IMG/VR virus record: IMGVR_UViG_3300009788_000125
Location: 1-51,765 of that record
Source: a virus
Reading direction: 5' to 3' (one strand)
Length of the DNA: 51,765 bases
Part shown: piece after piece, positions 1 to 51,765 of the stretch
How the letters are laid out: each line of letters begins with the position of its first letter
How positions within the stretch are numbered: position 1 is the first letter of the stretch
The notes under the pieces: model-generated
Told to the model about the DNA's origin: nothing
What the model saw: the letters and a program-made list of their open reading frames with translations, nothing else
Databases searched by the model: none
Made by a program: the position numbers and the translations under genes

Positions 1-7
1 CGAGCGC

Positions 8-763
8 ATGACCATTCCAGCGAATCCATCGAGCTACATCGATTGGGACGACAACGACGTGGCCGTTGGTGACGGCATGAGCAAAAGCGACATCGAGCAA
101 CTATTCAGCAACCAGCGGTTTTTCAGTCAGCGGCTGGCCGACGTCGAGAGTGCGTGGCGCAGGGGCTCCGATGTGTTCAGTCACTTCGGTCGGCCGTCAA
201 CCTTCTTCGGTGACGACTTCTCGATAACGGGCGCCACAGTGGACCTGGACAACCACCTGATGGACTTTGCGTTTGGCGACGACCTGCGCACCAGGGAGGA
301 GCGGCGCATCGACCAGGTCCCATTCTCCTACGAGGTGCGCGTCAAGCCGGCCGCGTGGGGTTCGTCGTTCACGCCCATCATCGCGGTCACCGACAGCGAC
401 ACGGTCACGCATGGCAGCATCCCTGGCGCCTTCACTAATGGCTGCGTGATATTCGCGGGCACCACCAGCGGAACATGGCAGGTGGTCACCAGGCACAACG
501 GGTCGAGCCCCGAGACTACGGACAACATCAACGTCGCCACGTTCAACGATTGGGTCACGATCAAGATCACCTGCACGACGGCCGAGATTGTTGTGGCGAT
601 GGGAACCGACCCGGACGCGCTCTCCGACGTGGCCACGCACACCGTCGACCTCCCGACTAACTTCTCGCTGTACGGCTTCCACGCGGCGTCGAGCGGCGGC
701 AGCAGCAACAAGCTCGACTACCTCAAGCTGGTCACCATCGGCAACCCATTGAGCAACGGATGA
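8..763 (+). CDS. putative tail appendage protein with beta-sandwich domain
   Basis: This 251-residue protein probably belongs to the distal tail, judging from its place among tail genes. Residues about 65-245 look like a jelly-roll (concanavalin/LamG-like) fold: alternating beta stretches, an FGDDFS opening, a SYEVRVKP strand, and a closing LYGFHAASSGG...LDYLKLV segment. Such folds in phage tails often bind glycans, but no binding residues can be assigned here. The ATG at 8 sits in an ATGA, so a gene upstream of the window probably ends at 9-11. The next gene overlaps by 4 bases. Function is inferred from fold impression and context only. Confidence 0.7.
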   Translation: MTIPANPSSYIDWDDNDVAVGDGMSKSDIEQLFSNQRFFSQRLADVESAWRRGSDVFSHFGRPSTFFGDDFSITGATVDLDNHLMDFAFGDDLRTREERRIDQVPFSYEVRVKPAAWGSSFTPIIAVTDSDTVTHGSIPGAFTNGCVIFAGTTSGTWQVVTRHNGSSPETTDNINVATFNDWVTIKITCTTAEIVVAMGTDPDALSDVATHTVDLPTNFSLYGFHAASSGGSSNKLDYLKLVTIGNPLSNG

Positions 764-1056
764 CCGGGAGGCTCGCCAGGGTAACGCTCGACGGGGTCGA
801 GGTGGCACGGCTGACCAAGCTGGTCGCAGACGAGCTTGCGACGTTCACTGTGTCGGCTGCGGCGCCAACCGGCCTGCAGGGCCTGTTCGACCGGATACGC
901 CGGGACGGGTTCTTGACCAGGCAACCTCCAGACGAGCCCCCACGCTACAAGCCCGAGGCGGTGAGCGATGGGAACATTCAGCGGCTCATAGAGGAAGTAG
1001 ATCGGCTCTGGCCGGCGGGGCTCGGCCTGGTCGTGAGCGTCGAGGACATCGGATGA
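760..1056 (+). CDS. hypothetical protein in tail module
   Basis: A 98-residue protein I do not recognise. The N-terminal 35 residues are short hydrophobic strands (RVTLDGVEVARLTKLV) followed by a charged, Pro-rich middle and a helical end. It has no membrane segment or cysteines. It is coupled on both sides by ATGA overlaps (760-763 and 1053-1056), so it is translated with the flanking tail genes and is probably a small structural or assembly protein. Confidence 0.72.
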   Translation: MTGRLARVTLDGVEVARLTKLVADELATFTVSAAAPTGLQGLFDRIRRDGFLTRQPPDEPPRYKPEAVSDGNIQRLIEEVDRLWPAGLGLVVSVEDIG

Positions 1057-1706
1057 TCGAGCTGAACCCATTCGACTACCGGCTGCGAGTCGAGAAGGGC
1101 ACCAGCCCGACCGTGTACGTGCGGGCCTACACCGACCGGCAAGGGCTCGCTCGTGTGGTCATGAGCAGGCGGGCGGCGCCGGCCCTGCCTGAGCACGGCA
1201 CCGCCATCGACTTGTCGAGCGCCACTGTGGCTGTCAATATCAGAGAAGAGCAGGGCGTCGGCTTCGCTAGGTCGAAGATTCACCTCGACCTGGTGACCGG
1301 CGACGTGTCTTTCACGACCACCGGGACGGACGGACTGATCGAGATCTTGTTTCCGAGCGCCAAGACCGACGAGCTACAGACCCTGGCGACCTACGGATGG
1401 GACCTGGTCATGATGGTCGATGGCACGGTACACAGGATCGCTGCGTCTGAGTTCCACATCGACCCACCGATCGGGGAGCAGCTCGGGGCAGCGACGAGGT
1501 TCGAGGAATACAGGGTCGACAAGACCGGCACCGATATCTACATCGGGGAGGCCGACGCCACGGCAGCCACCAGCGCAGCGGCCTGGCGCATCAGGCGCAT
1601 TCGATTGCACGACGGCAGCCAGGCGCCCGCCGAGGAGTGGGCCGAGGGCGACAGGGAATTCGATAACATCTGGGACGACCGCAAGAAGCTGACCTACAGG
1701 GGATAA
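1053..1706 (+). CDS. BppU-like baseplate/tail protein
   Basis: This 217-residue protein starts with a domain (about residues 5-135) patterned like the N-terminal domain of phage baseplate upper proteins (BppU family). It has a ligand-like strand (SPTVYVRAY), a segment like 'LSSATVAVNIRE', then a converted-parameter strand pair (LDLVTGDVSFTTTG) and a closing 'YGWDLVMMVDGTVHRIA..EFHI'. That domain usually anchors side fibres or receptor-binding parts to the tail tip. The last 60 residues are more charged and unassigned. The family call rests on pattern recognition without alignment. Confidence 0.6.
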   Translation: MIELNPFDYRLRVEKGTSPTVYVRAYTDRQGLARVVMSRRAAPALPEHGTAIDLSSATVAVNIREEQGVGFARSKIHLDLVTGDVSFTTTGTDGLIEILFPSAKTDELQTLATYGWDLVMMVDGTVHRIAASEFHIDPPIGEQLGAATRFEEYRVDKTGTDIYIGEADATAATSAAAWRIRRIRLHDGSQAPAEEWAEGDREFDNIWDDRKKLTYRG

Positions 1707-1720
1707 AGGGAGGGCCGAGC

Positions 1721-2110
1721 ATGCCCGGCATGAGCAACGTTCACAAGACCAACGTGATCAATCATTTCCACCGCAACGCCTCCGTCGCGTCGCCGGTCAA
1801 CCAGTACCTCTCCCTGTGGACGAGTGCGCCGGGCGACGACGAGAGCGGCACCGAGGTCAGCGGGCCGGGCTACGCCCGGATCCTCATCACCTTCGACGCC
1901 GACACCCTTGGAGTCACGCAGAACAGCGCCCTGGTCACGATGGCCGCTGCGTCGGGTGCGTGGGGGATTGTCACCCATTGGGCGATCCATACGGCGCTCA
2001 GTGGCACCGGCAACAAGCAGATCTGGGGCGCCCTCGATAACAGCCACACCATCGACACGCCGGACGTTCCCAAGGTGGCAGCGGGTGGCCTGGTCCTGAC
2101 CTACGACTGA
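1721..2110 (+). CDS. gp80-like phage tail fibre protein
   Basis: This 129-residue protein closely follows a common small phage tail protein: 'KTNVINHFHRN' at the start, then 'SLWTSAP', 'GTEVSGPGYAR' (residues about 43-53), 'WGIVTHWAIHTA' and a final 'IWGALD'. Family members are usually annotated as tail fibre or appendage proteins and lie next to fibre genes, as here. The ATG at 1721 follows a GGGAGG at about 1709-1714. It ends in TGATG with the next fibre-like gene. Length is normal for the family. Confidence 0.75.
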   Translation: MPGMSNVHKTNVINHFHRNASVASPVNQYLSLWTSAPGDDESGTEVSGPGYARILITFDADTLGVTQNSALVTMAAASGAWGIVTHWAIHTALSGTGNKQIWGALDNSHTIDTPDVPKVAAGGLVLTYD

Positions 2111-3414
2111 TGGCCGACGTCTTTCTTTCTGGCCGGACGACCGCCACGGCGAGAGTCGCTGGCCGGCTGACCGGTGACGTGTACCTGGGCGGCAGCGTGT
2201 CGGTCGGCGGGGTGGGGAACAAGCCCCGGCCAGTGATCGACAACGACCTGCTCGGGAGCGAGAACCCGACGGCCCGCATGACCGGCGACCTGGTCGTCGA
2301 TATCGGCCTGGCCGGGAGCGAGAACCCGACGGCCCGCATGACCGGCAACATCGCCGTCGACATGTTCCTGACGGGCAGCCAGAAGGCCACCGGTGGCGGC
2401 AGGATGGGCCTGTCCAATATCTGGGACCCGATAGACCTGGCAGCGGTCGGGAGGGCGATGCGGGACGGCCTGGTCGTCGTGACGGACTTCCAGGGCAACA
2501 TCCTCCCCGTCGCCGCCAGCGCCAACGCACCGGTCGGGGCGCCGCCGAGCGGCCGAGGCGTGGTGTTCCAGGACGACGGCAGCGTGTGGGTGTGGGACGG
2601 CGCAGCCTGGCAGAAGGCGGCGGGCGGGGGTGCCGAGGTCAACGACCTGACCGCGGCGGTGGTCTGGGCGAACGTGCCGAACGCGAACACGCCGGACTGC
2701 ATCCACGACAACGTCGCGTCCGAGATCACCGCGGTCACCGAAAAGAACCCGGCAGCCAATAACGACGAGCTTCTGATCGAGGACAGCGCCGCGGGCAACG
2801 GGAAAAAGAGCGTCAAGGTCATCAACCTCCCGCAGTTCCACCCGAACGTCGCTCTACAATTCACCGCCCTGACCAGCAAGACGACCCCCTCCGTGTCGGA
2901 CAAGATTGTGATTGAGAGCGCCGCCCACCTGGGCGCCAAGCGCCAGGTCTCACTCAGCAATCTGGACAAGGCCATCGACCACAACGGGACGCTGAATTAT
3001 GTGGCGTCGCAACACGTCGCCTCGACGAGCGCCGAGACGATGACGAATAAGAACCTGACCTCGTCGACGAACAAGGGCCTGCACCGGCTGCCCTGGGCGC
3101 TCGAGCTACCGACGGCTGCCGAGGACGCGCCGTGGTTCCGCACCGACCGAGGCATTACCGTGTCCAGCGTCAAGGGTGTTCTCGTCGGCGGCACGAGCCC
3201 GAGCGTCACCTTTGTGGTCAGACACGCCACCGACCGCAGCGCCGCCGGCACCCTGGTCACCGTCAGCCTGGCGCTGACCAGCACCACGACCGGGACGGCA
3301 GCCACGCTCAGCGACTCCACCATACCGGCCAACAGTTACGTGTGGGTCGAGACAACAGCCATGAGCGGCGATCCGACCTGGATGGAACTCGACATGGAAT
3401 TCACTGATGATTAG
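2110..3414 (+). CDS. tail fibre protein with repeated 20-residue beta units
   Basis: A 434-residue fibre-like protein. Residues about 1-95 are built of roughly 20-residue units of the form [VIM]xLxGSxxxTARMTGxLxxD, two of which are nearly identical and are encoded by a 34-bp direct repeat. Residues about 96-330 include a short 'VFQDDGSVWVWDGAAWQKA' segment common in phage fibres and many Asn-rich turns. The C-terminal 120 residues form a Ser/Thr-rich beta domain (VTFVVRHATDRSAAGTLVTVSLAL). This modular repeat-plus-head build is typical of receptor-binding fibres. Host target unknown. Confidence 0.7.
   Translation: MADVFLSGRTTATARVAGRLTGDVYLGGSVSVGGVGNKPRPVIDNDLLGSENPTARMTGDLVVDIGLAGSENPTARMTGNIAVDMFLTGSQKATGGGRMGLSNIWDPIDLAAVGRAMRDGLVVVTDFQGNILPVAASANAPVGAPPSGRGVVFQDDGSVWVWDGAAWQKAAGGGAEVNDLTAAVVWANVPNANTPDCIHDNVASEITAVTEKNPAANNDELLIEDSAAGNGKKSVKVINLPQFHPNVALQFTALTSKTTPSVSDKIVIESAAHLGAKRQVSLSNLDKAIDHNGTLNYVASQHVASTSAETMTNKNLTSSTNKGLHRLPWALELPTAAEDAPWFRTDRGITVSSVKGVLVGGTSPSVTFVVRHATDRSAAGTLVTVSLALTSTTTGTAATLSDSTIPANSYVWVETTAMSGDPTWMELDMEFTDD
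2253..2346 (+). repeat. 34-bp direct repeat in fibre gene
   Basis: Positions 2253-2286 and 2313-2346 are identical over 34 bp and lie exactly 60 bp apart, so they keep the frame and each encode a GSENPTARMTG unit. Near-perfect nucleotide identity indicates a recent tandem duplication or recombination within the fibre shaft. Confidence 0.95.
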
Positions 3415-3748
3415 GCCCCGCTATCTGGTGCTGCGAGAGCCCGTGATCGCCTGGGCGGCGTACTACGCCGACGGCACCGTGCTGCGCAGCCGGTTCGATT
3501 CGCCGGCCGACGTGGTCGACGGCGTGCAGGCCCTTGCGATCCTGTCCCGACGGGCCGACGGCAAGACCTTCGTCGAGATGCACCACGGCGAGGACCTGCC
3601 GGAGGTGACCTACGACATCCCCATCGTCGACAGGGACGGGGACGGCACGGGCGTGTACACCGTGCGCAGCGGGCCGACGCTGGCGGATCAAGACTTCGCT
3701 CCGGTATACGACAAGATGCTGGACGAGGCGACGAGCAGGCAGCTCTGA
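3407..3748 (+). CDS. hypothetical protein in tail-fibre cluster
   Basis: A 113-residue acidic protein, not recognised. It overlaps the fibre gene by 8 bases and ends in TGATG with the next gene. The sequence shows compact alternating strands (YLVLREPVIAWAAYYADGTVL, then TYDIPIVDRDGDGTGVYTV) without membrane segments. Position suggests a fibre accessory or chaperone, but nothing in the sequence proves it. Confidence 0.68.
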   Translation: MIRPRYLVLREPVIAWAAYYADGTVLRSRFDSPADVVDGVQALAILSRRADGKTFVEMHHGEDLPEVTYDIPIVDRDGDGTGVYTVRSGPTLADQDFAPVYDKMLDEATSRQL

Positions 3749-4269
3749 TGTCGACGAAATACTTCCCGCAGGACGCCAACGCCGACACGACTTGCGACAC
3801 CACGGCGAAGGCTCAGGACATGAGCAAGACTCAGGGGACCACGACGACGTCGGGCAGCGACTCCGTCTCCGACACGCCGTTCGTTGAGGTTCACTCGTTC
3901 GATATCGACGCCACCCCTGATAGTCCGGGGAGCGGCAGCCACGACGTATCGCTGGACGTCAACACCATGAGCGCAGGGGCAACTGGCCGGTACCGGATCC
4001 AGGCCGTGGACGATGCCGGATGCGGCGTGTCGGCATCGAGCGCCTACAGCGCCAACTTCACCAGCGCCACCAGCTTCCCGCACCTGCTCACCGGCACGAG
4101 CCTGGCGTGGGCTGCCGGCGACGAGCGGCTGCGCCTGAGCGTCGAGCTAAGCCGAGACAGCGGGCAGCACGGAGGCAAGAGCGTGACCAGCAACGTTCAG
4201 GATGTAGACTCGTTCGTGGACGCACCCTGGCCGATAGTTCGGCGCCGCCTGATCCTGGGGGGAACATGA
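3748..4269 (+). CDS. putative structural beta-rich tail protein
   Basis: This 173-residue protein is rich in Ser, Thr, Asp and Gly and is predicted to be mostly beta strand. Residues about 45-120 hold alternating strands (VEVHSFDIDAT, HDVSLDVNTM, GRYRIQAVDDAG) resembling small virion decoration or tail proteins. It is coupled by TGATG to the gene before and by ATGA (4266-4269) to the lysin gene after. I cannot name a family. Confidence 0.65.
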   Translation: MSTKYFPQDANADTTCDTTAKAQDMSKTQGTTTTSGSDSVSDTPFVEVHSFDIDATPDSPGSGSHDVSLDVNTMSAGATGRYRIQAVDDAGCGVSASSAYSANFTSATSFPHLLTGTSLAWAAGDERLRLSVELSRDSGQHGGKSVTSNVQDVDSFVDAPWPIVRRRLILGGT

Positions 4270-4811
4270 CCGCACTCGAAAAAGCCGTCGCCCTGAACGC
4301 GCACAGAGTTATGGCGCCGTGCGGCATCGACAAGCGCATCCTGCTGCTGGCGCTCGCTGACATCGAGAGCAGCGGCGGCAAGAACAACGTGCCGCGGTGG
4401 GAGGCAGCCTACGCCGGCCCGAACCTGGGCGCCAAGGATCCGCAGCACCGGAAGTTCGGCGGCTACTACTACCGCAAGCGCAGCGCACCGCACGTCAAGG
4501 CGCAGTGGAAGCGGTGGGGGGACCCGGCGGCGCACAGTTACGGGCCGTGGCAGATCCTCCACATCACGGCGTGGGAGTTCGGCTACCGTGGGGACCCGCA
4601 CGACCTGACCAAGACGGCGGTGTGCTTACCCTACGTGATCAAGCTACTGAACCGACGCGTGTTCCGGCACGGCGACCCGACGAAGGGCGCCCGAAATCTG
4701 GCTGACGTGGCCGACGCCTGGAACAGCGGCACGCACCGCGACGCCAACATTCCGCACGGCTACATCGCTAAGGTGAAACGGGCCTACACCAGGAGACTGG
4801 CCAGTGCTTGA
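4266..4811 (+). CDS. lytic transglycosylase/lysozyme-like lysin
   Basis: This 181-residue protein has the core pattern of SLT/goose-type lysozyme domains: LLALADIESSGG (probable catalytic Glu at residue 34), then HSYGPWQILHITAWEFG, and a late ADVADAWNSGTHRD..PHGYIAKVKRAY. Such enzymes cleave the glycan strands of peptidoglycan. It has no signal peptide or membrane segment, so it would need a holin or be part of the virion. It is followed at once by small membrane-protein genes, which favours an endolysin role. The ATG at 4266 overlaps the previous stop; a longer in-frame reading back to 4020 would overlap the previous gene and is not preferred. Confidence 0.8.
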   Translation: MTALEKAVALNAHRVMAPCGIDKRILLLALADIESSGGKNNVPRWEAAYAGPNLGAKDPQHRKFGGYYYRKRSAPHVKAQWKRWGDPAAHSYGPWQILHITAWEFGYRGDPHDLTKTAVCLPYVIKLLNRRVFRHGDPTKGARNLADVADAWNSGTHRDANIPHGYIAKVKRAYTRRLASA

Positions 4812-5127
4812 ACCGGGGATCACAACCAACCTGATCGCGGGCACCGTGGCGGTGTTGGTGCTGGAAAAGATGGGGCAGATCATCAAGGGCGTCATCGACA
4901 GCGTGAACCGAAAAAACGGGAACGGGAGAGTCGTGCCGGTGTGCACGCCTGGGCCGGCGGTCATCGATAGACTGGACGGAATCAGTAGGATCCAAGAGCG
5001 CACCGTTGGCATCCTGGGGCGGATCGAATCAGACATGCGGGACCAGAGAAATCAGATCGGCGCCATCCGTGGCGACCTGGGAATCGTGTGCTCGCAGCTT
5101 GCAAACAAAGACAAGGGAGGAGGTTGA
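4804..5127 (+). CDS. small membrane-associated protein of lysis cassette
   Basis: A 107-residue protein with a GTG start that overlaps the lysin gene by 8 bases. Residues about 5-30 form a moderately hydrophobic stretch (TNLIAGTVAVLVLEKMGQII) that could span or lie on the membrane. Residues about 60-98 form an amphipathic, coiled-coil-like helix (RIQERTVGILGRIESDMRDQ). This layout resembles small holin-associated or antiholin-like proteins, but no family is recognised. Confidence 0.62.
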   Translation: MLEPGITTNLIAGTVAVLVLEKMGQIIKGVIDSVNRKNGNGRVVPVCTPGPAVIDRLDGISRIQERTVGILGRIESDMRDQRNQIGAIRGDLGIVCSQLANKDKGGG

Positions 5128-5129
5128 AC

Positions 5130-5435
5130 ATGGACACCATCGCAACGAGCCTCATCGCGTTCGGTACGATCCAGGCGGCAGCCATGATCCTGACCGAGTG
5201 GCTGGCGCTGCCGCTGTTTAGGAGCAAGATCGAGCCCGGCAAGAACCTGCCGTGGCGCAAAAGGCTGAGCTGCTTCGTCTACGCCACGACGATGGCCAGC
5301 ATCGCGGTACCGGCGGGGCTCCTCGAACTTCCCGAAGCGGCCAACCCGTGGCTCGCGGTTCCCTTGCTCGGATTCCTGAGCACGATCATCGCCTTCGGAT
5401 TCGTCAAGGGTAAGAAGGCACTCGGCAATGGATGA
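5130..5435 (+). CDS. putative holin (multi-span membrane protein)
   Basis: This 101-residue protein has three hydrophobic segments, at residues about 3-24 (TIATSLIAFGTIQAAAMIL), 46-66 (SCFVYATTMASIAVPAGLL) and 72-94 (PWLAVPLLGFLSTIIAFGFV), with a Lys-rich end. Small size, three spans and position just after a lysin are the usual marks of a holin, which times lysis by opening the inner membrane. The ATG at 5130 follows a strong GGGAGGAGG Shine-Dalgarno. A longer reading from 5088 is possible but lies inside the previous gene. Confidence 0.68.
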   Translation: MDTIATSLIAFGTIQAAAMILTEWLALPLFRSKIEPGKNLPWRKRLSCFVYATTMASIAVPAGLLELPEAANPWLAVPLLGFLSTIIAFGFVKGKKALGNG

Positions 5436-5760
5436 CGGAGGAGGGGTCGGCACGGTCGCGATGGTGATAGCTGGACTCATTGGGGCCGTCGTTCTCTTTC
5501 TCGGCGGGCGCAAGAGCGCCGCCGGCAAGGAGCGCAAGAAGCATGCAACCGAGGCGGTCGACCGAGTCCGCGTCAACGAGGCGGAGCGCCTGGCCGCAAC
5601 GCAGCGAGCGCAGGACATCATCGATCGCCACGAGACGAAGACGGTCGAGTATCTACTCGCCAAGAAGCTACTCGAGCGCCAGCGCCCAAAGGGGACCGAG
5701 CCGACGCACCTTGACATCATCGAGGAGGTGCGGCGACAGCGTTCAGGGCAACGAGAATGA
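5428..5760 (+). CDS. single-span membrane protein with coiled coil
   Basis: A 110-residue protein: one N-terminal membrane segment (about residues 8-27, VGTVAMVIAGLIGAVVLFLGG) followed by a long charged helical region rich in Arg, Glu and Ala (about 30-105). The topology resembles inner-membrane spanins or second holins, and the gene sits between a holin-like gene and another coiled-coil gene. It overlaps both neighbours (8 and 4 bases). A spanin role would imply a host with an outer membrane, which is not established here. Confidence 0.6.
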   Translation: MDDGGGVGTVAMVIAGLIGAVVLFLGGRKSAAGKERKKHATEAVDRVRVNEAERLAATQRAQDIIDRHETKTVEYLLAKKLLERQRPKGTEPTHLDIIEEVRRQRSGQRE

Positions 5761-6188
5761 AGATCATCGGGCTCCTGGGTGCGGTTGTATTCACGGCAGC
5801 GCTACCCCTCGCTGCGGACTCAAATCAATCCCAGGAGTCCACCATCTCTGAGCAGGCCAGGGACCCGGCCGTGCTGCAGGCGGTCATCGAGGGCCTTGCC
5901 GACCAGGTCGACAATCTGAACGCTCAACTGCTTGCGGAGGCGGCGCTCGCGGAGGAAGAGGTCGAGAGGCTGCAGCGGGTCATCGACCAGCTCCGTGTCC
6001 ATCTCAAGACCATCGATACCATTGCCGAGGACAACGCCAGGCAGGCCGAGCGGCTGCACGATATCTGGAGACGCGAGCGCCGGGCCAGGCTCTGGGACCG
6101 GCTCGGGTGCGCCGTCGGCCTGGCTGCGACTGGCGACAGCAGCGGCTTTCAGGGGGGCCTCGGAGGCGCCTGCGGGATCAAGTTCTAG
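5757..6188 (+). CDS. secreted coiled-coil protein of lysis cassette
   Basis: This 143-residue protein begins with a signal-peptide-like stretch (MKIIGLLGAVVFTAALPLAADS) and continues with a long heptad-like helix (residues about 40-110). It ends in a Gly-rich tail with two cysteines (CAVGLAATGDSSGFQGG...ACGIKF). It closes the lysis cassette and overlaps the previous gene by 4 bases. A spanin-like or envelope-bound accessory role is plausible; no lipobox is evident. Promoter P1 follows three bases after its stop. Confidence 0.62.
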   Translation: MKIIGLLGAVVFTAALPLAADSNQSQESTISEQARDPAVLQAVIEGLADQVDNLNAQLLAEAALAEEEVERLQRVIDQLRVHLKTIDTIAEDNARQAERLHDIWRRERRARLWDRLGCAVGLAATGDSSGFQGGLGGACGIKF

Positions 6189-6190
6189 CG

Positions 6191-6219
6191 TTGACACCAG
6201 GGGGGCCACGGCCTATCGT
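6191..6219 (+). promoter_or_regulatory. early promoter P1 with GGCCACGGCC block
   Basis: TTGACA (6191-6196), a 17-bp spacer and TATCGT (6214-6219) form a good sigma70-type promoter. The last ten spacer bases (6204-6213) are GGCCACGGCC, a block shared with four other early promoters in this window. Transcription would start near 6226 and serve the recombination genes from 6320. Confidence 0.75.
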
Positions 6220-6319
6220 GTAGGCATGCGGCAAGGGGTGAAATACAGCCAACCAACGGAGCGCCCTGGCCTGGGCTTGCCGCACCGGGTCGGGGCGTTT
6301 CTGCGTGCAGGGAGAGCCG

Positions 6320-7366
6320 ATGCGGAAACTGAAGGATATCGACAAGGTCGGTCAGGAGCTGGCTCTATATAAGTTCCCGACCGAGGAAGTGACCTACGAG
6401 CAGGCGCAGGGCATCGCCACCGACGGTGGCCTGATCAGCTACACCGACGCCAAGGGCAAAGCGATCACCGTCATGGCGGCGGCGGCCCTCACCACGGCCA
6501 ACAAGGCGAAGGAGATGCCTCGCTTCGTCTGGCACAAGGCGGTGACCAGGGCGGCTGGCGCCAAGACCAAGAAGGGGTACGACACGACCGGCTACGGCTA
6601 CCAGTTCATCGTGAACGCACTCAACGAGGTGCTAGGGATGGACGGCTGGCGCACCGAGGCAGCGCACGACGAGACGCCGGGTGAGTACGAGAGCGGGCGC
6701 CCTAACTGGCATGTGCTCGTGCGCATGCGCATGATCCTGCGGTTCGCGAGCCAGGCGACGGAGGTGATCAAGGACGCTGCCAAAAAGGAGGTGGACACCC
6801 GCGTCGTCGAAATCAGCCACGAGGGTCACGGCGGGCATCGCAGTTCTGAGCGGGAGAGTGCCTACAAAGGGGCGACCACCAACGCGATCAAGAAGGTGGC
6901 AGCGATGTTCGGGCTCGGGCGCACGGCCTACGAGGGCACGCTCGACGAGGATTACCAGGCGCTGGAGGGGAAGCTGGCTCCGCCAAAGGTCAAGGCCGCT
7001 GACAAGCCGCCCAAGAACAAGGTGACCACCGGGGCCAAGAAGGACAAGGGAGCGAAGCCGGCGACGCAGCCACGGACCACCAGGAAGCCCAAGGATCGCT
7101 GGCCTGGGTTCGTCAAGGAAATCGAGAACCTGTTCAAGAACGTCGACATCAGCGACGCCGATCGGGACAGCGGGGTCAACGCGCTCCTCGAGGTCCAGTT
7201 CGGCATCCCCATCCCGCAGCAGGAGCAGCCGAGCGCCGACCGCGACGCAGCCCTCAACGGGGCGTGGCAGTTACTGAGCCAGGCTGAGCCCGATAAACGA
7301 GCATTCATCCTGCAGTCGGCGCAGGAGATGTGGGCCGCGGCGCAGAAAGAAGGAGGTGGCGAATGA
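6320..7366 (+). CDS. Rad52/Sak-family single-strand annealing protein
   Basis: This 348-residue protein would anneal complementary single strands during phage recombination. The Rad52/Rad22 signature is seen in GYGYQFIVNALNEVLGMDGW (residues about 91-110) and later in RESAYKGATTNAIKKVAAMF (about 178-197). Then comes a Lys/Pro-rich linker (about 222-262) and a helical C-terminal domain whose role is unknown. The adjacent downstream gene is a RecB/Cas4-like nuclease, giving the usual nuclease-annealase pair. The ATG at 6320 is chosen over a GTG at 6305 because AGGGAG lies at about 6309-6314. It is the first gene after promoter P1. Confidence 0.85.
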   Translation: MRKLKDIDKVGQELALYKFPTEEVTYEQAQGIATDGGLISYTDAKGKAITVMAAAALTTANKAKEMPRFVWHKAVTRAAGAKTKKGYDTTGYGYQFIVNALNEVLGMDGWRTEAAHDETPGEYESGRPNWHVLVRMRMILRFASQATEVIKDAAKKEVDTRVVEISHEGHGGHRSSERESAYKGATTNAIKKVAAMFGLGRTAYEGTLDEDYQALEGKLAPPKVKAADKPPKNKVTTGAKKDKGAKPATQPRTTRKPKDRWPGFVKEIENLFKNVDISDADRDSGVNALLEVQFGIPIPQQEQPSADRDAALNGAWQLLSQAEPDKRAFILQSAQEMWAAAQKEGGGE

Positions 7367-8421
7367 GACAGCGATTCGCATACAGCCACAGCCAGCAGGG
7401 CAAGATGGACTTCTGCCCGCGAGCGTTCAGGATGCAGTACGAGGCCCGCGTCCGCACGAAAAAGTCGCCGCAGTTTTTCGCCGTCGGTGACGCGGTAGAG
7501 GCCGCAACGACGAAGCTGATCCTTGCGTCGCAGGCGTCACCACCCGTCACCGACGTGGCGGCACTCAAGGCGATGGCCGTGGTCGAGTTCGACAAGGTCT
7601 GGGATGCCAAGCTGGAGCACGGGCACGACGGCAAGGACATCGATTGGGGAAAGAAAACGCCACCGACGATCAAGGCGCCGCTGGTGAACCTCATGAGCCA
7701 GTTCGCGGACCAGGTCGTCGGGCGGGACACCGGTTACATCGTCGAGGTGTTCGCCATGCAGACCAGGATCAGGCTCGCCATCAAGGACACGCCGGGGTGG
7801 CAGGGCATTCTCGATCTGATGGCGCTGGTCCGGTTCTCAACCGAGTGCCTGAACTGCAAGGACGAGGTCGCGGAGCGCATGCGCAGGGTGGAGGCGAAGG
7901 AAATCAATCCCAAGACCAAGAAGCCGTGGTCGTACAAGCAGCCGCCCTGCACGGTGTGCAAGATGACGATGCAGGTCCCGGACGTCCAGCGGGCTCCGGC
8001 GCTCGCCCTGCTCGACATGAAAACATCCGCGTCGCCGTGGTCGTGGATCGCGGCGAAGTCTGACGGGCAGGCCAAGAAGTATATCTGGGCGCTGCGCCAC
8101 GACGGCGTCTGGGAGGACAGCGGCCTACAGGCTGCCACCGGGCACGCCGAGCCACCACGCCTCGCCGGCTACCTGGTCGGGCCGAAGACGGCGGCGGGTG
8201 GTTGGAAGATCCATCTCAACGAGATCAGCGCGTTCGATTGCGACGAGGCGGACGACGCCTTCTGGGCGCACCACGAACTTGTCGAGGGTGGGCGCCGTCC
8301 ACAGCGCCCAGGTTACGGCGGGGGAAACTGTGGCTGGTGCGACTTCAAGCCGGCCTGCTGGGCTCCCCTGGAAGCGTACAAGACCCTCGAAGGACCGGGC
8401 ATCATCAAGAAGATAGGCTGA
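7363..8421 (+). CDS. Cas4/AddB-like Fe-S PD-(D/E)XK nuclease
   Basis: A 352-residue nuclease of the RecB/Cas4 group, which resects DNA ends to give single strands. The nuclease core shows GWQGILDLMAL (about 145-155) and the DxK motif in LLDMKTS (Asp218, Lys220). Four cysteines, one near the N-terminus (Cys18) and three near the end (Cys323, Cys326, Cys332, as CxxCx5C), match the iron-sulfur pattern of Cas4 and AddB. An additional CLNC...CTVC pair (162/165 and 196/199) lies between core motifs and looks like an inserted zinc finger. AGGAGG before the ATG at 7363 decides the start. It overlaps the Rad52-like gene by 4 bases. Confidence 0.82.
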   Translation: MRQRFAYSHSQQGKMDFCPRAFRMQYEARVRTKKSPQFFAVGDAVEAATTKLILASQASPPVTDVAALKAMAVVEFDKVWDAKLEHGHDGKDIDWGKKTPPTIKAPLVNLMSQFADQVVGRDTGYIVEVFAMQTRIRLAIKDTPGWQGILDLMALVRFSTECLNCKDEVAERMRRVEAKEINPKTKKPWSYKQPPCTVCKMTMQVPDVQRAPALALLDMKTSASPWSWIAAKSDGQAKKYIWALRHDGVWEDSGLQAATGHAEPPRLAGYLVGPKTAAGGWKIHLNEISAFDCDEADDAFWAHHELVEGGRRPQRPGYGGGNCGWCDFKPACWAPLEAYKTLEGPGIIKKIG

Positions 8422-8437
8422 CCAGGGAGGTTGCACG

Positions 8438-8490
8438 GCCCGACGGGGGGTCCTGGTTGGTACGGCTCTCGCCCCCTTGTCGGGCACCTT
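8438..8490 (+). terminator. hairpin terminator-like element
   Basis: GCCCGAC (8438-8444) pairs with GTCGGGC (8479-8485), and the following G run pairs with CCCCC across a two-base bulge, leaving a loop of about 21 bases. The downstream T tract is weak (ACCTTTC). Its place between a stop codon and promoter P2 supports a terminator or a boundary hairpin. Confidence 0.5.
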
Positions 8491-8501
8491 TCAGGGGAGA
8501 C

Positions 8502-8530
8502 TTGACATATCGGCCACGGCCTACCATGAT
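8502..8530 (+). promoter_or_regulatory. early promoter P2 with GGCCACGGCC block
   Basis: A perfect TTGACA (8502-8507) is followed by GGCCACGGCC (8512-8521) and then TACCATGAT. With 17-bp spacing the -10 is CATGAT (8525-8530); with the TA directly after the block it is TACCAT at a short 14-bp spacing. The helicase gene start at 8570 lies about 36 bases after the predicted start site. Confidence 0.7.
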
Positions 8531-8569
8531 GAGCACAGCGGCAATGGAGCCGACGAAGGGAGATGGAAA

Positions 8570-10477
8570 TTGAACATCCTCGATGGAGTCAATCTGAACG
8601 ACAGCCAGCGAGCGTTCGTCATGCACGACGACGGGCCGGCGGCTGCGCTCGCGGTGGCTGGCAGCGGCAAGACCCAGGCCCTCACGGCTCGGGTCGCCAG
8701 GCTGCTGGAGCGCAATATTCCCGAGAGCATCGTTGCGGTCACCTTCACCAAGAAGGCAGCCGAGGAGATGCGCACCAGGGTCGACCGGTTGGTTGGTGAC
8801 GGGCGGGCCGACGACTGCCAGATCCGCACGTTCCATTCGCTCTGCTACCACCTACTCAGCAAGGCGGGGCGGGGCAAGCCCCTGCTCACTGGCTACCGGC
8901 AGGAACGGATGATGCGGGACGTGATGAAGGACGCGGGGATCGACGAGGAGCCCTACGCAGTGCTCGGCGCCATCTCCTGGATAGCTAACAGCAGATTTAC
9001 GACGACGGCTCTACGGAGGCTCGCAGACGAGGGGCTCAGCTACCACGGGGTCGACGCCGACCTGCTCGGTAAGCTGGCCAGGGCATACGAGCGGGCGAAG
9101 GTACGGGCCGAGGTCTACGACTTCGACGACCTGATCACCAAGGCCATCGAGGTGCTCGAGCGCCACGGGGATATCTACCGGGATCGGTGGCGGCACATCA
9201 TGGTCGACGAGTTTCAGGACACCAACACAGCGCAGATGGATGTACTCGGGCTGCTCTGCCCGCCGCACAGCAACCCGAACCTCGCAGTGGTTGGCGACGA
9301 CGACCAGAGCATTTATAGCTGGAGGGCGGCGATGCCGGAGTACCTGATCGAATTCAACACGCAGTACCGGGGAGCGGCCATCTTCCGGATGGAGGATAAT
9401 TACCGTTGCCAGGCCACGGTCGTCGACCATGCCAACGAGCTGATCCACCACAACAAGGTGCGGGTCGCCAAGCGCATGCAGGCGACGCTCCCTGCGGGGG
9501 CAGCGCCCACGATCTTCCCGAGCGAGAGCGAGCGCTGTCAGGCTGATTACATCGTCGACAGGATCAGGGCGGACATCGACAACGGCGGCAGCCCGAGGCA
9601 TCACGCGGTGCTGTACCGCACCAACGCAATGAGCCAGGCGGTCGAGGACTCAATGATCAAGGCCCGGCTCCCATACCGGATCCTCGGTGGTGTCGGCTTC
9701 TACGGGCGCAAGGAAATCCGCGACCTGGTGGCCTTCGCCCGGCTCATCGTCGACCCCAACGACAACGCCGCATTCCGGCGGGTCTACAACGTGCCGAACC
9801 GCTATCTTGGCAAGGCGGCGCTCCGGTGCGTCGACGAAGCGGCCGAGCAGATCGAGGGAGGGTCGCTGTTCCGTGCGAGCGTGACCGCCCGCTACAGCAA
9901 GACGTACATGGCTGACCGGTTCGCAGCCTTTCGGTCGATCATCGACTCAGCCCGACGTGGCGACTACCAGGTGGGGCTCGACAACCCGGCACGGCCAGGC
10001 GACATCCTTCGCTGGCTGACCGCCAAGATCGGCTACCGGGAATATCTCCAAGAGCAAGGCCCCGACGACGCCGACGACAGCCGGTGGGAGAACGTGACCG
10101 CCCTCGCCGCCAGCGCCGACGGGTTCGAGAACATGGGGGACTTCGCGTTCTTTGCCCGCAACGCCAGCGCCAAAGGGAAGGATGACAAGCACGGCGACAA
10201 GGTTACACTGCTCACCCTGCACCGAGCCAAGGGGCTGGAGTGGCCAGTGATCTACATCATCGGGGTCAACGACGGCGTGCTCCCACACCGGCGGGCCGAG
10301 AACATCGAGGAAGAGCGCCGGCTGATGTACGTCGGCATGACCAGGGCGAAGCGGGAGCTACACATCGGGCTCACCGACACCACCTTCGGCAAGGCAACCA
10401 GCGCCAGCCGATTCATTGCCGAGGCCGGGCTCTCCATCCCGGTGCCGGTCACCGTGGGAGAGCAGGCGCATGGCTGA
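8570..10477 (+). CDS. UvrD/PcrA/Rep-like superfamily 1 DNA helicase
   Basis: This 635-residue ATP-driven 3'-5' helicase shows all SF1A motifs: Walker A AGSGKT (30-35), AVTFTKKAAEEM (motif Ia), VDEFQDT (about 212-218), VVGDDDQSIYSWRAA (about 240), NYRC, LLTLHRAKGLEWPVIYI (about 547) and MYVGMTRAKREL (about 586). It is slightly shorter than typical UvrD. The start is placed at TTG 8570, seven bases after AGGGAG, because an upstream in-frame ATG at 8477 would precede promoter P2. It probably works with the annealase and nuclease in recombination-dependent replication, since no DnaB-like helicase is seen. Confidence 0.88.
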   Translation: MNILDGVNLNDSQRAFVMHDDGPAAALAVAGSGKTQALTARVARLLERNIPESIVAVTFTKKAAEEMRTRVDRLVGDGRADDCQIRTFHSLCYHLLSKAGRGKPLLTGYRQERMMRDVMKDAGIDEEPYAVLGAISWIANSRFTTTALRRLADEGLSYHGVDADLLGKLARAYERAKVRAEVYDFDDLITKAIEVLERHGDIYRDRWRHIMVDEFQDTNTAQMDVLGLLCPPHSNPNLAVVGDDDQSIYSWRAAMPEYLIEFNTQYRGAAIFRMEDNYRCQATVVDHANELIHHNKVRVAKRMQATLPAGAAPTIFPSESERCQADYIVDRIRADIDNGGSPRHHAVLYRTNAMSQAVEDSMIKARLPYRILGGVGFYGRKEIRDLVAFARLIVDPNDNAAFRRVYNVPNRYLGKAALRCVDEAAEQIEGGSLFRASVTARYSKTYMADRFAAFRSIIDSARRGDYQVGLDNPARPGDILRWLTAKIGYREYLQEQGPDDADDSRWENVTALAASADGFENMGDFAFFARNASAKGKDDKHGDKVTLLTLHRAKGLEWPVIYIIGVNDGVLPHRRAENIEEERRLMYVGMTRAKRELHIGLTDTTFGKATSASRFIAEAGLSIPVPVTVGEQAHG

Positions 10478-11333
10478 GATTATGTTGACGGGCAGGTCGT
10501 CGATGGGGACCAACGAGGCGCTGCTGGCTGACAAGCGGATCAAGCAGATCTGCGACACAGGCAACGAGCTGGCGCTGGAGCTTGGGCAATTACTCCGGGA
10601 CATGCGGGACCTGCACGGATGGAACAAGCTCGGCTATCCGTCGTTCGACGACTACATACGTGCCCGCTTCAATCGTCGGCTGCGGTGGGCGCAGGACAAG
10701 ATCCAGACGGCAGACATCCTGCGCAGCCGGCCGGCGCTGCGAGAGGCATCCGAGGCCCTGGGGGCGACCAAGACCAGGATCATCGCCCAGGCCCACCTGG
10801 GGCCCGAGGGGGAGGCGGTGGTGCTCAACGCGGCCCCGCATATCAGCACCCGCGACCTCGCAGAGCTGGCGCACCAGGAGCAGCGCAAGGCCAGGGCTGC
10901 CGGCGTGGCCCCACCAGTGGGCGACGGTGGTATCGAGTGCCCAAGCTCGATTTATTTCAGCGTCTTCCCTGGCCAGAAGGGCACCATCGACCAGGCCCTC
11001 GGTGTGGCCGGCAAGATGGCAGCGAGTAGCTCCCGAGGGCACCAGCTTGAGATGGTCTCGGCGGAGTTCCTGGCCACGTACAACGACGGCAGCGGGCAGC
11101 AACAGTTCCTGGACCGGATGCTCGGGGCTATCGGCCTGGGGCCAGCAGGCGCCAACCTCGTGGACCTACTACCCGCTGTCGAGTGGATGGGAGAGCCGGT
11201 TCACTTCTGTAAAGAGAACGGACAGATGGGCCACCCGGACGAGTGCTCGCAATGTCCATGCTGCAGCGCCTGCCAGACGGATGGGCACACCAAGGACTGC
11301 GACCTAGCGCTAGCCATCAAGGTCCTGTCGTGA
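10470..11333 (+). CDS. putative DNA-binding protein with C-terminal Cys cluster
   Basis: A 287-residue protein. Residues about 35-130 follow a helix-rich pattern seen in phage and plasmid DNA-binding proteins with a 'GYxSFxxYxxxRF' opening (GYPSFDDYIRARF), here followed by TKTRIIAQAHL and TRDLAELAHQ, probably helix-turn-helix repeats. The C-terminal 40 residues hold many Cys and His (HFCKENGQMGHPDECSQCPC), a likely zinc site. It overlaps the helicase gene by 8 bases and the HNH gene by 4. A role in replication or regulation is likely; no family name is claimed. Confidence 0.68.
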   Translation: MAEIMLTGRSSMGTNEALLADKRIKQICDTGNELALELGQLLRDMRDLHGWNKLGYPSFDDYIRARFNRRLRWAQDKIQTADILRSRPALREASEALGATKTRIIAQAHLGPEGEAVVLNAAPHISTRDLAELAHQEQRKARAAGVAPPVGDGGIECPSSIYFSVFPGQKGTIDQALGVAGKMAASSSRGHQLEMVSAEFLATYNDGSGQQQFLDRMLGAIGLGPAGANLVDLLPAVEWMGEPVHFCKENGQMGHPDECSQCPCCSACQTDGHTKDCDLALAIKVLS

Positions 11334-11749
11334 GGCGTCGGCGGCTCAAGGTCTGGCAGCACGACATGGAGGTGCTGCGCCTGCAATCACACAGGGATAT
11401 CTTCGATCGGGACGAGTGGCAATGCCGAGCCATTGGTGGCGCCGGGGACGGCAAGTATTACGGCCAAGGCGGACCACGGTGCCGGGCCCGGAGCCAACTA
11501 GAGCGCCACCACCTACTCAACCGGAGCCAGGGTGGAACCGACGACCAGAGCAACCTACTCACCGTCTGCCACCACCACCACGTCAAGATCACGCAGCGCA
11601 AGCCGACGTACTACGCCACCATCGGTGGACAGATCTTGCTCGCCTGGAGGACGAAGGACGGCGAGGACCTGCTACCAACAAACGAGGGTAGATGGCCAAC
11701 CAGGCGGCGTAGTAGCGAGGCTGGACGAGGGGAAGGCCGTGGCCTATAG
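11330..11749 (+). CDS. HNH endonuclease
   Basis: This 139-residue protein carries a clear HNH motif: LERHHLLNRSQGG (His60-His61), DDQSNLLTVCHHHHVK, with metal-binding His and central Asn. A Cys at about residue 27 and another in CRARS may stabilise zinc. HNH nucleases in phages nick or cut DNA and can assist packaging or act as free-standing homing enzymes. Here the gene is locked into the replication operon by a GTGA start, which favours a recombination or replication role. The stop overlaps the -10 region of promoter P3. Confidence 0.82.
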   Translation: MRRRRLKVWQHDMEVLRLQSHRDIFDRDEWQCRAIGGAGDGKYYGQGGPRCRARSQLERHHLLNRSQGGTDDQSNLLTVCHHHHVKITQRKPTYYATIGGQILLAWRTKDGEDLLPTNEGRWPTRRRSSEAGRGEGRGL

Positions 11750-11750
11750 T
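11722..11750 (+). promoter_or_regulatory. early promoter P3 with GGCCGTGGCC block
   Basis: TGGACG (11722-11727), a 17-bp spacer and TATAGT (11745-11750). GGCCGTGGCC (11735-11744), the reverse complement of the block in P1, P2 and P4, directly precedes the -10. The site lies at the end of the HNH gene and would give a short leader of about 20 bases before the replication gene at 11777. Confidence 0.7.
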
Positions 11751-11776
11751 GCGGCAGCCATATGGGGAGGCATTGA

Positions 11777-12595
11777 GTGGACAGCGGCTACGTCAAAATC
11801 TACCGCAAGACCAGGCTCAACGGCACCCTCAAGGATATTGCCGAGGTCGGGGCGTGGGTCGACCTGATCATGCACGCCACCTGGAAGCCGCACGGCGGGC
11901 TCGGGCGGGGCGAGGTGGCTGCCAGCACCCGGTACCTGGCTGCTCGGTACCGCTGGACCCACAAGCGCACCCGCTGCTGGCTAGGCCGGCTGGCCAAGGC
12001 CGAGATGATCAGTAGGCCGCGGGACGGCGTCGTGCGGATCACCAATTACGACCACTACCAGGCCGACGAGGGGCACACCAAAGGGCACACCCAGGGGCAC
12101 GGCCAGGGGCACACCGCAGCCCAAGCTGGTAGCGACACACAGCCCGAGAGGGGCACACCCAGGGGCACACCAAAGGGCACACCCAGGGGCACAAAAACAA
12201 GAAGGGATCACAAGAAGGGTGTACAAGACAACAGCTCTGCGGCCGGTCGGCCGCGACGCTCTACGTTCGAGAAGTCAGCCAAGGGCCGGCTGCTGCTGCG
12301 GTTCGGTGATGCCCACCTGGCCCTGTGTGGCGGCGTCAAGTACAAGGCGGTCTTCGGCCGCGACCAGAAGATCCTGGGCGACCTGGAGGGTGTACACGGC
12401 GAGCCCCTGGTGGCCGAGATGATCCAGGCGTTCTACGACAGCCAGCGGTGGTCGAGGGACGCCGATCGCAAGGACACCAGTGGCGACCCGAGGTGGGCGG
12501 TCGCTGCCTGCGGCCTGGATGTTCCAGGCTTCGCCAGGAGCGTTCGGCATCTCACCAAGGCATTCTCGTTCGACAACGCCAGCAAGGGAGACTGA
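11777..12595 (+). CDS. phage replication organizer (DnaD/O-like) with internal iterons
   Basis: A 272-residue putative origin-binding protein. Residues about 3-95 match the winged-helix N-terminal domain of phage replisome organizers: GYVKIYRKTRLNGTLKD, AASTRYLAARYRWTHKRTRC, and the ending DGVVRITNYDHYQ. The middle (about 99-142) is low-complexity GHTKGHTQGHG and RGTPRGTPKGTPRG, produced by the same 12-bp repeat read in two frames. The C-terminal 110 residues are helical and may recruit host helicase. The start is GTG 11777 with GGGGAGG six bases before it. This resembles lambda gene O, where the origin iterons lie inside the initiator gene. Confidence 0.75.
   Translation: MDSGYVKIYRKTRLNGTLKDIAEVGAWVDLIMHATWKPHGGLGRGEVAASTRYLAARYRWTHKRTRCWLGRLAKAEMISRPRDGVVRITNYDHYQADEGHTKGHTQGHGQGHTAAQAGSDTQPERGTPRGTPKGTPRGTKTRRDHKKGVQDNSSAAGRPRRSTFEKSAKGRLLLRFGDAHLALCGGVKYKAVFGRDQKILGDLEGVHGEPLVAEMIQAFYDSQRWSRDADRKDTSGDPRWAVAACGLDVPGFARSVRHLTKAFSFDNASKGD
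12071..12118 (+). repeat. 12-bp iteron array A (candidate origin)
   Basis: Four tandem 12-bp units start at 12071, 12083, 12095 and 12107, with consensus GGGCACACCMAR; the third and fourth are diverged. They lie inside the replication-organizer gene, as origin iterons do in lambda-like phages. Confidence 0.8.
12151..12198 (+). repeat. 12-bp iteron array B (candidate origin)
   Basis: Four more units start at 12151, 12163, 12175 and 12187. The phase relative to array A is shifted (80 bp apart), so the same DNA repeat encodes GTP-type peptides instead of GHT. An A-rich stretch (ACAAAAACAAGAAGG, from 12191) follows, a possible unwinding region. Confidence 0.85.
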
Positions 12596-12597
12596 GA

Positions 12598-12795
12598 ATG
12601 GAACTGACCACGGACGAGTTTAACGACGTCGTCGTGCTCGCCGGCAACACGATCCTGCTGCGCACCGCCATGCCGCACTACAAGAGCACGCAGCTTCGGC
12701 ACGAGAGCGAGGTGATAGCGACCAGGCTCCTGCTGTCGATGGCCGGCAAGGGAGCGCAACGAGAGCTAGAGCAGCAGGCGGAACAGGGTGGGTAG
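12598..12795 (+). CDS. small hypothetical protein in replication operon
   Basis: A 65-residue protein, mainly helical (TDEFNDVVVLAGNTILLRT, then a charged end). The ATG at 12598 lies two bases after the previous stop and has GGGAG at 12586-12590. Not recognised. It overlaps the next gene by 8 bases, so it is expressed with the replication genes. Confidence 0.7.
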   Translation: MELTTDEFNDVVVLAGNTILLRTAMPHYKSTQLRHESEVIATRLLLSMAGKGAQRELEQQAEQGG

Positions 12796-13414
12796 GCCGA
12801 GGGCGGACGCCGAGCCGACCCCGACGCAGCCACGGGTCCTATCCGACAACAGCGAGGAGAACCTGAGTAAGTGCACCGGCCTGGTCCGTATCGAGGACAT
12901 CCAGACCGGCCTCATCTACACCGCGATCTGCGAGAAGGATATCGGGCGCCCAGAACACGAGCACCAGATCGAGTACATCATTCTCGAAGGGCAGAAGGTA
13001 GCCCGGACGGTCGCTGGAGGGCTGGCGAATATCTTCCCGACCGAGAGTGTGATGCGGCGCAAGATTCAGGCAGCACAGTCGAGGCGCAAGACGAAGCCGA
13101 TACAGGGAACCCTGCTCGAGCAGGCCGGCGTTGAGCAGCCGCAGGCGGAGTGGTTCAAGAAGCTGCTCCAGAAGGCCGGTCAGATCACCAGCGAGCTAGA
13201 GCGGTTGAGCCCCATGGGTGACGAGCCACGACTACCGCACTACGGCAAGCGGGGCACCAAGGAGCACGACCAGGCGAAGGCACGGAAGGAGGCGTGGCTC
13301 AAGGAGAGGCACGCGACCTTGCGGGAGTTACAGCGGAAGATCATGGGAGGTGGTCCAGAGTCGGTCGGTGATCGACCCGACATCTACGGCGACCAGCAGC
13401 CGGCGCCATTCTAA
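12788..13414 (+). CDS. hypothetical protein of replication module
   Basis: A 208-residue protein with a GTG start. Residues about 28-75 hold short strands with two cysteines (CTGLVRIEDIQTGLIYTAIC). The C-terminal half is highly charged and helical (HDQAKARKEAWLKERHATLREL), and the protein ends in PAPF, faintly like a single-strand-binding-protein tail. Function is not recognised; context suggests DNA metabolism. Confidence 0.68.
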   Translation: MGRPRADAEPTPTQPRVLSDNSEENLSKCTGLVRIEDIQTGLIYTAICEKDIGRPEHEHQIEYIILEGQKVARTVAGGLANIFPTESVMRRKIQAAQSRRKTKPIQGTLLEQAGVEQPQAEWFKKLLQKAGQITSELERLSPMGDEPRLPHYGKRGTKEHDQAKARKEAWLKERHATLRELQRKIMGGGPESVGDRPDIYGDQQPAPF

Positions 13415-13419
13415 AATCA

Positions 13420-13437
13420 GGCGCAACCGAATGCGCC
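13420..13437 (+). repeat. hairpin copy of dispersed inverted-repeat motif
   Basis: GGCGCA, a six-base loop ACCGAA, then TGCGCC, placed just after a stop codon and just before the Shine-Dalgarno of the next gene. A one-base variant occurs in the same position upstream of the tail chaperone gene at 42362-42379. Confidence 0.85.
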
Positions 13438-13451
13438 ATGGAGGAATCAAT

Positions 13452-13703
13452 ATGGCAGGACGACGACCATGGATCAAGCTCTACCGCACGACCAAGGGGC
13501 AGCGCATCGACTACAAGAACGACGAGGTCGGGGCGCTCTGGCTCAACGATGGCAAGAACGGGAAGTATCTGAGCGGCAAGCTTGGCAAGAAAGACAGCAA
13601 CCAGGTCGATGTCATCGGCTACATGAGCGACGACGAGGACGGCGAAGGCGAGCAGCGTGGCGACGAGCAGCAGGACGGTGGGCACGATGGCATCCCGTTC
13701 TAG
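13452..13703 (+). CDS. small DUF736-like protein with SSB-like acidic tail
   Basis: An 83-residue protein. The middle (EVGALWLNDGKNGKYLSGKL) resembles small phage and plasmid proteins of the 'LWxNxxKNGKxYLSGK' type (DUF736-like). The last 28 residues are strongly acidic and end in DGIPF, very close to the DDIPF tip by which bacterial single-strand-binding proteins recruit repair enzymes. Length is too short for a full SSB. It may dock onto host SSB partners or bind DNA itself. The ATG at 13452 follows GGAGG at 13440-13444. Confidence 0.72.
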   Translation: MAGRRPWIKLYRTTKGQRIDYKNDEVGALWLNDGKNGKYLSGKLGKKDSNQVDVIGYMSDDEDGEGEQRGDEQQDGGHDGIPF

Positions 13704-14151
13704 GGGCGGCGCATCGATGCTGTACGACACAGTGCAGCACGTGCCGAAGGGATGGGAGCTGGTCAAGTCGGCGTGGGTCCCTCGTAAAATGGTGAGCAAC
13801 AACGTGCTGATCCGCATGCGCTTCCCGCAACGCAGCAGGATCACGCGGGAGTGGCACAAGGAGGTCGAGCCGGCGGGCCACGGCAAGCGACAGCAACCAG
13901 GCACGCTACGGAGGCTGCTGCTGGTGCGTGTGATCGGTTCGGGTGGCCGGGCCTACGACGAGGACAACCTTATCGGTGGGGCCAAGCTACTGATCGACGC
14001 GCTGGTAGTGAACCACTGGCTGCTGAACGACACCCCCAAGCACCTGGACCTGGCCAAGCCGGCGCAGGAGCGGGGGCCACACGAGGGCGTAGCGTGGTAC
14101 CTGATGCAAGAGGCCCTGGAGGAGGCAAGCGGCCCACAGGTGGGCACCTGA
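13687..14151 (+). CDS. RusA-family Holliday junction resolvase
   Basis: This 154-residue protein carries the RusA pattern: a conserved 'YDEDNLIGGAKLLIDALV' (residues about 90-107, acidic residues probably binding metal) followed by 'LLNDTPKHLDL'. RusA enzymes cleave four-way DNA junctions symmetrically before packaging. Start ATG 13687 overlaps the previous gene by 17 bases; ATG 13717 is an alternative. It closes the recombination and replication operon and is followed by a terminator. Confidence 0.75.
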   Translation: MASRSRGGASMLYDTVQHVPKGWELVKSAWVPRKMVSNNVLIRMRFPQRSRITREWHKEVEPAGHGKRQQPGTLRRLLLVRVIGSGGRAYDEDNLIGGAKLLIDALVVNHWLLNDTPKHLDLAKPAQERGPHEGVAWYLMQEALEEASGPQVGT

Positions 14152-14196
14152 GCGATATCTAGCGGGACTGGCCGGTCCCCACCCAAAAAAGCGGCC

Positions 14197-14245
14197 TTGA
14201 GGCTCCTGGGTATGAGCCCCCCTCGGCCTGGGGGCCTCAATTTTT
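14197..14245 (+). terminator. rho-independent terminator
   Basis: TTGAGGC (14197-14203) pairs with GCCTCAA (14234-14240), with a further C-run/G-run stem inside, followed by TTTTT (14241-14245). It ends the replication operon just before promoter P4. Confidence 0.82.
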
Positions 14246-14258
14246 CTCGCCAAAGGAC

Positions 14259-14287
14259 TGGACTCTGTGGGCCACGGCCTATATCTT
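14259..14287 (+). promoter_or_regulatory. early promoter P4 with GGCCACGGCC block
   Basis: TGGACT (14259-14264) and TATCTT (14282-14287) with 17-bp spacing, or TATATC (14280-14285) at 15. GGCCACGGCC occupies 14270-14279. It sits directly after a terminator and about 37 bases before the first accessory gene. Confidence 0.68.
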
Positions 14288-14323
14288 GTCCATGTGACCA
14301 GCAGCCACAAAAAGGAGATAGCC

Positions 14324-14494
14324 ATGAGCCCAACAGGCGCCCTTGAACTGATCCTCTGGAAGCTTGACCGCAACGAGATGGTGGGCGACGAGTGCGTCCC
14401 CGCTCGTATCGACCGGCGAGACGCGGTGGTAGTGAAGGCCCTCGAAGTCCTCACCCTCCGCCGTCAGCAGGCCGAGAAGGATTCGCACCGATGA
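14324..14494 (+). CDS. small hypothetical accessory protein
   Basis: A 56-residue helical, charged protein (TGALELILWKLDRNEMVGDE). The ATG at 14324 has a strong AAAGGAGAT Shine-Dalgarno, which makes it the clear start; upstream in-frame codons overlap promoter P4. First gene of the P4 transcript. Not recognised. Confidence 0.72.
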   Translation: MSPTGALELILWKLDRNEMVGDECVPARIDRRDAVVVKALEVLTLRRQQAEKDSHR

Positions 14495-14775
14495 GCGGCC
14501 CGGCAGAGCCCACGTTGATTCCTCCATCGAGGCCGCACGTATGTCTTGACGGACACGGCTTTGGTGGCGTTCACTGCAACGAGCCGTGCGGTTGCCGCAT
14601 TGAGGGCTGCGGCCTACTTCCACATCCCTGGCAGATCGTGAAGTGTGCGAAATGCGCCGCCGCCCCGGACATGCTGGCGGCGTTGCAGGCCATCTGCAAT
14701 CCAACCCAATGGATATCCCGCGGGGTAGCCCTGGCCAATGCCCGCGAGGCAATCCGCAAGGCGACCAAATTATGA
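14491..14775 (+). CDS. small Cys-rich putative zinc protein
   Basis: A 94-residue protein with Cys/His pairs in residues about 18-55 (HVCLDGHGFGGVHCNEPCGC, then CGLL and KCAKCA) and a helical C-terminal part resembling a phage 'LLxALxxICNP...ALANAREAI' tail. It probably binds zinc. It is coupled by ATGA on both sides. No function known. Confidence 0.7.
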   Translation: MSGPAEPTLIPPSRPHVCLDGHGFGGVHCNEPCGCRIEGCGLLPHPWQIVKCAKCAAAPDMLAALQAICNPTQWISRGVALANAREAIRKATKL

Positions 14776-15032
14776 GTGGCGAGCGAGACGAATCCATGCG
14801 CCGCGGGCTACTGACCGGGCAGGCACAGCCGGCCGCGGAATGCCTGGACAAGTTGGGCACGGCCATTGCGGACCTGGACGCGACAGCACAGCGGTGGCGT
14901 AACGACGGCACGAAGGCGGTCGCCTCGCTCGACGACGCCCGCAAGATGCTCCGGCGGATCCGCAACCAGCACGACGCCCGCCTGATCACACTCGACCAGG
15001 ACACCCTCGAAGCACTCGACGCGGCTCTCTGA
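14772..15032 (+). CDS. helical hypothetical protein
   Basis: An 86-residue protein of amphipathic helices (CLDKLGTAIADLDATAQRW, DDARKMLRRIRNQHDARLI), perhaps a coiled-coil partner protein. ATGA overlap with the previous gene and TGATG with the next show coupled translation. Not recognised. Confidence 0.68.
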   Translation: MSGERDESMRRGLLTGQAQPAAECLDKLGTAIADLDATAQRWRNDGTKAVASLDDARKMLRRIRNQHDARLITLDQDTLEALDAAL

Positions 15033-15286
15033 TGGAAAAGACAATGAACAGCGTGGCCAGCCTGGTCGACTCGATACCCGAGTCGGCCGTGGTCTGGCAG
15101 GGCAGAGTCAACCACCGCTACTACGCCGTCGTCCGGGTGGGCAAGCTGCTACACCTGGCCGTCTACTACCACGGCAAGAGGGTCGCCTGGCTGGACAACG
15201 AGACACCACTGGATGCGATGGCCGACGCCGTCGCCTGCGTGGTGCCACAGCGACGCATGACGAAAGGAGAAGCGAATGGAAAATGA
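15032..15286 (+). CDS. hypothetical protein
   Basis: An 84-residue protein with strands in the middle (VVWQGRVNHRYYAVVRVGKL, LAVYYHGKRVAWLDN) and a basic end. It starts in a TGATG overlap. No known family; part of the P4 accessory operon. Confidence 0.67.
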   Translation: MEKTMNSVASLVDSIPESAVVWQGRVNHRYYAVVRVGKLLHLAVYYHGKRVAWLDNETPLDAMADAVACVVPQRRMTKGEANGK

Positions 15287-15584
15287 ACACCCGATATTCA
15301 AGAAGGTCCGCACCCTCGAATCACCGCTCCGTGAGATGTTCCCTGGCACGCGGGCCGAGATAGAGACGTGGAAGCCGACAAGGCGTCACCGGGCGCTCGC
15401 GAGGTGCGTCCTCGCCGCCGCCCAGACACGGATCGAGTTCGCCTGGGGCGCCTACATCGATGCCGTCCCAGGAATCAGCCACCGGGATGAGTTCGAGGAG
15501 GTGCTGCGCCACAGGGACAAGCTCCCCGAGGCGGTGGCCCGGATTCTGTTCCCGCAGTTCAGGGACGTCCCGTATGCGCATTGA
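15276..15584 (+). CDS. hypothetical protein
   Basis: A 102-residue basic protein, helical throughout its middle (RRHRALARCVLAAAQTRIEF). It overlaps the previous gene by 11 bases and its ATG follows GAAAGGAGAAG. Its last codons overlap the -35 region of promoter P5. Not recognised. Confidence 0.68.
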   Translation: MENEHPIFKKVRTLESPLREMFPGTRAEIETWKPTRRHRALARCVLAAAQTRIEFAWGAYIDAVPGISHRDEFEEVLRHRDKLPEAVARILFPQFRDVPYAH

Positions 15585-15610
15585 CGCCGACCTGGGCCAT
15601 GGCCTACAAT
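15581..15610 (+). promoter_or_regulatory. early promoter P5 (XRE regulator promoter)
   Basis: TTGACG (15581-15586), 18-bp spacer, TACAAT (15605-15610): the best -10 of the five related promoters. GGCCATGGCC (15595-15604) lies directly upstream of the -10. It drives the XRE regulator gene at 15660. Confidence 0.78.
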
Positions 15611-15621
15611 GGCCATGGCCC
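15594..15621 (+). promoter_or_regulatory. perfect palindromic operator around the -10 box
   Basis: GGGCCATGGCC (15594-15604) and its exact reverse complement GGCCATGGCCC (15611-15621) flank the TACAAT -10 box. An 11-bp perfect inverted repeat over the -10 and start site is what a repressor operator looks like. The gene that follows encodes an XRE-type DNA-binding protein, so autoregulation is likely (inference). Confidence 0.8.
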
Positions 15622-15659
15622 ACAGAGGCCAGCGACGTGACGATCACAAGGGAGTGTGC

Positions 15660-15878
15660 ATGACCATAGGAGACAGGCTGCGAGCGTGGCGGGAGCACCG
15701 GGGTTACAGCCAGGCGCAGATCGCCTGCTACCTCGAACTGGAGGACAAGGGCAGTATCAGTCGGTGGGAGCGGGGCACCCGCAGGCCGACCGGCTACTAC
15801 CTGCAGCGGGTCCAGGACCTGATGGAGCGGGCGGACCTGCCGAGGTGGGCCGTCGACCTCCGGAGCAAGACGGCATGA
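15660..15878 (+). CDS. XRE-family helix-turn-helix regulator
   Basis: This 72-residue protein is a single Cro/C1-type domain: GDRLRAWREHRGYSQAQIACYLELEDKGSISRWERG, with the helix-turn-helix at about residues 17-38 and the typical 'SQxxxA...SxSxWERG' pattern. It is the only clear transcription regulator in the window. The ATG at 15660 has AAGGGAG at about 15648. It probably binds the palindrome in its own promoter, and perhaps the half-site blocks in P1-P4. It lacks a dimerisation or cleavage domain, so it is Cro-like in size. Confidence 0.88.
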   Translation: MTIGDRLRAWREHRGYSQAQIACYLELEDKGSISRWERGTRRPTGYYLQRVQDLMERADLPRWAVDLRSKTA

Positions 15879-16135
15879 AGGCCGGCGGCTGGTACGCGGC
15901 TGGCCTGGTGATGATCCTGGGGGCCGTGACGCTCCTGGTGACCGACCACGGGCTCGCGGGGACGGTGTACACCTGCATGGGCCTGGGGCTCCTGTTCGCG
16001 GCGAACGGCATCGAGGAGCGCCTGGCCAAGCGCCGGGTGCGGGACGCCATCCGTGAGAACGCGCAGTGCTGCTACGCTCCCGCTTGTGTCCTTGAGAAGG
16101 GGCACGTCGGCCTGCATCAGGTAATGAAATCATGA
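15875..16135 (+). CDS. two-span membrane protein with GHxGxH zinc module
   Basis: An 86-residue protein with two membrane segments (about residues 5-23 and 28-45) and a cytoplasmic or external tail that ends in CCYAPACVLEKGHVGLH, one copy of the C...C...GHxGxH module found many times further downstream. ATGA coupling to the XRE gene. Possible envelope-directed accessory protein, for example superinfection exclusion, but this is a guess. Confidence 0.7.
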   Translation: MKAGGWYAAGLVMILGAVTLLVTDHGLAGTVYTCMGLGLLFAANGIEERLAKRRVRDAIRENAQCCYAPACVLEKGHVGLHQVMKS

Positions 16136-16719
16136 AGGGTGACGGATTCTGGTCGATGTGGGCCGTGGTGATTATCTTCCTGGCGCTGGCCTTCTGGAGC
16201 GGTTGGGTCGCGGCCGACCTACTCGTGGACGGCGACTGCCAGGTGAACCTGGGCGACGTGGCCAACGTGTGCGCAGAGCCGTACCTGGTGACGCCACGCT
16301 GCGACGACGACGACCTGGCGTGGCCCGACGTGCCCGACGTCGACCTGGATCGCTACCGCGTGATCGAGCGCACCCTGGACCTGGTAATTGTGGCCATGTG
16401 GGACACCGCGGTGCCGCTGATCCGCATCGGGTGTCGCACCGAGGACGTACTGATCGGGGTGAGCGCCATTGACCTGGCGGGCAACCTGAGCGTGGACGAG
16501 GCCGCGTGCATCTGGCGATCGAGGCGCACCTGGGACTGCGTGAGCGACAGCCGGCCCGAGTGTGAGCCTGGCGCCTGCACGTTTTTCTGCGACGCCTGGG
16601 CCACCTGTGAGGTAGACGGCAGGGTGTTCACCTGCTGCGGCGCTGGTCACCTGGAGCCCGAGGGGTGCACGCAGTGCATGGCGCCGATAGGTGGCGTGGC
16701 TGTGTGGGTGATGCCGTGA
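16132..16719 (+). CDS. membrane-anchored Cys-rich extracytoplasmic protein
   Basis: A 195-residue protein with a signal anchor at residues about 8-29 (MWAVVIIFLALAFWSGWVAA). The rest is predicted outside and carries about 16 cysteines, many in the C-terminal 80 residues (CEPGACTFFCDAWATCEV, then CCGAGH, CTQC), consistent with disulfide bonds. A beta-type middle domain (residues about 75-120) contains DLAGNLS, as in Ig-like domains. It may alter the host surface during infection. Not a recognised family. Confidence 0.7.
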   Translation: MKGDGFWSMWAVVIIFLALAFWSGWVAADLLVDGDCQVNLGDVANVCAEPYLVTPRCDDDDLAWPDVPDVDLDRYRVIERTLDLVIVAMWDTAVPLIRIGCRTEDVLIGVSAIDLAGNLSVDEAACIWRSRRTWDCVSDSRPECEPGACTFFCDAWATCEVDGRVFTCCGAGHLEPEGCTQCMAPIGGVAVWVMP

Positions 16720-17180
16720 ACAGCAAGTCGTACAGCGACAGGGTGCGGGCGATCGTGGGGCGCAGGACGAACGCCAAGCGAGCGCAGAAGCGGGCCACGG
16801 CGTTGACCAGAGAGGAATTTATGCGCAGCGTGGCGGCTGGCGCCAGGCGCACGGCTGCCAGGGAGAGCAAGGCGTCACGCGAGAGCAATCAGCGGCGCAC
16901 GAAGCGGCAGCGCACAGCGAGGCGCAAGGGGCCGTCCAGGACGCCGCGATACGAGCGCCCAAGGCAGGTGGCGAAGGCGTACATCCGGGACATCGTGTCG
17001 CTCGCTGGTGGCGGCGAGGCGGTGCGGTTCGACATCCCTGCACCAGTGGTCGAGGCGTTCACGAAGGGCAAGCTCGACGGCATGCGGATCGTGCCGGCGA
17101 GGCTCGGCTGTATCGACAAGGGCCGGCTGACGCGGGGCCAGGAGCGACGCATTCGATTGCGTCTGGCGGAGGCGACGTGA
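16716..17180 (+). CDS. very basic hypothetical protein
   Basis: A 154-residue protein with a GTGA-coupled start. Residues about 1-90 are rich in Arg, Lys and Ala (RRTNAKRAQKRATAL), suggesting nucleic-acid binding. The last 65 residues look folded (VRFDIPAPVVEAFTKGKLDG). It ends in a copy of the dispersed inverted-repeat motif (17146-17163). Function unknown. Confidence 0.68.
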   Translation: MNSKSYSDRVRAIVGRRTNAKRAQKRATALTREEFMRSVAAGARRTAARESKASRESNQRRTKRQRTARRKGPSRTPRYERPRQVAKAYIRDIVSLAGGGEAVRFDIPAPVVEAFTKGKLDGMRIVPARLGCIDKGRLTRGQERRIRLRLAEAT

Positions 17181-17398
17181 ACCTGCAGCCACTGGCAGAC
17201 GCCGATAGCGACATGGCTAGGATCGAGCGCATGGTCAGGCGCCAAATGTACGGGCTGTGGGGGCGGCACAAGGGGCTCCGGCGGCTATCGCTCGAGGTGG
17301 CCGGCGACGGCAGTATTGCCAGCATCACGCCCGTCCCGACCGTGGCGGATCAGGGCAAGGACCTGCGGCGGTTCATGGAGGCCCTGGAAAAATGGTGA
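17177..17398 (+). CDS. small hypothetical protein
   Basis: A 73-residue protein, ATGA-coupled to the gene before. Helical first half with many Arg and Met (RIERMVRRQMYGLWGRHKGL), then strands. Not recognised; accessory region. Confidence 0.66.
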   Translation: MNLQPLADADSDMARIERMVRRQMYGLWGRHKGLRRLSLEVAGDGSIASITPVPTVADQGKDLRRFMEALEKW

Positions 17399-17757
17399 TC
17401 AAAGACGTCACGAAGGACCCTGGCAGCATCTGGTACGGGCACGAGCTGGCATACGAAGTGATGCGGGAGTCGCTGGCCGAGCTGCGGCGCAGCGGCAAGA
17501 GCCCTAACGACATCGGGTGCGAGCTACGGCGGGTAGCCGATGTGGTCCAGTCGGCGGCGAGACTCGCCAGAGCCGTGGCCGATATTGTCGAGCGGGTGCC
17601 GCCTGACCGGCTGAAAATCTACGCCGCTGTCATGGGTATCGAGTGGCCACCGCTGCCGCCTGCACCGCCGCCGTGCGAGAAGCACGGGCGAGCGTACTGC
17701 TGCCAGGGGCTGCCGACGGACCCGGTGCCAGTGGGTGACCCGCGGGGTAGCGCATGA
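17392..17757 (+). CDS. hypothetical protein with C-terminal Cys/Pro tail
   Basis: A 121-residue protein with a long helical part (residues 12-78) and a Pro-rich end carrying CEKHGRAYCC, a possible metal site. ATG 17392 overlaps the previous gene by 7 bases; GTG 17395 is an alternative. Not recognised. Confidence 0.66.
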   Translation: MVIKDVTKDPGSIWYGHELAYEVMRESLAELRRSGKSPNDIGCELRRVADVVQSAARLARAVADIVERVPPDRLKIYAAVMGIEWPPLPPAPPPCEKHGRAYCCQGLPTDPVPVGDPRGSA

Positions 17758-17978
17758 CGGGGTGGCACAGAGAGATGACGGGCTGCGACGCGGGGCCGCA
17801 CGAGTACACCCCGATCCGCTGGTGGGACAAGTGGGTGGCCAGGGGGCGCTGCTCGTCGTGCTACTACCCACGCGAGTGGCACCCGATCACAGGGTGGGTA
17901 CCGGCCAGGCCGCTAGGCTGCCGGACGTCCGCCATCAATCCATCAACCGATCCGCCGAGAGGAGGTACGGCACGATGA
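17754..17978 (+). CDS. small zinc-finger-like protein
   Basis: A 74-residue protein with CDAGPHEYTPIRWW and RCSSCYYPREWHP, a Cys/His set matching a zinc-binding fold. ATGA-coupled on both sides. Related in style to the many Cys/His proteins further downstream. Confidence 0.66.
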   Translation: MTGWHREMTGCDAGPHEYTPIRWWDKWVARGRCSSCYYPREWHPITGWVPARPLGCRTSAINPSTDPPRGGTAR

Positions 17979-18361
17979 AGCGAACACTGATCATGAGCAT
18001 GATTGCGGGAACGGTGGCCCTGTTGGTCGGGAGCGCCTACGACCAGGGCGTGGCTGCCGACCCGGTGCCGATGGTGCAGTACGAGACCTGCCAGGTCGAC
18101 GACGACCAGGCGGTGGTCGAAGGCACGTGCTTCGAGAACGAGGCGCCCAACCTGCACAACGAGGCACCGAACCTGGACCCACGGTTCGAGAGCATGGTGG
18201 CGAACCACCCCGATGCCGAGGAGGTCGACATCAGGTACACCGTGCGGGTCAAGGCCGACGGCTGCTGCGAGGTATGCACGACCGTCTGTTGGGGCGGGTC
18301 GGGAACGATCTGCTGGCGGTCGTGCCGCACGAACTGCGGCGCCCTGATGCCAGGCTGCTGA
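17975..18361 (+). CDS. secreted Cys-rich small protein
   Basis: A 128-residue protein with a clear signal peptide (residues 1 to about 28, MKRTLIMSMIAGTVALLVGS with a likely cut after GVAA). The mature part is acidic, then ends in a dense cysteine knot-like segment with nine cysteines in the last 35 residues (CCEVCTTVCWGGSGTICW, then RSCRTNCG). GAGGAGG before ATG 17975 indicates strong translation. A secreted effector, toxin-like or surface-binding role is possible; no family is recognised. Confidence 0.72.
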   Translation: MKRTLIMSMIAGTVALLVGSAYDQGVAADPVPMVQYETCQVDDDQAVVEGTCFENEAPNLHNEAPNLDPRFESMVANHPDAEEVDIRYTVRVKADGCCEVCTTVCWGGSGTICWRSCRTNCGALMPGC

Positions 18362-18372
18362 CCGGAGGATAG

Positions 18373-18960
18373 ATGACGGGCAGGCTCACAGGGTGGCAGC
18401 TATCGATAGCGGCGAAGGCTGGCGTCGCGGTGTGGCTGAAAAGCCGCATCGACAAGCGCCAGGACCAGCACGGCTACAGGGGCGACGACCTCATTGTTCA
18501 CGTCGAGGGCAACGCCGCGGAGCTGTTCGTCGCCAACAAGCTCAACAGGTATTGGGAGCCGCAGATCGACAGGTTCAAGGCCGGCGACATTGGCGACGAC
18601 CTGCAGGTGCGGCACACCAATCTCAAGGACGGGAGCCTGATCGTCCGGCGTAAGGATCCAGTCGGCCACACCTACCTACTCGTCGTGGGCGACATCTTTG
18701 GCGAGCTACGACTGGCCGGCTGGATCCGAGGCGTTGACGCAAGGCAGGGTGAGTGGTGGCGAGCGCCCGGTGGCCGGCCTGGCGCGTGGTTTATTCCACA
18801 GGCCGAACTGCAGTTCGTTGGGTCGCTGCCGGCGCCTCAACGCACCGGCCACGTTTATTACGTCGAAGGGGACGGCCACGACTGCTACACCGGCATGGAC
18901 GGCGACGACAACGAGGGAGTGAACCGAGAGCCGGCGGGCCTGCCGGCGTGGGAGGGGTAG
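18373..18960 (+). CDS. putative PD-(D/E)XK-like nuclease-fold protein
   Basis: A 195-residue protein. The pattern 'GNAAELFVANKLNRYW' (about 50-65), 'GDIGDDLQVRHTNLKDGSLIVRRKD' (about 75-99, an acidic residue followed by QVR in place of ExK) and 'YLLVVGD...LAGWIRGVDAR' matches a family of predicted phage endonuclease-fold proteins. If active it would cut DNA; the Q-V-R variant makes activity uncertain. It follows the secreted protein by 11 bases and precedes a PGDYG-type gene. Confidence 0.55.
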   Translation: MTGRLTGWQLSIAAKAGVAVWLKSRIDKRQDQHGYRGDDLIVHVEGNAAELFVANKLNRYWEPQIDRFKAGDIGDDLQVRHTNLKDGSLIVRRKDPVGHTYLLVVGDIFGELRLAGWIRGVDARQGEWWRAPGGRPGAWFIPQAELQFVGSLPAPQRTGHVYYVEGDGHDCYTGMDGDDNEGVNREPAGLPAWEG

Positions 18961-18962
18961 CC

Positions 18963-19271
18963 GTGTATAAGTTCCGCAAGAAGCCCGTGGTGATTGAGGC
19001 GTTTCAGATGACCGTAGAGCGCCGCTGGCACAACGACGAGTGGCCAAATTGGCTGCACGAAGCATGGCAGAAGGATAAGGGGGACGCGGGCGCCTACTGG
19101 TGCGACAAGACTCAGACGGATAGGACATTCATCACGACACTGGAAGGCGTCCACGAGGTGTCGCCAGGAGATTTCATTATCCAGGGTGTCAAGGGCGAGC
19201 TGTACCCCTGCAAGCCGGACATCTTCGAGACGACCTACGACCCGGTGAAGCCGGTCTGTGGGTCGGAATGA
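18963..19271 (+). CDS. PGDYG-domain phage protein
   Basis: This 102-residue protein closely follows a very common phage protein: KFRKKPVVIEAFQMT at the start, then TLEGVHEVSPGDFIIQGVKG and ELYPCKPDIFETTYDPV. The 'PGD(F/W/Y)IIxGVKGExYPCKPDIF' block defines the PGDYG domain. The family is widespread in phages but its function is unknown. GTG start at 18963. Confidence 0.82.
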   Translation: MYKFRKKPVVIEAFQMTVERRWHNDEWPNWLHEAWQKDKGDAGAYWCDKTQTDRTFITTLEGVHEVSPGDFIIQGVKGELYPCKPDIFETTYDPVKPVCGSE

Positions 19272-19678
19272 ACAAGCGGCTGCAGGAAAACGTCGAGCGC
19301 ATCGCCAACAACCTGGGCGACCTGGTCGACGCGGTGAAGGGGCTCAGCGAACTCGGGGCCCTGACGATCAACGTCACCAGCCCGCCGCTGGACCTGGGTA
19401 GCGACGACGAGCACCGTGGCGACCCGGCATACGAGGCGGTGCAGGTGGAGCTGGCGGCGTTGGAGAAGCAGAAGGATTGGCTGGCCAGCAGCATCGTCCC
19501 GAGCGAGGAGGACCTGCGCAACCACCAGGTCGAGATGGCCAGGCACGAGGCGCACCGGATCCGGCTGCACGCCGGCAACCCGTTCGGTTGTCTGCTCGGG
19601 GTCAAGGGCATGACCAGCGAGCACACCGAGGCGTGCGACGACGCCGTGCGCTTGCTGGTCGAGGAGGCCAACCGGTGA
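19268..19678 (+). CDS. helical hypothetical protein
   Basis: A 136-residue protein with N-terminal helix (RLQENVERIANNLGDLVDAV), an acidic loop, and further helices with His/Glu-rich segments. ATGA-coupled to the PGDYG gene. Not recognised. Confidence 0.68.
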   Translation: MNKRLQENVERIANNLGDLVDAVKGLSELGALTINVTSPPLDLGSDDEHRGDPAYEAVQVELAALEKQKDWLASSIVPSEEDLRNHQVEMARHEAHRIRLHAGNPFGCLLGVKGMTSEHTEACDDAVRLLVEEANR

Positions 19679-20001
19679 GCGCGCCGACGGTCACGCAGCA
19701 AGCCCGCCGGCAGCCGCCCGGCCCTCGGCGTGGTGGCGTCGAGTCGTACCTCGACCCGACACACCGGGTCCGATGCTACGCCTGCCTGAAGGAGTTCATC
19801 GATCCGGAATTCATCTTCTGCGATCCGTGCTGGAAGCTGGTTCCTGCCGAGTACACGGCCACGAGGCGTGCACCGCTGCGAAACGAGTTCCCGCCATGCA
19901 CGGAGAAAGCCAAGGTACGGGCCGACCTCGCCATCAAGGCGGTCCAAGCTGCCCGCGGCGAGATACGGAGCGGGCGAGCGGCGTACCTGGGGCGACGATG
20001 A
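19675..20001 (+). CDS. zinc-ribbon protein
   Basis: A 108-residue protein with a classic zinc ribbon at residues about 33-55 (RCYACLKEFIDPEFIFCDPC, i.e. CxxC...CxxC), flanked by basic segments. The GTG start at 19675 is GTGA-coupled. A DNA- or RNA-binding accessory role is plausible. Confidence 0.7.
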   Translation: MSAPTVTQQARRQPPGPRRGGVESYLDPTHRVRCYACLKEFIDPEFIFCDPCWKLVPAEYTATRRAPLRNEFPPCTEKAKVRADLAIKAVQAARGEIRSGRAAYLGRR

Positions 20002-20342
20002 GCCGGCCGAGCGACCAGTGGCGAGCGACGGTGCAGCGCGTGGTCGATGCCTACAACGCCATCGCTCCGCACCTCGACGACGCGATCACGCTCGAGGACA
20101 GCGACAAGTCATTCAGCGCCAAGCGGGACGAGCTATGGGCAGCCGTGATGGCGCTCAACATCGCAACCCGGCCGAGAGCCGAGCACCACTACCAGGCCGT
20201 GGAAATCCTCGAGGGGCTGATCGAGGTCGAGATGGGACCGATCCACCCGGTCGGCCAGGACGACTTCGGGGCGGTGTGCATCTGCTGGTACTGCCGAGCC
20301 AAGCGGTTTGTCGGCAAGCCCGAGGGGTGGGTGCCGGCATGA
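19998..20342 (+). CDS. hypothetical protein with C-terminal Cys motif
   Basis: A 114-residue, mainly helical protein (RATVQRVVDAYNAIAPHLDD) ending in VCICWYCRAKRF, a possible small metal site. It is coupled by ATGA to both neighbours and lies directly before a methyltransferase gene, so it may assist it; that is only contextual. Confidence 0.66.
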   Translation: MSRPSDQWRATVQRVVDAYNAIAPHLDDAITLEDSDKSFSAKRDELWAAVMALNIATRPRAEHHYQAVEILEGLIEVEMGPIHPVGQDDFGAVCICWYCRAKRFVGKPEGWVPA

Positions 20343-21364
20343 TGCTGGTGCGATCCGACGCCCGGCAGATCCCGTTAAGGGACGGCAGTGTGCAGTGCTG
20401 TGTCACGTCGCCGCCGTATTGGGGGCTGCGGGATTATGGGGCGGACGCACAGCTCGGGCTCGAAGCCACGCCCGACGAGTACGTTGCCAATATGGTCGAG
20501 GTGTTCCGCGAGGTGCGACGGGCGCTACGAGATGACGGGACGCTGTGGCTGAACCTGGGGGATAGCTACGCTGGATCGTGGGGAGCGCAGAGCAGGGGCG
20601 GCCCCCCGAGCGACAAGAGTACGCTGGTCGGCAACGGGCATGTCGGTGGCGGTCCGAAACTCCACAACCTCAGCGCCACGCAGATTGCAGCGCACCCGGA
20701 CACCACGCACACCGGCAGCATCTCCAGGACCCCTGGCCTCAAGCCCAAGGACCTCGTCGGCATCCCGTGGCGTGTCGCGTTCGCCCTCCAGGCGGACGGC
20801 TGGTATCTCCGCAGCGACATCATCTGGGCGAAGCCGAATCCCATGCCGGAGAGCGTGACCGACAGGCCAACGAAGGCACACGAGTACCTGTTCCTACTGG
20901 CGAAATCGCAGCGGTACTACTACGACGCGGAGGCGATTGCGGAGGCGTCATTCGCCAAGAGCGCCCACGACCAATACGGAACGGGCTGCCTAGCGCCTGG
21001 GCAGACACGGCAGAGTGGCAATCGCCATCGCAGGATCGGTGCTGAACACGGCCGCCCCGGCCACCACCGCGGCAGCTCGGTGCCGTGGGCAGGCAGCACT
21101 AGAAACCGCCGTACCGTATGGACGGTCGCCACGCAGCCATACAGCGGCGCCCATTTCGCCACGTTCCCTCCGAAGCTGATCGAGCCATGCATCCGGGCCG
21201 GCAGCCCGGTGGGTGGTGTGGTGCTCGATCCATTCGTCGGCAGCGGCACTACCTGCGTGGTGGCGACGCAGAACAACCGCCACGGCATCGGGCTGGACCT
21301 TGCCTACCAGGACCTGGCGATGGAGCGCACACGCGAGGTCCAGCGGCGACTGGTGGGGGCATGA
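20339..21364 (+). CDS. beta-class DNA methyltransferase (N4-C or N6-A)
   Basis: This 341-residue enzyme transfers a methyl group from S-adenosylmethionine to the amino group of cytosine or adenine in DNA. The catalytic motif TSPPYWGLRDYG (SPPYW at 24-28) comes first and the cofactor motif DPFVGSGTT (about 297-305) last, the beta-class order. Between them are GTLWLNLGDSYAG, GIPWRVAFALQADGWYLRSD and IIWAKPNPMPES, all standard. The target site cannot be read from the sequence. It probably protects phage DNA from host restriction; no partner restriction gene is seen. Confidence 0.88.
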   Translation: MMLVRSDARQIPLRDGSVQCCVTSPPYWGLRDYGADAQLGLEATPDEYVANMVEVFREVRRALRDDGTLWLNLGDSYAGSWGAQSRGGPPSDKSTLVGNGHVGGGPKLHNLSATQIAAHPDTTHTGSISRTPGLKPKDLVGIPWRVAFALQADGWYLRSDIIWAKPNPMPESVTDRPTKAHEYLFLLAKSQRYYYDAEAIAEASFAKSAHDQYGTGCLAPGQTRQSGNRHRRIGAEHGRPGHHRGSSVPWAGSTRNRRTVWTVATQPYSGAHFATFPPKLIEPCIRAGSPVGGVVLDPFVGSGTTCVVATQNNRHGIGLDLAYQDLAMERTREVQRRLVGA

Positions 21365-21711
21365 CCTTCGACAACGACGTCAAGCGGATCCAGGAGCGCA
21401 TGCTGGCGCAGTTCGGGCGGCACGTGGACACGCTGATCCGGGATTGCCTGGGGGTGGTGGTGGAGCCCGAGACTTCGGCGCTGACATACGAGAGCCTGCG
21501 TAGGGCGGCCGACCGGTTGACCACGACGATTCATTGCCAAGCCAAGCACGCAGACGGAGTCAGGGCGGCGGTCAAGGACCGGCCGTGGATCACGGTGCAC
21601 ACCAACCCGTACATGAGCGAGAACCTGCTGCTGATCCTGACGCCGAAGCCGGATCCGTGGGAGGTGCCCGACGTCCAGGTCGTCGAGATCGCGGTGGAGG
21701 GCGACGCGTAA
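21361..21711 (+). CDS. hypothetical protein
   Basis: A 116-residue protein, ATGA-coupled to the methyltransferase gene. Helical N-terminus (DVKRIQERMLAQFGRHVDTL), then a strand-rich end (PWITVHTNPYMSENLLLILT). Not recognised. Confidence 0.66.
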   Translation: MTFDNDVKRIQERMLAQFGRHVDTLIRDCLGVVVEPETSALTYESLRRAADRLTTTIHCQAKHADGVRAAVKDRPWITVHTNPYMSENLLLILTPKPDPWEVPDVQVVEIAVEGDA

Positions 21712-21920
21712 TGTCGCAGAGAATCTGCCGTGGCCTGGGCGACCACATGGGCTGCCGCGGTGTGACGCTTCACCTGGACGGGCGGATCACGCTGGCACCA
21801 GCCAAGCACCCGGCGAGCGTGAAGCCGCAGCATCGGGTCTGGTGCGACGAGTGCGAGGCGGAGCGCAAGCGGCGCATCACCGAGCAGATGAAGGGGCTCG
21901 CGGCCAGGCTCGGCTTATGA
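21711..21920 (+). CDS. small zinc-finger-like protein
   Basis: A 69-residue protein with cysteines in ICRGLGDHMGCRG and RVWCDECEAER, a split zinc site, followed by a basic helix. Coupled to both neighbours. Possibly nucleic-acid binding. Confidence 0.66.
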   Translation: MSQRICRGLGDHMGCRGVTLHLDGRITLAPAKHPASVKPQHRVWCDECEAERKRRITEQMKGLAARLGL

Positions 21921-22336
21921 CGCCGGTGAGGCAGCGGAGTGGATTCGTGTGCATGGACAAGCGGCAGGACGACCCGTGCTCTCACGGGGCGATGGCTGCC
22001 CGTGGCCGGTGCGTGCGGCACTACGAGCGGTACAGGTCCAGGGCGAAGCGGGACGGCACGTGGGTGCCCAGGGCATGCGGCGGAAACAGTGCCTACCGAC
22101 GGGTGGGCGATGACCTGCGGATCCAGCTACGGCCTGGACGGAGCACGTACTCGTGGCTGCGGGAGCTAAGTGCTCGGATGCACCGGCTGTCGCAGAGCAT
22201 GCAGGAGGGCGGCGACTACATCGACGCGGTGCTCAACCAGATACAGATCAAGGCGGAGCGTGGTACTATGCAGCCCGGAAAACCGACGCACAAACAGGGC
22301 GACCGAGCCCGAAAAGGGAGCGAGCATGAGCGGTAA
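21917..22336 (+). CDS. basic Cys/His protein
   Basis: A 139-residue protein with a Cys/His cluster at residues about 12-36 (CMDKRQDDPCSHGAMAARGR then CVRHYERYR), a pattern seen in small phage zinc-binding proteins, followed by a basic helical region. ATGA-coupled. Function unknown. Confidence 0.66.
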   Translation: MTPVRQRSGFVCMDKRQDDPCSHGAMAARGRCVRHYERYRSRAKRDGTWVPRACGGNSAYRRVGDDLRIQLRPGRSTYSWLRELSARMHRLSQSMQEGGDYIDAVLNQIQIKAERGTMQPGKPTHKQGDRARKGSEHER

Positions 22337-22955
22337 CAGGGAGAAAATCACCACCAAGGTCGAGAGCTTGGGCGGGCACATTCGGGTCAAGGCCGACATC
22401 AGCATCGACAAGCGGCTGATCACGCACTACCGGGTGGCGAGCCAGAACCGGGCTGCGGAGGAGTGCAGCGACTTGCTCAAGGATGCCGTCCAGGCGGCGT
22501 TGGGCGAGCTACACGAGCGGTTCGAGAAGAGCGGCGCCCGCAAGGTAGCCCGAGCGAATGCGGCCGAGCTGAAGGGGCGTGAGGCCCGAGCGGGTATCGA
22601 CCACGCGGCCAACAGTGGCCGGGTGACGGACGACAGCGTGGACGGCATGGCTCCCCGCGGCGAGCGCAACGAGGGCGAGGTCGGCTACCTCCGCGACGAC
22701 GAGGGCAAGCCCAAGAGGGACGAGGACGGTGCGGTGATGATGGCCGGGTCGGCTGGCGTGGGCGGCAGCGGCACGCTGAGCACCGACGACCCTGGCGTCA
22801 TCGAGGTAGGGAGCGCCGTGGTGTTCGACTACGAGGGCCAGGACGTGGTGGGCGAGGTCACGAGCGTACAGGGCGGCGTTGCCGATGTGACGGCCGGGGA
22901 GTCGGAGTACTCGGTGCTGGTGGGCGACCTGAAGCTGGCCGACCTGGAGGGCTGA
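22326..22955 (+). CDS. hypothetical protein, acidic C-terminal domain
   Basis: A 209-residue protein. Residues 1-75 are a mixed domain (KITTKVESLGGHIRVKADIS, then helix). Residues about 95-150 are polar and probably disordered. The last 55 residues form a small beta domain (VGSAVVFDYEGQDVVGEVTS, SEYSVLVGDLKLADLEG) like an SH3-type barrel. Possibly a chaperone or binding protein. It overlaps the previous gene by 11 bases. Confidence 0.68.
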   Translation: MSGNREKITTKVESLGGHIRVKADISIDKRLITHYRVASQNRAAEECSDLLKDAVQAALGELHERFEKSGARKVARANAAELKGREARAGIDHAANSGRVTDDSVDGMAPRGERNEGEVGYLRDDEGKPKRDEDGAVMMAGSAGVGGSGTLSTDDPGVIEVGSAVVFDYEGQDVVGEVTSVQGGVADVTAGESEYSVLVGDLKLADLEG

Positions 22956-22957
22956 GC

Positions 22958-24949
22958 GTGGCCAGGGGTGACGCGTTCAGGGAGTGCGAGGCGATACAGG
23001 ACGACGACCAGGATTGCGTGCGGGAGGACGGCCATGAGGGTCCGCACGTAATCCTGTTCCCCCGTGGCCGGTGCGGGGACGTGAGCGACTACGGGGGGCA
23101 ATCGTTCCAGTGTCAGCAGGAGCGGGGGCACGACGGGGCCCACACCTGGACGATGCGGCTGCCGGCGGAGCCCGATGTTCCCCGTGGAACAATCCGCAAC
23201 GACGACGTGGGTCACGGGCCGACCTGCGCGTGCGTGCTCTGCATCGTGCGCCGGGGCTGCGGGGCCGTAGAGGACGGCTGTGACCCGAAGTACACAGTAC
23301 GGGAGGAGCCCAAGCCGTCTGGACAGTGCTTGATAGAGGTATCGGGCGCTGCCGGCCTGTACCGCTGCGAGTTCAGCGGGAGCCATATGGGGCTGCACAG
23401 CAAGCAGGTGGGGCCCGAGGCGTGGGCGTGGCCGGCGGTGGATGCCAAGTGGTGCCGGGCGGTGGTGGTGGACATCGAGCGCCAGGCGTATGCCTGCGGC
23501 CGGGACGACGGGCACGACGGGGTACACGAGACCCTGGACGGCAAGTGGTGGGCGAACTCTCGGCTGCCGCGGCCGGAGCCCGGGTCGCGATACACAGCCG
23601 ACGATTTAAGGTCAGCAGAGGAGATGGGGTATGAGCGGGCTCGGGGCCGGTGCGAGGTGGCCCCGTGCGGGCGGCTGCAAGGGCACGAGGGTCTACATAC
23701 CCAGGACAAGCTGTACGTGGAGGACGAGAACGGCATCGGCCTCAGCCGGGTGAACTTCGAGCCGCAATGCGGCGGGAAGCTGAGTAGGTCCGGCCCGCTG
23801 CGGTGCACCAGGGCCTTCGCCCACCACGGCCCGTGCCAGCACATCCCGACGCTGGCTACCACCAGGCTGGAGGGGTTCGGGAACGCAGGCAATCGTTGCG
23901 AGGCCGTGCAGAACGACAGGCGGCGCTGCGAGAAAGCCAAGGGGCACAAGGGCTGGCACCAGGTTCCACCAGGCGGTGCCTGGACGATGGAGCAGGATCT
24001 GGACCACGACCAGGTGGACGAGCCCGAGGCGCTGATGTGCGGGGAGCTATTCATGCTGGCCCTGGCTGGTCCGTACCGGTGTGAGCTATCACGGGGGCAC
24101 GACGGCGACCACGCGCTCGAGAGCGGCAGCGGCCAGGACGAGGCGGAGGAGCGCGAGAAGGGGCGCACGCCAGGGACGTACAACCCCCAGACCCTGGAGC
24201 GGTATCCTGGCAGGCTGGACGAGGTGGACGACCAGTGCGACGAGCAGGTCGCGTCCGACACGAGCATCGACGGCTTCCTGTTCTGCCGGTTCCGCCGAGG
24301 GCACGGCGGGGAGCACCAGGCGGACGAATCGTGTGTCCAGGAGGAGGCGTGTCGGTTCCGGAGCGGGCACGACGGTGATTGCCACCCCATGGTGGACGAG
24401 GCAGGCACACAGGCGTCGCTGAGTTCTGGCCTTTTCGGTGCGGACCTAGACGCAGCGCGGCCTACAGACTCCCCTCCCGAGACTCCCTGCGGCATCTGTT
24501 ACGCCTGGGTCCTGGGAGACCACCACGGCCGCAAGGGTCGCTACTGCACCAGGCCCTCGGGCCACACCGGGGAGCACCGGGAGAAGGCAGGCAGGTCGGT
24601 TCCCCATCGCCAGGACGGCCTGGCCTGCAAGGACCACGGGTTCGACTGCCCACCGCTGAGTCGCATGTGTGGGGAGGCCCCGAACTGCACCCTGACGAAG
24701 GGCCACGAAGGGGAGCACGTGGACTGCAGCGACCAGGAGCCCGAGGCGAGCCTGTTCGGCGCCGGGCCGTGCGGGTGGCTCCTGATGGGCGAGGGAAGCT
24801 CGCGGTGCGACCAGCCCGTAGGCCACGACGGCATGCACGCAGGCCCTGAGGAACCGGCTCTCGAGAATGCCCCGTGCGGGAACGAGGACGGCTGCGGGTT
24901 CGTGTGTGCGCTGGCCAAGGGCCACGGGGGGCTCCATGCCAGCTTCTGA
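22958..24949 (+). CDS. 14-module tandem zinc-knuckle protein
   Basis: A 663-residue protein made of about 14 copies of a Cys/His module, C-x(3-17)-C-x(3-4)-G-H-x-G-x-H, for example C10-C20-H26-H30 and C39-C52-H58-H62. Clear copies read GHEGPH, GHDGAH, SHMGLH, GHDGVH, GHEGLH, GHKGWH, GHDGDH, GHGGEH, GHTGEH, GHEGEH, GHDGMH and GHGGLH. Four ligands per module are right for one zinc each. Linkers are variable and acidic, so the protein is a chain of small domains, not a rigid repeat. Single copies occur in actinobacterial and phage proteins; I know of no described array of this length. GTG start at 22958. Role unknown. Confidence 0.82.
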   Translation: MARGDAFRECEAIQDDDQDCVREDGHEGPHVILFPRGRCGDVSDYGGQSFQCQQERGHDGAHTWTMRLPAEPDVPRGTIRNDDVGHGPTCACVLCIVRRGCGAVEDGCDPKYTVREEPKPSGQCLIEVSGAAGLYRCEFSGSHMGLHSKQVGPEAWAWPAVDAKWCRAVVVDIERQAYACGRDDGHDGVHETLDGKWWANSRLPRPEPGSRYTADDLRSAEEMGYERARGRCEVAPCGRLQGHEGLHTQDKLYVEDENGIGLSRVNFEPQCGGKLSRSGPLRCTRAFAHHGPCQHIPTLATTRLEGFGNAGNRCEAVQNDRRRCEKAKGHKGWHQVPPGGAWTMEQDLDHDQVDEPEALMCGELFMLALAGPYRCELSRGHDGDHALESGSGQDEAEEREKGRTPGTYNPQTLERYPGRLDEVDDQCDEQVASDTSIDGFLFCRFRRGHGGEHQADESCVQEEACRFRSGHDGDCHPMVDEAGTQASLSSGLFGADLDAARPTDSPPETPCGICYAWVLGDHHGRKGRYCTRPSGHTGEHREKAGRSVPHRQDGLACKDHGFDCPPLSRMCGEAPNCTLTKGHEGEHVDCSDQEPEASLFGAGPCGWLLMGEGSSRCDQPVGHDGMHAGPEEPALENAPCGNEDGCGFVCALAKGHGGLHASF

Positions 24950-25244
24950 CGCGCAGGAGGAGGTGACAAGGCAATTGGTCGAGTCGGCCCTGTGGGACCA
25001 GGCGAACCTGGCCGCGACCGAGATGCCAGGGCGCTGCCAGGGAACGGTACTCGGGAAGCTGCGCTGCACGAACTGGTTCGACGCGCCAGGCCACTGCCGG
25101 CACAAGTGGGATCCCGAGGCTGCGGCCTTCTGGGCGGAATCGCATGGCCGTACTCCAGAAGCGCGGCCCACATGCCTCCCTGCCCACAGACCCTCCTGTG
25201 CCCTTGAGAGTGGACACCAGGGCGACTGCCAGAGGCCCACATGA
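24936..25244 (+). CDS. zinc-module protein, two copies
   Basis: A 102-residue protein carrying two diverged copies of the same module: CQGTVLGKLRCTNWFDAPGH with a following CRHK, and CLPAHRPSCALESGHQGDC. It overlaps the 14-module gene by 14 bases in another frame and is ATGA-coupled to the next. Probably a paralogue produced by local duplication. Confidence 0.7.
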   Translation: MPASDAQEEVTRQLVESALWDQANLAATEMPGRCQGTVLGKLRCTNWFDAPGHCRHKWDPEAAAFWAESHGRTPEARPTCLPAHRPSCALESGHQGDCQRPT

Positions 25245-25546
25245 GCCGCTGCTGGTTCCCCGGAGACTCCCTCGTCGTGGCCGGATGGGCGCAGTGCCGC
25301 CTCAAGAACGGACACCAGGGCCGACACGCCGTCCCACAGCTCCCCCGCTACCCACGCGCCTCCACCTGCAACGAGCCCCTGTACGACGGCAAGGGCCGCT
25401 GCGCACGCTACCCCGACCACGAGGGCGCCTGCTCCGAAGGGCCCATGGTGCGGACCCTCTGTGAGGCCACGCACCAGGCAGGCGCTACCTGTAGACGACC
25501 ACAGGCACACCTGGGCAAGCACCGGAAGGGCAACCTGCGGTGGTAG
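25241..25546 (+). CDS. zinc-module protein, three copies
   Basis: A 101-residue protein with three modules: CWFPGDSLVVAGWAQC...GHQGRH, CNEPLYDGKGRC...DHEGAC, and CEATHQAGATC...HLGKH. Basic overall, unlike the acidic 14-module protein. Same operon and same module type. Confidence 0.72.
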   Translation: MSRCWFPGDSLVVAGWAQCRLKNGHQGRHAVPQLPRYPRASTCNEPLYDGKGRCARYPDHEGACSEGPMVRTLCEATHQAGATCRRPQAHLGKHRKGNLRW

Positions 25547-25549
25547 CAA

Positions 25550-25565
25550 GGCACCGCACGGTGCC
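25550..25565 (+). other. perfect hairpin after stop codon
   Basis: GGCACC (25550-25555), loop GCAC, GGTGCC (25560-25565), four bases after a stop. No T tract follows, so it is a processing or stability hairpin or a weak terminator. The rest of the 107-base gap (to 25653) holds CACCAC-rich sequence and no gene. Confidence 0.6.
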
Positions 25566-25653
25566 CCACCACGCCCACGTAGGCACCACCAGGGGTACAC
25601 ATAGGGACCACCACGCAGGCCGCATATAGGCCGCACACCACCAAGGGGCACGC

Positions 25654-25995
25654 ATGCAGAACCACGAACAACCACCGCAGGCTCAAGGAGTTACGAGGAC
25701 GGGAGTAGGGGTGACAGGGGCACGCAGAGCTGTCCTGCCGCACGCACGGCCTACCTCGGAACGCGGTACCATCCGGCCTATCCGGCGCATCGAGCTGGTG
25801 AACAGCGCCTGGATCCTGGCCTGCCTGTCGGTCCCCTGCCCTGGTGGGCACCAGCGGGGCTGGAAAGCCTCGGGCTATCAGCCGATCCCTGCTGCCTGGT
25901 GTCGGTGCAAGCGGGCACAGCAGGCCAGGCACGACGACCTGTGGGGCAAGGAGCCCCTGTGCCTGCATTACGACGTATCAGCCAGCGTCCGGTAA
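25654..25995 (+). CDS. hypothetical protein with degenerate zinc module
   Basis: A 113-residue basic protein. The N-terminal 45 residues are polar and may not be translated: a GTG at 25798 would give a shorter protein starting at NSAWILACLSV. The second half holds CLSVPCPGGHQRGW, a degenerate copy of the local zinc module, and CRCK. Weak Shine-Dalgarno, so the start is uncertain. Confidence 0.5.
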   Translation: MQNHEQPPQAQGVTRTGVGVTGARRAVLPHARPTSERGTIRPIRRIELVNSAWILACLSVPCPGGHQRGWKASGYQPIPAAWCRCKRAQQARHDDLWGKEPLCLHYDVSASVR

Positions 25996-26024
25996 CGGGC
26001 ATTATGTCTACTCGGAGGCCAACG

Positions 26025-27290
26025 ATGAGCGACGGCGACCAGAAGGGGCGAACCGACACACCGGCCCCAGGTGAGGCGATCGACGACCACGTATCAGCGG
26101 TCGAGGACGGGTCCGATCGGGGCACCGAGGGCGGGCAGGGAGGCTCTCCTGGGGGGGGAGGGGCACCCCCCGAGGTCCCTTCGGATGACCAGGGGCCCCA
26201 ACACACCCACCACACGGGCCCGACTCCCTCAGCCCGAGTAGGCCAGGCGTGCACAGCCTGCACGCTTGGAACCTGCAACCGCGGGGACCACCAGCGGGCG
26301 AGGGACGAGCAGTTCAATCGGGAGTACGAGAACCGGGCAGAACCGCCAGATCGGAGCCGGGTGCACAGCGCCGCACCGGTAGGCCAGGCGCCCCAGATCA
26401 CGAGAGCGGGCGTGCCATGCCATGTGCCGGAGTGCGACCTGGACGACCACACGGGGGAGCACCGGGTGCTGGCCACCGCGGACGAGAGCCGCATGGATCC
26501 CCATCAGGCGGGCCTGGCGGCGGCGTGCACGGGGTGCGGTGGTCTGGCGGGGACGCATTTCCCGATGTGTCCCGGCCCGAGGCCCCTCCCGGTAGAGACG
26601 CCCGAGGAGGCGATGGGGCGTCTGGTTGCGATGGATAACGACCCGACGATGAACTGGCGGCGCATGAAGGCAGCCCTGCTTGGGGCCCTGGAGGTACAGC
26701 GGCAGGCTCCGCCTCTGGACCCACGGGCGAAGTACCGGAGCGTGGCGAAGTTCCCGGCGGACGAGGTGGACCAGACCCTGCCGAAGATGCCTGGGCACCG
26801 GTACAGCGCCGGGGTGTTGGATGCGGAGGCGGTGGTCGAGGTAGGCCGGACGGCCATAGACCCAGATGCCGAGTCGCCACCAGCGGGCCATGAGTGCATT
26901 CCGGAGTGTCAGTCTGGCCTACACGCGGTCAGGTTCCCCGGCCTGGAGTTCGAGGAGCGGGTACGGGCAGCCGGCATCACCTTCCTCGACGAGGGCGAGT
27001 ACCGTGAGGCCCAGGTAGGCCAGGGGGGAGATTCTAAGACAAGAATAAGAAAGGACCCCCAGGTAGGCCAAGTGGTCCAGGGTGGCCCAGAGTGGTCCGG
27101 AGAGGACCTGGCCCCTGGGGTACGGGTAGGCCACGGGGAGGCGGGGAAGGGTGGGGATGGCCGCGCACCCGCGGCGCCGACTCCGGAGGAGAGCGACGCC
27201 TTGCTTGAGGAGTTCTGTCCGCAGTACGGTAGACGGCGAACGGCCTGCCCGTGCGACGGGTGCCGCGAGGACCGGAAGGGGAAGCCATGA
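26025..27290 (+). CDS. disordered zinc-module protein with repeated VGQ motifs
   Basis: A 421-residue hydrophilic protein. It has diverged Cys/His modules (CTACTLGTCNRGDHQ, CHVPECDLDDHTGEH, CTGCGGLAGTHFPMC, CIPECQSGLH) and a closing CPCDGCRED. Between them are Pro/Gly/Asp-rich, probably disordered stretches with repeated VGQ, VGR and VGH tripeptides, always encoded GTA-GGC-C. The ATG at 26025 is chosen for CGGAGG at 26013-26018; ATG 26004 is an alternative. It ends in an ATGA overlap with the ParB-methyltransferase gene. Function unknown. Confidence 0.65.
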   Translation: MSDGDQKGRTDTPAPGEAIDDHVSAVEDGSDRGTEGGQGGSPGGGGAPPEVPSDDQGPQHTHHTGPTPSARVGQACTACTLGTCNRGDHQRARDEQFNREYENRAEPPDRSRVHSAAPVGQAPQITRAGVPCHVPECDLDDHTGEHRVLATADESRMDPHQAGLAAACTGCGGLAGTHFPMCPGPRPLPVETPEEAMGRLVAMDNDPTMNWRRMKAALLGALEVQRQAPPLDPRAKYRSVAKFPADEVDQTLPKMPGHRYSAGVLDAEAVVEVGRTAIDPDAESPPAGHECIPECQSGLHAVRFPGLEFEERVRAAGITFLDEGEYREAQVGQGGDSKTRIRKDPQVGQVVQGGPEWSGEDLAPGVRVGHGEAGKGGDGRAPAAPTPEESDALLEEFCPQYGRRRTACPCDGCREDRKGKP

Positions 27291-27400
27291 GCGACGAGGA
27301 ACAGCCGGCCTGGGAGGGTGAGCACGCACCAGTAGGCCAGCCCGGCGACAAATCCGACGGGAATTCTGGAATTGATTCCGAGGGATCGGTAGGCCAGGCG
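26238..27400 (+). repeat. eight-copy GTAGGCC direct motif cluster
   Basis: GTAGGCC followed by A or G occurs at 26238, 26379, 26841, 27015, 27063, 27126, 27332 and 27389, all on the same strand and in frame over two consecutive genes. The constant use of the rare Val codon GTA in a GC-rich genome suggests selection on the DNA motif. Confidence 0.75.
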
Positions 27401-28864
27401 GGACCGGAGTACTCGGGCTCGCTGGAGGTGCGGACGGGCGACGTGGTGGACCGGGTGGCGTCGTGGGTCACCTGGCCCCTCGACAAGGTGCTCGACGCGG
27501 CGGCGCCGTACAACCCGAGGGTGATGCCGGCGGACGAGATGACGGCCCTGCAGGCGAGCCTCAAGCAGTTCGGTGCCCTGCAGCCAGTGATCGTCAACAC
27601 GCGGACGGGGAACTGCGTCGGTGGGCACCAGCGGGCGGTGGCGGCGAAGCGGCTCGGGTGGAAGACGTTCCCGGTGATCCTGGTGGACATGGACGAAGCC
27701 GACGAGATGGAAGCCAACCTGGCCCTGAACAAGATCAGCGGCCATTGGGACAACCCGGCACTCGCCAAGGTCCTCCTGGATATCCGTAGCCGGCGTGGCG
27801 AGGTGAACCTGGCGACCGGGTTCACGACGAACGAGGTGGACAAGCTCGTCGAGCGGTACCGCGAGGGAGCCGAGGAGGAACGCAAGCGCGTGGCCTACCG
27901 GAGTCTGGCCAGCCGGTTCGCGGTGCCACCGTTTTCGATCTTCGACGCCCGTCAGGGCTACTGGCAAGACCGCAAGCGGACGTGGATGCAGCTCGGGGTA
28001 CACGACGCCGAGGACGGCGGCGACGGGCTGGAGTCGAGAATCCACGCCGGCATGGAGGAAATCAACCAACGCTGCCAGGGCGGGGCGCTACTGAAAACGA
28101 CCCACATCAGCGGCTACGAGCCCGTCCTCGGTGAGATTCTGTGCCGCTGGTTCTGCCCACCCGGCGGGACCATCGTCGACCCGACCGCGGGCGGCGTGAC
28201 CTGGGGCATCGTCGCCGCCATCACCGGGCGCCGCTACTACGGCATCGAGATCCGCAAGGACCAGGTCGTGGCCAACGACAAGCGATGGGACGAGGTGGGC
28301 CGGCTGGTACTCGACAACGGCAAGCCCCTCGTGGACAACATCAACCACCAACCGGAGTGGATTCACGGCGACGCCACCAAGGTGAGCCCCGAGCTGCAGG
28401 AGGACATGGTCGACATCGATTTCATCCTCAACTGTCCGCCCTACCACGACCTCGAGAAGTACTCCGACCAGGCCGGCGACCTGAGCAACCAGGCGAGCTA
28501 TGGCGACTTCGTCGTCCAGCTTCGCATGATGTACCGCCACCTGATCCGGAAGCTCAAGAAAAACCGATTCGCGGCCGTTGTTATCGGTGATATACGCGAC
28601 GAGCAGGGCCGTTATCGCGGCCTGCATCACGACATCGCGACCCTGTTCCGGGAGGCCGGCATGCACCTCTACAACGACGCCGTGCTCGTCACCGCCATCG
28701 GCAGCCTGCCGTTCCGGACACGCCGAGCCTTCGAGAGCAGCCGGAAGCTTGGCAAGGCGCACCAGAATGTGATGGTGTTCGTGAAGGGCGACCCGAAGCT
28801 GGCAGCCGAGGCGGTCGGAGAGATTGACGTAGCCGCCGAGCCGTTGCCGGAGGAGGCTGAGTGA
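27287..28864 (+). CDS. ParB-like nuclease domain fused to DNA methyltransferase
   Basis: A 525-residue fusion. Residues about 1-50 are polar. Residues about 79-170 form a ParB/Srx-like domain (MTALQASLKQFGALQPVIVN, NCVGGHQRAVAAKRLGW, AFNLALNKI-like helix). Then comes FSIFDARQGYWQDRKRTW, a hallmark linker of phage ParB-methyltransferases. The methyltransferase domain has the cofactor motif DPTAGGVTWG (about 298) and catalytic NCPPYHDLEKYSDQ (382-386 NCPPY). Such proteins methylate phage DNA and may mark or protect it. Strong ATGA coupling to the previous gene. Confidence 0.85.
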   Translation: MSDEEQPAWEGEHAPVGQPGDKSDGNSGIDSEGSVGQAGPEYSGSLEVRTGDVVDRVASWVTWPLDKVLDAAAPYNPRVMPADEMTALQASLKQFGALQPVIVNTRTGNCVGGHQRAVAAKRLGWKTFPVILVDMDEADEMEANLALNKISGHWDNPALAKVLLDIRSRRGEVNLATGFTTNEVDKLVERYREGAEEERKRVAYRSLASRFAVPPFSIFDARQGYWQDRKRTWMQLGVHDAEDGGDGLESRIHAGMEEINQRCQGGALLKTTHISGYEPVLGEILCRWFCPPGGTIVDPTAGGVTWGIVAAITGRRYYGIEIRKDQVVANDKRWDEVGRLVLDNGKPLVDNINHQPEWIHGDATKVSPELQEDMVDIDFILNCPPYHDLEKYSDQAGDLSNQASYGDFVVQLRMMYRHLIRKLKKNRFAAVVIGDIRDEQGRYRGLHHDIATLFREAGMHLYNDAVLVTAIGSLPFRTRRAFESSRKLGKAHQNVMVFVKGDPKLAAEAVGEIDVAAEPLPEEAE

Positions 28865-29115
28865 ACAGGTACCGCGAAGTGATCGAGCGCATGCGGCCAT
28901 TCTGGCGCGTGCTCATCGAGGTCGACAACCAGCGGGACGTGGGTCGCGAGATGGAACTCACCCTGGCGGAGGCATACGCCATCGACATGGTTGTCACCAG
29001 GGAGACCCCGTTCGCCATCGACTTCCAGAACGGATCCCGCCTGGCGATCGCCGCAGCCGGGACGGCAACGGGGATGGGATGGGACGAGGTGATACGATGG
29101 AGACGGGAATCCTGA
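28861..29115 (+). CDS. small hypothetical protein
   Basis: An 84-residue protein with a GTGA-coupled start behind the methyltransferase. One helix-rich N-terminal part (YREVIERMRPFWRVLIEVDN) and a small Ala/Gly-rich end. Not recognised. Confidence 0.67.
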   Translation: MNRYREVIERMRPFWRVLIEVDNQRDVGREMELTLAEAYAIDMVVTRETPFAIDFQNGSRLAIAAAGTATGMGWDEVIRWRRES

Positions 29116-29163
29116 CGAGGGTCAGGGCTCCGACAAGACAGACAGGTAGACAGGAGGCGCGTG

Positions 29164-29475
29164 ATGATTCTCAAGATCGGAACGAACGACGGGTGGATTC
29201 TCTACGACAACATCGGCCGGATCAGGTGGGGCCACTCGCAAGGCGAGCAGTTCATCCGCAACGCAGACGGTGTTATCCAGTGCCGCAAGCCTGAGACAGA
29301 CGGTGAGTATGCGGATGTGGCCTGGGACGCCTCGTATCTCAGCCCGCACGAAGGCGACCGTAAGGGCATCTCTTGGGCGACTTTCCGCCACGACGGCATC
29401 GAGAAGTGCGTCGTGTTCGACGGCTGCGGGTACCTGCTCAATGACGCGGGCAAGACCATCGAAGCGATCACGTAG
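29164..29475 (+). CDS. hypothetical protein
   Basis: A 103-residue protein of alternating strands (ILKIGTNDGWILYDNIGRIR, ISWATFRHDGIEKCVVFDGC). AGGAGG at 29152-29157 favours ATG 29164 over GTG 29161. Not recognised; last well-supported accessory gene before the tRNA. Confidence 0.72.
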   Translation: MILKIGTNDGWILYDNIGRIRWGHSQGEQFIRNADGVIQCRKPETDGEYADVAWDASYLSPHEGDRKGISWATFRHDGIEKCVVFDGCGYLLNDAGKTIEAIT

Positions 29476-29482
29476 GGCTGGT

Positions 29483-29653
29483 GTGGGCGACGTTGTTCAT
29501 CCCATCGCGTTTCGCCGGGTCTGTGCTTCATGCAAGACGAAGATCGTCTGGACTGATGACCCAGGAGGGTTCCGCCTGGGCGAATGCGACTGCACCGTCA
29601 TTGCGTTGGTGACGAGTCGGCTGGCATACGCACTCAGGCAGGCAGTGGTATAG
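29483..29653 (+). CDS. small CxxC/CxC protein
   Basis: A possible 56-residue protein starting at GTG 29483 with CASCKTKIVWTDDPGGFRLG and ECDC, a zinc-ribbon-like pair. Weak Shine-Dalgarno. The end overlaps the -10 of the tRNA promoter candidate. Confidence 0.48.
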   Translation: MGDVVHPIAFRRVCASCKTKIVWTDDPGGFRLGECDCTVIALVTSRLAYALRQAVV

Positions 29654-29654
29654 T
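29649..29654 (+). promoter_or_regulatory. possible -10 box upstream of tRNA
   Basis: TATAGT lies about 9 bases before the tRNA. No good -35 is seen at 16-18 bp, so the promoter is tentative. It is the only promoter-like sequence near the start of the packaging and structural region. Confidence 0.35.
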
Positions 29655-29662
29655 CGCACCGA

Positions 29663-29738
29663 TGCGCCGTAGTGCAGCGGCAAGCACGCCTGGCTCATAA
29701 CCAGGAGGTCGTGGGTTCGAGTCCCACCGGCGCCACCA
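29663..29738 (+). tRNA. tRNA with anticodon CAU (Met or Ile2)
   Basis: A 76-base cloverleaf: acceptor 29663-29669 with 29728-29734, D stem GTGC/GCAC, anticodon stem CCTGG/CCAGG with loop CTCATAA (CAU), T arm GTGGG-TTCGAGT-CCCAC, and an encoded CCA (29736-29738). The first acceptor pair is a U-C mismatch. An unpaired 1-72 is typical of initiator tRNAs, but the D stem has U11-A24, an elongator feature. Lysidine-modified Ile2 is the other option. It could supply a scarce tRNA or help late translation. Confidence 0.88.
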
Positions 29739-29872
29739 GTATCCCTGGCCCTGGTGGGCGTGGCGACAGGAGAGCGGTTCAATTCCGTGATAGGCTCTGG
29801 CGAAGCAACCGGCAGCCTCGGGGGGTTCGATTCCCTCGAAGGGGCCAACACCAAGGGGCGGGAGATGGCGAC

Positions 29873-30280
29873 ATGCCAGTCAAGGCAAAGATCGCCGGCA
29901 AGCTGCGGGAGCAGTTCCTCGGCGCCCTGAAAGGCGGGGCCGGAGTCGAAATCGCAGCCCTCGCCGTCGGCGTAACTCCCCGAGCCGCCAAGAAAAAGAT
30001 CGCCCGCGACCAGCGGTTCCGTGAGGACGTCAACGAGGCCCGCAGCCTGGCCGACAACGCCATCCAGGCACGCCTGTACGACAAGGCCCTCGCTGGCGAC
30101 ATCAAGGCGATCATCTGGTGGCTCAAGAACCGGCAGCCCGAACTGTGGAAGGACCGTCGCGAGGTCGACATCACTCAGGAAATCCGAAACTACAATTTCG
30201 GATACACGCGACGCGAGGAGCCCGAGGTTCGAGAGGGCACCGGCGGCAAGGTGGTTGACATGCCGACGCCGAAGCAGTGA
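29873..30280 (+). CDS. terS: terminase small subunit
   Basis: A 135-residue protein directly before the large terminase. Residues about 15-60 form a helix-turn-helix (VEIAALAVGVTPRAAKKKIA), then 'DQRFREDVNEARSLADNAIQ' and 'AIIWWLKNRQPELWKDRREV', a classic small-terminase pattern. It would bind the packaging site in phage DNA and regulate the large subunit. ATG at 29873 follows GGGAG at 29860-29864. Confidence 0.83.
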   Translation: MPVKAKIAGKLREQFLGALKGGAGVEIAALAVGVTPRAAKKKIARDQRFREDVNEARSLADNAIQARLYDKALAGDIKAIIWWLKNRQPELWKDRREVDITQEIRNYNFGYTRREEPEVREGTGGKVVDMPTPKQ

Positions 30281-31773
30281 CCGACCAGATCCCGATGGAG
30301 CTGCTCGGCCACCAGGAGGAGTTCCTGTTTGCCAAGGAGTACGCCGTCGCGTTGGTGACCGGCCTCGGCGGCGGCAAGACCTGGATCGGGACCCACTACG
30401 CCGAGACCAAGGCGCTCGCCAACCCCGGCGTCAAGGGCCTGGTGTTCGCCAACACCTACAAGCAGCTCCGCGGCGCCACGGTCGACAGGCTGATCCAGCA
30501 CCTCGAGGAACACGGCGTCCGCTACGACTTCAACCGTAGCGAGATGCTCCTGACGCTCGAAAAGGAGTGCCAGATCTTCCTGCGGTCGATGGAGAACTAT
30601 GACGACATCCGAGGCATCGAATTCGGATGGGCATACGGCGACGAGGTCCGCGACATGGTCGAGGAAGCCATCGACGTGGTCGTTGGTCGGCTCCGCGACA
30701 AGCGATGCGACGCCATCCAGCTCCGCCTCACCACGACGCCGGCAGGGCTCAACTGGATCTATGAGCGGTTCGTGGTCAAGGTCGCTGCGGCGCAGAAGGC
30801 CCTGCACGAAGCCGGTGGCGACATCGAGAAGGTGTCACGCAGCATCCGTCGTTACCTGAGCTACCGGCTGATCCATGCGTCGAGCTTCGAGAACCCGCAC
30901 CTGCCGGAAGACTACCTGCTCACCCTCGACACCTACGACCCGCAGCTACGCAAGCAAGAGGCGCTCGGCCTGTTCGTGAACGTGTACGCCGGCAACGCCT
31001 ACAAGAGTTTCAGCCGCGAGCACAACGTGCGGCCGTGCCCGTATGACCCGCTGCTCCCGATCCGGATCTGCTTCGACTTCAACGCCAGCTACCCCGCACC
31101 GATGGGCTGCAATATCGGCCAGGTCCACGGCAGCGAAGCGTGGATGGTCGACGAAATCAGTATCCAAGGCGGCACCACCCCGCAGGTCATCGAGGAATTC
31201 ATTCGGCGCTACGGGGACACGGGGATCGACCACCGGGCACCGATCAAGGTGTACGGCGACGCCACGAGCAAGCGCCTGTCCACACAGACCGGCAAGAGCG
31301 ACTACAGCATCATCATGCAGGGTCTCCGCGAGAAGTTTGAGTATGTCGAGCTGATGGTGCGCAAGAAGAGCAACCCCCTGGTCGTCGATCGGGTGGCGTC
31401 CACCAACGCCAGGCTCTGCGACGGCAAGAGGCGTCGCCGGCTGTTTGCTGATCCGAAATGCGTCGAGCTAATTGCAGATTGGGAGCGCGTCACCTGGAAG
31501 CCTGGAGTGCGGCAGCTCGAGAAGGGGAACGCCCTCCGCACGCACCACAGCGACGCCACCGACTACTTCGTCCATGAGGAATGGCCGCTGCTGATGGGGG
31601 GCACGGCGGGTGTCAACAGCAGGGGATCCGGCAGCAGCGCCATGCGGGTTCATAGCCAGCAGCGCCGTGGTAGCATCGCCATCAACCAGAGCCGCGTGCC
31701 GATCAACACGGGCCGGCGCCTGTCGCTCCGCACCGGACTAGGAGAGTCGAGATGCCGAAACGTATCCCGCTAA
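30277..31773 (+). CDS. terL: terminase large subunit
   Basis: A 498-residue packaging motor and nuclease. ATPase: Walker A GLGGGKT (29-35), Walker B-like GWAYGDEV (about 118-125), coupling TTTPAG. Nuclease (RNase H fold): CFDFNAS (about 264), VYGDATS (about 326) and HHSDATDYFVHE (about 424) supply the acidic metal ligands. The enzyme pumps DNA into proheads and cuts the concatemer. GTGA-coupled start at 30277; its last 22 bases overlap the portal gene. Length is normal. Confidence 0.92.
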   Translation: MTDQIPMELLGHQEEFLFAKEYAVALVTGLGGGKTWIGTHYAETKALANPGVKGLVFANTYKQLRGATVDRLIQHLEEHGVRYDFNRSEMLLTLEKECQIFLRSMENYDDIRGIEFGWAYGDEVRDMVEEAIDVVVGRLRDKRCDAIQLRLTTTPAGLNWIYERFVVKVAAAQKALHEAGGDIEKVSRSIRRYLSYRLIHASSFENPHLPEDYLLTLDTYDPQLRKQEALGLFVNVYAGNAYKSFSREHNVRPCPYDPLLPIRICFDFNASYPAPMGCNIGQVHGSEAWMVDEISIQGGTTPQVIEEFIRRYGDTGIDHRAPIKVYGDATSKRLSTQTGKSDYSIIMQGLREKFEYVELMVRKKSNPLVVDRVASTNARLCDGKRRRRLFADPKCVELIADWERVTWKPGVRQLEKGNALRTHHSDATDYFVHEEWPLLMGGTAGVNSRGSGSSAMRVHSQQRRGSIAINQSRVPINTGRRLSLRTGLGESRCRNVSR

Positions 31774-33434
31774 AAGAACGACCCGACCCGCGTTACGGCC
31801 AGAGCACTGCGCTCGCCAGGACGGGCGTCGTCTCACGGATGCGGCGCAAGCTTGTATCGGTCCTCGACAGGGGCGAGCACGAGCGCCATCTCGCCAGGAT
31901 ATATAGCAACGGCAGGAAGGTTGGCTACTCCGAGGCGCTCGACGACCCGTTCCGTATCGACCCCGACGCGTTCCTGCCGGCTCCCGATAACTCGGCGCTC
32001 TTTCGCAAGGCCGGAGCAACCGAGAGCGACAAAGACTACACGGCGCTACACCGCAACAAGCTGCGCAAGCTCAGCATCCGTGCCTACCACCTCAAGGCGA
32101 CGGCGCAGCACCTGGTGGAGCTGGCGAGCGACTTCATCATAGGCGAGGGCCTGTCGTTGAAGCCACGCGGCGATGACGAGAAAGACGAGAAGTTTGCCGA
32201 CTGGCTGAACAGCTACTGGAGCGACGAGGTGAACGGCCTGGAGATTCGGCACCCAGAGGAAATCACCACGCTCATGGTCGATGGGGAATTCGCCAAGACC
32301 ATCGAGAACATCGACATCGATGGCAAGATCACCTATGGCATGATCGAGTCGTTCCAGATTCGCGACGTGATCCAGGACCGTGCCAGGCGAGACATTGGCC
32401 TGCTGATCGAGAATCCCAAGGCACCCGAACAGCCACTGAACTTCGTCGTGATGAACTATCTGCCGAAGGACGTGACCGTCGGTATCGACCCCGAAGATGG
32501 CAAGGCCGTCGTGCGCCGGCCTGCACCAGATGGCAGCGAGCCGGTCGAGATTAAGATCGATGGGGCGTGCTTCTTTGCGGCTGTCGGTCGCATCGCTGGC
32601 GCACGCCGCGGCAAGCCCGATCTGGTTCCGCAGATAGACCTCATCGACCTGCAGGACGAGATCTTGTACCGCGTGGCTGACCGGGCCCGCATGCTCGCCG
32701 CGGCCGTCTACGACGTGACCGTGGATGGTGGTGACAAGGCAGCCATCGACCTGGCCATTTCCGACATGGGCCTCAACCGAGTTCCGGAGGCGCTGGAAAC
32801 CATCGGCCACAGCGACAGGGTCACCGTCAGTGTCTTGGCGCCGAAACTCGGCGTCGACCAGATCAGTCAGCTCGAGCGCATCATGCGCGTGATCATCTAC
32901 GGCACCCGTGGATACCCCGAGGCGTTCAGCGGCAGCGCCGAGGACAGCAACCGGGCGACGCTCGCGGAGCAGGGCAGCGTGCCGGCCAGGCGGCTGCGGC
33001 GCCGGCAGAAAGCGATCCTCAACTTCTACGTGCTCATGATCCGACACGCCATTCGCACCGCCATCGCAGCGAGCCAGCTCCCGGCCAAGGCCGAGGGCAA
33101 GGAGTACGAGTTCGATATCGTGGCTCCCGAGATTGGCACCCGCGACAAGGCTGCGCAGAACGCCGCTATCCAGTCGCTGTCGCAGGCGCTCACGGCGCTC
33201 GCTGGCGACAAGAGCATCACGCTCGAACTCAAGAACAGCGTCGCGGTGCAGGCTCTGCGGGACGCGGGGTTCACGGTCGACCCATCCATCAGTGGCGTCG
33301 ACGAGAAGCGGATCGAGGAACAGAAGGTCGAGGCAGAGCAGATGTTCGCCGGCACGGGTGGCGGCAGCGCAAAGGACGAGGACAAGAACGCATCGGCCAA
33401 CTTCCAGAGGAAGGTGAGTGCCGGCAATGCCTGA
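31752..33434 (+). CDS. portal protein
   Basis: A 560-residue protein that would form the dodecameric ring through which DNA enters and leaves the head. Its place after the large terminase, its length and the pattern (KATAQHLVELASDFIIGEGL early; DEILYRVADRARMLAAAVYD; APKLGVDQISQLERIMRVII; EAFSGSAEDSNRATLAEQGS) fit phage portal proteins. The C-terminal 100 residues are helical and polar. ATG at 31752 follows GGAGAG. Confidence 0.88.
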   Translation: MPKRIPLKERPDPRYGQSTALARTGVVSRMRRKLVSVLDRGEHERHLARIYSNGRKVGYSEALDDPFRIDPDAFLPAPDNSALFRKAGATESDKDYTALHRNKLRKLSIRAYHLKATAQHLVELASDFIIGEGLSLKPRGDDEKDEKFADWLNSYWSDEVNGLEIRHPEEITTLMVDGEFAKTIENIDIDGKITYGMIESFQIRDVIQDRARRDIGLLIENPKAPEQPLNFVVMNYLPKDVTVGIDPEDGKAVVRRPAPDGSEPVEIKIDGACFFAAVGRIAGARRGKPDLVPQIDLIDLQDEILYRVADRARMLAAAVYDVTVDGGDKAAIDLAISDMGLNRVPEALETIGHSDRVTVSVLAPKLGVDQISQLERIMRVIIYGTRGYPEAFSGSAEDSNRATLAEQGSVPARRLRRRQKAILNFYVLMIRHAIRTAIAASQLPAKAEGKEYEFDIVAPEIGTRDKAAQNAAIQSLSQALTALAGDKSITLELKNSVAVQALRDAGFTVDPSISGVDEKRIEEQKVEAEQMFAGTGGGSAKDEDKNASANFQRKVSAGNA

Positions 33435-33738
33435 CGATAAGAGCATGAAGGTCGCAGGCACGGTGGTCGCCCTGCTGTTGGCGGGAGCGATGGGGCTCGC
33501 CGGCTGGTCGCTTGCCAGGACAGAGAAGCTACTGATGGCCAACGTGGGCACGCAGGCGGCACTGAAATCGATCGACGAGAAACTGGAAACACTGGCCAGC
33601 GACGACGACATGGACAAGCGCCTGTATGAGCAGGCGAAGCTGGACACCTGGGCGAAGGACCAGATCAACCGGGTGCGTTACGAGATCCGGGCGCTGCACG
33701 CGGACTGCGACCTGCCACCAGTGACATGGCCGGATTAA
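33427..33738 (+). CDS. small membrane protein with coiled coil in head module
   Basis: A 103-residue protein with one N-terminal membrane span (KVAGTVVALLLAGAMGLAGW) and a charged helix (about 35-85). It lies between portal and MuF-like genes, an unusual place for membrane proteins. ATG 33427 is preferred; a GTG at 33418 is possible. Possible second holin, spanin-like or superinfection-exclusion protein. Confidence 0.65.
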   Translation: MPDDKSMKVAGTVVALLLAGAMGLAGWSLARTEKLLMANVGTQAALKSIDEKLETLASDDDMDKRLYEQAKLDTWAKDQINRVRYEIRALHADCDLPPVTWPD

Positions 33739-33920
33739 GCCCGCCAGAACAGCCCGAGATTCCCGACGGCAGCAAGACGATCCAGGCGCTGGACCAGAGC
33801 AACACGATGGGCTGGATCCGGCGCAAGGCCGACGAACTGGACGCCAACGTGATCCTGGGCGCCGTGTTCGTCCTGGTGCTCGCAACGATCATCGCATGGG
33901 GCGCACGGCGACGGAGGTAG
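33726..33920 (+). CDS. small C-terminally anchored membrane protein
   Basis: A 64-residue protein with a polar N-terminus (SPPEQPEIPDGSKTIQALDQ) and a C-terminal span (ANVILGAVFVLVLATIIAW) ending in basic residues. It overlaps the previous membrane-protein gene by 13 bases, and the two probably act together. Function unknown. Confidence 0.65.
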   Translation: MAGLSPPEQPEIPDGSKTIQALDQSNTMGWIRRKADELDANVILGAVFVLVLATIIAWGARRRR

Positions 33921-33921
33921 C

Positions 33922-35328
33922 GTGCCGGCAACAGCCAAGGAGGTCGACGCCGCAGTCGCTGCATCCCTGGCGATCATGCGGGAGAGTCGGCGCCTGCTCA
34001 GAGAACAGCGCCGCGGGATTGTCAGGCGGTTCGAGCAGTTCCGGTTGCTGCTTGCCGACCTCACCGGGCCGACGCAATTCAGCGTCGAGCACCTCGCGTC
34101 GTTGCAGGCCAGCATCGACCAGGCCGTGGCACAGCTCACCAGGAACCTCCAGATCGAACTCAGGGCCGGCACGGAAGGGATGGCGCTGCTCGGCACGCAA
34201 TCCGTCATCGAGCCCGTCGCCGGGCTGAGTACCTTCGCGAAACTCCAGCTCGTAGACATCGCCAGGATCAGCGCACCGACAGTGGCGGTCAGCTTGAAGT
34301 TCAGCGCCGACCTGGTGCAGAAGATCACGAGCACCGTGCGAGCCGATATCAATGGCATCATCATGCGGAGCGTGGTGGGTGCCGACTTCGGACAGGGCGA
34401 GCAGGCGATACGAGGGGTGCTCACCAGGAACGGCATGCTCACCTACCAGACGCGTGCCGAGGCGATCTTCCGCACCGAGACCATGCGGGTCGGGAGCATG
34501 GCCAACGACGTGGCAGCCGATGCCCTTATCGACGCGGGCGCCGACCTGATCAAGATGTGGCGCTGGTCGGGGCAGAGCCGGCCGGGGCATGCCGCGATCG
34601 ACGGCCAGCTCCGCGAGCAGCACGAGATGTTCAACATGCCGACGGATCCGCACCAGACGAGCCTCAAGACCAACCCGACCGACTTCAACAAGGGCGAGCG
34701 GGCGAAGTGGCCTCGCTGGCCGGCGCTGAGTGCCGCGAACGGGATCAACTGCGGCTGCCAGGTGATCTGGCTCGAGCGGGAGGTGGCCCGGCGCATGGCA
34801 TCGAGGCAGGGCAGCACGCGCACGTTCGAGCGGGCGAGGCCCAGAACGGCAGCCAGTGGAGCGATCGTGGACCAGCGTGCACCGGGCGCACCCTCGACGC
34901 TGATCATTCCCCCCATCCTGGCGCCGGCACAGGTCCTGGCGTTCACCGGGCCGCAATCGGTAGCAGCCAGGGCCGCAGCCAGCCAGGCCGACGAGCTGTC
35001 CGCGGTGGCCTCGGCCAAGGCACGGGAGGTGCTCCTGGCCGTCCAGACCGAAGCCAGGAAGCAGGCCGAGGCCCTCGCTGCCGAGATAGCCAAGCGGGAC
35101 GCGGCGCAGGCGAAGCTGAGCCTGGCGTTCACGCGGCAGCACGATCTGTCCGCCAAGGCGGTGCTGGCTGGCGACGAGGTCGCGGCGAAGGCGGCTCGTG
35201 TCAAGATAGGGGGATCGCTCGATGAGGCGCTCGCGGCTGGAGTTATCGACGACGGTGCGCGTCGTTCCATGCTGGCCGTATTCGACAGCCAGGTGGATCT
35301 GGCAGCGGCCAATCGATCCACAGGTTGA
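33922..35328 (+). CDS. MuF/SPP1 gp7-like minor head protein
   Basis: A 468-residue protein. Residues about 1-130 are helical. The MuF domain follows: RAEAIFRTETMRVGS (about 177-191), MWRWSGQSRPGHAAIDGQ (about 212-228) and NGINCGCQVIWL (about 272-283), the signature of phage Mu protein F and SPP1 gp7 minor head proteins, which sit at the portal and may travel with the DNA. The last 170 residues are Ala-rich helix. GTG start one base after the previous stop. Confidence 0.82.
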   Translation: MPATAKEVDAAVAASLAIMRESRRLLREQRRGIVRRFEQFRLLLADLTGPTQFSVEHLASLQASIDQAVAQLTRNLQIELRAGTEGMALLGTQSVIEPVAGLSTFAKLQLVDIARISAPTVAVSLKFSADLVQKITSTVRADINGIIMRSVVGADFGQGEQAIRGVLTRNGMLTYQTRAEAIFRTETMRVGSMANDVAADALIDAGADLIKMWRWSGQSRPGHAAIDGQLREQHEMFNMPTDPHQTSLKTNPTDFNKGERAKWPRWPALSAANGINCGCQVIWLEREVARRMASRQGSTRTFERARPRTAASGAIVDQRAPGAPSTLIIPPILAPAQVLAFTGPQSVAARAAASQADELSAVASAKAREVLLAVQTEARKQAEALAAEIAKRDAAQAKLSLAFTRQHDLSAKAVLAGDEVAAKAARVKIGGSLDEALAAGVIDDGARRSMLAVFDSQVDLAAANRSTG

Positions 35329-35356
35329 CATCGATGTGTGGCAGGACGTAACCTGC
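35325..35356 (+). other. possible promoter/hairpin upstream of capsid genes
   Basis: A perfect TTGACA at 35325-35330 is followed by a poor -10 (TAACCT, 18-bp spacing). A small perfect inverted repeat GCAGG-ACGTAA-CCTGC occupies 35341-35356. Either could serve the 35373 gene; neither is convincing as a promoter. Confidence 0.3.
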
Positions 35357-35372
35357 AAGGGACGGAGGAATC

Positions 35373-35990
35373 ATGGGTCCAGGAACAGCAGCGGCAGCAG
35401 ACGTGCAATCGAATGCGCCGGAAGCCACCCCGAGCGTTCCCCATATCCCCGAGCTACAAGACGGCACGCCGAAGTATCGCAAGATCGGTGTCGAGCGAAT
35501 CAGCATGCACGGCATGCCTCGGAACTTCCCCGTCGAAAACATTCCCGACGAGGGAGAGGCTGCGGTCATCCACCGAGCCCTGGTCAAGTTCATGACCAAG
35601 GCGAAGCTGGAGATGACGGTCTCGACCAGGGATTACGTCACCGACCGGCATGGCAAGCGTAAGATCAGGCGCATCCGCACCGCCCGGCCGGCGACCCTCG
35701 ACGACGTGCTCGGGGCGACGCTGCACTTCGCATCGATGTCGGGGGCTCGCTACGGAAGGGACGACGTACACATCTCCTTCACCCTCGACGACGGTCAGAA
35801 TTTCGAGATCACTGTCGATGGCAAGCCGAAGCACACCTGCATCTTTTGTGGCGGGCACCAGATGCCGCAGAAGCTGAGCAGGGAGCGGGGTAACTTCCAT
35901 CAGGCGTGCCTCGCGGCGGCCGAGCTGGAAGAGCAACACAAGGAAGTGGCGATCCGAGACAAGGCGTTCGCCAAGGCCAAGTACCAGTAA
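35373..35990 (+). CDS. hypothetical head-module protein with Cys/His site
   Basis: A 205-residue protein. Residues about 40-150 are mixed strands and helices. Residues about 152-176 carry CIFCGGHQ...FHQAC, a likely zinc site. Strong GGACGGAGGAATC before ATG 35373. Lies between the MuF-like gene and the capsid polyprotein gene; possibly a scaffold accessory. Not recognised. Confidence 0.68.
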   Translation: MGPGTAAAADVQSNAPEATPSVPHIPELQDGTPKYRKIGVERISMHGMPRNFPVENIPDEGEAAVIHRALVKFMTKAKLEMTVSTRDYVTDRHGKRKIRRIRTARPATLDDVLGATLHFASMSGARYGRDDVHISFTLDDGQNFEITVDGKPKHTCIFCGGHQMPQKLSRERGNFHQACLAAAELEEQHKEVAIRDKAFAKAKYQ

Positions 35991-36017
35991 CCAAGGGGTA
36001 GGCGGGGGAACACCCCG

Positions 36018-38429
36018 ATGAAGTTCGATGTAGCCGCACAGTTCCTCGAGAGCGTTGGCGGCAAGATTCGGGTCACCATCATCAAGCAGGGGCGCAGCAC
36101 CAACGGCGTCAACTGGCACGAGAAGGCATGCCGCAAGGTGGCCGACCTGATGGAAGGCGTAGCCGTCCGTGCGACGGCATTCGATACCGGCAAGGTCTCG
36201 AAGTTTTTCAATCACTTCCGGCGCTATACGATGGCGTTCCCTTGGGAGATTCAGAGGCAGATCCCCAAGTCGTTCCCGAACACGATTGTCGGGCAGGTCA
36301 CCAATCCGGTCTACATCGAGAACGCCAACCCGCCACGAGTCGACGCCGACTTCGAGATGACCGAGGACGCTGGCTGGTTGCGCAACATCATCGAGCTTGG
36401 GTTTAAGGTCGGCACGCAATGCCTCGGCCTGAGCGTCGACATGAAGGACGACGGCAGCGGGCACAACGACGACCCGCATCCGAGTTTTGCTAATGGACTT
36501 GACGTGGTACAGTTTCCCGGAGCCGGAGGCGGCTTCACGGCGATCCTAGAATCCTGGGATGGCCATTTTTCTTCAAGGGGTGGTGGAGGAGCGGCGGTGG
36601 AATTCTATGAACTCATCTGCAAGGCGCTCCCGGATCGCAGGGACGAGATCGAGAAGCTGATTCCCGAGGACAAGCGGGACGGTCTGACCTTCGCCATCCT
36701 GGAGAGTGTGGCGCCGGATATCGCAACGGCGCTGCAGGGAACGATTCCCGACAACACCGCCAGCGGCAAGAGCGGCGAGGGCGAGAAGACCAAGGGCGGC
36801 GAGCCCGAGGACGCCGCGGCCAAGGTGGCGCTGCTCGAAGCGGCGCACGGCAAGGGCGAGCACAAGGACAAGAAGAAGCGCAAGGGGTTCATGGAGTCGG
36901 GCTGCACGCATTGCGTCGCAGCCGACACGGCCGAGAAGGCTGCCCTGGGCGCAGCTAAAGCGGTCAGTGATGACGCCAACGCACGGATCGACACCATGCT
37001 GCTCGAGAGCGCCCTCAAGGACGTCGACGTGGGCGACACCTTCAAGGGCATGCTGCGGGCGCAGTTCGCCGGGCAGCGGTTCGACCCGGTGGCGTTCGAC
37101 ACGGCGCTCGGGGCGGTCAAGAAGGGCATCGCCTCGATAGGTCGGTCGGCGGCGGCTCCAGAGCCTGCCTACCTTGAGAGCGTGCCGGGTGAAGGCACCT
37201 CGGGCGACAAGGTCGTCCAGGCTGTCGACGACATGCTCTCCGAGGCACCGGGCCACCTGGGACCGCGGGCGATCTACCAGATGATCACGGGCGATGTGCT
37301 CATGCAGGGCCGCAAGCACTACCTGGCGTCGCTGCAGGGCAAGGCCAGCCTGGGGCTCCTGGAGAGCATCGACTTCGAGAAGCACAGTCCGTCCGTGATG
37401 GAGCGGGTCGCACGCGCTGGCAGCGCCGGCTACCTGGAAGCGATCATCTCCACCGGGTGGACCGGCCTGGTCACCGACCGCATGAACAAGCGGCTGGCGA
37501 AGCTGTACCGCGAGAGCAACCTCACCGATCACCTGATCTTCACCAAGGTCACGACGGTCAGCGACTTTAAGGTCCACCGTCGCGAGAAGTACGGTGAGTA
37601 CAACGACCTGAGCACCGTCGCTCAGGACGCCCTGTACTCGGGTGTGGCTCTCACCAGCCCGTCCGAGGACACGGAAGCCACCCTGCAGCTCGTCAAGAAG
37701 GGTGGATTCGACACGATCACCTGGGAAGCCGTTGTCGACGACGACCTGGGTGCGTTCACGCGGATCCCGAATCTCGCTGCGAAGGCTGCACGGCGCACCG
37801 AGTACAAGGCCGCGATGGACATCCTCGGCGGCAACGCCGCTATCTACACCACGAACAACCTGTTCGACGACACCAACCACGGCAACCTGCAGGCCCTGGC
37901 GTTGTCGGAGTCGACCCTCTGGGCGGCTCGCCGGAAGATGCGCGTCCAGCAGGACATCGACAGTCGCTTCGAGCTGGACCTGCGGCCTCGGTACGTGGTG
38001 CACGGCGTGGATGTCACCGAACTCGTCAACATCCTGGTCGCCTCGATGAACCGGCCGGGCTCGTTCCAGCCGGCAGCCGGGTTCGACGGGACGGCGAACA
38101 TCACCACGCAGGTCTCGACGGTGACGGCGGCGACGGCGGCGGTCAGCAACCCGAACGGCGAGCCGAACATCAACCAGCAGCGTGGCCTCATCCCCATCGA
38201 GGTTCCCTACTGGTCGGACTCGGATCGGGTCATTGTCCTGGCCGACGGCGCCGACGTCGAGTACCTCGAGATGATCAAGCTCGTGGGTCACGAGGACCCG
38301 GAGCTGTTCGTCCAGGACGTTCCCAACGTGGGGTCGTTCTTCGACCGCGACCGGATCACCTACAAGGTGCGCCACATCTACGATGTGGATGTCATCGACT
38401 ACCGAGGGTTCCAGGGAATCATTCCTTAA
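36018..38429 (+). CDS. prohead protease-scaffold-major capsid polyprotein
   Basis: An 803-residue fusion. Residues about 1-180 match capsid maturation proteases: KIRVTIIKQGRSTNGVNWHE, GQVTNPVYIENANPPRVDADF, EDAGWLRNIIELGFKVGTQ, LGLSVDMKDDG and DVVQFPGAGGGFTAILES. Residues about 195-470 are charged, helical and scaffold-like. Residues about 480-803 look like a Mu gpT-type major capsid protein (MNKRLAKLYRESNLTDHLIF, KYGEYNDLSTVAQDALYSG, YKVRHIYDVDVIDYRG). Nine [FILMY]-[LM]-E-[SA] motifs, with E at 11, 178, 229, 274, 293, 330, 387, 449 and 474, lie outside the capsid core and may be cleavage sites. An internal GTG start lies at 36597. Cutting at 474 would free a 329-residue capsid protein. Confidence 0.83.
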   Translation: MKFDVAAQFLESVGGKIRVTIIKQGRSTNGVNWHEKACRKVADLMEGVAVRATAFDTGKVSKFFNHFRRYTMAFPWEIQRQIPKSFPNTIVGQVTNPVYIENANPPRVDADFEMTEDAGWLRNIIELGFKVGTQCLGLSVDMKDDGSGHNDDPHPSFANGLDVVQFPGAGGGFTAILESWDGHFSSRGGGGAAVEFYELICKALPDRRDEIEKLIPEDKRDGLTFAILESVAPDIATALQGTIPDNTASGKSGEGEKTKGGEPEDAAAKVALLEAAHGKGEHKDKKKRKGFMESGCTHCVAADTAEKAALGAAKAVSDDANARIDTMLLESALKDVDVGDTFKGMLRAQFAGQRFDPVAFDTALGAVKKGIASIGRSAAAPEPAYLESVPGEGTSGDKVVQAVDDMLSEAPGHLGPRAIYQMITGDVLMQGRKHYLASLQGKASLGLLESIDFEKHSPSVMERVARAGSAGYLEAIISTGWTGLVTDRMNKRLAKLYRESNLTDHLIFTKVTTVSDFKVHRREKYGEYNDLSTVAQDALYSGVALTSPSEDTEATLQLVKKGGFDTITWEAVVDDDLGAFTRIPNLAAKAARRTEYKAAMDILGGNAAIYTTNNLFDDTNHGNLQALALSESTLWAARRKMRVQQDIDSRFELDLRPRYVVHGVDVTELVNILVASMNRPGSFQPAAGFDGTANITTQVSTVTAATAAVSNPNGEPNINQQRGLIPIEVPYWSDSDRVIVLADGADVEYLEMIKLVGHEDPELFVQDVPNVGSFFDRDRITYKVRHIYDVDVIDYRGFQGIIP
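36585..36599 (+). promoter_or_regulatory. internal ribosome binding site and in-frame GTG start
   Basis: GGAGGA (36585-36590) lies six bases before an in-frame GTG (36597-36599), residue 194 of the polyprotein. Initiation here would give a 610-residue scaffold-capsid protein without the protease, like nested scaffold genes in other phages. Confidence 0.6.
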
Positions 38430-38458
38430 CCCAACGGGGAACCGCACGCGATGTCAAC

Positions 38459-38494
38459 GGGGCGGTGGGCGGGATAGCCCGCCGCCCCTCTTTT
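38459..38494 (+). terminator. strong rho-independent terminator after capsid gene
   Basis: GGGGCGG...GGCGGG pairs with GCCCGCC...GCCCC around a short ATA loop, followed by TCTTTTT. The next gene starts at 38508 with no room for a promoter, so downstream tail genes depend on read-through. Confidence 0.88.
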
Positions 38495-38507
38495 TCATGG
38501 AGGCGAC

Positions 38508-38795
38508 ATGCACGGACCAGCATCCCCGTTCGAGGTCACGGCGACGGGAAACTACGCAGGAGCCACCGAACTGGCGTCGGCAAACGGGATCCTCTACGGC
38601 ATCACGGTCTCCGGCACCGGGGCGACGTCGGCGGTGGTCAAGAGCGGTGGATCGGGGGGCACAACCGTTGCCACCCTGCGGGCCCTGGCAGGCGACAGCA
38701 AGCAGTACTCGTGGCCCGAGGGGATTGTGGTGACGCACCCGGTGCACGTCACGCTGACCGGCACGGGGGTGGCCAGCACCGCGAGCATCGGCTGA
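38508..38795 (+). CDS. small beta-rich head decoration-like protein
   Basis: A 95-residue Gly/Thr/Ser-rich protein of short strands (ILYGITVSGTGATSAVVKSG, HVTLTGTGVAST). Size and place right after the capsid gene suggest a head decoration or head-fibre protein. GGAGG precedes ATG 38508. Confidence 0.65.
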   Translation: MHGPASPFEVTATGNYAGATELASANGILYGITVSGTGATSAVVKSGGSGGTTVATLRALAGDSKQYSWPEGIVVTHPVHVTLTGTGVASTASIG

Positions 38796-38796
38796 C

Positions 38797-39552
38797 ATGG
38801 CACAGTGGGTCACCAGGGCGCAACTGAACGCCGCCGTCCAAGATGCGCTCGAACTGGCCACCCTGGCGCCAGCGATGACGCTGACCAGTGCGCAGAACGA
38901 AGTCCAGATCGACGGCGCTGTCGAGGAGTACTCCAGCGACAGGCCGCGAGAGCGCGTACACCGCATCACCGGGGACGGCACGGTGCGACGGTGGATCCTG
39001 GCCACTGAGATCGGCACAAGCTGGCAGGACGGGTTCAGCACGTTGCAGCAATTGCGCAAGCGCCTGATCGCTGACGCCAATGACGAAGGACGACTGGTCG
39101 AGCCAGAGGACTGGACGATGGTCGTGGAAGAGGACGGCGACGGCGTGCCGCAGGAAATCCTCATCCTGGGCACGGCGCCATCGGCTGACGACTATCTCTA
39201 CCTGACGTACACCACGATCCACGTTCTCGACGACGGGCCGACGCCGGACGTCAACACGATACCCCTGCGTGACCGCGAGGCTCTGTTCTGGCTGTCCAAC
39301 GCGCATGCCTGTATGTGGCTGGCTCAGAAGGCGAGCGACACGCTCGACGCCACTATCGAGGCCGACGCGGTCAACTGGAATTCCGTCGCCGGGCAGTTCC
39401 GCAGCCAGAGCAAGCGGTGGCGGGAGATGTACGAGCGGCACGTCCTGGGCGCCGACAAGCCGTCGCCGGCAGCCGGCAGTCGGCAGCGCGTCGAGGACAA
39501 GGACGCCAGGCATACCAGGGCGACACACTTCACCAGGTCGCGGCACATCTAA
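38797..39552 (+). CDS. putative head-tail connector protein
   Basis: A 251-residue protein. Helical N-terminus (RAQLNAAVQDALELATLAPA), a beta middle (VHRITGDGTVRRWILATEIG; QEILILGTAPSADDYLYLTY) and a helical part (REALFWLSNAHACMWLAQKA) typical of head completion or adaptor proteins that sit under the portal. One base after the previous gene. Confidence 0.65.
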   Translation: MAQWVTRAQLNAAVQDALELATLAPAMTLTSAQNEVQIDGAVEEYSSDRPRERVHRITGDGTVRRWILATEIGTSWQDGFSTLQQLRKRLIADANDEGRLVEPEDWTMVVEEDGDGVPQEILILGTAPSADDYLYLTYTTIHVLDDGPTPDVNTIPLRDREALFWLSNAHACMWLAQKASDTLDATIEADAVNWNSVAGQFRSQSKRWREMYERHVLGADKPSPAAGSRQRVEDKDARHTRATHFTRSRHI

Positions 39553-40208
39553 TGGCGCAGGAAGCCATCATCGTTGACGTGCGTGGTGCCGTCAAGGCGA
39601 TGGACCGGCTGTCGGGACCCGAACTGCGGGACGGGGTCAACGGCCTGATCCGTGCGTTCGGGTCCAATATACTCGGAGTGATCCACGGAAAGGTGGTACG
39701 CAAGACGCCTGTCGCCCGAGGCAAGACCGCTGAGGGTGTGGTCATCGATCCCCTGAAAGCTGTCAACCCTGCGGCGCAGATCATCGAGTGGGGCGGACGG
39801 GTCGTGAACCCGTTGCCGCAGGCGCTGGCTCTGGAGAAGGGCAGGACGCCTGGCGAGAAGGCGCCACCGATGGCGGCGATCCGGAGGTGGGTCGAGCTAG
39901 GCATCCAGCAAGGCCGCATCGACATCGACGGCATCAAGGAGCGCAAGCTGGTCCCCGGCGCCCGCAAGGTCCGTGGGCGGCAGGCACGCACGGCCAGCCG
40001 GATCACTAAGAGCGAGGCGAAGGCCATCGACCGGGTCGCGTGGGCGATCAAGACCAAGATTGGGGAAAAGGGATTCCGGAAGCGTGACGGCTACCGGATG
40101 TTCCAGCGTGGGCTCAAGGCGTCGAGGTCGAACATTAAGCGTGGGGCGGTCAAGCTCACCGAGGACATCGCTGCGTTGATTGTCACCATCACCGGGAAGC
40201 CGGCATGA
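39552..40208 (+). CDS. HK97 gp10-like tail completion protein
   Basis: A 218-residue protein with the usual gp10 pattern: a helix, then RKTPVARGKTAEGVVIDPLK, IIEWGGRVVNPLPQALALEK (residues about 76-95) and PPMAAIRRWVELGI. These proteins join tail to head. The C-terminal 90 residues are an additional basic helical extension ending in FQRGLKASRSNIKRGAVKL. Start at ATG 39552 overlaps the previous stop by one base. Confidence 0.75.
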   Translation: MAQEAIIVDVRGAVKAMDRLSGPELRDGVNGLIRAFGSNILGVIHGKVVRKTPVARGKTAEGVVIDPLKAVNPAAQIIEWGGRVVNPLPQALALEKGRTPGEKAPPMAAIRRWVELGIQQGRIDIDGIKERKLVPGARKVRGRQARTASRITKSEAKAIDRVAWAIKTKIGEKGFRKRDGYRMFQRGLKASRSNIKRGAVKLTEDIAALIVTITGKPA

Positions 40209-41242
40209 CCGAGATCCTGCGGCTCAACTTCACGACGGCCACTGGCGAGGCGTTCGCCGGGTACGACAATGTGGATCCCTCGGAGGACTATCCGGTGATC
40301 ACCGGCGTGGACGGCCTGCAGCTTGCCGGCTGGAGCACGGCCGACCCGGTGACCGGGGCCAGGGATCAAGACAGCGGGTCGAGCCCGGACGAGCGATACG
40401 ACAGTGTGCACTTCCAGATCCCGGCCGACGGCGACGCCAAGTTCCAGATGCTGTTGCCAGCCGGCCTGTATCGGGCCCGAGTCGTGGTAGGCGAACCAGA
40501 CGCAGCAGGGTTCAATGGCGTGAGTATTTCGGTCGACAACGGGCAGACCGTGGTGTTCTGGGCAGGGACGGACGGCAACACGGCGGCGGCAGAGTGGAAG
40601 GACAAGACACTGACCTTCGAGGTGTCGGCAGCCAACGAGGCAGCGGGCGACAAGGCCAACCTGGTCATCGCCAGCACGGGCAGCGGTATCGAGTCGGCCC
40701 GCCTCGCGTTCCTGGTGGTCGAGAAGCTTGGTGAGCCAGCCAGCGAGACCACACTCATCGCGGCCATCAAGTCAGAGGTGGAAACAGTGGCGCTCGTAGG
40801 CCCTGTGTATTCCACTATCGTGGGTTTCTCTGGCGCCGGCCCCCTGCAGACCGCCGCTACGGTCACTCTGCCCGACGCCACCCAGCGCATGCGTCTGGTG
40901 ATGATCAAGCACCATCAGGAGCGCAAGCCGTACAGCAACGGCACGGACGAGATTGTCCACCAGGTCGCCCTCCAGGTCCTCCAGGCAAAGTCGAGCGATA
41001 CGGATGGCACGGTACAGAGCGAGGAGGAGGTTCGGGCTACCGCCGATCAGATTATGGCAATACTGAGCGACGACAAGCCGGGGTCCGCAATGGGGGTCGC
41101 CGTCGGTGCTGGATGGTTGGGTGCGCATCCAGACAACGGTCTACCGCAGCAGAGCGAAATCGAAATGATAGAGTGGCAAGGAGTGACCTGGCATCGAGCC
41201 ACGGTCACTATCCGCGTGTCGGAAGAGGTCGACAGATCATAA
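40205..41242 (+). CDS. tail terminator-like protein with N-terminal carbohydrate-binding-like domain
   Basis: A 345-residue protein in two parts. Residues about 1-185 are a beta-sandwich like a malectin or galactose-binding domain (LRLNFTTATGEAFA, SPDERYDSVHFQI, AGLYRARVVVGEPDA, AEWKDKTLTFEVSA). The same domain recurs in the large tail protein at 50,157-50,660. Residues about 190-345 (LIAAIKSEVETVALVGPVYS, HHQERKPYSNGTDEIVHQVA, WQGVTWHRATVTIRVSEEV) fit a tail terminator. A fused sugar-binding domain at the tail neck or tube end is unusual. Confidence 0.65.
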   Translation: MTEILRLNFTTATGEAFAGYDNVDPSEDYPVITGVDGLQLAGWSTADPVTGARDQDSGSSPDERYDSVHFQIPADGDAKFQMLLPAGLYRARVVVGEPDAAGFNGVSISVDNGQTVVFWAGTDGNTAAAEWKDKTLTFEVSAANEAAGDKANLVIASTGSGIESARLAFLVVEKLGEPASETTLIAAIKSEVETVALVGPVYSTIVGFSGAGPLQTAATVTLPDATQRMRLVMIKHHQERKPYSNGTDEIVHQVALQVLQAKSSDTDGTVQSEEEVRATADQIMAILSDDKPGSAMGVAVGAGWLGAHPDNGLPQQSEIEMIEWQGVTWHRATVTIRVSEEVDRS

Positions 41243-41260
41243 GGGGCGGAGGAAGATCGC

Positions 41261-42355
41261 ATGGGCAACACGGGCGGCTGGACACTAGCAATGAAAAAGA
41301 AGGCCACGGCCAGTGGCTGGACCAACGCGGCCGTCAGCGTGAACAACGCCAGCGACGCGTTCCTCGCCCGCTCGGAAGGGATCCCCGCTGGTCTCCCCGA
41401 GGGCGTCGAGGACTTCAATATCGGACAGACGGCGGTCGGCGCCGAGTACTGGACGAACCACAACCTCGAAGGGTCTCTCGGAGAGCTGGCCGCGAGGTAT
41501 GAGGGCGTCGAGAAGTTCTTGGCTCAGGTCGCGGGCGAGGACACGGCCGACGTCGAGGCGGTCACGGCCTACCGGCACACCGCACGGATGCTGTTCAGCA
41601 ACGTCGGGCAGTTCGTCACCATCGCCAAGGACACAGGCGTCAGCATCAGCGAGGTCCCGGCAGCCCGCATCACCGGCTACGAACTCAAGCTGGCCGACCG
41701 CATGGTCACGATTGCGCCGAACTTCGTCGGCAACCGGTTGATCAACCCGGCAACGGTCAACACCACGCTGGCCGCGGCGACGCCGCCGAGCAGCAAGCTG
41801 GCCCTGCTGTTCAACAGTCTGGTGTTCCGGATGAACGCACAGAGCGGCAGCGCCCTGGCGAGTCCGACCGACGACCTCCTGATGAGCGACTTCGGCATCT
41901 CCTGGGATCGCCGGCAGACGGCGACACCCGTCAACCGTTCCGACGGCACGCCCGACGAGCCCGAGAGCGACGGCGGTGCGCCGGAAGGGACCGTGCGCTT
42001 GGTGTTCCCGAACCTGGCAGCGGCGCACGAGGTGTTCCTGACCAGCAATCTGGCAGTCAGTGTGGCGGAGAAAACTCCCTACAAGGCCGACTTCACTTTC
42101 ACGGGGCCGGACATCACCGGGTCGACTGGCCCTGTGCAGTTCCTTGGCATCTGGGAATTCCCGAAGCTGGTCGTCCGGAGTTTCAGTTCGCCTGGCTCGG
42201 GACCGCTGGCCAAGGTTCCCGTCACAATCGAGATGGGCATCCTGACGCCGGACACCGCACCCGCAGGCATGACGTGGGCGTTCGCTTCCGGCCAGGGGTA
42301 TCCGATGCGGACTCAGGTGCTCAACGAGAACACCATCGTCGAGGCCAGCGCGTAA
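41261..42355 (+). CDS. major tail (tube) protein
   Basis: A 364-residue protein, the right size and place (after the terminator, before the chaperones) for the tail tube subunit. N-terminal KKKATASGWTNAAVSVNNAS, a middle region with YELKLADRMVTIAPNF and many strands, and an end with PVTIEMGILTPDTAPAG and QTAVG-type turns. Tail tube proteins of this length often carry an extra Ig-like domain, here probably residues about 230-345. ATG at 41261 after GGAGGAAG. Confidence 0.75.
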   Translation: MGNTGGWTLAMKKKATASGWTNAAVSVNNASDAFLARSEGIPAGLPEGVEDFNIGQTAVGAEYWTNHNLEGSLGELAARYEGVEKFLAQVAGEDTADVEAVTAYRHTARMLFSNVGQFVTIAKDTGVSISEVPAARITGYELKLADRMVTIAPNFVGNRLINPATVNTTLAAATPPSSKLALLFNSLVFRMNAQSGSALASPTDDLLMSDFGISWDRRQTATPVNRSDGTPDEPESDGGAPEGTVRLVFPNLAAAHEVFLTSNLAVSVAEKTPYKADFTFTGPDITGSTGPVQFLGIWEFPKLVVRSFSSPGSGPLAKVPVTIEMGILTPDTAPAGMTWAFASGQGYPMRTQVLNENTIVEASA

Positions 42356-42361
42356 TAGCTC

Positions 42362-42379
42362 GGCGCAAGCGAATGCGCC
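42362..42379 (+). repeat. hairpin copy of dispersed inverted-repeat motif
   Basis: GGCGCA, loop AGCGAA, TGCGCC. It differs by one base from the element at 13420-13437, and both are followed by ATG then a GAGG-type Shine-Dalgarno. Lies in the 39-base gap between tube and chaperone genes. Confidence 0.85.
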
Positions 42380-42394
42380 ATGCAGGAGGGGTAC

Positions 42395-42850
42395 ATGGAA
42401 CGCAAGGAAATCGAAGCCGGTATCGAGCTGGTCGATCCGGACGAGCAGCTCGTCTACCAGCTCGGCACGGCGACCATCTTCTATCGACGGATCAGCCTCG
42501 ACGACCAGGCGGCGCTGCGCAAGAAGTACAAGCCGAAACAGCGTCGCGTCGTGCGGCGGCAGGCTCAGGAGGAGGAGGAATCGAACACCGCACTGAGCCG
42601 GGCCATGCTGAAATACATCGTCACCGGGTGGGAGGGCATCACGTTCCGTGGGTCCCTTGTGCCGTGTACCGACGATCCGATCACCATCGATAGCAAGCTG
42701 TTCCCGAACGGGACCAAGGTCATCCTCCCGGCCGACACCATTGCGGACCTGCTCGAAGCGGCGACGGCTGAGCAGGGTGTCAAGCGGGAGGCGGATCAGA
42801 AGGCAGAACAAGAAGTAAAAGAGATGCCCGCGATTTCGTCCGACGGCTGA
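42395..42850 (+). CDS. tail assembly chaperone (G-like)
   Basis: A 151-residue acidic protein between tube and tape-measure genes, the usual place of lambda G-type chaperones. It begins ERKEIEAGIELVDPDEQLVY and ends in a charged helical tail. AGGAGG at 42384-42389 sets ATG 42395; ATG 42380 is less likely. Part of the ribosomes should shift to the -1 frame near its end to make the G-T fusion. Confidence 0.75.
   Translation: MERKEIEAGIELVDPDEQLVYQLGTATIFYRRISLDDQAALRKKYKPKQRRVVRRQAQEEEESNTALSRAMLKYIVTGWEGITFRGSLVPCTDDPITIDSKLFPNGTKVILPADTIADLLEAATAEQGVKREADQKAEQEVKEMPAISSDG
42814..42821 (+). other. probable -1 ribosomal frameshift site
   Basis: In frame the codons read GTA AAA GAG. The four-A run lets the Lys tRNA on AAA re-pair perfectly one base back. 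The -1 frame is open from 42772 (after a TGA at 42769) to 43197, so the shift must occur between 42772 and the G stop at 42850. Confidence 0.65.
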
Positions 42851-43197
42851 TTTCCATCGAGGAATATCAGGGCGAGACATGCGGGCCGTGTATCGAGGAC
42901 CAGGAAGAGCATGACTATGAGATCGACTGCACCGGCTGCCAGCTATGGAAGCTGCACCTCGCAGACTTCGAGGACCCGCACCCGCTCGTCGACGAGGCGT
43001 GGTTCTTGTACCAGGAACTCAGCAAGCCGAGCGTCGAGAGATTCGGACTCCGCGACCAGATACTTGCCGAGAGCGGGTACAACATCGCGGGGCGGGACAG
43101 GTTCTTGCTGGATCTGATCGACATCTTCGAGGAAGAGCGGCTGGCGTGGCGGGAGCGTGAGCAAGCAACACAGCAGGCGGCGGCGACGGGGAAATAA
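42820..43197 (+). CDS. tail assembly chaperone frameshift extension (T-like)
   Basis: About 125 residues in the -1 frame, with no suitable start codon or ribosome binding site before residue 60. They read RDARDFVRRLISIEEYQGET, then CGPC...DCTGC (two CxxC pairs, likely zinc), then DEAWFLYQELSKPSVERFGL. It ends exactly at the tape-measure start. Fusion to G would give about 267 residues, as in many siphoviruses. The T part is thought to guide the tape-measure protein during tail assembly. Confidence 0.72.
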   Translation, partial: RDARDFVRRLISIEEYQGETCGPCIEDQEEHDYEIDCTGCQLWKLHLADFEDPHPLVDEAWFLYQELSKPSVERFGLRDQILAESGYNIAGRDRFLLDLIDIFEEERLAWREREQATQQAAATGK

Positions 43198-46100
43198 ATG
43201 GGCGAGAACGAAGCGTCGGTCATACTCACGCTCAAGGACAACCTGAGCGAGGGGGTCCGCAAGGCCGGACGCGCAACGTCGTCGGCATTCGCCCGTATCG
43301 CCAAGTCTGCCAAGCGTGCCGGCATCGCCGTTGGGGCGTTCGCCTCTCGTGTCGTCGGGTCGATGCGCCGGGTCGCGGTGTCGGTCGCCTCGGTTGCGAA
43401 GGGGATATTCAGCCTGGGCAACAGCATCAAGGCCCTGGTGGTGGGTGCCCTGATCTTCGGCGTCGTCAAGGGCTTCGACGCATTGATTTCCAGAGGTGCC
43501 GACGTCAAGCGCGTCGCGGAATCGTTCGAGGCTCTGACCGGAGGGGCCAAGGGGTTCGGCAACGAGCTGCTCACCAAGACCCGCAAGGCGACCAAGGGCC
43601 TGGTCGACGACCTCACGCTGATGCGCCAGGCCAACAACGCGATCCTGCTCGGGCTGCCGGCGAGCGCCGAGGGATTTGCCGAGCTGGCGGCGTCGGCGGT
43701 CACCCTCGGTCGGGCCGTCGGGCGTGACGCGAACGATGCGATCACCGACCTGACCACGGGCATCGGACGACAGAGCCGGCTGATCCTGGACAACCTGGGC
43801 CTGGTCGTGAGGGTCGAGCAGGCCAACAAGGACTATGCCAGGTCCATCAACAAGACCGCAGACAACCTGACGCTGCTGGAACAGAGGCAGGCGTTTTTCA
43901 ATGCCGCGATGGATGCAGCACGCACCAAGTCCGAGGTGCTCGGCGGCATCACCCTGGACGCAGCCGACCGGTGGCAGATTCTCAAGAACCAGCTCACGAA
44001 CACCTTCAACGCGATGGTCCGCGGCATCGCCAGCAGCGGCGTGCTGGCAAAGATATTCGAGAAGCTCAGCAGCCGGATCGACGGCATGGGCCTGACCACC
44101 GACGAGACGGCCAAGAAGATCAACCGGTTCGCCATCATCGCTGTGAAGGCGGGGACGGTGATCGGGCAGGTCGGCCTGTTCATGGCGACCGCGTTCGAGG
44201 GTGCCCGGCTCGTGGTGCTCAGTATCGCAGGGGCGCTCAACAAGGTGATCGGGTTCATCTCGGAAGATCTGTTGACGGGGCTGTTCAAGGTGAGCACGGC
44301 CATTGCCGACGTGGCGCAGCGACTCGGCTTCGAGGGTACCGCGACCAAGATGCGGGAGATTGGCGCAGCTATGTTCCGGATCGGCCAGGACATCAAGTTC
44401 GTGACCGATCGGAGCGCCGAGCAGAATTTCGACAGCGCCGCGACCGCAGCCGCGAACGTCGCCGCACTCACGGCCAGCATGGGCGACCTGGACCAGATGA
44501 GCAAGAACCTCACCGACGAGCTGGAGGCCAACAAGGACGTCGTGCTCAAGGGGGCCGGCGCCAGCGGCGAGCTAGAGAAACGTGTCGAGGACGTCAACGC
44601 CGACCTGCGGGCACAGCTCGATGTGCTCTTGAAGCTGCAGCAGGCTCAACTGAAAGCGAACATCACGGCAGAGAGTTTTGCGCAGCGGCTGCAGGAGGTG
44701 CCGAAGGGCAGCGCCGCATTCCAGGAGCTATTCAAGCAGGCGGTGAAGGCGATCCCTGCACTGGAGAAGCTGGCCGAGCCCGACAAGTTCCAGGCACTGA
44801 TCGACGTGCTGGCGAAGTACGACGACCGGGTCGCCAGCATCACGGGGCGCAGCCTGATCCAGTTCGGGGACGCGCAGAAGGAGGCCCGCGTCCTCGCTGA
44901 CGACTTCTTCAACACCATCGACCGCGGCAACCTGAGCGTCGGAGAGCAGGAGAACCTGATCAAGCTCATGAGCGGTCAGATGTCGATCTTGAAGCGATCG
45001 ATCCCTGCTGACGAGTTCAAGCGGCTGGAGCTGGCTCTCGAGCGACTCGGCGGGCTGTTCGGTGGCACCGCCATCGACAAGTTCAACGCTGGCCAGCGCA
45101 AGGCGGTGCAGGAGGCCAGCAGTCTGCAGGCGGCCCTACGCAGAGGGACGCTTACGACGGCAGAGCAGGGCTTCGCATACGGGGAGCTGGTCGATCGGCT
45201 CGACCGGGTCAAGGTGGCGCTCGGTGAGAACAGCGCCGAGTTCCAGGGCCTCCTACATGACATGCGCCAGGTCCGTGACGCACAGGAGGAGATGTTCCGG
45301 CTCACCCCGATGGAAGAGTTCGCAGAGGGGATCGGGCTGATCCGGGACGAGCTTGGCGACTACTCCAAAGACTTCCGGGCCGGCTTCATCGACATGGCGG
45401 CACAGGCGTCCGATGCGATGGCGCAGATGTTTGCCGACGTCCTCTCCGGAGCTACCACCCTGGGCGAGGGAATCAAGCAGGTGGGGCTGAACCTCGTGAA
45501 CCAGATGTTGGCGATGCTGATCAAGATGGGCATCCAGCGGGTCGTGCTGGCCCTGATCAACAAGACCGCCACCGCGGTCGAATCGTCGGCGCAGATATCG
45601 GCTGGCCTGGGCGGGGTCTACGTCAACAGCTTCGCCAGCGCCGCGGCCATTCCGCTGGTGGGCTGGGCGATAGCGCCAGGCATCGCGGCCACCAACCTGG
45701 GGGTGGCCACGGCCGGCGTATCGGAGGCGATGTCGGCCGGCGCAGCCCTGGGGTCCGGAGCTGCAGCAGCCGAGGGCGGCACGACCAGGGGCCCGGTGCG
45801 CACCCTGATCGGTGAGGCGGGCCAGGAAGCCATCATCCCGCTGCAGGGTGCCCAGAGCCGCAAGGCCGCTGCCGTGTTCCTGGGTAGCGTGAACCGGCGC
45901 CTCGACGAGATGGCGACCGCGGGCACACTCGAGGCCGAGGACCGGCAGATGCGGGCGACGGCAGCCCTGAGCAGCGTGAGCGATCGCCTGGAGGTTCTGG
46001 CGCCCGACCCCTCGGTCACCGCCGAGGCCAGGGCCGTGAGGCGCCAGGAGCAGGCCGGTCTGCCCTCGACGGCCAGCCTGGACCGCGTGACCTCCGATAG

Positions 46101-46347
46101 CACCCTGGCCCCGCTACGGGCCACCAGGCGAGCCGAGCCGGCGTCCTCGTCCGACTTGCGGCAGACCATCGCCAGAGCAGTCACCGAGGCGGTGCGGATC
46201 GCCAGCGAAGGCCGGGGAGGGGATACAATCATCGACGTCACCGTCCCGGTCGACGCCCGTGGGCACGTCGGGGCGATCAGCCCGAAAACCCTCCGAGCCA
46301 TCCAACGGGCCGCGGCGCAGGGGGCCAAGGAAGGCATCACCAGATAG
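43198..46347 (+). CDS. tape-measure protein
   Basis: A 1049-residue protein that sets tail length; at about 1.5 angstrom per residue the tail would be near 155-160 nm. Helical and Ala-rich, with hydrophobic segments at about 75-92 (SIKALVVGALIFGVVKGF), about 315-345 and about 760-860 (QMLAMLIKMGIQRVVLALIN), and an ending with the common GPVRTLIGEAGQEAIIPLQG (about 863-882). It starts directly after the chaperone stop. Confidence 0.88.
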   Translation: MGENEASVILTLKDNLSEGVRKAGRATSSAFARIAKSAKRAGIAVGAFASRVVGSMRRVAVSVASVAKGIFSLGNSIKALVVGALIFGVVKGFDALISRGADVKRVAESFEALTGGAKGFGNELLTKTRKATKGLVDDLTLMRQANNAILLGLPASAEGFAELAASAVTLGRAVGRDANDAITDLTTGIGRQSRLILDNLGLVVRVEQANKDYARSINKTADNLTLLEQRQAFFNAAMDAARTKSEVLGGITLDAADRWQILKNQLTNTFNAMVRGIASSGVLAKIFEKLSSRIDGMGLTTDETAKKINRFAIIAVKAGTVIGQVGLFMATAFEGARLVVLSIAGALNKVIGFISEDLLTGLFKVSTAIADVAQRLGFEGTATKMREIGAAMFRIGQDIKFVTDRSAEQNFDSAATAAANVAALTASMGDLDQMSKNLTDELEANKDVVLKGAGASGELEKRVEDVNADLRAQLDVLLKLQQAQLKANITAESFAQRLQEVPKGSAAFQELFKQAVKAIPALEKLAEPDKFQALIDVLAKYDDRVASITGRSLIQFGDAQKEARVLADDFFNTIDRGNLSVGEQENLIKLMSGQMSILKRSIPADEFKRLELALERLGGLFGGTAIDKFNAGQRKAVQEASSLQAALRRGTLTTAEQGFAYGELVDRLDRVKVALGENSAEFQGLLHDMRQVRDAQEEMFRLTPMEEFAEGIGLIRDELGDYSKDFRAGFIDMAAQASDAMAQMFADVLSGATTLGEGIKQVGLNLVNQMLAMLIKMGIQRVVLALINKTATAVESSAQISAGLGGVYVNSFASAAAIPLVGWAIAPGIAATNLGVATAGVSEAMSAGAALGSGAAAAEGGTTRGPVRTLIGEAGQEAIIPLQGAQSRKAAAVFLGSVNRRLDEMATAGTLEAEDRQMRATAALSSVSDRLEVLAPDPSVTAEARAVRRQEQAGLPSTASLDRVTSDSTLAPLRATRRAEPASSSDLRQTIARAVTEAVRIASEGRGGDTIIDVTVPVDARGHVGAISPKTLRAIQRAAAQGAKEGITR

Positions 46348-46365
46348 GCCCGGCAGGGGTGGAAC

Positions 46366-47631
46366 ATGGGCAGATGGAGATGGATCCTGGCGGTCGCCGT
46401 CCTGGTGGCAGCCATCACCGCAGCGGGAGGCACGACAATGCTGACGCCACGAATCGTCTACGACACCGACTTCGACGATGGCCTCCCACACATCCCCGAC
46501 CCCGATGTAGAACTCGGCACGGTCGGGAACACGCCGATAGGGTGGAACTCGATCAATACCGGCGAGACATTCGAGGTCAGCGCCGACCAGGCTTTCAGCG
46601 GCACCAAGAGCATCAAGTGCATCGCGAACGCGGGCCCATCCTGGGGACGCAAGCGACTGTATACGGGGTGGGACCCTACGGCCGGCAGCTTCGGGACGCG
46701 AGCGCCGTTCTGGCTCGTGTTCGGCGGCATGGTCTACGGCGTCGCTGGCGAGACATTCCGCGTCGATTTCCGGGAAGCCGCGGAGAGCACCCTCGGGGGC
46801 ATTGCCGACGGGGACCACCTGTACCCGTACAACATCGGCGGCAAGGTGATCACCATCGAGCAGACCGGAGTCTGGCAGCCGTGGGCGACGCACCTTTATG
46901 TGGGCGGCAGCGTCGGTCTTAATGCGAGAAGGCCGGATGGCACGCTCTCGGATTGGGGCGGGACGTCGATAAACGATTACGCATCGCCCGGCAACAGGAC
47001 TCGGTTCGGGTTCGGGGAGGGTCCCCGCGGTGGCCAGATACGACTGGAACTCGGCTCCATGCCGCTTGGGCCGACCTACTTCGACGACCTCTACCTCGGT
47101 CGACAACTGGAATTCGGCAAGCGCACCTGGGAGAACATCCAGAAGGTGACGGATGATTTCAGCATCGATTACGGCGGGCTCGACTCCACCACGACACCAG
47201 ACAGCGTCGCCGGCAAAGATGTCGGCCTGCGAGGCTTCACCGAGACACCGATGGCCGAGCGCACAACAACCAGAGGGAGCAGTGGATACCAGACGGTGGG
47301 CTCTGGGCCGCGAGGCACGACCTACCAGCTCGACACCGGGGTCATCTTCGAGGGCGACGACCAGTACTGGATCGAGGCGCCGAACAACCCGCACGGCCTC
47401 TACACGCATATGTGTGTCCGGTCCTTCGACGCACAGCTCAGGACGTTCGAAGCGTTCGCAGAAAGGGGGATGCCCTTTCGATTCTGGTTGGACCGTACCG
47501 ACCAGACCACCGTCGGTGGATACTTTCCCGTTGCCTACCTCGACAGGCTCACGCAATTCCGTAAGCAGGGCAGTGGCGCACCGCGGTACCGGGCACGCAT
47601 TCGATTTCACGTCCAGGCGGAGCGCCAATAG
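46366..47631 (+). CDS. tail-tip protein (distal tail-like)
   Basis: A 421-residue beta-rich protein. Residues about 45-240 have a carbohydrate-binding-like arrangement (YDTDFDDGLPHIPDPD opening, TYFDDLYLGRQLEFG end). The last 165 residues (DYGGLDSTTTPDSVAGKDVG, YRARIRFHVQAERQ) resemble distal tail domains. The first 24 residues look like a signal peptide, odd for a virion protein. A second ATG at 46438 has a better GGGAGG seven bases away and would remove them; it may be the true start. Confidence 0.65.
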   Translation: MGRWRWILAVAVLVAAITAAGGTTMLTPRIVYDTDFDDGLPHIPDPDVELGTVGNTPIGWNSINTGETFEVSADQAFSGTKSIKCIANAGPSWGRKRLYTGWDPTAGSFGTRAPFWLVFGGMVYGVAGETFRVDFREAAESTLGGIADGDHLYPYNIGGKVITIEQTGVWQPWATHLYVGGSVGLNARRPDGTLSDWGGTSINDYASPGNRTRFGFGEGPRGGQIRLELGSMPLGPTYFDDLYLGRQLEFGKRTWENIQKVTDDFSIDYGGLDSTTTPDSVAGKDVGLRGFTETPMAERTTTRGSSGYQTVGSGPRGTTYQLDTGVIFEGDDQYWIEAPNNPHGLYTHMCVRSFDAQLRTFEAFAERGMPFRFWLDRTDQTTVGGYFPVAYLDRLTQFRKQGSGAPRYRARIRFHVQAERQ

Positions 47632-47632
47632 C

Positions 47633-48574
47633 ATGGGGGACCCCCGAATCCTGTACCGCGAGGCGGTCGTGCCGAATATGAGCTTCGAGACCGACGCCCC
47701 CGGCACGTCTGGCCCACCTACCGGGTGGCTCCTGAGCGGCACCGTTGGGGGGAGCAGCACACTCGAGACCAGCGATTGGGCGGCTGCAGCATTCCGGCTG
47801 AGCATCTTCGACCAGAGCATCCAGTCGCTGCGGTTCGAGCGGGACTCTGGCGATGGGGCGTTCCAGGTATACGTGCACACCCTGCTCGACCGGAAGGGGG
47901 CCAAGTGGGTGCCGGCCGCTGGCGACAAGATGGTCGTGGCGATGGGAGCCCTCGGCGGAGACGACGCCGCTGGGCCGAACCTGAACACGGCATCTCTCAA
48001 GATCGAGCTGATTGAAAAAGACGCATCCGACGTCACGATCACCACGCACAGCGCAACGATTACATTGGGCGAGAGGCGGTTCGTGCGGGTGATCGCTGAG
48101 CTGACGGCGACGGCCACTGGTGGCGCCGACCACGTGCGCCTCCAGGTCAGCAACGGCGAGAGCGATCGTGTGGTCTACATCGACCAGGTCCTCGTCGGTA
48201 TCGGAGTCGACTTCGACGGCAGGGGTATCAAGCGCGTCGCCCCAGGTGGCGAGCAGGGGTTCACGAAATTCGACGCAGGTGGCGCCAGCGAGGTGACCAG
48301 GGTCGGCAGCCCAACCAACCGGCAGCGACTCGAATTCAACAAGATAGGCGACGCTGTTGACATCGATGCAGATGTTCGTGCGTGGCTCGGGCAGGCCCTC
48401 AAGGGTGAGCCGTTCGCGTTCTGGGCCGACCGGGACTTCTGGACCAACAGCAGGAACCACTACCGCCAGGCGGTGCTGTCGGATCGCGGGGCGTCGCTCG
48501 ACTACCCTCTCCACCCGGTCGCAGCCTACGAATTGATGATGGAAATCGAGACGCCGGTTGAGGTTCCAGAGTGA
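47633..48574 (+). CDS. tail protein
   Basis: A 313-residue beta-rich protein with an opening MSFETDAPGTSGPPTGWLLS like carbohydrate-binding virion proteins, a middle jelly-roll and a C-terminal part (RRLEFNKIGDAVDIDADV-like, FAFWADRDFWTNSRNHYRQA) similar in layout to the previous gene's C-terminus (FRFWLDRTDQ). The two may be paralogous tail-tip proteins. Overlaps the next gene by 4 bases. Confidence 0.65.
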   Translation: MGDPRILYREAVVPNMSFETDAPGTSGPPTGWLLSGTVGGSSTLETSDWAAAAFRLSIFDQSIQSLRFERDSGDGAFQVYVHTLLDRKGAKWVPAAGDKMVVAMGALGGDDAAGPNLNTASLKIELIEKDASDVTITTHSATITLGERRFVRVIAELTATATGGADHVRLQVSNGESDRVVYIDQVLVGIGVDFDGRGIKRVAPGGEQGFTKFDAGGASEVTRVGSPTNRQRLEFNKIGDAVDIDADVRAWLGQALKGEPFAFWADRDFWTNSRNHYRQAVLSDRGASLDYPLHPVAAYELMMEIETPVEVPE

Positions 48575-51500
48575 CCTACATAGCCAGTCGCGACGACGCC
48601 AATCCGAACACCGTGTGGGTCCTCGACCTTGAGGACCTCGGATTGCGTTACAAGAGCGACAGGGATTACTCGCCAACGACCGCGGCGACGGCTGGCCTCC
48701 AGGTCAACAATGCGCTGAGCGCAGAACTTGACATGGCCACCGGCGAGCTGGAGTTCGACGACTACAAGGTGACCATCGCGGACGCGAGTGGGGCGTTGCT
48801 GTCGTCGCTCTCCGCCAACGACCTCATGGCACGCGGGACCAAGGCGACGCTGAAATACGGTTTCAACGACATCGCTGAGGAGGAGTTCCACCGCATCGTT
48901 CTCTACCTCCACGATTGGGACACGCTCGAAGACGGCGGACTCCGCCTGACACTGCGCACGTCGTTGACGTTCCTGGCTCGCCCGGTATTCACCGACATCA
49001 GCCGGGACAGCGTGGCGCTACTGGCGGCGCTTGCTCCGAACGCCACCACGATATCGTTCAACACAGACCTGAGCGGCGACGGCAAGGACTGGCCAACGTC
49101 TGGCACGGTGATGATCACCAATAACGACACGAAGGAAGTCGAGCTGCTCACCTACACCGGCCTGACCAGGCGTGGGTCGGATCGGTCTGACGCCACGGTC
49201 GCCGCCAGGCGCTTGCGGGACGTCGGGAAGGGCGGGCTGACGTGGCCGGTCGAAACTTCATGCGAACTGGTGTGGGAGCGCAACCTCGACCCGATCACGA
49301 TGTTCCTCCAGCTTGCCACGACGACCGAGGGTGGTGGCAACGGCAGCTATGACCAGGCCGACGGGATCGGGCTCGGGGACAAGGTCGAGGCGTCTGCCAT
49401 TGATTTCGAGTCGTTCGAGGAATTTCGGGACACCCTATTGGTGGCTGGTGTTCATCGCAAGGGCGTCTACGTCGGCAAAGAGGAAATCGACGACCTTGAG
49501 GCGTACTTCGAGGCGGAGTTCCGGACGCTCGGTTGGTACATGACGGTGACCAGGGAGGGGAAGCTCGGGCTCCGCAAGGTCGCAACGATACAGAGCACTG
49601 CAATCGACATCACCACCAAGATCGACCTGGTGAGCGACGAGCGCGTTGCGTGGGATCGCGACATGCAGTCGGCCGAGAACGACACCCGGCTCGAGTACGA
49701 CTACGACCCCAACAGCGGCGAGTACCTCACGTCGATCCCTCTAGGAGATCCACGCAGCAAGGAGGCATTCGGGCAGGCCGGGCTCCTGAGCGTGTCGAGC
49801 CGTGGGCTGCGTGGCGTGCGTGGCCGGTCGTTCGGGTGGCCCGACCTCGGGTGGGACCGGATGCTTGAGCGCAGGCGATGGGAACTCATCACCGAACTGG
49901 CCAACCCGAGCAAGACGATCACCGTCGAGGGCAACCTGAGCCTGCAGGACCTCGAGCTTGGCAGCCTGGTCCAACTCACGCACCCAGGGATCCCCGACCT
50001 GGAGAGCGGCACGATGGGCGTCACCGATGCCCTGTTCTATGTCACCAAAATGGAGCATAAACCGGAGGACCGGCGTGTCGAGCTTGGCATTCGCCAGCGC
50101 CGGCACATGGGGCGTCCGTTCTACATTGCGCCTGACGCGGTGGGCACCTGGGTCAAGACGTTCCGGGCAAACTTCACGCTGGCCAGCGGCGAGAGCTTCG
50201 CGGACGATGCAGGCGTGTGGGACACCGGACGGTATGTTCACCCGGCCACCGGCAAGGGCGAGGACGGCACGCTCACGGCTGGATGGGACACGGCGATCCC
50301 CGATGGCAGGGACCGCGATCTGGCGGTGAGCCCGGACGAGCGGCACGACAGCTACCAGTTCAACGGCAGCGACGACCCGGTGGCGGACGCACGGTTCCGG
50401 CTCACGGGGCTGACGGACGGCATCTACCGGATCAAGATCCTGAGCGGCGACGCCAGCACGACATCGCTGGCCAGCTTCAACGTGAGCGGCTGGCAGATCG
50501 TGTCCGACGACCCGGTGGCGACAGCGGAGTGGAAGGAGTACACCGCATACATCGAGATTGTCGCCGGCCAGGTCCTCACCGTCGCGGCGGGCGGTGGTGT
50601 GGTCACGGTCGGCAACAGCGTGTGGAACAGCCTTGAGGTGGACAAGCTGGACATCGCCAGCAGCGCCGGCTACGGGCACGTCTACAGGCTCAACTGTACG
50701 GGCGACCCGGTGGCAGGGATCGAGAACTTCAAGGGCGTCGACGCACCAGGGTGGACAGGGTTCTACACCGGGCACGCAGGCGTCGAGCGAGCGAGCATCT
50801 ATCCCAGGCAGTATCTCAGCGCACGCAGCACGCTCCGGGCCGGCTGGGTGTTGCCCGATGGCGACCTGGACATCGCCAACCTGGACCGCCGCGGCCAGTG
50901 GGGCGTCACCCTGGATCCCGAGTACAACAGCAGCCATTGGGTCCACGACGGGTTCGGAGCCAATCCCCCGCCGACCAGGACGATCAAGATCAACGTTCGC
51001 AAGGGCAAGTACCTGGTCCTGATCGGGGCCAGTGCTCCCGTGGCTGGTGCGATCCACAGGGTGAACACCAGCGTGAACGGCGTGCTGGTGTTCGACGACG
51101 TGTTCCTGACGCCTCCGAGTGAAATCCAGGTCAGGGGGCTCGAAGTCGACGTGGACAACGGCGTGATCGAGATCGATGTGGGTGGTGGTGCTACCGCGGG
51201 GCTCAACGTCATCTCCACGATCCAGGTCATCGGTCGGGCACCGACGACCTCGCGGCGTGTCGACTTCACTGTCCCTGCCCCTGCAAACTTCGAGTGGGGG
51301 TACGAGGCGGTCGACGGGGTCGACGCATTCAGTACGGGTGCCGGCATCGGATGGGACGTGCTGCCGACGGGTGCTGGTGGCGCTCACCGTGAACTGAACG
51401 ACCCAACCCTCTACATCAAGGGCAAGCGGTGGGACTCGTTCGTCTTCACCAACAACAACACGCCCGCCACGCTCGCCATCACCAAGGACGAGAACGGCGT

Positions 51501-51765
51501 GGCCCTGCCCAATGGCACCTACTGGTTCCGGGCCGGCGTCCATGTGGGGAACCCGAGGCTGATCTATATCCTCGTCAACGGCGTGGTCATCGCCAACGAG
51601 ACTCCCGTCGCGGACGTGTTCAACGAATACGAGGGCGAGATCCAGGTCACAAACGGGCGCGTCGAGGTCACGATCGGGGACGGCACGTCGGGGAGCAGCA
51701 CGGTTATCAATTGGCTGGTCGTCGAGCGCATGGTGTACTACGAAGGCGGCGACGTGCGGCAGCAG
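48571..51765 (+). CDS. large tail hub/baseplate protein, open at window end
   Basis: At least 1065 residues with a GTGA-coupled start and no stop before the window ends. Residues about 1-525 look like a tail hub (LDMATGELEFDDYKVTIADA, FHRIVLYLHDWDTLEDGGLR, GKLGLRKVATIQSTAIDI, LSLQDLELGSLVQLTHPGIP). Residues about 530-695 are a second copy of the malectin-like domain seen in the 40205 gene (FRANFTLASGESFA, SPDERHDSYQF, TAEWKEYTAYIEIVAG). At least two further beta-sandwich domains follow (about 700-890 and 895-1065), likely receptor- or glycan-binding. Confidence 0.72.
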   Translation, partial: MTYIASRDDANPNTVWVLDLEDLGLRYKSDRDYSPTTAATAGLQVNNALSAELDMATGELEFDDYKVTIADASGALLSSLSANDLMARGTKATLKYGFNDIAEEEFHRIVLYLHDWDTLEDGGLRLTLRTSLTFLARPVFTDISRDSVALLAALAPNATTISFNTDLSGDGKDWPTSGTVMITNNDTKEVELLTYTGLTRRGSDRSDATVAARRLRDVGKGGLTWPVETSCELVWERNLDPITMFLQLATTTEGGGNGSYDQADGIGLGDKVEASAIDFESFEEFRDTLLVAGVHRKGVYVGKEEIDDLEAYFEAEFRTLGWYMTVTREGKLGLRKVATIQSTAIDITTKIDLVSDERVAWDRDMQSAENDTRLEYDYDPNSGEYLTSIPLGDPRSKEAFGQAGLLSVSSRGLRGVRGRSFGWPDLGWDRMLERRRWELITELANPSKTITVEGNLSLQDLELGSLVQLTHPGIPDLESGTMGVTDALFYVTKMEHKPEDRRVELGIRQRRHMGRPFYIAPDAVGTWVKTFRANFTLASGESFADDAGVWDTGRYVHPATGKGEDGTLTAGWDTAIPDGRDRDLAVSPDERHDSYQFNGSDDPVADARFRLTGLTDGIYRIKILSGDASTTSLASFNVSGWQIVSDDPVATAEWKEYTAYIEIVAGQVLTVAAGGGVVTVGNSVWNSLEVDKLDIASSAGYGHVYRLNCTGDPVAGIENFKGVDAPGWTGFYTGHAGVERASIYPRQYLSARSTLRAGWVLPDGDLDIANLDRRGQWGVTLDPEYNSSHWVHDGFGANPPPTRTIKINVRKGKYLVLIGASAPVAGAIHRVNTSVNGVLVFDDVFLTPPSEIQVRGLEVDVDNGVIEIDVGGGATAGLNVISTIQVIGRAPTTSRRVDFTVPAPANFEWGYEAVDGVDAFSTGAGIGWDVLPTGAGGAHRELNDPTLYIKGKRWDSFVFTNNNTPATLAITKDENGVALPNGTYWFRAGVHVGNPRLIYILVNGVVIANETPVADVFNEYEGEIQVTNGRVEVTIGDGTSGSSTVINWLVVERMVYYEGGDVRQQ

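Follow-up and report, generated by a model that had tools for sequence, protein, structure and literature searches.

A tailed-phage protein with fourteen tandem copies of an uncatalogued, putatively metal-binding Cys/His module

Why would a phage string fourteen copies of a small cysteine- and histidine-containing module along a single protein, and what could such a chain bind? The question is raised by an open reading frame (ORF) at 22958..24949 (plus strand) of IMG/VR record IMGVR_UViG_3300009788_000125, a 51,765-base viral contig that was analysed over its whole length and is hereafter called the window. The contig has a tailed-phage gene set, including terminase (30277), portal (31752), head morphogenesis (33922), protease-capsid fusion (36018) and tape measure (43198) genes. 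Re-read from the DNA, the open frame encodes 663 amino acids from a GTG start, which follows the stop of the previous gene and is preceded by a GGAGG-like site. Its GC content by codon position (0.71/0.52/0.85) is like that of the terminase, portal, helicase and tape-measure genes of the same phage.

The encoded protein contains fourteen units of the form C-x(4-18)-C-x4-[GSA]HxGx[HC], all on the plus strand. The first half of the array comprises module 1 (22985..23047, C-x9-C-x4-GHEGPH), module 2 (23072..23143, GHDGAH), module 3 (23327..23398, SHMGLH, the top match to the family profile at 26 bits), module 4 (23453..23527, GHDGVH, the query of the structure prediction), module 5 (23651..23698, GHEGLH, with a short C-x4-C), module 6 (23768..23836, AHHGPC, with Cys as final ligand) and module 7 (23897..23959, GHKGWH, with the downstream Trp retained). 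It continues with module 8 (24038..24112, GHDGDH), module 9 (24236..24316, GHGGEH), module 10 (24332..24382, GHDGDC, again ending in Cys), module 11 (24488..24577, GHTGEH), module 12 (24668..24718, GHEGEH), module 13 (24770..24838, GHDGMH) and module 14 (24875..24937, GHGGLH), three residues before the C terminus. Eleven units carry an exact GHxGxH, and the other three (modules 3, 6 and 10) deviate from the family ligand pattern C-x(3-21)-C-x4-GHxGxH by Ser or Ala for Gly or by Cys for the last His. The family has a Trp 4-12 residues after the last His, and a nearby Trp follows only modules 2, 3, 4 and 7 here; two of the search patterns themselves included this residue. The array is confirmed as real and not a chance pattern: 20,000 residue shuffles of the protein give a mean of 0.011 modules and a maximum of 2, against the 14 observed, and at the DNA level the window has 13 matches to the module pattern where 0.03 would be expected.

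The initial annotation had described fourteen modules in an acidic 663-residue chain with unrelated linkers, and its count, coordinates, chain length and acidity (pI 5.2, net charge about -40) were right, as were the linkers, which are 6-62 residues long and mutually unrelated in sequence. Its assignment of two Cys and two His to every module holds for 12 of the 14 and fails for modules 6 and 10. The ORF does hold the fourteen modules that it reported, but further copies lie outside it: two looser modules (25035-25103 and 25173-25229) in the overlapping downstream ORF (24936..25244, plus strand), three more (25250-25327, 25367-25432 and 25460-25522) in a third ORF joined by an ATGA overlap (25241..25546, plus strand), and a single terminal module, CVLEKGHVGLH (16085-16117), in a distant ORF (15656..16120, plus strand). 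The array protein has 40 Cys and 35 His in its 663 residues (6% Cys) and no recognisable domain besides the modules, a Pfam search giving no family at E 1.

Some features of the linkers fall outside the module pattern. The Cys cluster HGPTCACVLCIVRRGCGAVEDGC (23213..23281, plus strand, residues 86-108) is a candidate extra metal site, and the Cys/His cluster CKDHGFDC (24626-24649) may be a further one. Two linkers (24419-24460 and 24740-24770, about residues 488-494 and 595-602) share [SE]x[SG]LFGA, which faintly resembles a sliding-clamp motif; beta-clamp-like SLF motifs were rejected as an explanation, since these two copies are accompanied by no enrichment across the module family.

Judged by its sequence conservation, the module is a real and widespread phage domain, a case for which conservation among phages is the stronger argument and the AlphaFold2 model described below the weaker. 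Pattern scans of IMG/VR returned at least about 250 loci, and a family alignment was made of 114 modules from IMG/VR loci and a few genome loci, with the window left out. The initial annotation had proposed a profile search built from the modules, and such a search reveals a real family: the profile of the 114 modules from other phages detects 10 of the 14 array modules. The wider pattern is C-x(3-21)-C-x4-GHxGxH-x(4-12)-W, with a consensus of roughly C-G-A-x(n)-C-x-[LRK]-P-x-G-H-[DE]-G-x-H-x-D-x-x-G-x-x-W, in which the residues that defined the search are necessarily invariant. The first Cys lay outside the single-module search pattern, yet 169 of the 196 distinct matches have it upstream, whereas 41 of 196 have any Cys in a downstream stretch of equal length. 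Fold-type positions are conserved in the family alignment, partly circularly for the searched residues, and the other positions carry little information. Among the hosts of module-bearing phages are Gordonia, Mycobacterium and Microbacterium, and a search of genomes across the phylum gave matches at E 1e-4 in 9 of 296, each with a single module match. In L128, L131, L141, L164 and L179 the last His is followed by CxCG, as in GHDGKHICECGVMW, a sub-type that suggests a variant with extra ligands.

The module appears to be uncatalogued. Neither Pfam nor NCBIfam has a model of it, PDB sequences searched with the module profile gave chance matches only, and a literature search found no published description of the motif. 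In PHROGs it occurs inside families of unknown function, and all carriers met in annotated phage records are labelled hypothetical. A resemblance to the GRF-type zinc finger of APE2 (PDB 5u6z) was rejected, as the match (E 0.44) has another ligand order and vanished with a larger profile.

Structure prediction is suggestive of a compact metal-binding fold. AlphaFold2, run on module 4 with 72 family rows, gave a 42-residue fold of two beta-hairpins (strands 10-12, 18-20, 30-32 and 38-40) and no helix, with a pLDDT of 86.7 and a pTM of 0.59. The initial annotation had suggested a structure prediction of one module, and a compact module is predicted with fair confidence, a score that is weak evidence for short Cys/His peptides: in one study, AlphaFold 3 confidently predicted 88% of random 27-residue Cys/His sequences (PMC12383448), and we discount the confidence accordingly. 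Searched against a viral structure library, the model matches uncharacterised proteins of Gordonia phages Danyall, Catfish, Bizzy and Clown and of Microbacterium phages Terij and Jayden with probabilities of 0.94-1.00 and E-values of 0.2 to 1, the latter because the query is so short; a fold search against the PDB gave no match. A two-module model is of low confidence (pLDDT 63), with low linker scores. Each module would fold as two beta-hairpins held together by a single metal ion (probably zinc) with Cys2His2 or Cys3His ligands, and the segment from the first Cys to the second would form a variable loop.

To judge how exceptional the size of the array is, we sampled, among the matches listed, 168 other module ORFs from 153 contigs, found with patterns that required one canonical module. 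One module is carried by 136 of these ORFs, in keeping with the earlier remark that single modules are familiar, two by 26, three by 4, four by 1 and eight by 1. Arrays are therefore a thin tail of the size distribution, of which the fourteen-module string is the longest among the matches listed: a record, but not unique. The initial claim that no comparable array had been described holds for size and not for kind, given the eight modules of L178 (3865-4944 of IMGVR_UViG_3300005467_000022) and the four of L143 (5281-6528). Other ORFs of the L178 contig give two more module matches; in L143 the modules surround a long probable coiled coil, and two further module ORFs lie on the contig. In bacterial genomes the tandem pattern yields true modules only in pairs (Frankia, Pseudofrankia, Actinoplanes and Streptomyces), among the matches listed. 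Searched whole, the array protein has no match in viral contigs and, in phage records, only E 5-9 matches to one- and two-module proteins.

The array does not look recently made. Identity at the variable core positions is 0.109 within the window, 0.100 between the window and other modules and 0.118 +/- 0.020 in random sets of 14 drawn from other phages. At the DNA level the repeats that link array modules are short and imperfect, none exceeding 76% over about 41 bases. Recent tandem duplication is rejected on these grounds, and the array appears to be old or else assembled from unlike modules. Small module genes might have been fused or duplicated serially and then drifted, leaving an array length with no selected role. 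The tail of sizes (1, 2, 3, 4, 8, 14) and the two overlapping downstream module ORFs, as if fusion came easily, are what such neutral accretion would produce; we consider it improbable, however, since the ligand set is complete in each of the 14 modules along the 663-residue chain, in a phage whose genome is compact, and the gene has a normal coding signature.

Four module-bearing proteins have an identifiable partner domain, and in all four it is a DNA enzyme. L017 and L160 are RecT/Bet annealing proteins with modules after the annealing domain, L159 is an endonuclease VII with a C-terminal module and L148 is an HNH nuclease with an N-terminal module within a strongly basic stretch. The fusions tie the module to DNA metabolism, either as a DNA binder or as a binder of partner proteins. 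If each module contacts DNA or RNA, the array could make long, multivalent contacts like many-fingered zinc-finger proteins, a reading we keep as a candidate because of these fusions, the basic surroundings of the nuclease-fused module and the helicases, exonucleases and methyltransferases encoded next to module genes. It is nonetheless rather unlikely for a chain with a net charge of about -40 in which 11 of the 14 modules have no net positive charge. Across the 114 family modules the mean net charge is -0.8, only 25% reach +2 or more, and the alignment has no conserved basic surface positions.

The acidic chain and the lack of a shared basic surface lead us to favour protein partners over nucleic acid for the array, and there is a precedent: the C-terminal domain of lambda Red-beta binds the exonuclease and SSB, not DNA (PMC8303780), so that annealing proteins can bear protein-binding tails. 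We tentatively prefer, at something short of even confidence, the reading that the array protein is a flexible multi-site binding scaffold, with protein partners more probable than nucleic acid. The family keeps its fold residues and varies its surface, a pattern that suggests a generic clamp presenting varied binding loops. Single modules on RecT-type annealing proteins and on HNH/endonuclease VII nucleases would then plausibly be targeting appendages, and fourteen unlike modules on one presumably flexible acidic chain, with further copies in the next two overlapping ORFs, could gather or tie up several protein partners during infection, most likely DNA-metabolism proteins of host or phage. 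Against this scaffold counts the equal compatibility of the DNA-enzyme fusions with nucleic-acid binding. A broader version, in which the module is a general phage binding mini-domain and the array a fourteen-headed adaptor that recruits or disables many host proteins at once, strikes us as unlikely.

Of the functions first guessed for the protein, a scaffold fits best and a zinc sponge poorly. A store that buffers or withholds zinc in infection could draw on fourteen predicted sites and a Cys-rich linker, with 40 Cys and 35 His in all, and would agree with conservation limited to ligands and fold residues. The site density is only about one per 47 residues, whereas that of metallothioneins is roughly one per 9, and storage gives no account of the single-module fusions to DNA enzymes; we regard it as very unlikely. 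The many sites might instead titrate a single type of host factor, for instance a regulatory protein or one involved in defence, as a decoy or sink, with multivalency on a single chain and a position among methyltransferase genes before the terminase in its favour. A single target predicts contact surfaces that are alike, yet the window modules resemble each other no more than random ones do and individually span net charges of -6 to +4, and we give this little credence.

The array is flanked by a DNA methyltransferase (20336-21361) and a gene whose product fuses a ParB N-terminal domain to an N6/N4 DNA methyltransferase (27251-28864). The gene directly upstream (22326..22955, plus strand) has a weak HAS-barrel match below the cut-off and is likely co-transcribed. 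Also upstream, at 21711-22336, are two small Cys-rich ORFs with a Cys/His spacing different from that of the module. The stretch from 21.7 to 27.3 kb has a GC content above most of the remaining window. Where 0.8 copies of the 8-mer GTAGGCCA would be expected, the window has 11, and seven plus-strand copies lie in 26238-27396, beside and within the start of the ParB-domain methyltransferase gene; this cluster may possibly represent binding or methylation sites. A tRNA-Met gene (CAT anticodon, 29663-29738), the sole tRNA found in the window, lies shortly before the terminase. No close relative of the phage was found in the collections searched. Relatives sought with the terminase and methyltransferase are distant (nearest terminase 31% identical), and none of those loci has strict modules. 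Helicase, capsid and methyltransferase matches scatter over many phyla and indicate no single host.

The fourteen-copy protein offers a handle for finding the binding partners of the module, and the fusions to annealing proteins and nucleases make the binding question testable in laboratory phages of Gordonia and Mycobacterium smegmatis. If the array is a binding scaffold, the module would amount to a small natural domain that displays loops from a metal clamp.

Among known systems, classical C2H2 arrays (PF00096 type) likewise repeat units with two Cys and two His, but the array differs in its C-x(4-18)-C-x5-H-x3-H spacing, its helix-less all-beta prediction and its acidic chain; with no Pfam match, no C-x2-4-C-x12-H-x3-5-H spacing and no helix in the model, a classical zinc finger was rejected. 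Metallothioneins also hold many metal-ligand residues in a single protein. They have about one-third Cys and CxC motifs, whereas the array protein is a long chain with 40 Cys in 663 residues and ordered modules with Gly and Trp at structural positions, and this assignment was rejected too. L017, L160, L159 and L148 carry the same module once or twice at a terminus, appended to a catalytic or DNA-binding domain, unlike the array protein, which has no other recognisable domain. PHROG 21374, of unknown function, bears the module in its C-terminal part; the E-value of its match is 3.6e-7 for the array protein and 4.8e-8 for L178. The match to the array protein spans profile positions 276-333 (about 58) of 340; the remainder of the family is missing from the array protein, which shows no full-length similarity to it. 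The L178 protein, like the array, is an acidic chain (pI 5.8) of tandem copies of the same module, eight in number. It differs in being about half as long, with Trp in most modules and several HxxPH variants; the sequence match between the two is confined to the modules. Its gene lies near a large gene that reads, by inspection and without a family search, as a primase-helicase. Both small zinc modules and zinc arrays in tandem belong to kinds already known; the novelty lies in the module itself, an uncatalogued one from phages, and in its fourteenfold use in one array.
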